Assembly (NCBI GenBank): GCA_020881915.1
Contig: JAJFPB010000001.1
Span: 682,001 to 746,000 of the forward strand
Direction: 5' to 3'
DNA from: Paramyrothecium sp. XJ0827
Taxonomy: Eukaryota > Ascomycota > Sordariomycetes > Hypocreales > Stachybotryaceae
DNA: 64,000 bases
Positions 1 through 64,000 of the stretch are shown here, piece after piece. The notes beneath the pieces are model-generated. The model searched no databases. It had not been told where the DNA came from and worked only from the letters and a program-made list of their open reading frames with translations. Position 1 is the stretch's first letter. The number at the start of each line of letters is the position of its first letter. The translations under genes were made by a program, and so were the position numbers.

Positions 1-445
1 GTACAGTTTTCAAAATGACAATATAAAGAGAAGTATACCTTGTTCCCAGACTCAATCGCAGCGTCAGGCGGCTACAGTGCCGCGAGATAGCGGCGCTCAT
101 CTGGTCTAGGTCCTTCTCACTGATAAAGGCTCGGAACCTCTTCCAAAGCCTACCTCCTGCGGCTTCACGAGGCACAGTTTGGAGTGGGACCACCTTAGCA
201 GCAAACAAATCTAGATCAGACACGCACGACCTCAAATCGTTATGAAGCGCGTCATCTGCGACACTTTGGGGGGACCGCTGAATGTGTTCAAGAAGAGATC
301 GCAATTGCAGGATGGTCTTCGCTGCATTTTGGACATTGGACGGTCCATCCTTCACGGATGCAAGTGTTTCAGAAAGGAGCTTCAAGGTGCCAAGCGCCAC
401 TGTCACGAAGGTGACAATACTGGCTCCAGCACCGACGGCTTCCAT
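1..445 (-). CDS. NLR-type N-terminal (HeLo-like) protein, 5' exon, partial
   Basis: The first exon of a minus-strand gene that leaves the window at its left edge. An ATG at 445 opens about 135 codons (exon 39-445), ending at an AAG|GTATAC donor; the 38 nt beyond are intron. The protein starts MEAVGAGASIVTFVTVALGT and continues with predicted amphipathic helices containing ILQLRSLLEHI and DLDLFAAKVV. This short hydrophobic start followed by an all-helical region is the pattern of the fungal N-terminal domain of NLR/STAND proteins, which act in heterokaryon incompatibility and innate recognition. The NACHT or NB-ARC and repeat parts would lie outside the window. No stop in the exon. Family assignment is by pattern; the rest of the architecture is unknown. 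Confidence 0.65.
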   Translation of the reverse strand, partial: MEAVGAGASIVTFVTVALGTLKLLSETLASVKDGPSNVQNAAKTILQLRSLLEHIQRSPQSVADDALHNDLRSCVSDLDLFAAKVVPLQTVPREAAGGRLWKRFRAFISEKDLDQMSAAISRHCSRLTLRLSLGTRYTSLYIVILKTV

Positions 446-1835
446 GGCTGTCCTCTCCTGTCACCGACTAGTCCTCGTGGGCACATTCAGGTGGAAAAGT
501 TATGAATGACGCATGTCAGGCTGGGAAAATTGAGGTACGGCTGGGACATAAGTCACGTTTTTTTTTTCGCACAGCCACTGCCGACATCACTTCTCATATT
601 TTACATGGCCTGATGGATACGATGATTGGTTGTAGATACACCGCATTGCCTGCAGCATGCCTAGCTTCCGAGGCGCAGTCGCATTGATTTGGCCGGCGAG
701 CTGTGTGAACAATGGCGAAATTTAACCCATCACATCAGGACAAGGAAGATTTTCAGCCTGCCAATCATGAGAATGCCCTTCAAGGCTGGCACTTGGCAAG
801 GGTAGAAGACCACTGCTATGGTGAGTCTCTGGGCATCAGGCGTTACCTTCATCTACAATTACCTACGCAACAAAGGACTCGCTGGGCTAACACAAGGTGA
901 ACTTGTGGAAATTTATGTAGAAAGCCGTCCTCAACAGGTCGCAACCTTCTCCTTCTTCTAAAGTGAATTTAGACCCCAATGCTCCTTGGTCACAAATGTC
1001 GACTCATATACTTAGAATACGAGATATACAAATAAATGACACTTATTCATGCCGCTTGGGAGAGCTCTTCTCACAGAACCTATGTTTAAACTTCCAATGC
1101 GAATCAAACCTCCAAGACTAAGTCAAATGCCGTTCTACATAATTGAGTCAATTGGCATCTCATAATCAAGGCAACACCTAGATATGATAGTGGTCTAAGT
1201 CGAGTCGTCATAAACAACTTGTCCTGCTTTGGTTATATTTCACACCATACATTTTTTACATTGAAGTTTAGCGTATCATGGCCCTAGGGGCTTGAATATT
1301 CAGTTAAGAATGAAGCGGCGTTTCCGCTTCGTGCCTAAGTCAAGACTTCCGCCTACGATCCTTCGATGTGTTATGCTGGTGCTGGTAGCTATGAGAATAT
1401 GATTCAGGACTTATATCGGTGACTTGCATTTGCCTTCTAGGTCAAAACACTACTTTCGGGTTCCCAGGGCGAGTCTGCTGCGCCAATACCTACCCTTTTC
1501 CGCACATACTAATGCAATGCGGCTGTTGGCCACTCAGCCTCGACTGAGGTGCATCAGCTTGTCGGTCAGACCAATAGCCCACGCAACGCCCCCGCACTCT
1601 TAAGAATGAAGAAAGAGGACAACCTGCAGAAATAATTATCGGTTTCGTTGCCTAAAAGCGGCCCAACACGTAGGCGAAACCTCCTTGTGGCAAATATAGC
1701 AAACCCCTCAAGCGCATCTCGGCGGCTTAGAAGCGCCCAGATGCCAATCATCAAACCTGTCCAGCTTCTTTTTCATGCGCAAGTAATTCTCCTTTGGCGC
1801 ATCAATCGGCCGCACCGCGATCGACTCGGCCAGCA
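446..1835. other. intergenic, no gene recognised
   Basis: Short ORFs on both strands show no recognisable protein pattern and no convincing splice structure. The stretch separates two head-to-head NLR-type N-termini (minus at 445, plus at 1836) and may hold both promoters. I see nothing further in it. Confidence 0.5.
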
Positions 1836-2338
1836 ATGTCCGACCCATTATCCGTGGCTGGCAGCGTGGTGGGTATCATCTCCCTTGGTATTCAAGCAGC
1901 CCAAGCGATATGCAACTATTACGACAGCATCAAAAGCCAAGACTCCGAGGTTTTTCACACAACCCGCAAGCTCAAGAACCTGCTACAGGTTCTTGACTCA
2001 TTGCAAGCCGAGCTCAACAGTCGGACATTTCAACCCGACGAGCGGGATCTAGTCAAGAACATCGAGGCTGCCATCCATAACAGCAAAGATTCCATTCAAG
2101 AACTTGAAGAGGTGGTGGCAAAGCTTCAGAAGGTATCGTCTGCCGACCTAAAATCTCCATTTTGAGCTGTGGGCCGCAGACTCGTGTACCCGTTACGGCA
2201 GAGCACATTGCAGAAGCTTGATGAGGATATCAATGAAAGTATCCCTTGTTTGTCTATTGCCTAGCACTCGCTACAACAAAAAACGGTAAATCGCATTGAG
2301 GATGGCTTACAAAATTGCTAGATGTCTTAGAACCACTT
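1836..2338 (+). pseudogene. broken NLR-type N-terminal domain
   Basis: The ATG at 1836 gives MSDPLSVAGSVVGIISLGIQ, the classic start of fungal NLR N-terminal domains, followed by helices with TTRKLKNLLQVLDSL. An in-frame TGA at 2163-2165 stops the frame. The same frame then continues with AVGRRLVYPLRQSTLQKLDE (about 2166-2225), the expected next block of the family (usually preceded by a basic residue where the stop lies). After a GTATCC donor near 2236 and a TAG acceptor, a short exon-like piece (SLQQKTVNRIEDGL, to about 2338) fits the following helix. Nothing like a NACHT domain follows. A truncated 109-aa product from 1836-2165 could still be made. Seen: the stop and the homologous continuation. 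Inferred: loss of function. Confidence 0.6.
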
Positions 2339-3487
2339 CCGGTGCAAGTTTCACTGAATGCAAAAAGGAGCTATCGTAGCTGTGTCTTGACTTGAGTTGG
2401 GACCAGGAGCGGCGGTTTGAAGGGCGCATATTTTAGCAAAACTCAATTGCATCTTATTACGCAAGGTTAACCCAGCTACAAATGCCAGCTCGAGTACTGC
2501 TATGGTTTGGTGCTGTGCGACCTGGTGCGGTGATTCAGCCCTACTGAATGTGGCGTCGATAGTCTTTTTTGGCGTGTCCTTTACGCAGATCTGCTCCTGA
2601 CTTTAGCATGGAATGTGCCAAGCCTGCCGAACAATTGAACATCCCTCCGTAGCCCGAGCTTAGGATTCGTCTGGTCATTTTTTTGCGTCAATGAACGGTA
2701 CTTTCCGTTGCCAGACAATCACGAGTCATCAAAAGATGCCAGCCTTCTAGAAACCGTTGGCATTTTGTCCCTATTCCTATTCCTTATTCCTTCCAGGAAT
2801 AGCAGCATCAGCCTCCCGTTTTAGAGTATGTCGCCGGATGTTTGCCGTTATTGTACTTGAGTCATGCACTGCGAGATCCGGCCTCACAGACTGCTTGCGT
2901 AACGGTGCGTGATCCTCAAAACTACTAGCAGGAACCGCAGAACCAATTAGTGGACCATTGTTGCCTCTCAATCCTCATGTCTCATAAACCGCAAGTCGAA
3001 CCACGGAGACTCGTATCCTCATCATAAACGAGCACACTTCTTGCTTTGGCTGTTTAGGTGCCAGCTCTGCGTTTCGTTCACACCTCTTCCAGCCTAGCTG
3101 CTTCAGGTGCGGTTCTCGGTCACTGTCACCCAGTCTTCACAATTGGGCTACCTTAAACTTTTGTGTTTGCGCCATGAACTGTGCATTGGCGGCTGACCTC
3201 GGATCAGCCTGCTACCGTTCAGGGAGTGAGTGCCGATGCTAGCTTGATTGAGCATGGCTTGACGTTTTCACTTTCCACTTCACCCGAGCATATGACTGAG
3301 ACGTAATAGGGGCGTTGGGCGACACTGCCGTGTCGTCCAGGTCCCATGTGTCTGCCACTTTGCTTCTGCAACCAATTCCGCCCAAAACAACAGATTTCTA
3401 CCTAGCATCCGACTTTGATCATCCGCAGCGAGCGTTGGGTCTTTCGACCTCGACGGGATCGAGAGCTGGACATGCTTCTCCACGACC
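2339..3487. other. intergenic, no gene recognised
   Basis: Only short ORFs without recognisable domains. The right end should carry the promoter of the receptor gene starting at 3488. No repeats noticed. Confidence 0.5.
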
Positions 3488-5002
3488 ATGGCAGAGTCAG
3501 CGTCGACCAACGGAATCGTGACCCTTACGCCCCCTCCTCCCGGCGTCACGGTAGATTTCGAAAACCCTCGTAGCCGCGACGTGTTACTGCATTATCTCAT
3601 ATTTGGCATTGGGGGGTTTCTAGCATTCATGGCGTTGTTGCAACGGTACTATGCCAAGATATTCTTGTCGAAAGGTTTACAGATCGATGATTGTGAGTTG
3701 CAGATCTCGGGATTCTAGACGTCACTGACGATATCGGCAGTATTCATGTTCTTGGCTTGGGTAAGCTTTGCTACCACGCTCAACATCAATCTGTATAGAT
3801 GCTGAGACACCATAGGTTGCGTCCGTTGCCACTCAGGCCCTGAGTACTTGTATGTCATGTTTGTTCCCGCCACCAGAACAGCTTGTGAAATTGACTTGAT
3901 TGGCAGGGTCAATTGCCAATGGTGGTTTGTGCCACCATATCTGGGAAATGCCAATATCCGTCTTCCAGCAATACGCTACAGTATGATCTGCGTTCCCTTC
4001 GTCGGCGAAAGGATCGTGGTACTCACATGTTTGCAGGCAATATACATCGCAGCGCCTGTCTTCCAACTTTGCAACGGCTTCGCCAAGTTGACTCTACTGA
4101 CATTTTATCTCCGACTAGCTGTTCAGACCGGATTTCGCATCGCAGTCTGGTCCACCGTGGTTATCGTTACCTTGTACACGACCATAATTACATTTTTAAT
4201 GTTGTTTCAATGCCGCCCCATAAACAAAGCCTTCGATCCTCAGGTGGTAGGCGGCTCCTGTATCAATGTAGGAGGGCTCTACATTGCGACCGCCGCCACC
4301 AATGTTGCAACCGATGTTGTGCTTTTTGTCCTGCCTTTGCCAATGATTTTCTCGATGCATTTACCAATGGTGCAAAAATTCGGTGCTGTACTCGTCTTTG
4401 CTATTGGATCGCTGTAAGTCGACTGAAGCAATGACAAGTCAAACTGGGCTGACCTTTATAGGACAATCGCGACGTCGTGCATCCGTCTAACCTACCTGCC
4501 TCCGCTGTTAAAAAGTCGCGATATTTCTTGGGATGCGGCAACAGCCAATGTTTGGACGTAAGTGGTTAATCTCCAAGCCTGAGCTTCGCCACTGACATGA
4601 GCAAGCCTTGTTGAAGCAAATCTATTCATCATCTGCGCGTCTTTCCCCACGCTTCGCAAATTCTTTCGCCACTTTATGCCCAGGATAATGGGAAGCTCTC
4701 GCCGGGGATCGACAGGGATATCCGGGGACGCCCGTAGCAGCCGTCAAATAGGGTCCATCACCGGCCGCAAAAATCAACGCAGGTATCGGCATTACTCTGA
4801 CTTGACTGAGCTGCACACCATGCGCTCGCAAGACGCGGAGCAGCATCCTGAACATGCTAGTACGGTATCCACGGTCAGGGCTACAGGCGAAGAAGACGTT
4901 GAGGGGGTCAATTCCAAGGTCATATTGCATACCCAAGCTTTTTCATTTGAGTACGAGCATGAGCAAGACGTTATACGTCCGTCCGATCCTACTCCGGTCT
5001 GA
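3488..5002 (+). CDS. PTH11-like integral membrane receptor (rhodopsin-domain family)
   Basis: Seven exons: 3488-3692, 3741-3760, 3816-3849, 3907-3980, 4037-4413, 4462-4557, 4606-5002 (400 aa). The 20-nt second exon encodes part of the DDLFMFLAW segment. Joining restores hallmark blocks of the fungal rhodopsin-domain family: ALSTWSIANGG, IYIAAPVFQLCNGFAKL, FQCRPINKAFDP, ATNVATDVVLFVLPLPMIF, TIATSCIRLTYL and FIICASFPTLRKFFRHFMP, giving seven hydrophobic helices and a long polar C-terminal tail from about residue 290. Relatives sense surface cues or ligands at the plasma membrane, PTH11 of Magnaporthe being the known example. No CFEM domain precedes the helices. Exon 7 uses a CAAG acceptor, chosen because NVWTLVEANL matches the family. 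Ligand unknown. Confidence 0.85.
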
Positions 5003-5293
5003 AATTAACATGTTCAACATCTGAGCGCTGTCGGTTCATAAAGGGAAAAGGGACGCAATAGAGGATTTCAAAAGCCATTTCAAGCTGAATGGTGCGAATG
5101 CTACGACTGCTTGGTTTCGTACATACATTCTATCAAGGGCGAGGACTTAAGGTTTCAACCTATCCAAAACATATTGACTAGAAAATTTCAAAAGTCTGTT
5201 GAGAATTCTAAACTCTCACACCTAGTCATTCCTGTGCCTTATAGCCCAACGCTGCTGGCATGTCTTGCTAGAGGATAAATAAGATCTGCGAAC

Positions 5294-6820
5294 TCATTTC
5301 GAAACGTGGAATTTTCCCAAGGGCAAATTTCCTTTCCACAGCATTAGACCCCAAACTACGTCCACTACCAAAATAATTATAAAGCTGAACACCAAGCTAC
5401 CCCCAAAAACTAGCCTGTGGTATGTCCAAGCATTTGCTGCATCGAGATTCACGACCTGGCACGCAACAGCCCATGGCAGAACATACAAGATGTTGCTTAG
5501 CAGGCTCTGGTATAAGTACCAACTTGGTCGAGTTGCAAGTAAGATTGTGGCTAGTTGCGTGGACACCGCGTAGAATACGTAGCACCAATCGATGGACTGC
5601 CACATGTCGGCCACAACGTCTGCGACTTGTTCCGATTCAGAAAGATATTTTGCAAATGGACGAGCACCATAGATTGATAAGAAAATGCACAATGGCACTT
5701 CAACGACCAAGACACAGCACATAGAAACAAGAGACGGTCTGACAACGAACGAGATGTCCCTGAGGCTCGCAGCCGCACGCTTGACAGTCATCCCAACGCT
5801 TTGCCGCCACACGCCCCATCTGTGTCCGATGAATGTAAGGGAGGTGGCCTCGAACGCTTGGACAGGCACCATCACAAGTCCCCATCGGATAGTGTTGAAA
5901 ATGCCCCATGCGGTCGCATAGACCGTGCCAAGGGCCACGATTGTGGAAACCAACCATAGGTATAAAGCATTTCGGATGAGTGATTCCATGAAGGTTATGA
6001 CGCCGGGTCGGGCAAGCACGAGCAGGGCGGAAACGGTGGGCTCCAGACGAACGTCACGATTCACGGTCCAGGTCTGGTATCCGTTTGTGAGAACAAAGTA
6101 CGTTAAGCCAACAAAGGCTGATGTGAGATTGCAAGCTAGCTGTATGCCGGCTTGTAGGTTGACGCTTGGCGTAACCGACCTGACGTGGAAGCTCGAGATG
6201 AGAAGCAGATCAAGTAGGATGTTGATGGCGAACTTGGTAATGCTGATGATGAGCGGCACGTCTGGCTTGTCGAGCGCCCTGGTGGAAGCCGCAACTGCAG
6301 TCTCGATCGAAGAAGACAGAGTTGAAAAGGCGGCAAGACGAATGTACGTCAGACTTGTCGCACGAACCTCGACGGGAACGAAGCTTTGGGAGAACTGGGC
6401 GGCGGCAGCGGCAATCACAATGCTGATGATCAAGCCAAGAATGGCCTGGGACAATATCAGGGTGTGCGTGAGCCGCAGCCTTTCCGCCACCGTGCGCGAA
6501 GTCTTGTCGCCAATGATGACCCACGAGGCTCTCGGCAGACCTTCGTTGATGACCTCTGCGACCACACCTATGTAGGTGTAAGCGTCGGTCGTGACAACCT
6601 GAGAGGAGTCGATGTTTGCCACCCATAACTTGGACAAGGTACCGTGGAGGGCGGGTAGGATGAAGGAGGCTATGTTGAACGCGAGAGCTCCCAGATATCG
6701 ATTTCGCAAACCGCGATACATGTGTGACCAAGGACTTGTTGGATTATCGCGGTGGTGGCTGGAAGACGTGTCGGCCCGTGGATGACCCTCTTCGGCTGAC
6801 TCGATGTGTTCTGGATGCAT
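5294..6820 (-). CDS. MATE-family multidrug/toxin efflux transporter
   Basis: A single exon of 508 aa. I start at the ATG at 6820 ([12 protein letters not shown]) rather than an in-frame GTG five codons upstream. After about 60 polar residues come roughly twelve hydrophobic helices, including [57 protein letters not shown] and [18 protein letters not shown]. The block [20 protein letters not shown] with following TLILSQAI matches fungal MatE-type proteins, which exchange cations for organic compounds across membranes. It stands convergent to the PTH11-like gene (about 290 bp between stops). Substrate unknown. A distant flippase-like role within the MOP superfamily cannot be excluded. Confidence 0.75.
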
Positions 6821-9393
6821 TTGTGATTGAACCACTTCTCAAGCGCCTTCTCGCAAGACAGTGTTTGTGAAAGCATTGTACAATTTATACATGCTTATTT
6901 CTTCCTCCATTCTATATGGGATGTAGCCGACGAACCCCTCTATGGTAGGCCTCCAGCACGTGAGGGGCAATTGTCCAACTCGTTGATGGATTTCTATTGG
7001 AGAATTCGTTTGAGGGATCAAAACTACGGTTGGATTTGTTAGCTTTTTTACCAGCTCCTAATCAAGACGCCGAATTTGAGCGTTCGGGCGACAATCCTGA
7101 ATCCAGAAATGAGCAGCAGCAACAAGGAGTATCTGGAAGCTGCTCGGAGATGCCACTTACTGTTCACGCAGTGATTGAATTCTAGCTTTCATTCGCTTAG
7201 CTTCGCGTCACCGATGGATGGCTCTGTCGGCAAAAGATGCTTCCGATATCACAGCACGACTGCATACACGGCATGCAAGTCCAAGGCTAATTGTGGCTGC
7301 AGGACTAATCTAGCTTCGCGAAGCGGTCAAGCTGATGATGCGAGTACGGACCGAGACTCTTCCGCCTCGGCAGTTGAAAGTTGTTTCTGCATGTCTCAAA
7401 AACGGGCCCGGTTGATTCACCTGCTCAAAGAGACACGGCGGGACTGTCCATCGGCCGTACAGGAGAGAATGCTGTTAGGACCGATTATCTGCTGGTGGCA
7501 AATTCTCCAGGAAACTTCTCAGTGCATATTCAATTAGATTTCTTCCCGCCGTACCCATATGCAGGAAGCGCAAATGCCCATTCGTTTAATCTGTGTACTG
7601 TCCTGTTCGTAGATGGCCTCCGTCTTGGATGCGGCACATACCCTATACGACGTACTCGGCACATGGTGGCTGGCTCTGCGCGGCTTGCAAAACACCAGGA
7701 TCAGACGCTCTTCCATTTTGGAAATGGCGGCTTGTGGCATTTCCGATAAAAACGACGACATATCAAAACATCTGCAAGCCGATTGTGACCTGAAGCGCCG
7801 GATTGGGCCCCATTTTAGCACCGGGACGCCTCAAACAATAGCGTCTTATCAATCAGAGTACGGGCGTCGCGGAGAATTGTACAGAAATCGACCCTCTTTT
7901 CTTATCTTTTGTTTTCCTTTCTTTTTTCCCCTCTACCGGACGCCTTGGCCCGGTAGAGGATGCTAAAAAAAATTCCCGCTACGCCATGTCCGTGGCTACC
8001 TACGCCTCACTGTTTTGGCTGTTGGTGCTGGCGGCGGTGGAGACGCTCTTTTTGCGCGAGCCACAATCACAATCTCTTCGTGCGACCGTTGGATGGGGGT
8101 TCTGATAACCGTGCGTGGGTGCAAGAGTCCACAGGGTCAGTCAACCGGGTCGATTCATCTGATCTGAGAAAAGCGGCGAGAGACCAGACGGATAATCGGT
8201 GCGAAGCCAGCGCAGAACGACTGCCGAGTCCATTTGTTATACTGACCAACATAAGCATTGCCAAGGCTTGTGACAATTTCGACGAGCCAATGGAAGCAAA
8301 GCCGTGCCACTTAAAAACTGGGGATCGATCATTCACCACCTAACACGGGCAGTTATTGAACATACATGCCCAGAGGGGCAGTTGGGAGTTGCCCGTGCTG
8401 TGTGCTGTGCTCACCAACACCACCACCACGACCAGCTCCCCCTGCCCTGCACGCAACCCAAGCAGACAATCGTCTTGATCGGTGGCACCGTCGATCTCCC
8501 ACGAGAGGGCAGGAGAATCCGGTTCAGGGGCACGCCGCGGTGCCGTGCTAGCTAGTTAAGTGCCCGACTAACCTAACCCATTCTCTCGTAGGGGCATCAA
8601 GGCACACCCACGCTCTGTCCCTCCGCCCAACTCGTCCAGCCCACCCGCAGCCCAGCCCGGCGGTCGTGGCCCAATGGCGGCGTGCTACGTTTGATTACCG
8701 GTGGAGCCACCAGGGCACCGGCGTGGCGGCGTGGTCGCCTGCGCTCTGGCTCCTCGTGTGCTGCGTCTAGAACGTCCAGGGCGGCCGCATTTGCCCGGGC
8801 ACCATTGGCCCAAGGGCTTCCCCAAGATTTCGAGCCCCGATGCAGCCTAGCCGTGGCTGACTTGGACAGGGGCAAGCAAATCTTCAGCCTCGTATGTATG
8901 CAGGGCCAGTCAATAATTCAGCCAAGCTGCAGCGGCCGGTCGCCAGCTTGGGCCTAGCCGGCATCATGCCACCCCCTGGAGGGATTCCGATAGCCAGGTC
9001 TGTCACTTGTGAGCTATCGTCGGTTCGGAAGAGCCTAGGCCTAGGAGAAAGGGCACCGTACTGTCGGAATAAGTATGGTCTCAGCCGCCGTCACCTAGTG
9101 CCGTCGTTAATTCCTTTTTCCTTTGTGCTGCTGCCGACTGTTCCTTTTCTTGGCAATCCAGCTGGAGTTCCCGACCAGCTGAGCGAGGCAGGTAAATCGA
9201 GCTAAGACTCAGCTGTCAGCCTGGTCCGTGGGGAGCCTCAGTCAGCGCGAGCACGCACGGGAGCTCATATACGAGCTCTGGACCCCCCCCGTTGCGCCGG
9301 TGGACGAGCCCATCCGCAACTTCGGCCAGTTCTCACGGCGTGCCACCAGCGAGCCCATCTCTGCCAAAGCACCTCACAAGGACGGCCGTCGCC
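6821..9393. other. long intergenic stretch with promoters of flanking genes
   Basis: About 2.6 kb between the MATE gene and the WSC gene, which are transcribed away from each other. ORFs of 60-127 codons occur on both strands but show no domain, signal peptide or consistent splice sites. The right part (about 8350-9390) is GC-rich with pyrimidine tracts and probably includes the 5' leader of the gene at 9394. No transposon or RNA gene recognised. Confidence 0.5.
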
Positions 9394-12300
9394 ATGGCAG
9401 TCAGCACAGCAGAGTTCCTTCGCGGCCTCACGGCCATGGTCATGCTATTGATCGTGGCTGTGGGCCGTGTCGAGGGTCTCGCAGATACAGATACAATCAC
9501 ATGGGGTGGCGACAACTCAAGAATCGGCTACTTCCCGTAAGTCTGGCGCAACGCGCATCCCCTTGGGAGCAATGACTGACAATGTCTCCAGGAACAACAA
9601 CATGGACCCTGCCGTGGTCGCCAGCAGCGACTTTGGCCAGGTCTTCAAGGTCGACCTGCCAGGAAACTACAACGGGGAAAAGGAGCGCATCTTTTCGCAG
9701 CCGCTGATCTACACGCCCAAGGGCGGCGACGGAACGCAGTATGTCTATTGGGCCACGGCCCAGAACAACGTCTACAAGATGAACGCCAAGACGGGCGAGA
9801 TCCTCGCTAGCCGAAATCTGCACATCCCATTTGATTCGCGCGATCTTAAAGGCGAGAACCAGGTGACACCAGGGTACGTTGCGAACTGCTGTGGTTGTTC
9901 AATTGCCATGCGCTATGGATGTCGGTTGAGACAAACTCGACCGCATGCTTCTAATCTGATTGAACCAAGGTCAACGTACTGACAGAGAACGCAGTTACTG
10001 CCAGGACATCAACCCCGTCGTCGGCATCATCGGCACCGGCGTCATCGACCCCGACACCGACACCCTCTACCTCTCGTCCAAGACGTACGAGGACCAGTCC
10101 AAGCCCGGCATCCCCCAGGGCCGACCCGCCGGCCGCATCTTCATCCACGCCCTCAACGCCAACGACCTGACGGAGCGGCCCAACTTCCCCATCAACCTCG
10201 AGGGCCTGGCGCCGCGCAACAACCCGGCGCGCACCTTCAACGGCGGCATCCAGAACCAGCGCCCGGGCCTGCTGCACCCCAAGGGCAGCGACTTCATCTA
10301 CGCCGGCTTCGGCTCGCACTGCGTCAACTACAACTTCACGGGCTACGTCATCGGCTGGCACAAGACGACGGGCGAGATCGTCGAGCGCTACGCCACCCAG
10401 GGCGAGGGCGTCGACAGCCCCCGCAAGGGCGCCAGCATCTGGATGTCGGGCGGCGGCATCGCCTCCGACGACCGCGGCTCCATCTTCTTCTCCACCGGCA
10501 ACGGCTACGCCGAGCAGGTCAAGGACATCCCCATCGGCGGACGCACCCCGCCCACCTCGCTCGAGGAGGCCGTCGTCCATATGAATTACAATACGAGCGG
10601 TCAGGTGAGCGTCGTCGATTTCTTCATGCCCGCCAACAAGGGCTACCTCGACGGAGGCGACTTGGATCTCGGCACGAGTCCCCTCGTCATGCTGCCCACC
10701 GAGACCTTCTCCTGCGGCAGCATCAAGCGCATGGGTGTCGTGACAGGCAAGGACAGGCACACGTGGTTCCTGAACCTCGACGACCTGGGCGGATACCGAA
10801 CGGGGCCGAACCTCGGCGACCGCGTCATCGGCGTCTTCAAGAACGAGAACTCGGTGTACGCGGGCGCCGGCGTCTACCCCCTCGAGGGCGGCTATGTCTA
10901 CGTCAACGTCAACGGGTTCCAGTCCAACGTCTTCAAGTTCAACTGCGTCAACAACGTGCCCGCCTTCACCAAGGTCGCCGCGTCGTCGGCCCAGGGCAAC
11001 AACGGCTTCGGCGTCGGCCACGGCGCCGTCACCACGTACAAGGGCCAGTCGGGCACCGGCCTGTTCTGGGTCGTCGACCCCAACAACGCCAACCCCCAGG
11101 GCTGGTCGTTCAGGATCTACGAGACGATCCCCAACGGCACGGACCTGAAGCTCATCAAGGGCTTCCAGGTCAGCGGCATCAACAAGTTCACCAGGGCGCA
11201 GTTTGGCGACGGCATCGTCTACTTTGGCACCTCCCAGGGCGCCGTGTACGCCTACGGAGCGCCCACCGTCCCGGCTCTCGACTGCTCTACCGTGGATGAT
11301 TTTGGCACTGTCGACATCGGTGTCGAGGCTCCTGAGAAGACAGTCACCTGCACGGCCAAGGGCGCCCTGACCGTCGACGCGCTGTCTCTCGCATCTGCAC
11401 ACTTCAGTGTCTCAGGTGTGCCAAGCCTGCCGCTCAGCCTCACCGCACAGTCATCCTTCACCTTCAAGGCAAAGTTCAAGCCCACCAAGGTCGGCGCGCT
11501 CTCGGGCAACGTTGTCCTGCGCACGACCAACAGCGTCGGAGGCTTCGCAAAGACGACCTCCGTCCGTCTTCGGGGCACCGGAGAGAGCGCCAATGCCCTG
11601 CTGACGGTCTCCCCTCAGAGCATAGTATTTGGCCTAATTGCCCAGGGCAGCGAGATTGTTTCCAACAAGGTTGTCTTGGCCAATGACGGCTTGGAGGCAC
11701 TCACCGTCCAGAGCGTTCAGTACTCCGAAACTGGCCCCGATGGGCCCTTCAACAGCGGAAACAGCACGGCCGGAACCACCGTAGGCCTGTTCACGATCAG
11801 CACGTTCCCGACACAACTTGCGGCTCACGCGCAGGAGCTGGTGACTGTGTCCTTCAACCCTACCACCATTGGCGAGTACAAGCTCTACGCCAAGATCACC
11901 ACCAACGGCGGCTCGGCTGTCATCACGGTCACCGGCAGTGTTGGTGGATCTCCATCTGCCCTCATTCAGCTCGAGAAGCCAGACGGCTCCGGTTGGCAGT
12001 CATGGACTCCCGCCTCCACCCAGCTCCTGTCCTTCGGCAACGTCACACAGAACAACAACCGCCGCCTCCGGTTCCGCATCACAAACACAGCGCCAGCCGG
12101 CTCCGTGCCCCTGCTGATTCCCATTTCCAAGCCGCCGTTTGGTGTGCCCGGACTCATCAACACCGTCAACCAGGCTGACCTGGGCGAGGGCTCCGTGATC
12201 CCGGCCGGAGAGTACCTGGAGACCGTCATCGTCTGCACTGCGCCCAAGGCCCAGTGGAACACAGATACCTACACCAACAACGTCGGATGGGTTTTCAACA

Positions 12301-14354
12301 CCAACGACGCCAACATGGGCAAGTTCGAGGTTCCCTTCACCTGCACGGCCGTCGCTCAGCAAGGCGGACCGCTCAACGCCGACGGCCAGGGTGTCTACCG
12401 CTACAAGGGCTGCTTCCGGGAGAACAACCCCGGTCGTCAACTCCAGCAGCAGATGTACGGCAACAACAATAACACGGCAGACATGTGCTTGAAGGCCTGT
12501 GCGGCCAAGGGCTTCGCCTACTGCGGAATGCAGTACCACCGCGAGTGTTGGGGCGGCCCCAAGCCTCCCGTCCAGCAAGTGGCCGAGATCAACTGCAACT
12601 TCGACTGCTCCGGCGACATCCACCAATACTGCGGAGGCAGCGGATACGGCGCCGCTGCCGGCAATGCTCATATCTCCTTGTTTGCCACAAACTCGACCAC
12701 CATCCCCACCAACCCCACGCCCGGCGGCCCGTACGTGAACCCCGGGCTGAACGGCTACAGGAGCATTGGCTGCTACACCGAGGCCACCACGGGCCGGGCG
12801 CTGCCCAACCTGGTTTCGACCAACAACGTCAGGACCGTCGCCTCTTGTATCAACGCCTGCTCCAGGCTCAACTACAAGTACATCGGTCTTGAGTACGGCG
12901 GCGAGTGTTGGTGCGGCAACGCGTTCGGTACCGGCGCCGTGACCGCCCCCATCGGCCAGTGCAGCATCACTTGCCGCGACAACAGCACCGAGTTCTGCGG
13001 TGGTGGCCAGCGTCTCAACGTGTACCAGCGCATCATCACCGGCGGTGATGGTGGCCTGGAGGATCCCACATCGAGCGTTGCTGCTACGTCATCCACATCC
13101 ACATCTATCTCCATTTCAGAGACCTTGTCATCTACCTCAACTGTCTCTACTGACCAGTCGGTTACTTCTTCTACCTCATCTGTCATTCCCTCTTCTGTGT
13201 CATCCAGCGCCGTCACATCTTCTGAGTCGTCCAGTGCCGTCACTTCTTCCACTGCAGCCACATCTTCTTCCGTCTCGTCGTCTTCGACTGCAGTTCCATC
13301 TTCATCCTCATCCTCATCCTCTTCCTCATCCTCATCCAGTGCAGATGTCTCAACGTCTAGCAGCACATCCACATCTACTAGTACCTCTACTTCAACCACC
13401 TCCAGCGCTGCCCCATCATCCACCGTCCCGGCGATCAAGCAAACCGTCGGCGCATACCGATACCAGGGCTGCTACACCGAAAACACACAGGGTGGTCGTT
13501 CCCTGACCGGAAAGTCGTACTACAATGATACCATGACATTGGAGGCTTGTGCCGCCGCTTGCAACGCGTTCACCTTCTGGGGCGCAGAGTACGGCCGGGA
13601 GTGCTACTGCGGCAATGAGCTTCGTGGCAACACGGCACTTGAGAAGGACCAAGCCAAGTGTAGCTTCCTCTGCCCTGGCGACAAGATGACCTACTGTGGT
13701 GCTGGTAGTAGGCTTTCACTTTACAAGTACGAACCGTCACTCAACTCTACGGTGGTCTCTTCATCCTCAGCAGCCGCGAGCTCAACCGCTGCAAGCACAT
13801 CCACTGCCTCTAGCGTTACGAGTTCAGTCTCTGTTTCCTCCGCTTCGTCAAGTGCTGGAGTGGAGTCGGCTTCATCTAGCGCAGCGAGCAGCACAAGCAC
13901 AACATCTTCAGCCGCCTCCAGCTCCTCGGAGGCGTCGTCAACTACCAAGTCCACGTCTACAACCACATCCACGACCCCGTCGGCAACTGTCTCGGCTCCT
14001 CTGTGGCCGGGCAATGTCAACTTCACATACTACGGATGCGTGGCCGGGCCTTCAAATGGCCGCCTGCTGCCAAAGTTGATGTTTGGCGCAAACGATGCGA
14101 CGCATGACAAGTGCCTGGAGGCCTGCTGGATGTACGACTACGCTGGTCTCGAGTATGGTCGCGAGTGCTGGTGCGGTAACGCCCCCATCAACTGGAAGGG
14201 CACTGGCGCGACCGCGGGCTTCAATACCACCGAATCCGAGTGCAAGATGAACTGCTCTGGTGATTCAAAACAGAAGTGTGGAGCCAGCAAGAGGATGAAT
14301 CTTTTCTATTTTGATAAGGAGAAGAGCGCAAAGAGTTCTACGAAAGCAACATAG
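9394..14354 (+). CDS. secreted beta-propeller protein with four WSC domains
   Basis: Three exons: 9394-9536, 9592-9873, 9995-14354 (1594 aa). A signal peptide (hydrophobic run AMVMLLIVAVGRVEG) is followed by WGGDNSRIGYFP and a PQQ-like beta-propeller to about residue 560, with YVYWATAQNNVYKMNAKTGE as a typical blade. About 575-930 holds three Ig-like repeats of the choice-of-anchor-D/ASPM-SPD-2-Hydin type. Four WSC domains begin near residues 940, 1060, 1293 and 1483, each with Y/F-x-GC, ECxCGN-like and CGG/CGA cysteine motifs; in the first the usual ECWCGN reads ECWGGP. Serine/threonine-rich, probably O-mannosylated linkers lie at about 1170-1290 and 1388-1478. WSC domains bind cell-wall glucans. 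No C-terminal helix or GPI signal is evident, so the protein is probably secreted and wall-bound. Catalytic role of the propeller unknown. Confidence 0.85.
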
Positions 14355-14497
14355 ATCATGTCCTAATACCATTTCTTAGAGTACATAATTAAGCTAGACG
14401 CACAAGCAATTGCAAGCATGTTTATATGATCAATATAATAGCCTACTGGCGAGTTCTGATTTTGCATCAAGTAGCTTCAGTCTATTCTTATAGGCGT

Positions 14498-15329
14498 TTA
14501 ACGAACAATTTTGTCGATGACCTCAACAAGCTCATTCGTGGCTGTTAGGTTAGGACAGTGACCTGTAGCAATCTCATACGTCTTGACATCCTTGCCTTGT
14601 TCTTCCAAGACGGCGACCATGGACTTTTGGTAGTCTAGTGGGACTGTCATATCATTGGTTGCATAGACGTAGGTGACGGGTATATCTCTCCACGCACTCT
14701 GAGAAATGGAATCGTACATGCACTGGCCGTTCCAGCGCACCAGACTTCCCAGGTACTCATCTAACTCTTGCTGGTTGAGATTGGTTTCACCCACGAGCTG
14801 TGCCTTGGGGTCGCTGCAGAGAACAGTCTTATCATCGGCGAAGTTGAAGGCAATTGGCATTAGAGCCTCATGTCCCATCTCCTTGACCTTGCCGGCCACT
14901 GTGAGATAGTTAGCCAGGTTCTCTTCGGGGACATGTGGTCTTCTTACTGGAACCACCCTCAGGTAAAGCAAAGGCAGCGATATAAACAAGATCAGACACG
15001 CCACCAGATTTGCCTTCCTTGGAACGAGACTTGAGTCCTAGTCCAGCTAATGAGTTTGTGCCAACCTGACCGCCGTAAGAGTGCATAACAGCAACGATAT
15101 GACGGCCAGAGTCGATGCCAGAGTCGATGAGCTTCTCAGCGTAGGCGCGCATGTTGTCCGAGTCCTCCGCAAGGCCAGCTTTGGGGGGCCGAACCTGCTC
15201 CATGGATGGGTGTTGAGGGCAGTGCACTTCGTGGCCAGCCGACTCTAGAGCCTTAATGAGCTTGCCATAGCTGTCTGGCGTGTGCCAGCCACCACCAATG
15301 AAGAGGACAATGGACTTTTCGGATGCCAT
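14498..15329 (-). CDS. alpha/beta-hydrolase fold protein
   Basis: Two exons, 14948-15329 and 14498-14898, joined over a 49-nt intron with a GTAAGA donor and CACAG acceptor; product 260 aa. The splice makes FALPEGGSMAGKVKEMG, the normal continuity of the family. The N-terminus (IVLFIGGGWHTPDSYGKLIK) carries the oxyanion-hole strand. The nucleophile elbow is HSYGGQ, the acid is probably Asp in YATNDMTVPLDYQ, and the base His in TGHCPNLT. Fungal relatives are annotated as AB hydrolases or salicylate-esterase-like enzymes acting on small esters; the true substrate is unknown. No signal peptide, so cytosolic. It is convergent with the WSC gene. Confidence 0.8.
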
Positions 15330-15772
15330 AATGTAGTTTCTTAAATAATGTAAGAAAAGAGAAGGGGAATGAAATATTCGACTGAGAAATGCCTGTAGTT
15401 AAACACGAATGGCATGTCGGAAGCAAAGACGAGGAACTTATAAGGAAAAACGAACTCTCGCAGCGTAGACATCGTTCAAGCTACACTTTGTGGTAAGCAC
15501 CTACATGGCCCCTCTCTGCTCACGAATCATGACGTGAAGTCTCCAGCCAACATGGGTATTGCAGCCAACCGCTTTTGGCAATTAACGCGAAGTGACCATT
15601 CACATGGCAGATATTATTGTACGCTCTGACTCCGCATTTCCACTCCCTCAAAAATCCATGTGTATCCTTCTAATCCGAGTATGATGGAGCTGCGCAATTT
15701 GCGCACGTGTAAAAATGTGTTCTGTATCGCTTCGTTGGGGCCTGATCAAAGCGGAGGACCAAATGGGGTGTT
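15330..15772. other. intergenic, promoter of the hydrolase gene
   Basis: The promoter of the minus-strand hydrolase gene (ATG at 15329) and the 3' flank of the minus-strand CoA transferase gene. No coding pattern seen. Confidence 0.5.
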
Positions 15773-17445
15773 CTAGAGCATCGGGCGGAGATCATCTGAG
15801 ACGATAAATGGAGCTCCTGTCTTGGCTTTTACCTCCTCAACAGTAACACCATCAGCAATCTCGACTAGAGTCAAGCCATGGGAAAAGTCGACGTTGAAAA
15901 CAGCCCATAATACGCGTTAGCTCACGACCTCAGCTCTTTGGGCGAAGAAAACCTACCAATTCAGTGATGATCATTGAGACACATGCTTTGCCCGTCAGTG
16001 GAATTTCACACTGCTTGAGAATCTTTGGATTCCCTTTCTTGTCCGTGTGCTCCATTGTGACAACGACCTTAGTTTTGGACGGGTTGCTGACGAGATCCAT
16101 CGCACCGCCGAAGCCCTTGACCTTGCCCGGAAGCATCCAATTTGCCAAATCACCTTTCGCGCTGACCTGCATGGCTCCCAGAATGGTGAGATCGATTCGA
16201 CCGCTGCGGATCATTCCAAAGCTCTCCTCTGATCCAAACACAGCGGCTCCGGGCTTGAGGGTGACGGTCTCTTTCCCGGCGTTGATCAGGTCGGCGTCTT
16301 CTTCACCACGTTGCGGATAAGGACCCAGGCCCAGGATTCCGTTTTCGCTTTGCAGCTGGACTTCAACTTCGGGACCGACAAAGCTAGGTGCGAGCATGGG
16401 CATTCCGATGCCGAGGTTGGCGTACATGCCGTTCTTGAACTCCTTGGCTGCTCGGCGAACAATACGTTGCCTCTTGGCAGCGGTGTCGCCAGTTCCCAAG
16501 GCACTCTTCGCGCGGCTCTTGTCGTCATTGGGGTCTTCTGCAATCGTGAGTTTCTCGATTCCTTTTTCGGTTGTGCTCTGGATGATGCGTTTTACGTAGA
16601 TTCCCGGGAGGTGGACACTTTCTGGCGGAATTTCGCCGGGTTCAACAATGTGTTCGGCTTCCACAATTGTTTGTTTGGCATTTCGTCCCATGGCGCCATT
16701 AAAGTTGTTTGCTGCGAGCCGGAACTGGCAATTGCCAAGCTTATCGGCTTTATATGCTTTGACAAATGCATAATCCGCGGCAAGACTATGTTCGAGCAGA
16801 TAAGGCTTGCCGTTGAACACTTTGACATCCTTGGGAGGATTATAAACATCCGGCGAACCATCAGGCTTGTGTCGCACTGGTAAATCGCCAGTCTGTACCA
16901 CTGTTGCATAAGCAGCCGGTGTATAAAACGCAGGAATGCCTCTTCCCCCGGCTGCGCACCTCTCTGCCAGTGTTCCTTGTGGTGTAAGCTCGAGCTCGAC
17001 CTTACCGGTCAGGTACATGCTCTCGAAAGTCTTGTTCTCTCCAATATACGAAGCAATCATCTTTTTGATCTGTCCCGATTTGAGCAGTTTACCCAATCCA
17101 CTAGTGTCAGTGCCAGCGTTGTTGGAAGCAACGGTCAAATCCTTGATGTCCTTTTTCGCGACTTCATCAATCAACGTGTCTGGGACGCCGCAAAGGCCGA
17201 ATCCACCACAAAGCAAGGTACTGCCGCTCTTCATATCTTTCAAGGCTTCAGCAGCTGAAGGATACAGCTTGTTGATCTCGGCGCGTCTTGCAGACGCAGA
17301 AAAAGCTCTCGAAAGAGTCAACCGGACAGCAGCCTAGACGATTTTTAGATTCAATATTTATACCTCGCTCCTCTGGCACACTCACTTGTGATCCATGGCG
17401 ATAAGTGACCTTGGCTGCTCCTGCCCAAGATGAGACGAAACGCAT
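15773..17445 (-). CDS. succinyl-CoA:3-ketoacid / 3-oxoadipate CoA transferase
   Basis: Three exons on the minus strand: 17386-17445, 15957-17333, 15773-15904 (522 aa). I start at the ATG at 17445, because the larger ORF opens at TTG and a GTGAGT/TAG intron (17334-17385) adds a 20-aa leader, giving an Arg/Ser/Ala-rich mitochondrial presequence ([13 protein letters not shown] to [14 protein letters not shown]). The alpha part carries [16 protein letters not shown] and the glycine-rich [13 protein letters not shown]; the beta part has [11 protein letters not shown] and the catalytic Glu in [13 protein letters not shown]. The enzyme moves CoA from succinyl-CoA to 3-oxoacids. Its divergent neighbour is a thiolase, which fits 3-oxoadipate breakdown. 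Oddity: the last exon ([19 protein letters not shown] onward) fits in phase 0, but its acceptor reads GG instead of AG (15905-15906). Without it the protein ends after [10 protein letters not shown]. Confidence 0.85.
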
Positions 17446-18119
17446 GCTGAATTATGAAACTGATATAACCAAACACGTTGTCTTTTCGAAGTGCCTATTA
17501 ATATCAGGCCTTTGCGAATAACGCGTTCAATATTTCTGGGGTATCAAAATGACAGAGAATGAATGATCAACTGCCCTGCTTCAAATTCTTATGATAGGGT
17601 GGGAAAATAGCATGGACTCAATCCCGACTTCCAGCAACTTATGAAAGGATAAATGATCCCACTCCAGTGATTCGAAATGGTGGGTCCTGTCCGGTCCGCA
17701 TCGGAGTCGGTGGTTGGCCCAAGGCTGGGTGTATCGAGTCCGAGGCACTAACGGAAACACGTCGCGGAACGCAACCGGACCGTAGCCGACAGACAGCACA
17801 AGCGCGGGTAATGCACCAGGAGAGGGCTTGGTGAACGAGCTTCGGAAGGGAAGGCTTTGCTCCGATTTGATCCTAGTCTAGACATCACACCGCCGAGACT
17901 TGAATTGAATGACCAGCCTGCTGCAACTGGTCTAATCCAGGGAGTTGTGAAGGAGGATATATCTAACCAATTCGAGTCATAAGGGGTGAGGGCCCATTTC
18001 CGTAACCTCCTGGTCCAAAGGCATGAGCTGTGAGCCTCAATAATCTCAACCATTGCCACAAACATTTCTTGCTATCACGTCGAATAAAACGAGCGGTGTC
18101 GACTGAATTCACTTCCGTC
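17446..18119. promoter_or_regulatory. shared promoter between CoA transferase and thiolase
   Basis: A 674-bp divergent intergenic region. At 17695-17705 lies TCCGCATCGGA, a perfect inverted repeat of TCCG with a 3-nt spacer; CCG/CGG triplets of this kind are typical half-sites of Zn2Cys6 regulators. Several more CGG/CCG triplets lie within 60 bp. Co-regulation of the two genes is an inference. Confidence 0.45.
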
Positions 18120-19370
18120 ATGTCATTTCCACGCGGTCTTTCAGCAGTGCTGAAGAAATTCCCTACCGACACAGTCATTGTGTCTTCGCTACGAACGCCT
18201 GTGTGCCGGAGCAATGGCAAATTTCGGGACGCCTTTCCGGAGCAATTGCTTTCAGTCGTTCTACGTGATACATTGAAGAAAACTCCCCAGCTCAACCCTA
18301 GCCAAATTGAGGATGTCGCCGTTGGCGTTGTGCTCTCGGAACTCGGAGGCTCAAAAGCAGCCCGCATGGCCATGAATCACGTCGGCTACTCATCCACCAC
18401 GTCGCTCTACACAGTCAACCGGGCTTGCTCGTCGTCTCTCCAGGCTATTGCTCTTATTGCTTCCCAAATCCGCACCGGCGATATTTCGATCGGCATTGGC
18501 GCCGGGATGGAGAGCATGTCGAGGAATTACGGCAGTCGGGCCATTCCCGTGGATTTGTGGCAGGACCTGGAAGACTCACCGAATAAGGACGCCAAAGATT
18601 GCATCATGCCTATGGGAATCACCTCTGAGAATGTCGCTACGAGATATTGTATTTCTAGAGAAGATCAGGATGCTCTTGCTCTCCGTAGCCACATGAACGC
18701 CGCGAGGGCACGCGAGTCCGGGGCTTTCGATGCCGAAATTGTACCCGTCACAACCAAGTATCAAGAAAAGGACAAGAAGACTGGCGAAAAGATCGGCGAA
18801 GAGCAGGTCATTACCGTCACGCAAGACGACGGGATCCGGCCCAACGTCAATGCCGAAGCGTTGGCGAAGCTCAAGCCAGCTTTCAAAGCCGATGGAACAA
18901 GCACGGCTGGCAACTCTTCCCAAGTATCCGATGGCGCAGCCGCTACTCTCCTGATGAGTCGAAGCAGGGCGGTAGAGCTTGGCTTACCTGTCCTTGGGAA
19001 GTTCATTTCCGCCACGACTATCGGTTGCGCGCCAGACGAAATGGGCATCGGGCCGGCCATAGCTATTCCAAAGCTTCTACAGCGACATGGATTGGACACA
19101 AAAGATATCGACCGATGGGAGATCAACGAAGCCTTTGCCAGCCAGGCACTGTATTGCCTTCGCGCCTTGGGGCTGGAGAAGGCCCTAGAGGAAGGCAAAG
19201 TCAATCCAGATGGCGGTGCAATCGCACTCGGTCATCCTTTGGGAGCTACCGGTGCGCGGATGACGGCAACTTTGATACATGGACTGGGAAGAACAGGAGG
19301 CGAGCTTGGAGTTGTCAGTATGTGCGTGGGTACAGGCATGGGCATGGCAGGACTATTCGCCCGAGAGTAG
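18120..19370 (+). CDS. 3-ketoacyl-CoA / 3-oxoadipyl-CoA thiolase
   Basis: A single exon of 416 aa from the ATG at 18120; the longer ORF begins at GTG. Thiolase landmarks are all present: acyl-binding Cys in NRACSSSLQAI (about residue 104), NEAFA, the His in GHPLGATGAR, and the second Cys in CVGTGMGMA near the C-terminus. It cleaves a 3-ketoacyl-CoA to acetyl-CoA plus a shortened acyl-CoA. No clear PTS2 nonapeptide or C-terminal SKL (ends GLFARE), so peroxisomal import is not evident. Head-to-head placement with a CoA transferase supports a joint role in turning 3-oxoadipate into succinyl-CoA and acetyl-CoA. A role in fatty-acid oxidation or ketone use remains possible. Confidence 0.88.
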   Translation: MSFPRGLSAVLKKFPTDTVIVSSLRTPVCRSNGKFRDAFPEQLLSVVLRDTLKKTPQLNPSQIEDVAVGVVLSELGGSKAARMAMNHVGYSSTTSLYTVNRACSSSLQAIALIASQIRTGDISIGIGAGMESMSRNYGSRAIPVDLWQDLEDSPNKDAKDCIMPMGITSENVATRYCISREDQDALALRSHMNAARARESGAFDAEIVPVTTKYQEKDKKTGEKIGEEQVITVTQDDGIRPNVNAEALAKLKPAFKADGTSTAGNSSQVSDGAAATLLMSRSRAVELGLPVLGKFISATTIGCAPDEMGIGPAIAIPKLLQRHGLDTKDIDRWEINEAFASQALYCLRALGLEKALEEGKVNPDGGAIALGHPLGATGARMTATLIHGLGRTGGELGVVSMCVGTGMGMAGLFARE

Positions 19371-20020
19371 AAAGATGTGAAGTTTCATTCCCCTTGCGCA
19401 TTCTAAGTATTTTCCAAGGAGGAACTATCGAGGCGAGCTGTGATAGCTGTATGAGCAAGAGGCTTGAGCCACATGCTTGAGCTGCATGTGCGATGCCCAC
19501 CTGTGACAAATAAATGGTGTGAATAAACAATTCTTCTCAGGATTCACTGTAATCTTGCACTATATTTGCAACCTTTAAGATCTCAACTACTTAACATCAC
19601 GAATCCTTTTGAAATGCTGTTTGGGAGAAAATCCATCCACGGTGCAGTAACAGTACAAAGGGTGTTAGCTGGCGTGGCAGTAAGCAAATGTGCTTGGTTA
19701 TGAAATAATCGCGCTCAACCCAGTGCTTCAATTGAGTCCTTGCAACTTACAGTGTATACATTCAGGACAATGGTACCAACCACCGGCAAGGTAAGAACTT
19801 ACATGACATCGCTGACCGAGTTGAGCTGGATAGTCTTGGTCATGGCGACGCCCATGTCCCGAAGGCTAACAGCAACAAAAGAGCCTCCTTGCTCCTCGTG
19901 CGCCTGTTCCAGTGACGAGCCTTTCTCAATTTACATTGCAGTCTCTCCTACTACAGCTCCTTGGTTGCTCAGTTCGACATCAACGCACGCGTATTTAGAC
20001 AGCCTGCTGTGGCGGAAGAT
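19371..20020. other. intergenic between convergent genes
   Basis: 3' flanks of the thiolase (plus) and HET (minus) genes. No gene or repeat recognised. Confidence 0.5.
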
Positions 20021-21805
20021 TTATGACTCTCGATTAAGAACCCGCCTCCAAACTGACATTTTCCGATCCTTTTCTTTTCCCTCCGTGACTAAACTCTGAT
20101 CTGAATCGTCAGTCCCCAGCTCAAACATATTTTGCACAAACGTCGTAATACCTGATGACCTCTTCACCGACTCGATCCCTATGTCGACCATGTAGTATTT
20201 CTTTGAGCCTTGGATCAACGGCGACGCTGACACCCTGATACTGTGATACTCTAGCTCGAACCTACCAGCTACAGACGGCTCAAACAGTTCCTGTAGGTAC
20301 TCGAAGGTGTCGCCGTCGTTAGATTCAGGCTCGTTTCCCATCTCGGTCTCATCCTCGTCATCATTCGCCTTCACCTCCCCTGGCGGGACTTCTGTTGCAT
20401 CGAACGCGATCTTGAAGTTGGATCCGTGAGATGTACCGAAGAGGAGCGCCAACCGCTCGCCGTCGTTACGCTGGAATATCAACACCAACGCTAGCTGGCG
20501 CTGGCCCTTTCGCAAATCATAAACAATGGGAAACTTTTGCGGCACCCACGTACGTGCTGAGGTCCGTGTACTTATTGGTGGACATTGTGATCCAATAGTG
20601 TCGCCACTCATGTTGAAGCTCAACACCTTTTTCAATGAGTAATCGTCCGGAGATGAAAGGTTCTTAAGCTGAATCATGTGGTGAGGAAAAACTCCATCTT
20701 CCTCCACTCGTCTGGGTGACTGACGGACGAATATTGTCTGCAGATTACCCCTCTTGGTGACACTGGCAAATTTGTTGACTCTGACCCGAGCATATTGTTC
20801 GTCGGCCCCAGACAGTTTCTGTAGGTAAATTGCCAGGAAAGTGGCTTCTCGGTAATCTGGTGGGACCGGACAGTCCAATGCCGCGACGTAGAGGCCATCC
20901 GAATGTGCGGTGAGATGCAAATCGATGCGGAGCCCTCGATTAGACATTGCATATGGCGAGCGGGGCTCCCAGTCCTGATAGGGGAGAATGCTATTAGAAT
21001 AGGCAAAATTGGCCGGAGACCTTGCCAGCAGCCCATGATATGATGTCAAGTCTGCATCGAGATCCACCCAGGCGAACAACGACTGATCGTCAGACTGCTT
21101 CATGATCTCTTCCTGAAGCCTCAGGAAAGCCCTATCGCCCCCCTCACCGTACAGCATGGGCATGTTGACTGAGAAAATGCCCATAAGGCAGTACGCTAAA
21201 TCTTCAGGTTTCGTCGTTTGACGGTGGGCAGCCCAGGACATGCGCTTGGCGACACTCACCGAGTCCAGTGCCGCCTCACCCAGCAAGATGCTGGCATCGA
21301 TTCCTGTGATCTTGGCCAAGAGAGGGCTGATGGCTTTCTTGGTGGCAATTACCACCCAGCTGTCGGAAAAGAAAATGACATCTACCGGCGCAATGAGTTC
21401 TTGCAGCGTATAACCACGCATGAACCATCGGTCGCTGGAGAATCGCGATTTTGCGTCCGGGGAGTCAAGTGAGTCCGGGGCTTGAGCAAGAAATGCATAG
21501 CATATATCCGCGTCGCGATACCAGGCATACATTGAGTTAATCGCCTCAGAGAGTTCGGAGCTGCTGCTTTTGTCGATGCAGCAGGTATCGATCCATATGT
21601 ATGTATATCCATCTTTGAGTGCTTGCTGACAAGCTTTGTCTATCTTTGATTGCGACTCTTTCGACTTCGTGTGAGCTGTGCCGTGCACCATGTCATCATA
21701 CACCACCTCATTCTCGCCCCATGTATGCGACAAGATGGCATAGCTGGGTAATTCATCCGCAGCTTTGTTAACCAGAACTCGGTCAACAGTGTGTAATAAA
21801 CGCAT
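20021..21805 (-). CDS. HET-domain heterokaryon incompatibility protein
   Basis: A single exon of 594 aa. I start at MRLLHTVDRV (ATG at 21805), the usual HET-family start; the longer ORF opens with TTG. The HET domain occupies about residues 15-170: YAILSHTWGENEVVYDDM, YIWIDTCCIDKSSSSELSEA, SMYAWYRDADICYAFL and WFMRGYTLQELIAP (Tyr where most have Trp in GWTLQEL). Then come AYCLMGIFSVNMPMLYGEG and a C-terminal half of about 350 residues with an acidic stretch (NDDEDETEMGNEPESNDGD) but no WD or ankyrin repeats. HET proteins, structurally related to TIR domains, trigger programmed cell death when incompatible individuals fuse. The downstream NLR-like gene fits an allorecognition neighbourhood. 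Confidence 0.9.
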   Translation of the reverse strand: MRLLHTVDRVLVNKAADELPSYAILSHTWGENEVVYDDMVHGTAHTKSKESQSKIDKACQQALKDGYTYIWIDTCCIDKSSSSELSEAINSMYAWYRDADICYAFLAQAPDSLDSPDAKSRFSSDRWFMRGYTLQELIAPVDVIFFSDSWVVIATKKAISPLLAKITGIDASILLGEAALDSVSVAKRMSWAAHRQTTKPEDLAYCLMGIFSVNMPMLYGEGGDRAFLRLQEEIMKQSDDQSLFAWVDLDADLTSYHGLLARSPANFAYSNSILPYQDWEPRSPYAMSNRGLRIDLHLTAHSDGLYVAALDCPVPPDYREATFLAIYLQKLSGADEQYARVRVNKFASVTKRGNLQTIFVRQSPRRVEEDGVFPHHMIQLKNLSSPDDYSLKKVLSFNMSGDTIGSQCPPISTRTSARTWVPQKFPIVYDLRKGQRQLALVLIFQRNDGERLALLFGTSHGSNFKIAFDATEVPPGEVKANDDEDETEMGNEPESNDGDTFEYLQELFEPSVAGRFELEYHSIRVSASPLIQGSKKYYMVDIGIESVKRSSGITTFVQNMFELGTDDSDQSLVTEGKEKDRKMSVWRRVLNRES

Positions 21806-22480
21806 AATTTTGGAGATATGATCTGACCTCAAGCTATCTATCTATGAATGACATTGAGATTCTGATCAGAAGAACTCCCTGCAGCTTGATTTTGTGGAGC
21901 AATGTTGAGGGAGTAATGCAGTGCCTCATGCCATCCGTAGCCCAATCTGAGCAAGTCTGCATTGCACATGTGCAATTCAAGATTTCTGCCGGGGCCAAAA
22001 GTAGTGGTCATGAGGTCATTTATCAACGGGGGGTCGCTCCTTGGCTTACATCAGGCTGTTGATACGTTGCACCGCAGTGAGGCGGAGCCATTTATGACGT
22101 CCAATTTACAACGCAACCTGGCTTGGGACCAAGAATAGCTAGGCGCCGGCACCCAAAAGCACCTTTATTCTAAGCTGCAGTTTTGTTTTATTAATGTGAG
22201 CAGCACTATGGCTGGGTATCTGAGGGACAATCCGCCAGAATCCTGTGTACGGCGCAGTCCAGGGGCATCTTTTGGGCCAATCATTCAGTTGAACGACGGC
22301 CTGGGAGCACACAGCGCCCAGAGGTCCATATGCAAGGCTCTATTTCAAGGCTTAGTGATCCTTTGTCCGTTTTTCTCTTAACTCGCCTTTTTTCTCGCAT
22401 TCACTGATTGAATTAGTCGAGCAATTCACTCCGACATCTTTCGCTCCTCAAACCATCGTAACTACACCAGTAAATAGAAC
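21806..22480. other. intergenic, divergent promoters
   Basis: Between the HET gene (minus) and the LITAF gene (plus). Contains a pyrimidine-rich leader just before 22481. No gene recognised. Confidence 0.5.
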
Positions 22481-23250
22481 ATGAGTGAATTAGCACCAGG
22501 CGACAAATCGGCTTCTCAGTTTCCTTCTGACCATCTACACAAACCTGAAGACGTCATTCCAGCTGCCGAAATTAAAGATGCCAGCCAGGGTACCGGACCA
22601 GCCCCGGTTCATGAGCTGCCGGCAAATCTTGTCGAGGTAGAGTATGTCTTCCTCACCTTGAGTCAAAAATAGTAGTGGCGCCGAGTCGGAAAGGCTGACT
22701 ACACCCTTTGTTAGAAGCGATAAGATCGAGGACTCTGCCGCGGCGAAAGAATCCCCTATGGCTAGTGTGGGAGAGACGGGTGGTCCGGCAATACACCAAG
22801 AAGCAGGCCCCGAAATGGTCACACCGCTGTCTTCATTGACGTCAAATCCAACTATGATTGATTGTCCATATTGTCATACGCGAACGATGACAAAAATCGA
22901 AAAAGAGGGCACAACGATGCAAACGTGAGTTTCTTGGTCGTGATTCCTGTTTGGGCCGTTGTCACATACTCAACAGCGCCCCCCATCGTTGCAAAGACAA
23001 TCTGAGCCCTCTCAGGAAGTGAAACTGCGCTAATATTGATTCATATCATAGCGTGGTCGGCGCACTTTGTTGTGTCTTTTGTATCTTCCTAACCTGTCTA
23101 CCTTGCATCCTGGGCTGGTATGAAGACACACATATTTACTGCTCAGGCTGCAAGAAAAGAGTCGCGACGATACCGCATGACGGACAAATCCAGATTTGCC
23201 AACCGGTTGTGCATAACCAAGTGCCGTCGAAGTATCATGCAGAGGTCTAA
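22481..23250 (+). CDS. LITAF-domain membrane-associated zinc protein
   Basis: Three exons, 22481-22641, 22673-22924, 23052-23250 (203 aa). The first 110 residues are polar and low-complexity. The LITAF domain covers about 115-190: the first zinc knuckle CPYCHTRTMTKIE, a hydrophobic cysteine-rich segment (VVGALCCVFCIFLTCLPCIL) and the second knuckle YCSGCKKRVATIP. LITAF proteins lie on the cytosolic face of endosomal or plasma membranes with the hydrophobic part embedded in one leaflet, and act in endosomal sorting; fungal members are little studied. Intron 1 has a good GTATGT donor but is only 31 nt (34 nt if the next TAG is used, same frame), which is unusually short. Intron 2 splits the domain with canonical sites. 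Confidence 0.8.
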
Positions 23251-24164
23251 GAGGCTATGCGCATAAGAGATACTGGAAACCTCAAGAATGGCTAGTACAA
23301 CTCAAAGGATCGATCAGGCTTGAACAGGATCGAGGTCGACGGGACGGGGGGCTGTGTAAAGATCCTGCGGGAAGAGATGACATCCTTCAAACATGATCCT
23401 ACAAAGCATTTTTCAATGCTTCTCTACAAATCAGCGATGGAAATCAGACAGGAGTAATTTAATGACGCAGTAATTTATCATCTCAAATAATTCGAAGCCG
23501 TGCCAATCGAGGCAGTCACGCCATGGGGCCGGTAGCTGGACAGAAAGTGAGGCTGGAGAATCCAGGTATCTACACTTAGATTGATGTGGGCGCGTGAAGA
23601 GATCCTTCCGCTACTATGTCATCTGTAATATGAGGAATGCGAAACATAATGTCACGAAAATAAATGATTGCATCAATTGCCGAGCGATAGGAGGGCGCAA
23701 AGCTATCATAGCAGTTACAAATCCCCAATCTTTACGGCAAATTTGGAACACATCTCGGTTCATTGACGGAGTACAATGCGATCGTAGCATGCAACATTCA
23801 GAGTACGGACGTAAAATTCCTTTCTGTCACTCCACGCATGACAAAGGAAAAGCCTGGCTGGGCATTTCGTTCATCACGAAAATGGGGTCCATTGTAGTAG
23901 GGTAAGGCAGGACATCGTTCATCTTTTTAGCAGACGTAAACTGACAAGTGCCGGAAGCTCTCTGTTCTCAGGAAAAGCCCTATGAAAAGCATCATTACAC
24001 GAGCAGAAACATGATATAGGCTCTTCCTCATGCGCACGCAGGATTTGGGCCCTCAGAATGGCTGAACCATCTCGTTGCGCCTTTCATACGCATCATGCAG
24101 GCTTTAGCCCGAAATCCAGGTGTCAGAGCTCTCTTTGAGGTCGACCGGGCTCAGAAGGAAGAGA
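23251..24164. other. intergenic between convergent genes
   Basis: No recognisable gene. One 103-codon ORF (23594-23905) shows no domain, signal peptide or family pattern. Confidence 0.5.
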
Positions 24165-24511
24165 TTAGCAGGCCTCAGTGATAGTGATTATACCCCAGCC
24201 GGTCTCGCAGTTTAAGCACGGGCTCTGGGTGGCACAAGCTGTCTCGGTCTTCGTGATCACTTGTGTTGCTTCGGTGCAGCCGCACGGCAGGAATATCGCA
24301 GCTGTGTGTTGTCTTATGTCAGAAGGGTCCCAAAGATGAGAGCTTCAGACCCACCATCGGCAACACATCCCGATTCGCAATCAAAATCACAACCACCCGT
24401 GGTGCCGGGTCGGACCGTCGACGTGACTGTCACAGCACACGGAGTTCCGTAAGCAGCACAGGTGCTCCCGAAGAGACTAGCCAGAGCAAGGATAGCTACT
24501 TTGGTGAACAT
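24165..24511 (-). CDS. small cysteine-rich secreted protein
   Basis: Two exons, 24355-24511 and 24165-24301, joined over a 53-nt intron (GTGGGT donor, CACAG acceptor); 97 aa. An 18-residue signal peptide (MFTKVAILALASLFGSTC) is followed by a mature chain of about 79 residues with about ten cysteines, in patterns GGCDFDCESGC, LPCGC, ACATQSPCLNCETGW and a terminal EAC. The C-terminus TGWGIITITEAC resembles a fungal family of small secreted proteins ending in GWGxxTxT. The unspliced reading frame would end after 65 residues and lose half the cysteines. Function unknown; size, secretion and cysteine content are those of effector candidates or wall proteins. Family resemblance is from memory and untested. 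Confidence 0.65.
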
Positions 24512-26281
24512 TTTGAATATGTTAAATGAGAAGTTGATGAATTAATCAGACCTTGTTCTCATACTTCCAAAGGAGATATAAGGCCTGGTTTTATAGATCA
24601 GGCTGGTTACCATCTGGAAATTTGTCACACCTCAGCTTCGTCATGACTTTCTGATGTGGGATGCTTGCAGCAAGGATTAACCTCCGAAATGACAGATGAT
24701 CACACTGCTGTGACCAAGAGAAAGAAACGTTCTTGGGCGCCAAGGTGCGTGTGCCTTCACCGCATGTAAGATTGCTCCCCTCACGGCTTTAGCCCCTGTC
24801 CAAGGCATGCATACCTTCACCGCATGTATGGCTTTTTTTTCGGCCTGTCGCTTCTATCGAAGAGTGACTGATTCAGGCACAATCTTTGAAGAATGTTGAT
24901 CGCTCTTTATCTTCTAGATGATGGCCCGACGACCTTTGAATCTAGATACATGCTCCCATCCAGTCAAATTCCTCGCTGCCTTGACGTCATACATCGTTTG
25001 GTTGGAGTAATGTTTTGTTCCATGTGTGATATGCGGCCCATCGGCGCCAAGTGAACGAGTTCACATATTGCCAAGCCATATATTGGTTCTTGCATTGACC
25101 AGTGGAACCAAATCTGGCATGAACGGGCTCAAATCTCCCCGATTAACATGGGGTACGGGAACGGCCCGAGCCTATGAATTTGCGGGGGCCTGCGCGTATC
25201 GTGCCATGGTATGAGGAAACGGGTGAGAACCAGGCCCATTACTCAAAGCTTCTTGAAATCACTACTAATCATTTCCAGGGCGAGCTGCATGAATCACGAA
25301 TTGTGTCGTTATCATGCGACTGGTAGGCAACCTCCGTCCGCAATAAAGAGAAAATGCGGGTAGCAGAGAGGTGAGAAAGCTCCAAGTCCCAGGGCTTACT
25401 TGACGAAGCTATTTGCGTAAAAACTCAGATATTTACAGATTTACAATCAGCCGTGTCAAGGGGAATGCGAAGAAAAGTATGGACATGTAATTCGTCAACC
25501 TTCAAGCTAAGTAGCAGGTATTCAGCGAACAATGGGAATTCCGCCTTGACTTGAGTTTTGAAGGATTCAATGCAGTGGATAGGTTTCGGTAAAACTTACG
25601 ATGCAGGATGAAGTCCCACAATCCACTCCGATAATGCGGCCAAGTTGGGTTGAAAATTGATGTTGATGCTATTCAGGTCAGTCTGCTCAGAACCCGTCAT
25701 CTACAACCATACAGGCCTTACCTAAAGGTCTAGGGTAGGCAAATAGAGCAATTTCGGCCTGGGGTATTTTCTTCTGTCTTTTTGCTCAGGGCGAATGCGT
25801 CAGTGCTCGGGTTCGCTTTAGTATCAGCTTAGCTCTCTACACCTAGCTCCAGCTGGATTCTGTATCGCATTACTAGCTTTTGTCTTGTAGTTGGCATCAC
25901 AAGTTACCATCGCGGCAGTGGCTGTGCGATCCGAATATTGGTTGGCATCTCATGTCTATCGCGACCAGGCTGGCATGCGCAGAGTGGCTGAGTAAATGCA
26001 ACCTAGTCGCTTAGGGTACAGATTCTGCCATTCCGGGGTCGCAGGCCAGGGGTTCGTCTCCCTGGCGCTTCAGTACCTCTAGCCATTGGTCCAATCTCAC
26101 CAAGGCTTTCTGACTGGCAGTTTGCATCTGACGTCGTGTTGTAGCGCAACTACACCAAAGTACCTCCAGAGCATCGCCCCCTTTCTGTTGAATATTCTCC
26201 CAAGTGTTTTCTCATAGGCCTCTCAACCTTCACATTCGAGCTTTGTAACTTGCGCCAAGTTAGACTCGCTCCAACTGGTCA
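24512..26281. other. intergenic with tRNA-like fragment
   Basis: No protein gene recognised in about 1.8 kb. It includes a tRNA-like box A/box B element near 25983-26077, listed separately. The right end precedes the NLR-Ras gene. Confidence 0.5.
25983..26077 (+). other. tRNA-like / SINE-head-like element
   Basis: TGGCTGAGTAAATGC resembles a Pol III box A, and about 70 nt downstream GGTTCGTCTCC resembles box B, inside a hairpin CCAGGG/CCCTGG. The T-loop lacks the conserved A58, and no acceptor stem pairs across the ends, so this is not a working tRNA. It could be a tRNA relic or the head of a short retroposed element. Weak. Confidence 0.3.
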
Positions 26282-27899
26282 ATGTCTGATCCCCTCAGCA
26301 TTGCTGCGTCCATCGCAGGTCTAATAACCTTAGCGGGCACCATTTACACCTCGGTCACAGTGTTTATCGATCGCGTTGAAAATGCGCCACAATTTGCCCG
26401 TACGATTCTCATGGAGGTCTCACTGATGCGGATGACGTTGAAGACCGTGTCAGATTTGATTGACAGGTTCATGGAACTGCCATCAGACAGAAGAGCTATG
26501 GTGCAGCTCGACTACTTAATCTTAACAGTGACTCATGCCGTGATGGTCTTTTCGGATCTGGAAGGGTTTCTCAGTAGCTGGCCGCTTATTGCCAAAGTCT
26601 CCTACTCCCCAATCCAAAGGCTTCGGTGGTCTTTACAGGACGACAAGGCGCAAAGACTGGTCAATAGACTGAGTGACACCAGGGCTGGGCTTTCCTTAGT
26701 ACTCAACGTCCTTCAATGGTATGTCACGCTCTACTATACTCATGTTTGACTTGGGCATAGTTCAGGCCTATCTTTGGTCCTTGCTGACGTTTTCAAATCT
26801 ATCAAGCAATTCTGACTTCGACGCTATGAAATCTCGAGAAACTTTGCAGACTTCTGTCCACCGCCTCCTGCAGGACAATCAAGCTCTCCGTGCCACCTTG
26901 GTTGACAGCTCATTAGTTGCTATCGAGAAGCATGTCGATCCTTCATCCACGTTTAGGAGCATTCGCTCCACATCTCGTGCCCCCAGTATAGCATGGTCCG
27001 AGAGAACAAGCTTATTCTTCACGCAGCCATTCGATATCATCTTGAATGGTACCAGAGTGTATTCTCGTGTGAAAAACAATGAATGCGACATCTCATTGCA
27101 TACGGATCTTGTTGACAGCCACCGTGGTAGCACATATACGGGCATCACATTGGACCGAGTTTCTACAATCTCAGTCATTGCTCTCCCACTCCCATGGTCC
27201 AGCATTCTCAATAAACAGTGGTACAAACACCGATACTTATCAAATATTGAGGAGAAGTCGGAGGCAGATGCTTCTTCTCCTGTAACAAGGAAAATTTCTC
27301 GCCGTATCGTGATAATCGGTGAGCCTGCTACTGGAAAGACCACCTTAGCTCTTAAGGTATGTTCTCATGTTAAGTCGTGTGCGTAGAATTTGCTGATAAT
27401 TCCATAGTTCTGCTATGGGGGTGACTGGCTTTCGTCCGATCCCGATTGGACGATTGAAGACCGACATCGCAAGATTATTCGATTAGATGATCTACAACAC
27501 GAACTAGAAATCGTGGATACCGCAGGTCCTACGGAGTATGATGAGCTTCGGAAATCAGCCATCAAAGAAACTGACGGGATCATTATTGTTTACTCCGTAC
27601 ACAGGCACTTGGAGTTCGAGAAAGTGGCACAACTCCATGCTACCGTCAAGGAGGTTCATGGGCAGTGGAACACAGTGCCCATTGTCCTTGTAGGAACATG
27701 TGTAGACAACAAGAGGTCCAAGATGGTGCCTACTATTAAGGGAAACATGATGGCAGAAAGACTGGGCTGCAAACTCTTCGAATATTCGTCTACAGATGGG
27801 CAGCGTGCCGAGGAACCATTCGTACACATTGTGAAGCAGTTGCAGGCTCCAGTTGAGGAAACGCAAGGACCTAAATTACTAGGGTGGGAGAATATGTAA
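26282..27899 (+). CDS. NLR-type N-terminal domain fused to a Ras-like GTPase
   Basis: Three exons, 26282-26718, 26807-27356, 27408-27899 (492 aa). The N-terminus MSDPLSIAASIAGLITLAGT and following helices match the fungal NLR/STAND N-terminal domain (about 1-165); exon 1 to 2 splicing restores VLNVLQCNSDFDAMKSRETL, as in that family. After a central region of unknown type, a Ras-like domain starts near residue 310: P-loop GEPATGKTT (G1), TIEDRHRKIIRLDDLQHELE, VDTAGPTEYDEL (G3), IVLVGTCVDNK (G4) and EYSSTDG (G5). Differences from Ras: the Gln after DTAG is Pro, and the NKxD motif reads TCVD. There is no CAAX box (ends LLGWENM). The NACHT domain expected after such an N-terminus is replaced by a small GTPase. 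Inferred: a recognition or cell-death switch. Confidence 0.8.
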
Positions 27900-28927
27900 C
27901 GGCAACTAAAGGAACTCGAGAACCCAGCAATTGTCATTAAAGGACTTCAATATACCCAGCACAAGCAGTAATCCTTCTTCATTTATGATGAAAGGATTAA
28001 CTCGCGAAGCTCAATGAATGAACCTGGCTTCTTTGAGCTGAGATTGATTGTCAGCTGAAGTTATGGATTGGCCTCATTATGAAGCTCGGTATCAATCTAA
28101 GGCAGAGCCTCGATCACCATTCTTGGGCTCCAAACACATCATGGCAGAAGGCTCCTTGCTTCGGATTGGCTGACCCACATGTGGGCCGTTTCCCTGTGCC
28201 TACGATTTCTCGAAGCAAAGTCAGTGATTTCGCCCTTAATCTATCTTCATCCTGGTCTTCTTGGATGATGGAGTCTTTTGCTCAACGCACCTATGTTGCG
28301 CAGAAACGAGATGACAGGAGCCAACAGCAGATGCACCCCAGGCCGTGGCCACCACAGTAGCTGGCGTTACATTTTTTTACACACAGTAGCTCAAGTTGCT
28401 TGCATCTCTGCCCACCGTGACCTCGTAAACCTCACCCCTAAGCTGAGGGTCGGCTTTCTGAGATTCTATGTGCTGCTCTACTTAGAACCTTCCAGTCCAT
28501 AGTATCCGCCGCCCAAAAATCACGCCGACCAACCCTTTGGACCTGAAATATACGTGTAGAGGTGCGGTGTCGATTGCACCAGAGTCTACATGTCCAGTTA
28601 GGCATAAGAAAACGCGCTGTTTTAGTCCCACTAAAGGAAAAGAGTGTATCGGAGGCTTACAGGAATGGTAAACGACATGGGATCAAACGATATGCCAAAG
28701 CACTGCATCCAACGCCTTTGTCCGTAATCGAAATAATCCTGTCCAATCACATGGGCGATATGAGTTGTGTGCCCTTGTCATTTCGCGACGCGACTAGCTT
28801 CTCTCGTTCCACCAACAGCCACTCCAACTTACGTATCGCTTGACAACGGATGACACAGACGGCTATACTGGCATAGTCGCCGTTAAAATTTGCTGCAGTC
28901 ATCCTCCATCATTCTTGCCGCTTTAAT
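27900..28927. other. intergenic, no gene recognised
   Basis: About 1 kb with only short ORFs lacking domains. Probably the 3' flank of the NLR-Ras gene and the promoter of the APH-type gene. Confidence 0.5.
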
Positions 28928-29788
28928 ATGTACAGAGTAGCCGAGTCTGCTAGCGGGGGCTCTGACCTCCTAACCTGGGACTACCCATCGGACCCTGGGG
29001 CAGCCTTAGCCAACGCAGTGGTAGGGAAAGAGATTTACCACTTCTATGGCAATCGAGTGTTCGAGCATGTCACATCAAAGGGAGATCTGCGAGCCCTCAA
29101 AGTCCGATCACGAAAGGACGTTCAGCGGACGGAAGGTGATCTCATGCACTACGCCGCAACACATGGCATTCTAGCACCGCGCGTCTATGGAGTCTATGGT
29201 GTTAAAACGAGCTACACTATCGCCACCGTCCTTGTCAGTGATCGAGTGCCTGGTGTAGCTCTGGCTGATGCTTGGCCAAGTCTGAACGAGAACGAGAAGG
29301 AATTCGTGAAGCAGCAGCTCCGTGAACAGTTTTATCGCATGCGGTCCTGCACACAACCGTACATCGGGAGCTTGAACCGGCGGCCGGCGCACAACGTGTA
29401 CAGTCGCATTGTTCCAGAGAGGTTCGGACCATTCGAGGATGAGAAGGCATTCGACGAATGGTGCTTCGCCAGACTGAAATGCCTCCCGCATATCCGATGG
29501 AAATGGAAGCGTTGGCTAAACAAGACGAGGGCGAAAAACCCGAGCAAGTTTGTGCTCACACACGGAGATCTTACGCCACGAAACATCATGCTGCAAGGCA
29601 GCACGGTTACGGGAATCATCGACTGGGAACGGGGCGGTTTCTTCCCCGAGTATTGTGAATACGCATGGGCAATGAAGCTTTGCCACAGCCACGAGGAGTG
29701 GTGGCTACCGGTCCTGAAGGAGATTCTTGAGCCTTGTTCCGCTGAGAGAGTCGAGTTCACCGGCATGGTAGAGGAACGTGGATGGTGA
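28928..29788 (+). CDS. aminoglycoside-phosphotransferase-like (APH) kinase-fold protein
   Basis: A single exon of 286 aa. Kinase-fold landmarks are visible: a Lys in DLRALKVRSR (ATP-binding lysine), a catalytic-loop-like THGDLTPRNIML near residue 216, and the metal-binding IIDWERGGFFPEYCEYAWAM. The order and spacing match the large fungal APH/choline-kinase-like family, which expanded greatly in filamentous fungi; the natural substrate is unknown for most, and drug resistance should not be assumed. No signal peptide or membrane helix. It stands alone between intergenic stretches on the same strand as the NLR-Ras gene. Confidence 0.85.
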   Translation: MYRVAESASGGSDLLTWDYPSDPGAALANAVVGKEIYHFYGNRVFEHVTSKGDLRALKVRSRKDVQRTEGDLMHYAATHGILAPRVYGVYGVKTSYTIATVLVSDRVPGVALADAWPSLNENEKEFVKQQLREQFYRMRSCTQPYIGSLNRRPAHNVYSRIVPERFGPFEDEKAFDEWCFARLKCLPHIRWKWKRWLNKTRAKNPSKFVLTHGDLTPRNIMLQGSTVTGIIDWERGGFFPEYCEYAWAMKLCHSHEEWWLPVLKEILEPCSAERVEFTGMVEERGW

Positions 29789-30616
29789 GCTCGCAGCTCC
29801 CGCTGATTGCCGTTGACGCGGGGATGATTCAATCTTCGCCCGCCGAGGACATTTCATTATACTTCAAGACCTTCCGGAAGCTGTGAAAGTATCAAGCCAT
29901 GGAATTTAAAGGCAGCTGTGGATCTGTTGATCGTTTTGGTTGTCTCTGGAACATCTATCATGCAGAATTACTTGATCTTGTTACCAACCCCAGTGCTATG
30001 CGTGATGATGACTGTTTCGATCATAGACTAGACCCTTGTAGTGCTTACAGATTCCAAGATGGCTGCGTTCATTATTGGCGTATGCCTCGGTCATCCATGA
30101 ACGAGGGTGGCTGGCCAGCATAACTCATTTGGCAAAAATCTTGAAAGTCCCAAACATGCATCCTGGCCAAAAGGCTCTTCTGACTTCATCTGATCTACTA
30201 AATGGTTTGGCATGTATTGGGACGCATGACCGTCGGGTGATGGTGCTCGTCTGGATCCCCTCGGTATGGACTTGGCTGGACGCCCACGGATTCAACCGGT
30301 TCATCTTCTTCACTAGGCGACGAGGAGTCACGAAGAATTTGCTGCGATAGTCTGGTGCTATGTCCCGTCTACGATTCTTGCGCTGACGACAGTGTCCGTT
30401 TCATTTTGCATATCATTGCTTTCTGCTTACTCGAATCGTCGACGCATCCTTTCGTTCTCCTACCTACTTACCATAACCACCAGTCAGAATCACGTGATTG
30501 CGGTCAAGAGGGATGTGGTAAACAGATGTCAGCGCAGATGAGGGGGAGCGACATAAGCTGACTGGACAGCTCGTCTTTAATGCACAACGCCCTACGTTAC
30601 TCGTCCATCGCTAGAG
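29789..30616. other. intergenic, no gene recognised
   Basis: 3' flank of the APH gene and promoter of the hydrolase at 30617. Short ORFs show no domain. Confidence 0.5.
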
Positions 30617-31987
30617 ATGAAGCTTGGTTCGAATGCTGTGGCACTTGGGCTGGCAGTAGTTGGTGCCTCGGTAGTGTTTTACTGGCGACGAAAGCAGGGG
30701 TCCATCGACGCCAAGCCTCGACGAGACATTGAGCTCAAAGTGTCAAAGATCCTCGAATTGATACAAAACGAACAGTGGTCCGCTTTGCAACAGCACTTTA
30801 CACCTTTTCTTCGGCTGTTTATCACAGTCTCGCTTCTCAAAAATGGTTGGCAGCTCATCTCTACATCCACAGGACCAGTGCAGTACGTGGGCAAAGCGAC
30901 CATATCTCCTGGCTGGTTGGTAACGGCCAAGGTGCCCGTCCATTTTAAGCGATGCAACCTGGCCATGGTGCTGCCGATGACGTCCGGCGGTAGCCTGTTG
31001 GGGCTCAGATTCGTGCCACTGAGGCTCGCCGGGCTCGGTGCGGCATGGAGCTTTCCGTCCTACGCAACGGCCGGCGCGTCTCGCCAGGAGGATCTGAAGG
31101 TTGGCGACGAAAACAAGGTTGAGGCCATCATGCAGCTCCCCAAGGAAACTGGACTGTATCCCTGTGTCATTTTCCTAGCTGGTTCTGGACCCAGTGACAA
31201 AGACGAGACGGCTGGTAGCCTGAAGCCATTCAAGGACCTCGCCCTTGGGCTCGCAGAGCAGAAAATTGCGAGCATACGGTTCGACAAAGTCACTCTGACG
31301 CATGCAAGACGTTTCCGCAAAAAAAAGACATTCACTCTCAACGACGAGTATATGGAGCAGGCGTTAGGCGCTATCCAGCATGCACACTCCCACGCCGAGA
31401 TTGACGAGGAAAAGATTTACATACTCGGCCACAGCCTAGGCGCTGTTCCAGCTGTACGAATTGCTAACACGAATACCACTGTCAAGGGCTGCATCATCAT
31501 GGCTGGACCTGCAAGGCCTTTCTACCATTCGTACGTACGCCAACTTCGCTACTTCGCTTTGTTGGACGGGGGGGCCTCCGACGTTCTGCAACAGGAGATA
31601 GACAAAGCCGAGCAAGCAGCGCAAGTTGCAGACAGTGCGGAGCTCAACGTCACAACGCCCGCGGAGGATTTACCTTTCGGGATCCCTGCGTCCTACTGGA
31701 TAGACTACCACGCTCACGACCCGGTGGTAGCTATATCCCGGATGGACAAGCCTGTTCTCTGTCTACAAGGCTCGAGGGACTACCAAGTCGACTCTGTGGA
31801 AGATTATGCAAAATGGGTCTCAGTCCTGGAGACGAAGCGTAATGCAGAAATGCATCTCTACGAGGGTCTGAATCACGCTTTCGTCAAGGGAGAGGGGCAG
31901 CCTACGCCTGCGGAGTATGACTTGGCCGGGAACGTTGATGAAACTGTCATCCGCGACATCACTAGGTGGATCCTGCTTGCCAAGTAA
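30617..31987 (+). CDS. bacterial-type alpha/beta hydrolase with DUF3887-like N-domain
   Basis: A single exon of 456 aa. Residues about 5-25 form an N-terminal membrane anchor (ALGLAVVGASVVFYW followed by RRKQG). About 35-120 (ILELIQNEQWSALQQHFTPF, LLKNGWQLI) resemble the DUF3887 NTF2-like domain found before hydrolases in Firmicutes and other bacteria. The hydrolase shows VIFLAGSGPSDKDETAGSLK, SIRFDKVT, the nucleophile elbow GHSLGA, IIMAGPARPF, an acid in QGSRDYQVDS and a His in GLNHAFVKG. Bacterial relatives are carboxylesterases of the EstD/YcjY type. Lack of introns and the bacterial domain pair suggest horizontal transfer, with the membrane anchor perhaps gained later. Substrate unknown. 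Confidence 0.75.
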   Translation: MKLGSNAVALGLAVVGASVVFYWRRKQGSIDAKPRRDIELKVSKILELIQNEQWSALQQHFTPFLRLFITVSLLKNGWQLISTSTGPVQYVGKATISPGWLVTAKVPVHFKRCNLAMVLPMTSGGSLLGLRFVPLRLAGLGAAWSFPSYATAGASRQEDLKVGDENKVEAIMQLPKETGLYPCVIFLAGSGPSDKDETAGSLKPFKDLALGLAEQKIASIRFDKVTLTHARRFRKKKTFTLNDEYMEQALGAIQHAHSHAEIDEEKIYILGHSLGAVPAVRIANTNTTVKGCIIMAGPARPFYHSYVRQLRYFALLDGGASDVLQQEIDKAEQAAQVADSAELNVTTPAEDLPFGIPASYWIDYHAHDPVVAISRMDKPVLCLQGSRDYQVDSVEDYAKWVSVLETKRNAEMHLYEGLNHAFVKGEGQPTPAEYDLAGNVDETVIRDITRWILLAK

Positions 31988-33420
31988 AGCTCGGCCTGCA
32001 GGTGCTGTTCATGATGCGGCGAGACAAAGAACGATGATTTTGATACAGTAATGTACTTTTCTTTTATAATTAGTGAGAAAGAACCCTCAACTCTACAGTG
32101 TCGTGGCGAAGACTGTAACAATATACTTACCTCATCGCAAACTCTTTGGTCCAGTGTCGCCATTGCTTCTGGAGTGGCGTAGAAGGTAATAGAAGAGGAT
32201 TGGTTACCATACAGTCCCGTGATGCATGCCCAGTGGTCATGCTTTGCGGATCTATTGCTTCTTTGACCCTCAGCCATTGATATCCTAATAGTTGCGTCAC
32301 ATGGTCAGAATTGTGTAAAGGGGTTCTCGCACGGGGCCTCCTCCTGGATGATGCGTGCCTGATTGTACTTCAAATTCCTTTCAGCACAAATTTAGGTCTG
32401 TTTTGTTGCACCCATCACAGTTGAAGGCCCCGGCGGCCTATCATTGGCATGTGCTGGTCTCGCCATGATTGTTTTCATGATTGATGCACATGCAAAGGAG
32501 CACGTACGAGGTGGCATCAAAGAACCCTCCTGCGCTCAAGCCGCTCTACGCAGAATTGGTTGACTTGTTATTCACTGGTCTTGCATGCGAAGGTCTCACT
32601 GGAATTTGGATCTTCTACCAGCGCTTCATGGCTGGGTTTCTAGAGACCTGACGTGCAGCCTGGGGCCGCTTCATCGACGCGAATCAGCGTGGAACACAGA
32701 CTCCACGGCAGCCACCGAAATGAGAGGGCGCTGCAATTGCGCGAGCCGAGTGAGATGGAGAGGCATCAAGGCATGAGGGAGGAATGCAATGCCTCCCATT
32801 CAAAAGCTTGGACGATTGAATGGCATTACACGGACCCAGCAGCGAGCAGAGTCTCAAAGACAGTCGTCCTGCCACAAGGTGCTCTACTTACCCAGCTTTG
32901 GACCCTTATTTAGAACCAACCGTGCGTCAGATGCCAATGCTGAAAGCCAGTCGATGGGTCATAGTGCCAGGGGAGTCCAATCAGGGGGAGGTATTTGACG
33001 GTGCTAAAAGGTCAAGCGTAACAGCATGTCCAATTCTACGTCCAAGCTGAAAGAAGGCAAGCAATCCCTTCATTTGGCATTTGTTTGACTCTTTGTCAAC
33101 ACGCAGGGCTCTACCCGCGCCCAACAGGATGGGTTCAGGACTGTGATACTGGGCAGGTAGTGGCTGCAAACTCTCGGTATCACTCAAAGATAAATAAACT
33201 ACGTGCTCTGCTCCCTTCTCCCTCAGTGAATCACTGCACCAAGGCAGACACTCTTGCGGTATCACGTTGTTTTACCTGTGGAAGGGTTTCTACAAGACCA
33301 TCTAGTAAGTACTACAGCCTCCAAATAATCAGCTACAGGAAAGCTATATCTTTGCTAACAAAAGCCTAGGTCATCGAAAACCACTGGCAGGGGCGTGTCT
33401 CCCACCTGAGTTGTGTGAGG
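31988..33420. other. intergenic, no gene recognised
   Basis: About 1.4 kb with ORFs under 135 codons on both strands, without domain patterns. No repeats or RNA genes noticed. Confidence 0.5.
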
Positions 33421-34179
33421 ATGACGTTCCATCCTTTCTCGCGCCTCCCCTTGGAGCTTCGTTTGCAGGTCTGGGCAATGACGGTTGAGCCACGAATTCT
33501 CGAGATAAGAACGCGATTCGTTCCTGAAGGGTCCACGCCTTCCAAAGTATTGTATTCCATATTCTCTCCGACACCTGTACCCGCAATACTACAGGCATGT
33601 CATGAAGCTCGCAGTCAGGGTTATTACGAGAAAGTGTCCTACGTCGACCTGCCCACCGTGCCCTCCCTGGCAGCTGACCCAGGTTACATTTGGATCAATT
33701 ATGAGATGGACGTCGTCTGGCCCAACTACATGCAGCTGCGCATCGTGAGACAAATGGCGCCGCTTCTTCGCCGACTTAGGTTCAGATCATCCATGCGTTA
33801 CCCAGATCAAGATGATGAAGACGAAGCCTGGATCACGAACGGTGATATAATGCATTCATTTACTCGGTTGGAAGAAGTTCATATTGTCACGGACTCCTTC
33901 TTTGAATGGCATTGGGCTTGGCGCGATCTTAAATGGCCATGCAAAAGGGAAAACCTCTGGTTTGTGGACGAAAAAACGGGCGAAAAGATAACTACCCTCG
34001 AGTTGGAGAAACGTTGTTTTTTCCAAGTTTGGAATTGGATGTCCGAACACGACCGGATCCAAGTCGCGCGACTTTGGTTAGACCAAATTGCAAACTTTCT
34101 GCCCAGTCAGCTTGCGAAATACCAAGAAATAGTGGCTGAGCAGGATGCATCAAATCGAGCTGGATTAGGGAATGGCTAA
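33421..34179 (+). CDS. 2EXR-domain protein
   Basis: A single exon of 252 aa from the ATG at 33421; the longer ORF starts at a GTG two codons upstream. The N-terminus FHPFSRLPLELRLQVWAMTV followed by EPRILEIR and ILQACHEARSQGYYEKV is the signature of the 2EXR domain, an F-box-like module very common in filamentous ascomycetes. The middle part (YIWINYEMDVVWPNYM, LLRRLRFRS, LEEVHIVTDSF) fits the usual extension of these proteins. Function is not known for the family; a link to ubiquitin ligases is speculative. The gene is convergent with the secreted-protein gene at 34281. Confidence 0.8.
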   Translation: MTFHPFSRLPLELRLQVWAMTVEPRILEIRTRFVPEGSTPSKVLYSIFSPTPVPAILQACHEARSQGYYEKVSYVDLPTVPSLAADPGYIWINYEMDVVWPNYMQLRIVRQMAPLLRRLRFRSSMRYPDQDDEDEAWITNGDIMHSFTRLEEVHIVTDSFFEWHWAWRDLKWPCKRENLWFVDEKTGEKITTLELEKRCFFQVWNWMSEHDRIQVARLWLDQIANFLPSQLAKYQEIVAEQDASNRAGLGNG

Positions 34180-34280
34180 GCTGATACAGAATACCTAGTA
34201 CTTAGAAGACTACCTTTACAATCGCGTACATTGTTCTTGCGTGGGCGCAGTAAACCCAAGTGGCTCAACCCGGCCTGGCG

Positions 34281-35149
34281 TTACGGCTTCTCGATCACGC
34301 ACGGTGATGCTCGATCTTCCACTGCAACCGTTGATATGTCTCGATGATTTGGAGATGGCATAGAGCCACCTCGGGCTTACCTTTGCTGTTGACTTTGTAG
34401 AATTCATCCAAGAAGACCCTGATTATCCCCACGTAGTCCATCCCGCCGTTTCCCGCCGTTGCTGCCATCATAATCCTCGTCCAATCCATGGCTTCCCACT
34501 TGATGCCGGCTTCAGGAACGCCCCCAAGGTCTTCCGTCACAATCGGCAGCCCACCAAGTGTGTTCTCCCGTGCGGCCTCAATGACGTACTGTTCGTGGTC
34601 GCCGGTGCGCGCAATGAGAATCTTCTCCAAAGTCGCGTCGAAGTCTCGCCATAAGTGCTCGTTTTGACTGGTCCTCCTCTTATTCCATGTGTCCTCCGCC
34701 ACTTTGCCGAGCTGCATGATGTAGCCGGAAAAATCGTCGGCGACGTCCCTCATAACGTGGTGGAGGAAAAACTGTGGTACCTTCTTGTGTATTTGCTTGA
34801 CGTAATATTGAAAGCAGCGCAAAGCGGTGGACTCGGCGTCGAGCCTTCCGGTATTCAAGTCGTAGGATGCTGGTAGAGCTGATCCTCCCAAGTGCTGCAT
34901 CAGCTGTTCGTATGTGCATCGGCCCTGGCCATCGTAGGACTGGCTACAAGGTTTCCAGTCCCCTAAGCACTTTTTCTCCTGCATGTCAAACTTGGTGCAA
35001 CTGTGCCCAATAGTCTGCTCGCCTTCCGGATTGAGCGCGTCGATCTGGTAAGCCTGGTAGAGCCAGGCTCGCTCGAGGCAACCATGGTAGCCTCCAGCCA
35101 CGACAACGCCGATGAGGCAGAAAAGGCCGAATGCAAAGGAAGATTTCAT
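34281..35149 (-). CDS. secreted protein of unknown function
   Basis: I start at MKSSFAFGLFCLIGVVVAG (ATG at 35149), a clear signal peptide, rather than 28 codons upstream. Exon 1 is 34381-35149 and exon 2 is 34281-34321, giving 269 aa; the intron 34322-34380 has a GTAAGC donor and TTGCAG acceptor. Unspliced, the frame would end at 34295 with 284 aa. The mature N-terminus GGYHGCLERAWLYQAYQIDA, IGHSCTKFDMQEKKCLGDWK and the cysteines C-SQSYDGQGRC suggest disulfide bonds. Splicing gives a tail with a further Cys (SPCVIEKP). I recall similar unassigned secreted proteins in fungal pathogens but cannot name a family. A four-unit repeat lies about 110 bp upstream of the ATG. Confidence 0.65.
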
Positions 35150-35260
35150 GGCTCCGTCGAGGTAGAATAGTGACAATGGATTGTGAGATGTCGTGAGACG
35201 GGGTGCTGCAGGAGAAAAGATAAAAGGCACCAAAAGCCAAGGACTTTGTGCACGAGGGAA

Positions 35261-35533
35261 GATGAATGAAATGACTGTGTTGTCGACGGACGGTGAAGAT
35301 CAAGGTTTCTGTGAACAGAAAAGAGGATGGATGATCGAAATGATTGTGTTGTCGAGGTGAAGAGCAAGGGATTCTGTAAACAGAAAAGGAGATGGATGAT
35401 CGAAACGACTGTTGTGGACAGACAGCGAAGATCAAGGGGGATTCTGTGGACAGAAGAGAAGATGGATGATCGAGATGACTATGTTGTCGAAGAGAGTGAA
35501 GATCAAGGATTCCGTGCACAGAAAAGAAGACGG
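35261..35533. repeat. tandem repeat, four units of 65-70 bp
   Basis: Units begin at 35261, 35330, 35395 and 35465 and end at 35533. Each opens with GATGATCGAAATGA or a close variant, has TGTTGTCGA near base 20, GAAGATCAAGG in the middle and TTCTGTGAACAGAAAAG near the end. They differ by point changes and small indels, so the array is old. It sits in the 5' flank (promoter or 5' leader) of the minus-strand secreted-protein gene. Confidence 0.8.
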
Positions 35534-37359
35534 ACTTGGGGAGAAGCAGCATCCTCTACCGTGGGGAGGCCGGCACCTTATGTCGGACCATCGTGAACCT
35601 GGGATCCAAGACAGCCCATCTGCGAGATTCGGTCCCATCCCAGCCCGACACCCACCGATCGACCAGATTTCGCGAATTCTCTTGGACGAACGCGGGAAGA
35701 TGCCAGATCGCCCGCACTATTGCGTTGATACGGGACGATGCCGACCGACCAAAATTCCTGCATTCTCTTGACGTGGCGCGGGAAGGTGCTGGCTGACGGT
35801 CAACAAAGGTCAGGCGGTCTACGGTTTCTCGCACCTTTGCATTCGAGGGCGGGTCTGTGGAAATGGGAAGCGGAAGAGGAAGGGGAAGCGACGGGGGCGA
35901 TGCTGAGCACGAGGGCAGGTTGCATGAAGGGCCTCGGGTCCTCAGGCATCTTGTTTGCCTCTTCCAGCCCGTCAAGCTGTCGTTCTCGATGTCCTTGGAA
36001 ACTTGGCAATTCTTTCCAGTCCAAAGCCGCTTCAGAAATGCTCTCTCGGCGTCTTCACTGCTAAGCCTAGGTCCTCCCGACCACTTTCAGTCCAATTTGG
36101 GACGTGCGCCCGCTTCAAAAAAGCACATTCCCTCCATGCTTGCGAAAAAAATTTGTCACAAGCAAGCCACTGTTACTGTACACTTGTTTGCCGTGGCTTT
36201 CGATCTCAGCAAGGGCTTTCCGCCACGTACCCTGGCGCCGGTAGCCCACCACATGAAACCAAGTGGCTCCTTGCAAGTACAGAGGCGTCCTGCCCGGCCT
36301 GCAAAGACGGAACTCGGCCGCCGACGGGATGATTGGCTTTCCCTTAGCCACTGAACCCCTTCAGCGGTTGCCGCGGTTGCCTGTGACACCGCAAGCACGT
36401 TCAAAGGCAAACGTGGCCGCGCAAGGTAATGTAGACGACCACGAAACAGGCGGCGGGGTCCCTCTCGGGCGGGCGCATGCATCATGTTCGAAGGGAGCGG
36501 AAAACTGAACTAGACAGTGCAGAATCGAAAAGCGGTCTAGCGTCGGCAGGCGCATCGTCGCAAACGACATTGATCAGCGGCGTCATGGTGCGTACTGGCA
36601 AATGCCATGGCCGGAGGACTGTATTTGCCGATGATGCAAAACACGTCCAGATATGGTATTCTAATAGAATACGTGATTGTTAGGCCGACCTTGAGACAGA
36701 AGGGACCAGGCTAGGGCCTTAGGCGAGATTTCCATGTCTCCATCCTACACGAGGCGTCCAACTGTAACATGCCGGTCACACCGATGCTCACCAGCCAACC
36801 AGGTATCTTAGCTTTGGCCATCGTTTTGTTGTTGGACTTCGAAAAGTGTGAGCTTCTTCGGATATGTACCGTCCCGATGCTGGCTTCTTGTCATGGAATG
36901 TTTTCAACCACGAAATAAACCGAAGGCTGGATGGCTCACTCCAGGTGCTAACGTGTTCAGAGTGAAGAGGTTGCATGCATCGCCAACCTAAGGTGGTGGC
37001 ATGCACGCGCACTTCTTCGTCCCACACCAAAACGTAGCCTCTGTATGTGCATTGCCGGATGATGCTTCCATTTTCGTTGGAGTTGACCTGTCCTGCCCGT
37101 CTCAGCCAAAAGGCTTAGAGTGAGACTCCTGAGGACTAAGTGCTTCCATAGGTATACCCATGCATGGATTTTCATCAAGATCTGACTGCCATGTGGACTT
37201 TGGTGTGATAGCGCCAGTCCATGGGAAGGTCCGGGCTGGGAATAGCTTGGTCATGTAGCACGATGAAGTCCGGGTTGTTGAGAGGGTCGAATAGGTCCCC
37301 AAAAGAGATGACCAGGGATGACTTGAAGGCAGGGTAATACAGCTAGGGACAGGACCCTT
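35534..37359. other. intergenic, possibly decayed DNA
   Basis: ORFs up to 165 codons on both strands overlap one another and show no domains. A minus-strand piece near 37195-37330 reads PAFKSSLVISFGDLFDP in an open 55-codon frame and looks formerly coding, but I cannot assign it. The right end borders the Zn2Cys6 pseudogene. Confidence 0.4.
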
Positions 37360-38870
37360 ACTGGACGTGATAGATATACGGAGGGGGCAGCTCCATAATC
37401 CATTGGTTCCAATATGGCTTGACCGGTAGGCTCGCTAGCCATTTTGTCAGTGAAAGGTGGATGTGTGCAACAGTAATTGCCACAAGAGTGGTGTCTGCCG
37501 CAACCATGAGTCGCCGGTTTTCGAGATCTGCGTTATGCGAGTGTGCACAATTTGGGCTAGCTCTATGCGATACTTGAGAGCCTCTGCAAGGCCAACACCA
37601 TCTTCGGGGCGGTAACAGAGGTTCCTGTTGCAACATAGGTATCAACCAAACCTGCCCAGTGTGGCGGGCACGGGATTCGAACGGTCCCTGCGACATCGGA
37701 TTCTTGCGGGGAGCGAGCCGGCGGGCTGCTAAAGGAAAGGCTCGACTGCTTATCAGCGACGAGCGCTGCCTAATAGATACATCTGAGGACTTCACGCTTA
37801 ACATCAGGATCTTACGCATCTTCCCATTTACCACGGTCAAAGTGCAGTCCCATCTCGTGAGTAGGTCGAAATGCTATAGCGTGATACAGCTAACCGTTGG
37901 ATGCCCTACCACGGCCGATCTCAAGTTGGCCCAAACGAAGCAAGGCTTGTAGTACCGTTCGGTCTGGGTTGTTAAATGAAGCTTGTCGCAGAACTTCAGC
38001 CTGGCCGATAAAAATGTCCGATAATGCAGGTTCGCGGGGTGCAACCGCGCCCCTGGTGCAGAATGCAGATGGCCCATAGCAGTAAGTCTGAGTAGTAGGG
38101 GGCCTCCGCCGACGTCATAACGTCGGACAACATACTCTCTGTACACACACATGCAATACTGACACTGATGTTTGAACAAGGTGGCCATCAGTCGCTGCGG
38201 CGCGTCATCTTGTGGAGCAAATGATGTAGGCTCCGGTATGTAGGCCAAGTCCACGTAGTAGTTCCCTGGTGTCGTATGCGCGAACGGTGCTGCAGTGTTT
38301 GGGACCGTGCCCAGAGCAATTTTGCAGCCTCATTCTCCAAGGAAGAGGTACTTGCCGGCTCACCCACGTTGAAGGGAAACAAGCTTGTACTACCGTAGAA
38401 GTGAGGCGCACCTCCGACCCCCGCTTTGCGCAGCTGGCCAGCTCTCGCGCGTGCAATACTGACCGGCTCGTCCTGTTTCCCACAGTTCGGACTTGGTTCT
38501 TGGTCGTGAAATCACGCGGCACTGCTGGCTGCAGCAGGGCTCGCATGATCAACCAGAAACTGACGAAGCATCCCCTCGCGCTGTTGCCCTTCGCTCGAGG
38601 CGATGTTACCAATGAAGACCTCCAATGCCGCCACCTGGGTCTCAAGAGCCTGCACGTGACTTTTGTGGATTCTCCTGCTCCGGCCAAAGGCCCTCTCTGT
38701 CAGTACAATATTATGTTGTGCCATCTGTACAGGGAGCATCACACCTCAGTTTTTGACCACTTTCGGAACGTCGGCTATCAACTCCGGTTTTCCGGCATCT
38801 TTGGCATGGCTCCCGAGAATTCGCTTTCGATCTTCGCCCACCTGTCAGTCAGGATTGACGCAAGCCCAGG
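37360..38870 (-). pseudogene. decayed Zn2Cys6 transcription factor
   Basis: Pieces of one regulator lie in order on the minus strand but in changing frames. A coiled coil (SHVQALETQVAAL, about 38570-38650) ends at an in-frame TGA near 38510. The same frame resumes to FYGSTSLFPF (about 38370-38400). A frameshift near 38285 leads to LFKHQCQYCMCVYREY. A further frame gives NNPDRTVLQALLRLGQLEIG (about 37900-37975), and another EDGVGLAEALKYRIELAQIV (about 37545-37605) followed by WLASLPVKPYWNQW. Together these follow the order of the fungal-specific transcription factor domain. Cysteine-rich scraps (CQRCRKTGV, QKLRCDAPC) near 38750-38830 may be the zinc cluster. At least one stop and several frameshifts make a working product unlikely. 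Borders are approximate. Confidence 0.65.
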
Positions 38871-40317
38871 AGCGTAAACTTCCCACCTTTCTGCGCCTGC
38901 ATCGTTCGCGTGACAACGTACCTGTGTCACCACCCGCGACAGGGCTCTCCATTCGGTCAAATAGGTATGGAGATCAGACCTGGCTTGCCATCAGCATGCG
39001 GGCACAAGCGCGGATAGCGGACAAGGTATTTCCAAAATTGATGCTGTTCGGGAGATAACCAGCAGACACACCGACGTACGGAAAGCCGATAGCATGGGGG
39101 TGGGATGCTGCCAAGTCGTTGGGAATAGAAGATATTGATCAGCCTCAACCTTATCGGTAGTTGCGGCAGTAAAGGAGGCGATCGCCTCGGTGTCAGTCTC
39201 GGTATGAGACTACAATAACACGACTGGGTGGCCTGTTAACTTCGCTAACGAGTTTATGGAAGGACCAACGCCCGAGATTACCTGTCTATTGGCCACTAGA
39301 TCCTCATCTAGACGGCTAGCATCCTTTGTCGCGCCTTTCCTAACTCAACGTATACCATAGACTTCTTCGGGCCTTCTTATAAACGTGAGAAACTTGATAA
39401 GAAGCACCAGAAAATTCTTCAATCTTACATTGGGGGACTTGGAAAACGATGACATGCCACTTATTTATCGTTCAAAACACCCCGCTAGAACACCAGCCTA
39501 TGCAACACATTCTTCATGAACACTGGCGGAATATCGGGCATTAAGTTGATGTGTCGTCTTTCGATCACCTCATATTCTATGCGCTTCAAATTTCACAATG
39601 GAGAGCAAGACTTGGAAGTCATATAGACCGGACCTACAAAGCTGAGGAACTTAAACACGACACTCCGTCACTCAGGCCAGCTACCGTACTCTGTGCTTCA
39701 CTACAGTGTGTACTCCACAGCTATTAAGAGACTCTTGACAGCGGACCTGAGAATAGACTCCGGAGACTTCAGGCGGGGTCGGGTTAGCGCGTTTTTGCAG
39801 TCCGAGGTGGCGTCTTGCCCACAGGTTGCTCAAGACAAATCTATGTACCTCATGAAGTCTGCAGTCTCCTCATGGGCTTGTAGGGCCGGATCTGTCCCCC
39901 AAGCTATCGAAGGTTTGTCCCGAAATTTCACTCTCAGTCTGATTACGAGCTCTGTGCTCTTAGGCTCTCGGGATGTAGATATAACAGTAGCATCGTCGCT
40001 GAATCAATATCGATACAACAGGTGAATCTCCTGGCTGTATATCTGACTGGACTGGCACTTACACTTGGCGGAATCACAATAGGGCTACTCGCATTCATTA
40101 ACAACGGGTTCAGTGCTAGTACATCACTCTCTAGCATGATGCTTGCCACAAGAAGCCAGCAGCTATATCCTCTTCCAAGTGAAAGACCTCTTTTGCCGCG
40201 CCTAACACTTGACAAAGGGCTGTCGAAGACGGAGTTGACATACAGTACCCTGCCGGTGGATAGGCCCAGGATTGGCGAAAGCAAAACACGACTGGTCAGG
40301 CGACTAGTGTTTCAACT
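38871..40317. other. intergenic, no gene recognised
   Basis: Lies between two pseudogenes. Short ORFs only; no domain, transposase or RNA gene recognised. Probably decayed DNA. Confidence 0.4.
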
Positions 40318-41262
40318 TCACGGTAACAGGATACCGCAGTATGACGACGACAGAAACGTACTGTCTTTCAAGTAAAGATAGTGCTGTTGGCTCAAGCCCT
40401 GACTCTCAGCTAAGGCCTCAACGATAGCAATAAACTCCTTGTGGCATTCAGGGAGAAGTATTGCTACCATTGAATCACCTAAATTCCAGTTTCCCGCCGC
40501 CCCTTTGATAATTCTTTCGGTGATTTGAATCTCGCTTTTTCGCTTCATGAAAAGCAGAGACGTTATCTTGTCGCCAGAATACGGATTGCTTACCGCAGCT
40601 TTGACGATATCTTCGGTAAACTTGATCTCCATTCCTCGCTATCGGAGTAGCAATGCGATTATAGGGTGCCCGAAGTCAGTATTGCCTGCCGCAGCTCTGA
40701 GGATACCCCGTGTGATGTTGAACTCGTCTCCACGAAGTTCAATAAAGAGATTCACTATCGAATCATCTCTCTTTTGCACGGCAGTCTTGACCATATCTTC
40801 TTTGATGAGATTGTCGTGTCGTTGAATCAGAACCAGTCGTATTGTTTGAGCATTTGAGTGCTGAATGATGGACGCGAAAGCCCCCTTGGTTATGGTATTG
40901 TTGCCACGCAGGAGCAGCTTCATGACATCTGTATCAGTCTCCTCATTTTGCAGTGCATTCGCAATTATGTCATTTGTGATCGTAAAGTCAACAATAGCGG
41001 TCTGCCAAGCCGGATAATCTCTGATCAAGGGTCTCAACTTCTCCAAGTTGGCGAGCGGGGCAGATCTGAAGTCGAGCCACGTTCTGGGAATACGAGATCG
41101 GCGACTACGCCAATGCCGCCGAGTGGACGCCCTGCGCAGGTAAAGAGGCAGGTAATAAATAACCGGCATTTGAACATGGGCTACCCCGCGCAATACACCC
41201 GAGCAAGCATGGGGAACTTGGAAGTTTTCCGACCCGTCGGTTAAATCAGAGCGCGAATGCAT
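40318..41262 (-). pseudogene. NLR C-terminal repeat-domain fragment, broken
   Basis: Two open pieces in one frame, 40639-41262 and 40318-40632, are separated by an in-frame TAG at 40639-40641. Both consist of about 34-residue units with the signature I-T-E-x-I-x-K-A-A-A-G-N and xAxLL, for example FNITRGILRAAAGNTDFG, then KFTEDIVKAAVSNPYSGDK and ITERIIKGAAGNWNLGD. Such repeats form the C-terminal sensor part of many fungal NLR proteins. The TAG stands where CAG (LLLRQRG) would fit; a CpA to TpA change is the mark of repeat-induced point mutation. No NACHT domain is found upstream. Best read as the stranded 3' end of an NLR gene. Confidence 0.6.
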
Positions 41263-41390
41263 TAAGTCAACTCCTTCTCACGTTGACCTATAAAAGAGTT
41301 AGTAGACCCGATGAATCAGTAAGTATTCTATATTCATAGTAGTATGACTTAGAATTGTGCAAAAGTAATCCTACATATCGGAAAAGAGCC

Positions 41391-43975
41391 ATGCCATGTC
41401 TCAAGCCCTACTTGGCCCTCCTGGCTCTTGGAGTAGGAGCTCTAGCCGCCACCGAGAACCAGTCACGCTTGTGGTACAAGCAGCCCGCTGAAGAATGGAC
41501 CGACGCCCTCCCCATTGGCAATGGCCGTATAGGTGCCATGATCTACGGTAATCCTGTCTCGGAGCGACTCCAGATCAACGAAGAGACCCTTTACAGCGGC
41601 GGAGGCAACAGGTCGAGACTCAATCAGAACGCCTGGGAGAGTGTTGTTGAAGTTCGTAGGCTTTTAAATGAAGGTCGAGTCTCCGAAGCCGAGAAGTTGG
41701 CACAGCTGGGCATGGTGGCTACTCCTCAATCTAGTGGTCACTACGAAACGCTTGGCGAAATCGAGGTCTTCTCCGACGACACAGATAGCTTTTCCAAGGA
41801 TACCTATGAGCGCTGGCTTGACCTCGACACGGCCATCTCCGGAGTGAAGTTCAGTGTTGGTGATAGCATCATTGAGCGCGAGATGTTCGTGTCGGCGCCA
41901 GAGAATGTCCTGGTCCATCGCATTGCCGTATCAGAGGGCTCTCACAGATTGTCTTTCCAGATGCGTGCCTATAGGCATGTAGGCGGGATTGGCGGAGACA
42001 GCATGTCCCACACCGCGTTCAATAAGCACGAAGATACCACATACATGACTGGAGCCCCAACCGGCTGGGACCCAATCCAATTCGCCACTGGCTTGACGAT
42101 CCAAACCAATGGCAACCTTCGGGCTATTGGAGAATTCCTCGTTGTCGAGAATGCCACAGAAGCTGTTGCTTACTTCACCGCAGCCACAACCTACCGCCAT
42201 GAAGACATATTCGGTGTTGTTGACGAGACCCTTGCCAAGGCTAAGGGCATGAGTTATGAGGATATTCGGGAACGGCATGTTGAGGACTACCATGCCCTGT
42301 ATGGTACCTGCACCTTGTCCCTGGACGCCGCGGATCACGAGGGCTCCGATCTTCCAACCGATCAGCGCATTAACGCGACAAGACGAGGAGCGAATGACCT
42401 TGGACTTATTTCGCTTACTTTCAACTATGGCAGATATCTACTCATTGCGTCGTCGCGCGAGGGTACCTTACCGGCCAATTTGCAGGGTATCTGGAATCAG
42501 GATTATAACCCTTCTTGGGGATCCAAGTACACAGTAAACATCAAGTACGTGCTGCGCGTGACGGTTCATTTCAATCTTATTTATTAATGGGTTCGTGAAA
42601 CTAGTCTCCAAATGAACTACTGGCCCGCCGAGGTTACAGGTCTCGGCAGCTTGCAAAACCAGCTCTTTGATCTCATCGAGTTGATGCGAATCGATGGCAC
42701 CAAGACAGCGCGTCAGATGTGAGCCTGCCCTCCGCTCTAGTGAATGACTTGGCTTCGTTTGCTGACAATATTAGGTATAACGCCTCTGGATGGATGACGC
42801 ATCACAATACGGATGCTTTTGGTTCGACTGAGCCAGAAGACCGCTGGCTCGCTTCTACATACTGGCCCGTCTCCTCCGCCTGGCTTTGCACGCATATTTT
42901 AGAGCACTTTTTCTACACTGGAGACGAAGCTTTCCTCCGAGAGAAGATGGGAACTCTAAATGAGTGCATCGTCTTCTTCCTTGATGTTCTCCAGCCCTTC
43001 CAGCGGGACGGTAACGAATACCTCGTCATTTCACCTTCGCTCTCCCCAGAGAACAACTACATGGGCCCTGATGGCAAGCCACACCCATTTACGGTCGGGC
43101 CTACTTGCGATTTCCAAATTCTGGAGCACCTTTTCAAAGACTATCTTCGTGCCGTGGGATTAGTTAGCGACACAGGAGTCGACCAGGCCTTCCTTCAGCG
43201 CATTGAGGACACCATGGCCAAGTTTCCCCCGTACCAGATCTCGAAGCGATACCCCGGCGTCATTCAGGAGTGGATAGAGGACTACGAAGAAGCTGAGCCG
43301 GGCCACCGCCATATCTCGCATCTCTACGCACTTCATCCTGGGTCGCAGATCCCACCTCCTGATGCACCCGGGCACGATGAGACTCTTTGGAAGGCTGCTC
43401 GTCATACTCTAGACTACCGTTTGGAGAACGGCGGTGCTGGCACTGGTTGGTCGCGTGCCTGGACAATTAATTGGTACGCAAGGTTACTTGATGGCCCTGA
43501 GCTGGCCCGCAATATCTTTGAGTTCTACAATTTTAGTGTTTACAATAACCTTTTTGACTCACACCCGCCCTTCCAAATCGATGGAAACTTTGGCTTTACC
43601 GCTGGTGTTGCTGAGGCCCTGATTCAATCACACTTCATCACCGCCGATGGCGCCCGCGAGGTCTGGCTATTGCCTGCGCTGCCACCCAAATGGGAGTCTG
43701 GTAAGGTCAATGGCTTGGTTACCCGCGGTGGCTTTGTTTTGGATTTCGAGTGGTCATCCGGGAGAATATCGAAGCTCAAGATCAGAAGCAAGTTGGGCGG
43801 CGACTTGATCCTAAAATTCGGTGTTGGCGGCGGAATTCCCAAGGTCCAGGGAAGCGATTCAGCAAGGTCTGCAAGGGTTTCTGACAACTCCAAAATTGAG
43901 ATTAGTACTAATAGGGGTGATGAGCTCGAGTATGAGCTGTCTTGGGAGGAACGCGTTGATCATTATACAAACTAA
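41391..43975 (+). CDS. GH95 family alpha-L-fucosidase-type glycoside hydrolase
   Basis: Three exons, 41391-42544, 42605-42718, 42775-43975 (822 aa). The signal peptide is MPCLKPYLALLALGVGALAA (ATG at 41391). The N-terminal domain starts LWYKQPAEEWTDALPIGNGR with INEETLYSGG. The catalytic (alpha/alpha)6 barrel has LPANLQGIWNQDYNPSWGSK, NINLQMNYWPAEVTGL (the two asparagines that activate water in GH95 enzymes, restored by the first splice), SPSLSPENNY, GHRHISHLYALHPGSQI, GTGWSRAWTINWYARL and FQIDGNFGFTAGVAEALIQS. Length is normal for the family. The enzyme should act outside the cell on alpha-1,2-fucosyl or alpha-galactosyl groups of plant xyloglucan or pectin; the choice between fucose and galactose cannot be read from sequence. 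It neighbours a pectate lyase. Confidence 0.9.
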
Positions 43976-44862
43976 GCACAAGAATATTATAGTACCTAGC
44001 GAAGGGTTACTGGACGGACATTGGGAGTCATCCGCTATTAAGCACAAGAACTTCCTTGAGGACATTAGCGACGTATATAAAAATTGATATATTTTGAATA
44101 AAAAAATAAGATCTTAAATATGCTTTCTAAGATCATAACTTATTTTCTCAATTTACTGATTTAGCTTATAAAAAGGCAGGTTAGCTTGGCCCCGGCTTAT
44201 TAAAGGCTTGGCTTTATATAGTACATTAGCCTTATCCCTACCCTCAACCGCTCCCCACATGGAAGTATCAGGCGACGCAGCAAATAGAGTGCGCCAAGAC
44301 TTCAATCTCCGAAAAGTCAAGAAAAATTCTAGTACTAATATTAAGCTCTAATTTTTCCCGAGGGGGGATGTTCATCCGAACTGTTCTGGAAGTCAAGGCA
44401 CGCCTGCCTTTGACTCGGAGTATGTTCCCCGGCAAACTGCCTGCCCCTTGCTCGCTACTCTTTCTCCCGGACGGGATGTGTTGATCTCTCTCGTGGCTGT
44501 TTGGTAGCATTGAGCGCCACCATGAGCCATTTTCAATGGACTATCGGTTGGAGTTGAAGCGCCGATCAAAGGTGACGTGGGCAATGTTCCGCAAGAACTA
44601 CCGTACTCAATCTGATGCGGTTTTTGTTTCTCCACGTATAGCCAGACTTCCACTATAGAGCTACGCCAATGCCAGGATTAGGCTAGCAGGAAACAAGATT
44701 GCCTTGGGTCCATGTTGAGGACCTGCAGTGGGGTAAACATAAGCCGTTGTCCGCAGGGCGGACACTCAACCTCCGACCTGATCAACGGCAGCGGCAGGCG
44801 GTTCGTCTGGACAGAGCCGAAGCTAGGGCACTGTGAGAAGGAACTAATCACCTGATTGAAGT
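43976..44862. other. intergenic, AT-rich part with a short direct repeat
   Basis: TAAGCACAAGAA followed some 20 nt later by TAGCGA occurs at 43974-44002 and again at 44039-44070. Positions 44080-44220 are AT-rich. The right part is the pectate lyase promoter. No gene recognised. Confidence 0.45.
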
Positions 44863-44870
44863 ATAAATAG
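44863..44870 (+). promoter_or_regulatory. TATA box of the pectate lyase gene
   Basis: TATAAATA lies 104 bp before the ATG at 44974. With a start about 30 bp downstream, the leader would be about 75 nt. Strong match and good position; transcription start not seen. Confidence 0.55.
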
Positions 44871-44973
44871 ACGCTTCTCCCCGGAGGCAGAAGCGAGAAG
44901 CTCTTACTTTTACAGCAGGGATCCTTCATCTGTCCCCTCTTCCCATCCTTCAAGGCCTTCCCGAAAAGCAATC

Positions 44974-45960
44974 ATGAAGGCGAGCATCCTCTACATGTGC
45001 TCTCTACTGGGGCTGGCCCTGGCCCAGAGCTGCCCCGACCGCGCAGCCGCAGACGGCTTCGCCAGCATTGGAAGCGGCACGACCGGCGGAGGCACCGCCT
45101 CCCCTATCACCGTCACCAACGCCGCCGACCTGCGCGCCGCCGCCCGCGCCTCCGGCCCACGTGTCATCGTGATCAGGGGCACCATCGACACCAACGGCGT
45201 TGTTGACGTCGCAAGCGACAAGACCATCCGAGGCCAGGACGCGAGCGCCACCATCGTCGGTGGCTTCCGCATGGATCGAGTCCAGAACATCATCATCAAG
45301 AACCTCAACGTCAGGGCCGGCGCCGCCGCCGACGCCATTGCCAGCACCTACTCGCACCATATCTGGTACGACCACCTCAACATCTGGGACGCCGCCGACG
45401 GTCTTCTCGACATCACCAAGGAGTCCGATTACCAGACCGTCTCGTGGTGTAAGTTCTGGTACAGCAACCCCCAGGGCGATCACCGTCTCGCCAGCCTCGT
45501 CAGCTCGGGAGGCGGCACGCAGCCCAACGATGAGGGCAAGCTGCGCGTAACTTACCACCACAACTGGTGGGCCCAGAACGTTGACCAGCGCATGCCTCGT
45601 GTTATGTACGGCGAGGCTCATATCTACAACAACTACTATAACTCCCCCGGCAATAGCTACTGCATTGGCTTCGGCTCTTATGGGTCGGTTCTCATCCAGA
45701 ACAACTACTTCAAGGACGTCAGAGATCCCCACGAGTTCATGTACAACGTGTACGCCTACTCCGCCGCTTCGGGCAATGTGTACGATAACGTGTCCGGCAA
45801 CAGACACGTCGGCAGGTTTGGAAGCGAACATGTCTCAGGCCAGGAGTCATTCACCGCCAACCCCTTTACGCCGCCATACTCCGTCTCCCTGGAATCCGCT
45901 CAGGGATTGCCCGCCCTAATCCAGAGGTGTGCAGGCCCCCGCGCATCTCCTGCCAGGTAA
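44974..45960 (+). CDS. PL1 family pectate lyase, secreted
   Basis: A single exon of 328 aa. The signal peptide is MKASILYMCSLLGLALAQ. The right-handed beta-helix shows the PL1 marks: TIRGQDASATIVGGFRMD, IIIKNLNVR, ISTYSHHIWYDHL-like AIASTYSHHIWYDHL, WDAADGLLDITKESDYQTVS (calcium-binding aspartates), VTYHHNWWAQNVDQRMPRVM (the catalytic Arg lies in RMPR) and YGEAHIYNNYYN. It ends LIQRCAGPRASPAR, slightly past the usual CAGP end. It cleaves de-esterified pectin by beta-elimination outside the cell, with Ca2+. Strongly GC-rich third positions. Same strand as the GH95 gene about 1 kb upstream, both fitting plant cell-wall breakdown. Confidence 0.92.
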   Translation: MKASILYMCSLLGLALAQSCPDRAAADGFASIGSGTTGGGTASPITVTNAADLRAAARASGPRVIVIRGTIDTNGVVDVASDKTIRGQDASATIVGGFRMDRVQNIIIKNLNVRAGAAADAIASTYSHHIWYDHLNIWDAADGLLDITKESDYQTVSWCKFWYSNPQGDHRLASLVSSGGGTQPNDEGKLRVTYHHNWWAQNVDQRMPRVMYGEAHIYNNYYNSPGNSYCIGFGSYGSVLIQNNYFKDVRDPHEFMYNVYAYSAASGNVYDNVSGNRHVGRFGSEHVSGQESFTANPFTPPYSVSLESAQGLPALIQRCAGPRASPAR

Positions 45961-46789
45961 CTGTGCTGCCAGGTGAGGTCGGTGCGGCAGAGCCGAATAC
46001 TCTGGCCCCGAGTGCTGCTCTGAGGGTGTTTGCGCGGAAGTCAACCAGTGGTACCATCGGTGCCTGTAAAGTTTTCTGGCACGTACTGGAGCTATGATGC
46101 AGATGCTCGGTTGAGGACCTAGGGGACAAAACCCGGTCTGTACTGAAGTCGTTTGATTGCTACTGTGATTGAGCGGACAGGAAACGTACTTTACTCTAGA
46201 AACCCTGGAGCTCTAAGGAGCGTTAGTCTAGGGATCCAATTAGATTTCTTGTATATATAGCAGGGAGATCAGCTTCCTATCAGAACGGCAGGCACGAGTT
46301 TTATACCTTCTGCTCATCAAGTTCAGATTTGGCTCGATCGAATAACTCCTACGCACTATGTCAGGTTAGGTAGGTGCGGTGTTTTTGAGTCGAATCTTAA
46401 TACTAGAATGGATGTCAGGGATATATGCAGCGTTACTGCGCTGAGGGACACTATCTGCCTTTGCTATGCTACGATTTCGTAGCGGTCAAAGAAGTATTCT
46501 GATGGTCCTAAAGCCACTAGATATCGGCATGTTTTACCAAGGTCAGCCCACGATCTGAGAGTTTTTGATGCAAATGATCTGCAGGTCCCGGCTCACCGCT
46601 AGTAAATGGGGTCTGTTGTCGCTATCTTGAGCTAGGTAAAACACCGTAAGTCCATATCTATTGTACATTACGGAAGAAAATGAAGGGAAATTTATACTAA
46701 AGCTACTGCAAATGATTCTAAAATTAGCTATATTCCCTATTCTAACTACAAAGGCATCAGTCTGGTGTCAACGAATGCTCTCAGAGATG
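45961..46789. other. intergenic, no gene recognised
   Basis: 3' flank of the pectate lyase gene and sequence leading into the ankyrin pseudogene. Nothing recognised. Confidence 0.45.
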
Positions 46790-48531
46790 CCACTAAACCC
46801 ACCACGACATGAGGTAAAGCTTCCCATTGGCATTTCGGAATTCCCTGCCACGTCAGAGAAGTCCATAAAAGCGTGCGAAGCCATTACGCGGCTTTCTTTG
46901 GTCGTGAAGATATTGTGGAAGAGCTGCTCAGTCAAGGTGCCTTAGTCAACGACGGTATGGAAGAAGGACTAGAAACATCCCTGATTATGGTGGCATTTCA
47001 CGACAACGTGGAAGTTATGAAAAGGCTTATTCTTCAGGGCGCTGATTTGAATGCACGGACAGATGCAAAGGGAGTAGGGCCGGTGATTAATATTGCAGTT
47101 ATGTCTGGCAAAAATTCGGCCGTGAAGTTACTGATTGAAAAGGGCGCCTCGTTGTCCGTGGATCGTGAGGGTTTCAGAGGCCCATTGGCTTTAACAGCCC
47201 TTTTTTCAGACCTGCCCATGTTTCGCTACCTTGTCGAAGAGTATGGGCACAAAGTGGCGGCGGCGGAGTTTGACAGGGCGTTGATTGCTGCTGCTGAGGC
47301 AGGCCGAGTGGAGATATTGGAAAAACTACCTGGCTGTCAGCACTCGCAAGAATGTTCACAGGAGTGCCTTGAAGCAGCCGGAGATGGGGGAATGTGGATG
47401 ATAGTCTTGCTCATCTTGCAACGCTATAAGGGGCTCCATTGTGGCCAGGTCCTGTTTTCCGCCGCCAGTGGCAAGTGCGATGAACAGGTGCTCAAAGTTA
47501 TTTGTGACCATGTGGAGATCTGGAAAGCCAGATGATATGGGACGCAATGCTGACTGCCGTGAGCAACGAAAATGAAGTTTCAGTGGAAATCCTTCTAGAT
47601 ATGTTTCAGGCTGATCCAGATGCCAGGAATGAAGAGTAAGGCCACCTTTCATTTCTTCCACTGCCCTGACTCAAGCCTTTATTTGCTGATGAGGCCACTG
47701 CTCAAGGAACGGAAGTTCCCTGACTGAGGCATCCAAAGTGGGAAACTTACAGATTGTGCGAACTCTTCTAGACATGGGCGCAGATGTTCATGCAGAGGGC
47801 GGCTGGGCTATCTAAGCAGCCGCAGCAGAAGGCCACCTTGAGATTGTGGATTGTCTGCTACTGCTTCAACGCAGTGCCAACGTGGATGCACTCACTACCA
47901 ATGAGAATTTCCCCTCAGGAACGGCGCTTCAGGCTGCTTGTGAGCTCGGAGAGCAGAACATGGTACCTCTGTTGCTTGAGCACGGTGCTACTCGCGACCT
48001 CAACGCACTTCCTGATAAATATCCACTGATAACAGCCGCTCAAACGGAGAAGCAGAGGTCGTTAGGCTCCTGGTCTCAGCAGGAGCCAATGTGAATGTGT
48101 TGGCTGGGAAACATTCTACGCTGCTCATCAACGCGGCTGCTAACCTGCCAGCGGACTGCATCCAGTTTCTAATCGATATGGGTGCTGATGTCAACCTCCC
48201 TGACGAGGACGGAGACACTGCTCTGATTGTTGCAGCTCAACAGCGAGACTCCGAGTGTGTCCAGCTGCTGCTAGAAATGGGTGCTGACATCACGCATTCT
48301 AACGGGTCTGATGAAAATGCTTTACAAGCAGCTGTCGAAAGTGATGATAAAGACTACATTGCCGCACTAGCAAACCACATCACACCAACTTTAAATGCCA
48401 TCAAGGCAGCGATAGACTTGGGCAACACTGCAGTTACGGATGTGCTTCGGAATGCGAATATCGGCTGGCCAGCAACGAGTAAAAGCGAGGACGAGACGGA
48501 TAGGGATGATGAACACCTGTCAACTGATTAG
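46790..48531 (+). pseudogene. ankyrin-repeat protein, broken by stops and frameshifts
   Basis: Ankyrin units run along the plus strand: GREDIVEELLSQGALVN, NVEVMKRLILQGADLNAR, NSAVKLLIEKGASLSV, then GNLQIVRTLLDMGADVH, GHLEIVDCLLLLQRSANVD, GEQNMVPLLLEHGATRDL and CIQFLIDMGADVNLPDEDGD with CVQLLLEMGADI. Four breaks are visible: a TAA just before 46873, a frame change near 47525, a TAA near 47814 where GGWAI should continue into AAAAEGHLE (CAA to TAA fits repeat-induced point mutation), and a one-base loss near 48042 that shifts QNGEAEVVRLL. A GTAAGG donor near 47637 may mark a real intron. The last 48091-48531 is open. Probably once the C-terminal part of a larger ankyrin protein. Confidence 0.7.
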
Positions 48532-49144
48532 GGTCAAGGCTGTACAGAAAGTGTATGCTCAGCCTTTCTTCTACCAGACCTCGGACCAACGGGCTCCTGG
48601 TGAAGTTGCCCATGTCAGATCATAGGATATGTGAGTAGGGTTCTCCTTGGAATGGCCAGTTGATACGAAAAGCAAGTCAATTTCAATCCACGATACACTC
48701 ACAAGTTCGTAGCATATCGGTGCGCTAGCCACAGACATGTCAATACAAACTGCGCCATGTAGGTATAGCATGGCCATTGATTAACATTACAAGATACCGG
48801 GTATAGGAGTCAAGCGACATCCTGGAATCCAGATTCTTTTCGTGACCCACATGCCTGGGCAGATTCGGGGTCACGACCCCTCTAGCCCAAGTCTAAGCCC
48901 TCCTGCGCCATCGTATTTCGCTTAGAGACACGATGAATCTGCCTAAGCATCTTATTAGCCAAACTAGCGCTGTCAGCCTGGGTGGTGAGCCAAACTCGGT
49001 TGGTCAACCCCTTGTTACCGATCTGCATTCGAGCATTCAGCTGCTCCTTCGATTTAACTGGCGCTACTGGTTCGCTGGGCTTTAAGAGCACGGTTGTGCC
49101 AGTATTGAGTGCATGCCGCTTGCCACATCTCAAATATTTCCCAA
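48532..49144. other. intergenic, no gene recognised
   Basis: Holds the promoter of the membrane-protein gene at 49145. No other signal seen. Confidence 0.45.
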
Positions 49145-49978
49145 ATGGCGGCGTTGCGACAAATATTCATCGCGGCTGTTCTCTTCGCCACGCCCATTGT
49201 TACGAAAACAACTACCACAGATGTAACGCTCGACACAATTGGTTACTATACAGGACCTTTAACAACCACTTTCAAGCCTGCGCCAACATGCTTGACCAAG
49301 TTTTCCACAAGGCTTTGGAGGCCGGGCTCTTACCCTAGCCTCGAAGTCGGCTGTGAAGGGCCCGGCGGAAACGAATGCTGCCCAGATAGATGGGCGCAAA
49401 ATCGATTCTTCAGCCCGGGCGTGTGTCCTTCTGGTTACCAAGCTTGTACACTGCCGTCGACGCGACAAAGGCAAGAAACCACAAACATCTGCTGCCCGGA
49501 GAACTATGATTGCCCTACAAACCCGGTATATGGCATGTGCAGAAGCTCCCTCAACACCCCGCAATTCGCTACGTGGACGGATACCGCGCGCAACAACGAG
49601 ATATCTACTGCTACCTTTTACGCGGTATCTGCCACGGGTATCCAGATTCGTTTCCAGCAAAGCGACTCGAGTGTGGTGCCGATTCCTACAGACTCGTTCA
49701 AACTCCCGCCTCCGCCAACGGAAGAGGAACTAGAGAGAGAGAGGAAAGCGGCAGAGGGGGGATTGTCTACAGGAGAGAAGGCAGGTATCGGCGTTGGCGT
49801 TGCGGTTGCGGTCATAGCTTTCACTATAGGAGCTTGGTGGGGAAGAAGGACGGCATCAGCGAAAAAGAAGAAACGCGTACCAACTTTTGAACCGGTGCCG
49901 ACTGAGGAGCCAGCTCCCGCGAAACCCGAGACCAGTGCCGACCAGGACAGCGCGCCGCCCCCATATACAAGGAGTTAA
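49145..49978 (+). CDS. single-pass membrane protein with C-terminal PPPY motif
   Basis: A single exon of 277 aa. I start at MAALRQIFIAAVLFATPIVT (ATG at 49145), a signal peptide. The ectodomain to about residue 210 has cysteine pairs: GCEGPGGNECCPDRW, CPSGYQACTLPSTRQ and NICCPENYDCPTNPVYGMC. One transmembrane helix (AGIGVGVAVAVIAFTIGAWWG, about 213-233) is followed by a basic stop-transfer KKKKR and a proline-rich tail ending PPPYTRS. PPxY is the docking motif for WW domains of Rsp5/Nedd4 ubiquitin ligases, so ubiquitin-driven endocytosis is likely. The layout is that of fungal cell-surface sensors, but without a WSC domain. Function unknown; common in filamentous ascomycetes. Confidence 0.75.
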   Translation: MAALRQIFIAAVLFATPIVTKTTTTDVTLDTIGYYTGPLTTTFKPAPTCLTKFSTRLWRPGSYPSLEVGCEGPGGNECCPDRWAQNRFFSPGVCPSGYQACTLPSTRQRQETTNICCPENYDCPTNPVYGMCRSSLNTPQFATWTDTARNNEISTATFYAVSATGIQIRFQQSDSSVVPIPTDSFKLPPPPTEEELERERKAAEGGLSTGEKAGIGVGVAVAVIAFTIGAWWGRRTASAKKKKRVPTFEPVPTEEPAPAKPETSADQDSAPPPYTRS

Positions 49979-50169
49979 ACGGCGAAGATATAGAAACAGC
50001 ATTCACCCAAGACTATACTTCATTGGACCGAGAGCATCATAGGTGGCAATGGCAGCCGGATCTACCACTGTTCTGCGTCAATTGCTACTCCCTCGGGGAA
50101 GCACGAGGAGGTAAGCTACCGACTGCGATTGCTAGGGTTTTCTATCTCATTGCTCGGGCTCTGAGGATT

Positions 50170-51045
50170 GTGAGCAAGGGGACATCCAAGATGCGTCTGA
50201 CAGCCAGAGCGAGGAGACGCACGGCGGGCTCAAGTCTCGCCATGCTCAGGTGATTCCCCTCGGTGGCATGATTGGAACCGGCCTGTTTGTTGGGAGCGGC
50301 CAGATCCTGGCCATCGGCTGACCTGCTTTCTTACTCGTCGAGTACATCTTCGTCGGGGTTGGCGACCACGGCATACTGGGTTTCTTCTACTGGCATTCTC
50401 CAGGACCAGTCAATGAATCCATCATGGAAGGCTCTGCCGGTCGCACTGTCGCCTTCTTCCGAACCTTAGTTCTTTGCGTGTTCCCTTTCGTGTTCGCTCC
50501 TGAGCTGCTTGTGACGACAGCAGGAGAGACGAAGAACCCAACCATCAATCTTCCCAAAGCGTCGGGGCGGTATATATGGCGTCTCATTATCTTCTATGTC
50601 CTCATCGCCTGGGAGATTAGTGTAATATGTCCATCGAATGCCCCTGAACTCACTAACGGCGAGGTTGGAGCCAAGTCTCTTCTTTCGTCGCTGGTATTGA
50701 GATCTCTGGCATTAAAGGGCTGGGCAGCTTCAGCAACGCGGTGATCATCATGTCGGCTTGGTCTTCCGGCAATTCATTTTTCTACATCTCAAGCCGTGCA
50801 CTATACCTGATGGCTATTGCTGGTAATGCGCCTCAGATCTTCAATAGGTGCAACATGGCCGTGGTCACCACATCTGGATTTGCCCTTCTTGCTTATCTCA
50901 AAGTCGGTGAAAGTGGCTCCGTTGTCTTTGGGACTTCATTGTTGCCAATATTCACGAGGATGATCAGATTGGATGGCCATGGTACAGAAGACTGTCCTCC
51001 TTGGTGTTTGGATGGTGCTGTTGGCTGGCTAGTTCAACAGTAAGC
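50170..51045 (+). pseudogene. amino-acid permease remnant with internal deletion
   Basis: Recognisable permease pieces: IPLGGMIGTGLFVGSGQIL (helix 1, from about 50250), then an in-frame TGA near 50320 where glycine is expected. PAFLLVEYIFVG is followed almost at once by GFFYWHSPGPVNESIMEGSA, so the helices normally between them (about 3 to 5) are gone. FVFAPELLVTTAGETKNP, a frameshift near 50665, then IIMSAWSSGNSFFYISSRAL and APQIFNRCN follow, and the end decays. This matches the YAT/AAT amino-acid permease family at the plasma membrane. A stop, a frameshift and a large deletion rule out transport activity. Confidence 0.75.
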
Positions 51046-52658
51046 ACCTTTTGTATATACCATTTCACGCTCTTATCATATGAACTTCATTCATTAGATG
51101 GTCTGAAACAATTATTTGACAGTGTCCCTGAGTAAACAGCCGTATCCGCCCAGCCCGGCACATCATTATGGAATGACTGTTGCACGGAAGAGGTATACAC
51201 AGTGTCGAGTTCAAACATCGAAACAAAAGTTTATGATGGTTTAGGAGCTATCTCTGCTAGTAATCTCTCAATTCTTCAATAAGAATATCTCATTTAATGA
51301 TCGCCGCGGTTCTTCTCGAGGAACACATCACCTGCCCTCGCATCCTTGCCCGCACCTGATCGGCTGCTAGTTCATTATCACTAAGGGCAACTACATCGGG
51401 AATATTACCCGTAGTACTGAATCAGAAAGCACTTTCAACTTAGCCTTGGCCTCCAAGGATTTGTTTCATGGGGTGTGACTGGTAATGAACGCTTACCAAC
51501 ATCAACACGGAGGGAACCAATTCCGCCGAAGCCCAGTCGCGTCAATGCCGACGCCTTGACGGCAACAGACGTTGGCGGCCTTCGCTACATGTCCAATCAT
51601 AAGCACGAACGTGTGGGTTGATGCCTAATTGCCCTGCCGTACTTGCATCATTCTCGCGCACGAAGCTCGGGTCCGTCGGCCAAGAGCCAGCCATTTTCCA
51701 AGTCTGCTGACCGCCAAGTCGATAAAGATGCTGTTGGTGCTCACATTGATCTAAAAGACTTTGCTGACATGAACCGGGGTGAGGGTCATGAGCGGAAACA
51801 CAAATGTGCCGGCTCATGAGGAACTTTAACTGGTCATAGAGAGGATTCAACCAACGTTTCTTCACCAAGACCAAACAGCCGTGCACCATCTGCAATTCTT
51901 AGCAACAAATGCAACCGTAGCACCGACGACTCGACAATGTGAACGCTTGAAGAAGTAACGCAAGGCTGAGCGGGAACCATGTGCCAGTGGTTATTTCAAA
52001 AATAACCTGGGGCGGGCAGGAAACAAAGCGGTTGGCTGAGCAGAAGCATGCACAATCGGATGAACAACCTGCCTTCAGCTTGCGATGGCCCAATCAGAGA
52101 GGTAGTAGGGTGACATCCGTGGTAACAATGCTGGCGGGAGCACTGGCCATGCGCATCTGCTGCGCCCCCGTTTCCCGCCAATGCCAGGATAAGAATAAAC
52201 AAATTGCCGACGCAGACAAACACGTCGTCAACTTGATTGGCCAGCCTATTTGGGGCACGCATAGCCCAGCGCACCCTTGTCAGCGCTAAGGCCGGGAAAC
52301 AAACGCGCCGGGTGCAACATGTCATGTTGCCCTGCTTCTGGCTCAGGCTCGGGGGGCTGAACCTGTCAACGCCTCTCGGAAACGCGGGAGCCGACATGTA
52401 GACATGTGCGTTGCTGGGCGAATGCACCGCATGCGTGCGTTTGCAATGGTTTGGACGGAAGCAGAAGTGAGGTATAAGAAGTTCACGATGGCCGCTCTCC
52501 GTCAATGTTTCGTCCTCATCACAACAGTCCAAAAACACAATCAACAAGCCTTTTCCTTGAGTTCATTTCCTTACTCATTTTTCTTTCTTCTCTTCCTTTT
52601 TTCTCTTAGCCTTTCGATTCTTTCAAGTCGTCAATCCTTAGTCTTAATATCCATCAAC
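51046..52658. other. intergenic, no gene recognised
   Basis: About 1.6 kb. The last 150 bp are very pyrimidine-rich (TTTCTTTC tracts), as in leaders of highly expressed fungal genes. No gene recognised in the rest. Confidence 0.45.
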
Positions 52659-53426
52659 ATGCTTTTCAAGACTTCTACCGTTGCTGCTCTCGCCTTCACC
52701 GGCGCTGCTATTGCTGTCCCCGTTCAGCCAAATGGTGTCCAAGACATCAGCGTCCTCCTCACAAGCACCACACCCGGTACTGCCCCCTGGATTGCCAGTG
52801 GCTTCCCGAGCACTGAAGCCTCAACGGCCAGTGACCCAAACAACAACAACGCCTTCACCCATGTGCGGCTCCTTTTCAGCCACAAGGTCAAGAAGGAGCA
52901 GCCCAATCTGGTGACTGGTTTCCGATGCGCCCTTCGAGATGAGAATGGCGATCGCATCGTTGTCACCCGCGGCGAGAACATTGACTTCACTTTCGGCGAT
53001 AACAACAATCCTGCGCCTTGGGAGCTGAAGAACGGCCCATTCAAGAAGGTCTCTATCGAATGTGACCCGACATTCCAAAAGTTCAACCAGAACAACGTCA
53101 ACACAGTCTCTGTTGCCTTGAGTAACAGCGGCGCGGACTTGGCTCGTCAAGCTAACTTCAAAGACACCAACGGGCAGGAAGTCTTGTCCCAGCGCATCGG
53201 CGGCGACTTCACCACTGCCACGCTTACTCTTGGCCCTGGCGTATACAACCAGAAGCTCCGATGCCAGCTGACCGGTCCCGACGGTAGCGTTGTCCTGCTG
53301 AACCGTGGCACCAACCTCAACAAGAAGACCTTCGGCGATGCTGGCAAGGGCGAGTGGGATCTGGATGTTGCTGGCGACGGCGTCGCTACCGTTAAAACCG
53401 TGACTTGCGATCCTGCCTTCGTCTAA
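52659..53426 (+). CDS. secreted protein with internally duplicated module
   Basis: A single exon of 255 aa. Start at MLFKTSTVAALAFTGAAIAV (ATG at 52659), a clear signal peptide. No enzyme motif. Two related modules of about 55 residues can be lined up: about 85-138 (FRCALRDENGDRIVVTRGEN, ending VSIECDPTF) and about 199-255 (LRCQLTGPDGSVVLLNRGTN, ending VKTVTCDPAFV). Both have Cys in RC, Gly in DENGD/PDGS, RG-x-N, a FGD turn, W-x-L and a final CDP-F, suggesting a duplicated small beta-domain with one disulfide each. GC-rich codon use and a pyrimidine-rich leader suggest strong expression. Role unknown; wall or extracellular. Confidence 0.75.
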   Translation: MLFKTSTVAALAFTGAAIAVPVQPNGVQDISVLLTSTTPGTAPWIASGFPSTEASTASDPNNNNAFTHVRLLFSHKVKKEQPNLVTGFRCALRDENGDRIVVTRGENIDFTFGDNNNPAPWELKNGPFKKVSIECDPTFQKFNQNNVNTVSVALSNSGADLARQANFKDTNGQEVLSQRIGGDFTTATLTLGPGVYNQKLRCQLTGPDGSVVLLNRGTNLNKKTFGDAGKGEWDLDVAGDGVATVKTVTCDPAFV

Positions 53427-54062
53427 GGCGATGGGTTTTGGGCATTGATTTGAGGGTTTAATCTACTTAATGGTTGGTCTGACGGATAATGACTGGCATG
53501 CATGGGTTAGCATGGAGCGATGATATTCTGCAGCATTACTACTAGCATTGATGGGTTAGATTTGACGCTTTTTTACATTCATTTAGACATACATAGAACT
53601 TATTCAATCACTATAATTTTCACCATGAAATCTCAATTTCGCTCAAGTGCCCTTTGGAGATTGAGCAAGTGCGTGAGGATCGTTGCCTCTTTGAGATCAG
53701 CTGGAGATCAGTCACATGCGAGTTGCATTTGGGGGCGAATCCTTGCAAGCCTTGCACACGCATTTGGGAGGTCGTTTTGCGCAGCTGCGCATTCCTCATG
53801 CACAAGCCTCTTCCCCGCTTCGGTTGCCTAGCATTGTCCCATCAACGCTTGGCCACCTTGCCACACCAGACCACGTCCGTCGCCTGCGTCGAAGAAGCTC
53901 GTTACCATGTTTCAACCGCGCACTAACCACGACTTGATGATTACTCGCACACCACAAGTTTTGTTTGCACGCTAGGAGTTCCAGTTCAGAAGCGCTTGAT
54001 TGCCTTGGTGGAACTGCAAGGCGTTGAGTCCTGCGGTCATCAAGCAACAACCAAGGGATTGC
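53427..54062. other. intergenic, no gene recognised
   Basis: Short overlapping ORFs only. Probably the promoter and leader of the zinc-finger gene, where an undetected 5' exon cannot be excluded. Confidence 0.4.
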
Positions 54063-56615
54063 ATGATTGATCAACTGAAAATGGCTTTCTCCAATGGCAT
54101 CCAATTATATCGGCCTGTTCAACCGTTTGGTAAAGTCAGCGACAAACAAGGTCACGACCGGCTCAAACGGGCTACGGCAGTCCACACTTCCGACTCCAAG
54201 CGTAAGCGGATGGTCGGAAAGAAGCAGAAGTATTATTGGTGTGAACAATGCGATGATGTGCACTCCAATACAAACTGTCCTGCCTCATCCACTCCCGAGA
54301 ATTGTCCGGAGTTGGACAACGGCGTTGAGATGAAATTGGCTGGGCGCTTTGCCCTCCGTCATGTTTCACCTCTTGGCGGCTCCAAGGCTGTTCACTTTGC
54401 AGGACAGGCTGAGTATCTGGGACCTATTCGACACTGGGCGTGTGGTTTCTGCTCTCAACTCTTCAACACGTATCGCTCTTACAAGCATCACGTCCATGAA
54501 CATCTCAGACATCAACATCGTCGTCCGAAGCCATGGAAACATTCATTGGTCATCCTTGGCCTGTTACAGCAGGACTCTGTCCGACATGCATGGCGAACCA
54601 TTGTTGATAATATGATGCTCTTTCGGAGATTTCGGTGGGCCAAGAAATCCACTGGCCGAGCACCTCATTGGATGTCTGCGTACAACCGCTCTGGACAACT
54701 ACAGGATTACTTGGAACGGTTCGCCGGTTCAAACCAAGAGGCATATCAGTTGGCACAGCTTGCTTTTGACCTTTCCTGCCAAGCTACTTGGCTCCGTGAG
54801 AGTGTACCTGCCGTATCCAGTCGAATCAAAGTCGATGGGCAGGCTGCGATCTTGTTACAGTACTACCGCACTAAGCCTCTGCCTGTTGTCCCACATCATC
54901 CCGACATGAACAGTAAAGACATGAATGTTGAGAGTCTTCTCGCAATAACCAGAGAAACGGCTTCTTTTGGGGAAAGGTTTCCCATCAAGTCAGTCACCTC
55001 CATGCGAAGAGATCATCGCCATCAAGACATCCAGCCTGTATCAGATGGCCGGAGCGAGGAGACTGCGAATGCACAACATACAGTTGCTAAAAATCCACAC
55101 GATTCTGCCACGGACTCAACAGACTCTTCATTCGAATTCAGCAGCGGTTCTCACACCAGCGACGGAGAGACAACGGGTAGCGAAGATGTGGTCATGACTT
55201 CGGAGGATCTGACCAAAGGCGCGCTTGACACCGTGATGAGAGATGTTGTCGGCTGCATCATGCAAGACTTCTACGATCGCTGGAGTCCAGGCGAGCTGTT
55301 ACATAGCCAGCCAGTCGACGGTGGCTCAGGTAGTTCAGCCGCCGGTGCTCGCTGTGGCACCTTCGCGGGCATAGGCGGCGAATCAAACTACACAAATGAT
55401 CAATCCAAATTGCGCAAACAGAAGAGAAAACGCAGCGACTGGGGAAGCTCAAGCGATGGCGATGACAACGACGACAGGCTACCACGTAAAATACCACAAC
55501 CCAACGCGCCAGCTCCGGCATCCCCATTTGCTCAAAAGCTGGCGTGTCCCTTCCGGAAACACGACCCGACCAGATATTCCCTCGACACACACCGTGTGTG
55601 TGCTGCTTCGGGCTGGACCTCTATTCATAGGTTAAAGTTAGTGTTGCTGCTACTCCTCCACGTTTCACCTCCCTACACGATCAGCTAATTGAAACGAACA
55701 TAGGGAACACCTCACTCGATGCCACCGAGCGATATACTGTCCCAGATGCAAAGACACATTCAAGAGCAAAGTCGCTCGCGATGCTCATCTCAACGTTCCG
55801 TCTGCGGATATCTGCCACGTGCGAGACGACATAGTCATCGAGGGGATAACCGACGAACAAGAAAGTCAACTCAGGTCTAGGAAGAAAACGTCTCGAGATC
55901 AGACAGACGAGGACAGATGGTCCAAGATCTATACTCTTCTGTTTCCCCTTGAGCCCGTTCCTTCACCGTGTGAGTAGCGTTAGAAGGTCGTCCGTGGAAG
56001 TCAATCTAATTCCTTGTAGATTTCGAGCCTATCAGCGACACTGGCAATCTGTCTCCGTTGAACGCCAACTTCTCGGACTGCGAGGGCTACATCCGGCAAC
56101 AAGTGCCACAGCTTGTGCGCAATCATCTTATCAACACTGCTAGGAGTGATTTTGCGTCAGTGGAGCAGCGCTTGCTGGGCAGCCTTCAACACATAATACA
56201 GGACTGTATCCAAACCGCTTTCAACCAGTATAGGGAGACCAGTCAGCGCCAAGGTCAAACTCTGAACGACGACTCTGGAATGCCGGAGGTATCCTCTCTG
56301 CTCGACGGGGAGACGCAGCCGCTTGACACGATGCAGTCTGGTCCGATGGCGGCTGGGTCAATGGGCCTAGACTCGTCGCTCGACTTTCTGGATTCAATCT
56401 ACGCCATGCCACCAATACTGACAGACAGCGCCATGCATTTCTCTTCGGTGCCTTTTAACCTTGAAAGTGCCGCCGAGGTCCCTCACACGGACTCGGGGTA
56501 TTCAAGTTGTCGGATTTGCAGTGCTGAAAGTCCTGAATCGTGTAGCTGTTATGAAGGACTGCTCGAGGATCCCTTCGCGGGCGAACTGGATGAGATGGGC
56601 AAATTCAACTGTTGA
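54063..56615 (+). CDS. zinc-finger protein with C-terminal CPFxKHDP module
   Basis: Three exons, 54063-55636, 55704-55969, 56020-56615 (811 aa); the longer ORF starts at TTG, so I use MIDQLKMAFS. Early cysteines occur in YYWCEQCDDVHSNTNC. A C2H2-like finger is WACGFCSQLFNTYRSYKHHVH (about 125-150). The middle is acidic and low-complexity, then a basic KLRKQKRKR (possible nuclear signal). At about 495-560, ACPFRKHDPTRYS with SIHRLKEHLTRCH (joined by splice 1) and IYCPRCKDTFKSKVARDAH form the module seen in many Pezizomycotina proteins of unknown role. Splice 2 gives VPSPYFEPISDTGNLSP. The C-terminus has a helical stretch and a Cys cluster SSCRICSAESPESCSC. Likely nuclear; DNA binding is inferred. 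Confidence 0.75.
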
Positions 56616-58034
56616 ATATGTGTAGCAGTAACTCTTAGATCAACCATTAGCCTTATTATTAATTTCCAGGACATTCATCTTCGTAGGACCCTGGCTACCT
56701 GCGATCATTATGTTAACACATCCCGACTTCTATGCCAAATCACCATTCAGCGATGTGCAATAGGAACAACAGAGCGGGACCGAATGTAATCGTTTGACAT
56801 CTCGGATCCGACAGATGAGGATCATTGCCACATGAGAAACTCTCCCCAGCATCAGAGAGAGTGCGAGAAGGGGAGCATGGAACTCATTTCCGTGGGGTGG
56901 ATGATAAGCGGAGAACTGCCCGCCCCCAGGAGTTGGAAAACTAACCCGTGCTGGGGACATTGGCGGCGGGGAGAGGAACCAGTCGGGCGGATTCAGTGTG
57001 GAGAAGCTTAACTGCAGAACATGGAACCGTCCAGGGCACGGCGTCACTAGCCGTGGAGTCTGACCGATTGCTCCCCAAGGTTTGAGCGTTGAAGGCTCTT
57101 GGCCTTATCCTTCCCGGCATGATGTCTCACCGAACGTCATGTTTTCCCCGCAACTCGGTGCAAGCTACGAACTGTTGTTCGGGCCAGGCCTTCCTGAATG
57201 TGGTCTACAGTAATGATGTTTATGTCCGGCCTTTTCCCGAGGTTACTGCGGAGTGCTTAACTCGTAAGTTAATCACGCAGAAACCGGCAGATGTTGTTTG
57301 ACCAAGATCTTGCCTGTGCTCCACAGACAAGAAAACCCATTCTGCGAATGAGACGCAACAATGTCGAGGCATGTTCATAACACAATTTTCTTTCTTTTCT
57401 TTGGTGCCAGAAAAGGACCTGCGTGGCTTTCATTCTCCCTCTCTTTATTGTACTTCTCCATCGAGGCGACCGCGATACATGTGCCGGGTCATTCTCAAAG
57501 GGGGCCCAGCGTTTTGGTCCCGTTTTCCAGAAGCCGGTGTTCCCGCCAAGACTTTTATTCATGGAGCCGACAATGATCTTCCCTTTCAATCACATCAGAG
57601 TCATTGTCGAACTTTTTCCCCTCGTTCCCTGACTCGTCAATATCCCCACTTATGGGCAACCGTCGTCCACAGCATGTTGTCATCCCCATGGGGGGGCTCA
57701 CTGTTCGCTTCCCCACAGAATATCCATCCCTGACGACTTCACTAAACTCTGCATGCTGTCTTCGGTCCGATTTTCCAAGCGCATCGCGCGATGGATGGCT
57801 ACTTACTCTTGGCAGTCTTCATTGCTCCTTGACGGCTCTCAATTTTGTGCTGCGATCGCGGTGATGGTATACAGTGGCGGGTTCTAATGGACCAAGCAAT
57901 AAGTATTTAAAGGTGCTCATAGCCTTCATAAGGAGAGCCTCCTTGAGCAAGACTTCCTATTTCCTGGTAGTCCTCAATCAAATCCAAGAGTTCCGTCGTC
58001 CCTGACCAAAATTTACACCGGAACGTCTTAAGCC
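56616..58034. promoter_or_regulatory. intergenic and promoter of the GH3 gene
   Basis: About 1.4 kb without a recognisable gene. CCCCAC at 57644-57649 and 57711-57716 matches the carbon-catabolite repressor consensus SYGGRG on the other strand. TATTTAA at 57904-57910, about 130 bp before the ATG, is a possible TATA element. Repression by glucose is an inference. Confidence 0.4.
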
Positions 58035-59897
58035 ATGTGGTCTCAGCTCCTCACTCTCGTTGCGGCCGCCAGCGCCGTCGATGGTCGCTCCATCATCCGA
58101 CAGGCGTCAAACTCCAGCGAGCCTCTGCCGTACCAGAACGCATCGCTCTGCATTGATGCGCGTGTGGATGACCTTCTCTCTCGCATGACCTTGGCGGAGA
58201 AGGCTGGCCAGATGTTCCATTCCCGTACCTTCATCGAGCAGGGCGCCCAGAACGGTACTCTAGATGGCGACCTCAACCCTGAGACCTCGGAAGACATCAA
58301 GGAGAAGTCCATCACCCACTACGTCCTGAGTGGAGCTATCGATGATGCCCGCGAGACGGCCCGTTTTCTGAACGGTATTCAGAGGGTGGCTGCCAGCACC
58401 CGCTTGGGCATTCCCTTGACAATCTCTGTCGACCCGCAGCACGGCGTCTCCAACCAGACTGCAGTATCCTTTGTCGGCGGAGCGTTCTCCCGCTGGCCTG
58501 ACCCCATGGGCCTCGCGGCTCTCCGCAAGCCTGAATACACTCGCAAGTACGCAGAAGTCGTGCGCGAGGAATACCTTGCAATTGGCATTCGTCAAGGCCT
58601 TCACCCCCAAATTGACCTGGCCACTCAACCCCGGTGGGGGCGTCTCAACGCTGTTTTCAGCGAAGACGTCGAGTTGACTTCTGTGCTGGGAGTTGAATGG
58701 ATCAAGGGCCTGCAAGGCGAGCAGCTTGGCCGTACCTCGGTCATTGCGACCACCAAGCACTTCCCCGGCGGCGGCCCCATGGAGAACGGAGAGGACTCGC
58801 ACTTTGCCTGGGGCAAGAACCAGACCTACCCCGGCAACAACCGTGAGCATCACTTGATTCCCTTCAAAGCCGCTATCGCTGCAGGCACTGCCCAGATGAT
58901 GCCGTACTACTCTCGGCCCATCGGAACGGACTGGGAAGAGGTGGCTTTCGGCTTCAACAAGGGCGTCGTCACCGATCTGCTCAAGAACGAGCTTGGCTTC
59001 GAGGGCATTGTTGTGACTGACTGGAACATTGTCACCCAGCGATTCTGGGGTCTCGAGGAGGCGTCCGAGAAGGAACGAACCCGCCGCGTCATTGAAGCTG
59101 GCTGTGACATCTTTGGCGGAGCTGACGGATATCCCGAGACCATTGTCGAGCTGGTCAACGAGGGCGCCATTTCTGAGGAGCGCATTAACTATTCTGTCCG
59201 CAAGCTCATGAAGGAAAAGTTCCAGCTCGGCCTGTTCGACAACCCTTTCGTGGACGTCGACGCCGCCGGCACCACTGTCGCCAACCCCTACTTCGCTCGT
59301 CTCGGCCGTGAGTTCCAGCGTCGCACGATGACTCTGCTCACCAACGACGGCATCCTGCCCCTCCCCTATACTGCTCGTAGCGCTCGGTTCTACGTGGAGG
59401 GAATCGATGAGGAGACCATGGCTGACTACAACTTGACCGTGGTCGACACCCCCGAGGAGGCTGATTATGCTTTCCTCCGCCTTCGGTCTCCCTTCAAGCC
59501 CACTACCCTGACAGGGCCTCTAGGCGAGATCAACAACGGCACCCTCGAGTTTGACGATGCCGAAAAGGAGCGCCAGGCCAAGATCTACAGCACCGTGCCG
59601 ACCATTGTCGACATCAAGTTCAACCGCCCTCCCGCCGTCCCTGAGATTGCGGAGCAGGCCTCTGCTTTGTTTGCTACCTTTGGATCGTCATCGGATGCGT
59701 TTCTCGATGTTGTGTTTGGTATTGATGGATGGGAGCCTGAGGGCAAGCTGCCTCTCGAGGTGCCGCGCTCCAACGAGGCTGCTGAGGCCCAGCTCGAGGA
59801 TGTCCCCTTTGATAGTGTTGACCCTCTGTTTGAGTACGGACATGGTTTGCGTTATAGCGACTCTTGCAAGGCGAAACCATGCAAGCGTCGTTCGTGA
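58035..59897 (+). CDS. GH3 family glycoside hydrolase, secreted
   Basis: A single exon of 620 aa. The signal peptide is MWSQLLTLVAAASAVDGRS. The N-terminal barrel carries LLSRMTLAEKAGQMFHS, GIPLTISVDPQHGVSN, GLHPQIDLATQPRWGRLNAV, the KHFPGGGP lysine-histidine pair, GTAQMMPYYSRPIG and IVVTDWNIV, where Asp329 is the expected nucleophile. The second domain starts near residue 420 (RRTMTLLTNDGILPLP) and ends with FEYGHGLRY, as usual. The layout resembles exo-beta-glucanases of the barley ExoI kind more than the large fungal beta-glucosidases with a fibronectin domain, which is absent here. It should release glucose or another sugar from beta-linked wall glycans outside the cell. Confidence 0.92.
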   Translation: MWSQLLTLVAAASAVDGRSIIRQASNSSEPLPYQNASLCIDARVDDLLSRMTLAEKAGQMFHSRTFIEQGAQNGTLDGDLNPETSEDIKEKSITHYVLSGAIDDARETARFLNGIQRVAASTRLGIPLTISVDPQHGVSNQTAVSFVGGAFSRWPDPMGLAALRKPEYTRKYAEVVREEYLAIGIRQGLHPQIDLATQPRWGRLNAVFSEDVELTSVLGVEWIKGLQGEQLGRTSVIATTKHFPGGGPMENGEDSHFAWGKNQTYPGNNREHHLIPFKAAIAAGTAQMMPYYSRPIGTDWEEVAFGFNKGVVTDLLKNELGFEGIVVTDWNIVTQRFWGLEEASEKERTRRVIEAGCDIFGGADGYPETIVELVNEGAISEERINYSVRKLMKEKFQLGLFDNPFVDVDAAGTTVANPYFARLGREFQRRTMTLLTNDGILPLPYTARSARFYVEGIDEETMADYNLTVVDTPEEADYAFLRLRSPFKPTTLTGPLGEINNGTLEFDDAEKERQAKIYSTVPTIVDIKFNRPPAVPEIAEQASALFATFGSSSDAFLDVVFGIDGWEPEGKLPLEVPRSNEAAEAQLEDVPFDSVDPLFEYGHGLRYSDSCKAKPCKRRS

Positions 59898-60369
59898 ACT
59901 CTGGTTCCGTAGCAGATTCTTCCACCACGTATATAGGCAACATTAAAATAATCCAAAAGACAATTATTAAACTCCATAACGTTTCAACAAAAGTCACACT
60001 TACGTCATTTTACCTATGCTGATACCAACATTCTTTCAAACATGCACAACCAAGATGTATTATGTGTCTCACACCAGCTTTTCGAAAGCAATTGAAGCCG
60101 ATCAGAGTGATGCTCAACTCCGTTCATTGCGGCTTACAGCAAGCCTCCAAATTTGAAAATGGCGAAGAGCAAGTCACTGCGAGAAACGAAAGAATAACGA
60201 GGAAAAGATTCATACAGCTTTCCTACAATGTGTTATTATTAATGTTGGTAAACAAGGTCTAGGGTATGATAGACTAGGGGCACCCGATGACGCTGAGAGG
60301 CCCCGGTGCGGCATTATTTTCGCAGAGAGGAAGACCAAAAAAATTCAAGGAAAGAAAAGATGGAAACGC
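59898..60369. other. intergenic, no gene recognised
   Basis: 3' flank of the GH3 gene up to the terminator of the tRNA gene. Nothing else seen. Confidence 0.45.
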
Positions 60370-60377
60370 AAAAAAAA
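60370..60377 (-). terminator. RNA polymerase III terminator of the initiator tRNA gene
   Basis: A run of eight A on the plus strand, hence eight T on the transcribed sense strand, nine bases beyond the tRNA 3' end. This is the standard Pol III stop. Confidence 0.8.
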
Positions 60378-60386
60378 GAATTGTGC

Positions 60387-60514
60387 TAGCAATTGCACGT
60401 TTCGATCGTGCGACCTCCGGGTTATGAGCCCGGCTGATGAATGAGTTAGCGTCGATGTTGGTGGATCCGAATGATCGGGTCAGACATACCGCGCTTCCAC
60501 TGCGCCAAATTGCT
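60387..60514 (-). tRNA. initiator tRNA-Met (CAU) with an intron at position 26/27
   Basis: Exons 60490-60514 (25 nt) and 60387-60433 (47 nt) give a 72-nt tRNA with perfect stems: acceptor AGCAATT with AATTGCT, D stem GCGC/GCGC, anticodon stem CCGGG/CCCGG around CTCATAA (anticodon CAT), and T stem GCACG/CGTGC. Initiator marks are the A1-T72 pair, three G-C pairs above the anticodon loop (GGG/CCC) and the T-loop ATCGAAA with A54 and A60. Box A (TGGCGCAGTGG) and box B (GATCGAAAC) are intact, and a T8 terminator follows. The 56-nt insert 60434-60489 lies between G26 and C27, not at 37/38 where eukaryotic tRNA introns belong. With the insert in place the tRNA core could not fold normally. Confidence 0.88.
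60434..60489 (-). other. spliceosome-type intron inside the initiator tRNA gene
   Basis: 56 nt starting GTATGT, with a canonical branch site GCTAAC, 12 nt after the branch A to a final CAG. All three signals and the length equal those of the protein-gene introns in this window. Inside is a small hairpin (CCGA-TCAT-TCGG). Removing exactly this segment restores the cloverleaf. Splicing itself is not shown by the sequence. Confidence 0.75.
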
Positions 60515-60760
60515 TTGTTGCGATGCTTTCCGTTTGGAAGCATAACTCATAAGCAGCCAGCAAGTGGGCTGCTCCAGTTGGTTCGCGTCGCGCCAGCTTG
60601 GAAAACAATCACAGCCTTCGAAGATGTGGGACCCAAAGTACAGTAGTACATGCACTTTCAGAGGAACTTAAAACTCCAAAGCACTGTGCATCGAGCATAA
60701 ATATAATTTTTTCCACTTTACTCATATACCAGATAGATGCCGCCTTCTCAATAACAGTCG

Positions 60761-61366
60761 TCATGCGCTTCCTTTGCTGTCTTTGGCGAGTCCAAAAACG
60801 CCGTGGGTTGGAGAGTCTCGATGTCTCTGCGCAATGTTCAAAGACTCGGACCCAACCAATTTCATCTCAACAAGTCTCTCCAAGAATTTCATCGTCCATT
60901 CCTGGCATCTTCTCGTCTTGACCTGCAAAGCTATGAGCATGTGTAATCCACAGTCTATATGTACCGTGACACTCACCCCATCTATCGGAGCCCGGATGTC
61001 TTGGCCGTTGGGAGGCGGATCAATGCGAGCGGCTTCTCGCTCTATAACGCTCCTTGGGATGTCGTTTGGCATCGAATTGCCGTCAGCAGGTGTGAAAATA
61101 TCCGTTGCCTCCACAGACCCGAGGAACACGAGTTCCTTCAGGTCCTGCTCACCGGCGCACTCGTGATTCCTCTTGATCTCAAGCACGTAGCCGGCCAGAA
61201 GAGGTTCACCGACAACGTTGATTATGGTGCCTTTGCAAGAAATTCTCTCTGCAATGTCTGCGAGGCTGTCGCCATCAACGGCTACGTTGGGAATGAATAT
61301 TGCAAAATGTGTCCTTTGGCTCGCGCTGTGGCGGTACTTGGCCAGGTAAATACCCCGGGACGACAT
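60761..61366 (-). CDS. small protein of unknown function, DUF6914-like
   Basis: The ATG at 61366 starts MSSRGIYLAKYRHSASQRTH. Exons 60977-61366 and 60761-60922 give 183 aa if the 54-nt intron (GTGAGT donor, TTGCAG acceptor) is removed; without splicing the frame stays open and gives 201 aa. The spliced version joins APIDG to VKTRRCQEWTMKFLERLV. The pattern YLAKYxH-x-THFAIFIPN, a middle strand-rich block and a CQEWTxxxLERL helix resembles a family of short fungal proteins (DUF6914-like, from memory). The CQEW helix may hold a catalytic-looking Cys, but no function is known. Its 5' end faces the Zn2Cys6 gene head-to-head. Confidence 0.5.
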   Translation of the reverse strand: MSSRGIYLAKYRHSASQRTHFAIFIPNVAVDGDSLADIAERISCKGTIINVVGEPLLAGYVLEIKRNHECAGEQDLKELVFLGSVEATDIFTPADGNSMPNDIPRSVIEREAARIDPPPNGQDIRAPIDGVSVTVHIDCGLHMLIALQVKTRRCQEWTMKFLERLVEMKLVGSESLNIAQRHRDSPTHGVFGLAKDSKGSA

Positions 61367-62119
61367 TGCTTCAGATGCAGAAGCGATCGGGCATCTAAAT
61401 GTAACACTCAGGTGAATTCAACACTTGCAAATCAAAAGCGTCGCAGGCGACAATGTGGTTTTTCATTGGGCTCCAAGTATCAGCCTACAATTCTGCGAAG
61501 TTGGCTGCCTGATTCTTGGAGACGCGTTCGCTGAATTGGCGAATCACAACCTGATAACATAACATGGGAGAGCAAACCATGTCAGGGTTGTTCGAATGGT
61601 GGTGTTGATTGAGGTGTTGGTTGCAACCTGGTGCATGCACACGCCAGAAGAGGGAGCGTCAACACACTGCAACAATTGTGATGGCCGAGAAAGGAAAGGG
61701 TCATGGTATGATCCGATTCTACACTTACAGAACAGTCTCCCGTTATCTCGAAAGCAGTTCTCTTGAATCGCGTGATTCTACCACTTCGGTCAGTGTATTC
61801 GAAGGTTCCACTCCTTCTCGCAAATTGCTGACTGTGGTACAGCACGCTCAATGACGCGAATGGCGACCCCTGAGCTGTGTGGATCAGGTGCCCCAGGGAG
61901 TCAGTAGACAGGTACGGCGGGATTAACACGAATCCCGCCGCGTGGTGCGATTATCGACCAGAGTGGCGGGGTTACATCAAGTCCGCGCCGCCTTCTACTT
62001 AGACGTTGTTGTCGCACTCGCACTTTCAACCCTTTCTAACGCAACCGGACCATATTTGATTGAAACGGAATGGACAATATCCCGCTCCGTCTGCCTTGAA
62101 ACCCGCCTGCCCCTTCGCA
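61367..62119. other. intergenic, divergent promoter region
   Basis: Between the DUF6914-like gene (minus) and the Zn2Cys6 gene (plus). The ORF at 61582-61929 (minus) shows no domain. Nothing else recognised. Confidence 0.45.
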
Positions 62120-64000
62120 ATGGATACCGATGCGGCCAGCGTCCCTCGGGGCATGTCGGCGCCTTACGGGCATGCGTGTTTCAACTGCTCCAAAGCCAAG
62201 TGCAAGTGTGTTAGTCTGGGATCGGGCCTGGCCTGTGAAAGGTGCAGTCGCCTCCAGCGCGAATGCAGGCCCTCTAACGTGGTGCGCAAACGCTCTCAGC
62301 AGGCGACAGCGAGAAACAAGACAGCCCAGCTGGAAGAGAAGCTCAATGACATCGTGAACCTTCTGAAGTCACAGAATGACCCGACACGAGCCAGACCATC
62401 CACTGCGTTTGAGTCTATGGCAGAGAGTAGCTCAAACGACGGAACCCCGAATAGCGCAGCCAGCCAACCATCATTCCCAGCGTCTGTGCCCTCGTATTCC
62501 TCGCCAAATTCAGCAGTAACTGGCGGTAACCCCAGCCTTGCTAATCTTGAGGCCGATAAGTGTTTGAACACTTTTCGATCACTGCACCTCAAGCAATTCC
62601 CTTTCATGCACATTCCCCCTGAGATGAGGTGAGTGCCCACTTTTATCAAGCGTCCGCTGCTCGTCTGATGCACATGTGCTAGTGCAGCTCAGCTCCAACG
62701 GGAGCGTCCGTTTCTCTGGCTCAGTATTTCCTGCATCACCTGCAAGAAAGTGTCAGAGAAGAACAGGCTCGATGGAAACATTCGGGAGGTTCTCGCACGG
62801 AAGCTCATTGTGGATCTGGAACGCAATATAGACCTTCTGCTCGGACTCATTGCGTACCTGACCTGGTAAATCTCTGGTCCCTTTGGCCTTCGTCAATCCA
62901 TGGCTAACATCTGTCCCTCAGGCATATGAGCTTCGACAATGGAAAGAAACTGCTATGCATGTACATAGGCCTCGCAACTTCTCTAGTCGTGGACCTTTCT
63001 CTTGATAGGCGGACGGGCGACAGCATTTGTAGAGAGACCAGTTCGAAGAATGCTTTCCAAGGCTACTGGAGGAGCCAGGTCCAAACATTTCAGCGTACCA
63101 ACGAAGAGCGCAGGGCTTTGCTTGCTTGTTACATCACTTGCACAAGGTTCGTTTTGCCTGTCGCTTACTCGCTCACTAGACCAGTGCTCACCTACCCAAG
63201 TCTCTCTTCATTCCTCAGGTCACCCATGATGCGATGGACGCCGCACATGGAAGAATGCCTCAACCATCTTACTCAATCGCCGGAAGTCTTAGATGACGAG
63301 ATTTTGGCTATGATCGCGAGAATGTCGAGAATAGCGGAGGAGGTTACCATTGCTTCGAATTGGCGGCTTGGGGAGCCCGACGTACTCGAAGTTCCACGGT
63401 CGCCGCCCATACTGCTGATCAAGGCCCTGCAGAAGAGATTAATAGAGTTACAAAGAAGTATGCCAGTTCATCTGGTGGAGCAGAGTAAGTGGCTAGCACT
63501 CTCATTCGGACCTAGAAAGAGCTGATGAACTTGTCAGAGATCATCAAGTCCCATATCTATTTCACCGAGTTGATAATCAATGACTTGCCGCTTTATACCA
63601 CCGAATATCCGGGTCAAGTTGTTGGCCAACGATCATCTATGAGAACGCTGTGCGCTGATGCATGCATTTCTGCTGCGAGCGCATGTCTGGAGGCATGGCT
63701 TTCTTTGACCCCCGAAGATTGCTACAGCACGACGATGCTGACGCATATTCAATTCGCCCGATGCACGCATATTTTATACCGCTTGTCAATTACGGAAGAC
63801 CCGGACTGGGATCGGGAAACCGTCCGGAATAGTTTCAATCTCATGGACTTCTTGGAGAAAGCATCCAACCATATCTCTGCGGTCGCCGAGGTATTCAGAC
63901 AAGAAGGCTCGGATGATTCTCCATACAAAAAAATTGCTTCGACAATGAAGGCTACGATTCCGATTTGGACCAAGGTGTTCTCGGAGACCCTGGCCGGGAC
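62120..64000 (+). CDS. Zn2Cys6 transcription factor, 3' end beyond window
   Basis: Exons 62120-62628, 62683-62865, 62922-63484 and 63538 to beyond 64000. The ATG at 62120 (MDTDAASVPRG) is used; the longer ORF opens with TTG. The zinc cluster is CFNCSKAKCKCVSLGSGLAC and ERCSRLQREC (about 19-49), followed by a basic linker KRSQQATARNK and a coiled coil QLEEKLNDIVNLLKS. The fungal transcription factor domain follows: FPFMHIPPEMS-AAQLQRERPFLWLSI across splice 1, LTWHMSFDNGKKLLCMYIGLA across splice 2, and SMPVHLVEQ-KIIKSHIYFTE across splice 3. All introns have canonical ends. Likely a nuclear, pathway-specific regulator; targets unknown. About 560 residues are inside the window. Confidence 0.88.

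What the first reader, a model, noticed from the sequence alone, without database searches (positions are those of the whole stretch)
60387..60514. Initiator tRNA-Met gene interrupted by a spliceosomal-type intron at position 26/27
Seen: a perfect 72-nt initiator cloverleaf, intact box A and B and a T8 terminator, but 56 extra bases between G26 and C27. The insert starts GTATGT, has branch site GCTAAC and ends CAG, just like the mRNA introns of this genome. Known: eukaryotic nuclear tRNA introns sit at 37/38 and are cut by the tRNA endonuclease, which measures from the mature tRNA body; an intron at 26/27 breaks that body. Spliceosomal introns are known in some Pol III RNAs (U6 of certain yeasts). 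Inference: this tRNA may mature through the spliceosome, tying translation start to mRNA splicing. I do not know of a description of this.
Basis: partly seen in the sequence, partly recalled or inferred. Interest (0 to 1): 0.93.

Follow-up and report, generated by a model that had tools for sequence, protein, structure and literature searches.

The report
Start tRNA gene with mRNA-type intron
A mould carries two copies of a gene for the tRNA that starts protein synthesis, each interrupted at an unusual place by an intron that looks like those cut from messenger RNA, so this tRNA probably has to pass through the mRNA splicing machine; three other, uninterrupted start-tRNA genes mean that it is not the only source.

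Summary
On the minus strand (60514..60387) lies an initiator tRNA-Met with 21 of 21 Watson-Crick pairs once a 56-nt insert at 26/27 (GTATGT...GCTAAC...CAG) is left out. A second copy elsewhere has identical exons (72 of 72) and a diverged 56-nt intron: 6 of 6 bases kept at the 5' splice site, 19 of 20 at the branch/3' splice site end, 16 of 30 between. Two U3 snoRNA genes of this genome carry 72-nt introns with like signals and the same conservation pattern. A bulge-helix-bulge for tRNA endonuclease is no better than in shuffled inserts. I conclude: functional genes with a spliceosomal intron, probably Pol III-transcribed; no RNA evidence was available. Against the strongest reading, three intron-less initiator-type genes of another sequence (55 of 72 identical) exist, so dependence of all translation start on splicing is not supported. 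Ten searches of an open-access library showed no published spliceosomal intron in a tRNA; a 2017 paper names only U3 and U6 as often interrupted. No other fungal genome could be compared. The genome is Stachybotryaceae-like.

The parts
60490..60514 (-). exon 1 of initiator tRNA-Met: acceptor 5' strand, D arm, G26
   Evidence: identical in second copy
60434..60489 (-). 56-nt insert at 26/27, GTATGT...GCTAAC...CAG, spliceosomal-type intron
60484..60489 (-). 5' splice site GTATGT (6 of 6 in second copy)
   Evidence: place read from the intron's first base at 60489
60445..60450 (-). branch site GCTAAC (GCTAAT in second copy), branch A 12 nt before the last G
60434..60436 (-). 3' splice site CAG
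60387..60433 (-). exon 2: anticodon arm (CAT), variable loop, T arm with A54, acceptor 3' strand, A73
   Evidence: identical in second copy
60497..60507 (-). box A-like internal promoter TGGCGCAGTGG
60399..60407 (-). box B-like internal promoter GATCGAAAC
60370..60377 (-). T8 run, Pol III-type terminator, also present behind the second copy

Best explanation
These are two working initiator tRNA-Met genes of a filamentous ascomycete (Stachybotryaceae-like). Shown from sequence: intact promoter boxes, terminator, and exons that join to a perfect initiator cloverleaf; an insert at 26/27 with complete U2-type splice signals, conserved between paralogues where the spliceosome reads and free in between. 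Inferred: Pol III transcribes a precursor of roughly 140-150 nt, the spliceosome removes the 56-nt intron as a lariat, and RNase P, RNase Z and CCA addition finish the tRNA. This is the U6/U3 way (spliceosomal intron in a small structured RNA) applied to a tRNA, beside the canonical tRNA endonuclease route. It supplies one of two initiator isodecoders; the other comes from three intron-less genes.
For: Exons 72 of 72 identical in two copies while introns are 41 of 56; leader and trailer are alike next to the gene (8 of 10, 18 of 20) and fall away outward (24 of 80 upstream, 37 of 80 downstream, ungapped); at the intron's rate of change the chance of no exon difference is 1.8e-10. Within the intron 6 of 6 at the 5' splice site, 16 of 30 in the middle, 19 of 20 at the branch/3' splice site end, the one difference being CTAAC to CTAAT. 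Signals fit the fungal consensus GTRWGT, RCTRAY, YAG, branch-to-acceptor 6-36 nt given in PMC5832005. Random 56-mers carry the loose signals in 8 of 2,000,000. Both U3 genes found have 72-nt introns with GTATG(T/C), GCTAAC, CAG and the same pattern (5 of 6, 23 of 46, 19 of 20). Bulge-helix-bulge score 8 of 12 pairs in both copies, reached by 515 and 629 of 2000 shuffled inserts. No Rfam match at this place, group I/II included.
Against: No RNA data: transcription by Pol III and splicing are both inferred. Only two paralogues in one genome could be compared; no other fungus was reachable. Three intron-less initiator-type genes may make these genes dispensable. A U6 gene could not be found, so splicing of another Pol III transcript in this very fungus is unshown. 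Copy B (and at small cost copy A) can hold the whole cloverleaf with the insert looped out, so an unspliced product is conceivable. Exon identity could partly reflect gene conversion. The window's candidate mRNA introns mostly use CTGAY, not CTAAC.
Confidence: 0.8

Rival explanations
1. Dead copies (pseudogenes): an initiator tRNA gene was broken by an insertion, duplicated, and the intron-less genes do the work.
For: Three intron-less initiator-type genes exist; PMC4090602 (passages) says that insertions in one of many synonymous nuclear tRNA genes are supposed to mark pseudogenes.
Against: Exons 72 of 72 identical against 41 of 56 in the intron; terminator kept in both; changes in the intron spare the splice signals; no uninterrupted gene of this isodecoder was found in the assembly.
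Confidence: 0.07
2. The insert is removed by the tRNA splicing endonuclease at a non-canonical position, as in Cyanidioschyzon and nucleomorphs.
For: Some eukaryotic splicing endonucleases recognise introns at non-canonical positions (PMC4090602 passages).
Against: No bulge-helix-bulge better than shuffles by my simple pair count (relaxed half motifs were not scored); GT, branch site and AG are conserved instead of pairing; 26/27 lies outside what the fungal endonuclease measures (recalled knowledge, not tested).
Confidence: 0.04
3. The insert is never removed: the genes make a stable 128-nt tRNA-like RNA with an extra arm, with another function.
For: Copy B's predicted fold keeps the whole cloverleaf with the insert looped out (free -39.0, enforced -39.0 kcal/mol); copy A -36.0 enforced against -38.7 free.
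Against: Does not explain conserved GTATGT, branch site and CAG with a fast-changing middle, nor the kept anticodon and initiator hallmarks.
Confidence: 0.07

Closest known systems
U6 snRNA genes with mRNA-type introns (fission yeast and other fungi)
   Same: Small RNA gene interrupted by an intron spliced by the pre-mRNA machinery (text and reference titles in PMC5832005, passages); U6 is a Pol III RNA (abstract of PMC10484740 in a listing)
   Different: U6 is part of the spliceosome itself; here it is a tRNA, needing RNase P/Z and aminoacylation
U3 snoRNA genes with introns in Pezizomycotina (Canzler et al. 2017, PMC5832005)
   Same: Same splice signals; two U3 genes of this genome have them; paralogues with conserved ends and diverged middle
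   Different: snoRNA, intron near the 5' end, no tRNA endonuclease alternative; PMC5832005 calls U3 a Pol III gene, from memory it is Pol II in yeast
Canonical nuclear tRNA introns (37/38, TSEN)
   Same: Intron in a nuclear tRNA gene
   Different: Position 26/27, GT-branch-AG signals, no bulge-helix-bulge above shuffles
Non-canonical tRNA introns of Cyanidioschyzon merolae, cryptophyte nucleomorphs and archaea (PMC4090602, passages)
   Same: Intron in the tRNA body away from 37/38
   Different: Those rest on bulge-helix-bulge motifs or, in nucleomorphs, are 3-24 nt long with unknown removal
Spliceosomal introns in nuclear rRNA genes of ascomycetes (recalled, not looked up)
   Same: Spliceosomal intron in a translation RNA gene
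   Different: Pol I transcript, rRNA

Membership tests
U2-type spliceosomal intron | GT-AG ends with GTRWGT donor and YAG acceptor | tested here: met
   GTATGT and CAG in both copies; consensus from PMC5832005
U2-type spliceosomal intron | Branch site RCTRAY 6-36 nt before the acceptor | tested here: met
   GCTAAC / GCTAAT, branch A 12 nt before the last G
U2-type spliceosomal intron | Removed by the spliceosome through a lariat | not testable with these tools
   no RNA data
Eukaryotic initiator tRNA-Met | CAT anticodon, A1:U72, three G-C pairs in the anticodon stem, A54 and A60 | tested here: met
   read from the exons; hallmark list recalled, A1:U72 also in PMC8450103 and A54 in PMC3978253 (passages)
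Pol III type 2 gene | box A, box B, T-run terminator | tested here: met
   (by sequence only; transcription not testable)
TSEN-type tRNA intron | intron at 37/38 | tested here: not met
   insert at 26/27
TSEN-type tRNA intron | bulge-helix-bulge at the splice sites | tested here: not met
   best 8 of 12 pairs, reached by 515 and 629 of 2000 shuffles
Group I / II self-splicing intron | match to family model | tested here: not met
   no Rfam match at this place; 56 nt
tRNA pseudogene | exons decay like the insert and flanks | tested here: not met
   72 of 72 against 41 of 56

The most novel reading that the evidence does not exclude
In this lineage one of two initiator tRNA isodecoders is made only through the mRNA spliceosome, so that the supply of start tRNA rises and falls with splicing capacity, a direct link between pre-mRNA splicing and translation initiation.
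Probability: 0.25. Interest if true: 0.95.

Novelty: new variant of a known kind. Interest (0 to 1): 0.85.

Why it matters
tRNA introns and mRNA introns are treated as separate systems with separate enzymes. A tRNA whose intron bears only spliceosomal signals would show that the spliceosome can serve tRNA maturation and that a precursor with an opened tRNA body can be spliced before decay pathways act. The two tools run here (ARAGORN, Rfam's tRNA model) miss the gene, so more such genes may be hidden in fungal genomes.

Tried and rejected
Relatives: intron-bearing patterns gave 0 hits in viral contigs and 0 in genome contigs, collections of viral and prokaryotic DNA; an intron-less pattern gave one IMG/VR contig with its own tRNA-Met (L005), not relevant. 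Conservation across fungi is untested. The one outside datum seen: both tRNA-Met genes listed for Aspergillus niger in Table 1 of PMC6108506 are 72 nt with intron length 0 (2 of 2); the table does not say whether they are initiators.

Elongator tRNA-Met: a pattern for CAT tRNAs gave 11 places, 5 of them initiator-type (2 interrupted, 3 intron-less) and 6 in which ARAGORN found no tRNA; 18 stretches chosen from the 63 hits held 21 tRNAs, none of them Met. The elongator was not found; a canonical intron may be the reason, which is a guess. The Rfam tRNA search scored 63 of 1480 candidates, and its list lacks the three intron-less initiator genes, so no tRNA census exists. The short pattern (231 places) was too common to use.

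U6 snRNA: family search, three patterns (the last gave two places without a U6 match) and a DNA query failed; nothing is concluded.

Introner-like element: the 141-base search found only the two copies; as that search skips very common words, a high-copy relative is unlikely rather than excluded.

mRNA intron statistics: the broad pattern gave 29 hits against 24 in the reversed window, too weak to use.

Full report
WHAT IS THERE. The finding lies on the minus strand. Read 5' to 3', 25 nt (60514-60490) hold the acceptor 5' strand, the D arm and G26. Then come 56 nt (60489-60434) and 47 nt (60433-60387) with the anticodon arm (CAT), variable loop, T arm and acceptor 3' strand. The 72 exon bases pair in 21 of 21 positions of the cloverleaf; the free minimum-energy fold of the joined exons differs from the cloverleaf by only 0.2 kcal/mol (-27.0 against -26.8). 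They show A1:U72, three G-C pairs in the anticodon stem, A54 and A60, which are initiator hallmarks (list recalled; A1:U72 also in PMC8450103, A54 in PMC3978253, passages). Box A- and box B-like sequences and a T8 run are intact. ARAGORN (bacterial setting) and Rfam's tRNA model miss the gene in the window and in the loci of both copies.

WHOSE GENOME. The window is part of a 51.8-Mb assembly in 15 contigs. The glycoside hydrolase 3 gene beside the tRNA is 94% identical to a Paramyrothecium foliicola protein and 83% to one of Stachybotrys chartarum; P. foliicola belongs to Stachybotryaceae, Hypocreales. The species is not known.

A SECOND COPY. The search found one other copy, at C11:2574886-2575013, minus strand. 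Its exons are identical (72 of 72). Its intron is also 56 nt but shares only 41 of 56 bases: 6 of 6 at the donor, 16 of 30 in the middle, 19 of 20 at the branch-acceptor end. The one difference in that last part turns CTAAC into CTAAT, which the fungal branch consensus RCTRAY allows. Next to the gene the flanks are alike (8 of the first 10 upstream, 18 of the first 20 downstream with the T8 run); further out they are not (24 of 80 upstream, 37 of 80 downstream in all, ungapped). If the exons changed as fast as the intron, no difference in 72 would have a chance of 1.8e-10. Gene conversion could help to keep exons alike, but would have to stop at both intron borders. I take this as selection on the joined tRNA.

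THE INTRON IS OF SPLICEOSOMAL KIND. GTATGT, GCTAAC/T and CAG fit GTRWGT, RCTRAY and YAG, and the branch A lies 12 nt before the last G. In 2,000,000 random 56-mers, 8 had the loose signals and none the strict ones. A matched control comes from the same genome: both U3 snoRNA genes found (2 matches) have a 72-nt intron with GTATGT or GTATGC, GCTAAC and CAG, and conservation of 5 of 6, 23 of 46 and 19 of 20 in the same three parts. According to PMC5832005 (section 3.2 and passages) fungal U3 introns are normal spliceosomal introns, with experimental evidence in S. cerevisiae and N. crassa. U3 is a control for splice signals only, not for Pol III. Among the mRNA-like candidates of the window (8 hits, 6 distinct acceptor sites, unverified) lengths are 50-80 nt and one has GTATGT, but 5 of 6 use CTGAY and none CTAAC.

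NOT THE USUAL tRNA INTRON. Most eukaryotic tRNA introns lie one base 3' of the anticodon; non-canonical ones are known in C. merolae, where bulge-helix-bulge motifs seem decisive, and in nucleomorphs, where they are 3-24 nt and their removal is unexplained (PMC4090602, passages). Here the best bulge-helix-bulge arrangement by my simple count has 8 of 12 pairs in each copy, reached by 515 and 629 of 2000 shuffled inserts; relaxed half motifs were not scored.

RESULT AGAINST THE STRONG READING. A search with the joined exons found three more genes, at C12:3217879, C8:1804714 and C7:3266358, uninterrupted and also of initiator type (A1:U72, A54, A60, 21 of 21 pairs), 55 of 72 identical to the interrupted type, with 7 base pairs changed on both sides and none on one side. 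The CAT-loop pattern gave the same five genes among 11 places. So at least two initiator isodecoders exist: two interrupted genes and three uninterrupted ones. From memory, the interrupted type looks like the N. crassa, yeast and human initiators and the uninterrupted type more like that of S. pombe; this was not tested. The elongator tRNA-Met was not found, so how the CAT tRNAs share the work is open. Translation start as a whole need not depend on splicing.

MECHANISM. Most likely Pol III makes a precursor ending in the T8 run, the spliceosome removes the intron, and ordinary tRNA enzymes finish it. Shown: anatomy and conservation pattern. Inferred: polymerase, order of steps, spliceosome. 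Spliceosomal splicing of a small RNA precursor has a precedent in fission yeast U6 (text and reference titles in PMC5832005), and U6 is a Pol III RNA (abstract of PMC10484740 in a listing). Folding suggests that copy B, and at small cost copy A, could hold the cloverleaf with the insert looped out. That would let end processing go ahead before splicing; it also leaves room for a stable unspliced RNA, held as a rival.

NOVELTY. Ten paper searches in the open-access library, of which I saw the listings and read parts of seven papers (PMC4090602, PMC3978253, PMC6108506, PMC13130702, PMC4022394, PMC8450103, PMC5832005), showed no description of a spliceosomal intron in a tRNA gene. In 2017 PMC5832005 stated that U3 and U6 are so far the only small structured RNAs known to be often interrupted by an intron. 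The library lacks most subscription papers (PMC4829304 on U6 introns was not held), so absence is not proof. I rate it a new variant of a known kind: spliceosomal introns in small RNA genes, now in a tRNA.

CHANGES ON CHECKING.

Noticed in passing
G000 C12:3217879, C8:1804714, C7:3266358 (L008-L010): Three intron-less initiator-type tRNA-Met genes of a second isodecoder; the C12 and C7 copies also share a similar upstream stretch (CGATATCCATAT...CCGAATATCGTGGCCC) not seen before the C8 copy, possibly an upstream element or a more recent duplication.
   Followed up: partly
L044, L045 (U3 snoRNA genes, G000 C7:6044959 and C15:2054448): Both U3 genes carry a 72-nt spliceosomal-type intron; Rfam's Fungi_U3 hit takes up its 3' part as if it were the 5' end of the RNA.
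   Followed up: yes
   Followed up: partly
G000 contig C6, e.g. 6579 and 37382: Many tRNA hits occur in pairs about 30.8 kb apart, as if a mitochondrial genome were present twice in tandem in this contig; an assembly artefact is possible. That C6 is mitochondrial is an inference.
   Followed up: no
window 60434-60489 and copy B: The middle of both introns can form a small hairpin between donor and branch site, with partly different bases in the two copies.
   Followed up: no
window 9960-14354: Long open frame with WSC domains; the stretch 8001-12000 has G+C 0.61.
   Followed up: no
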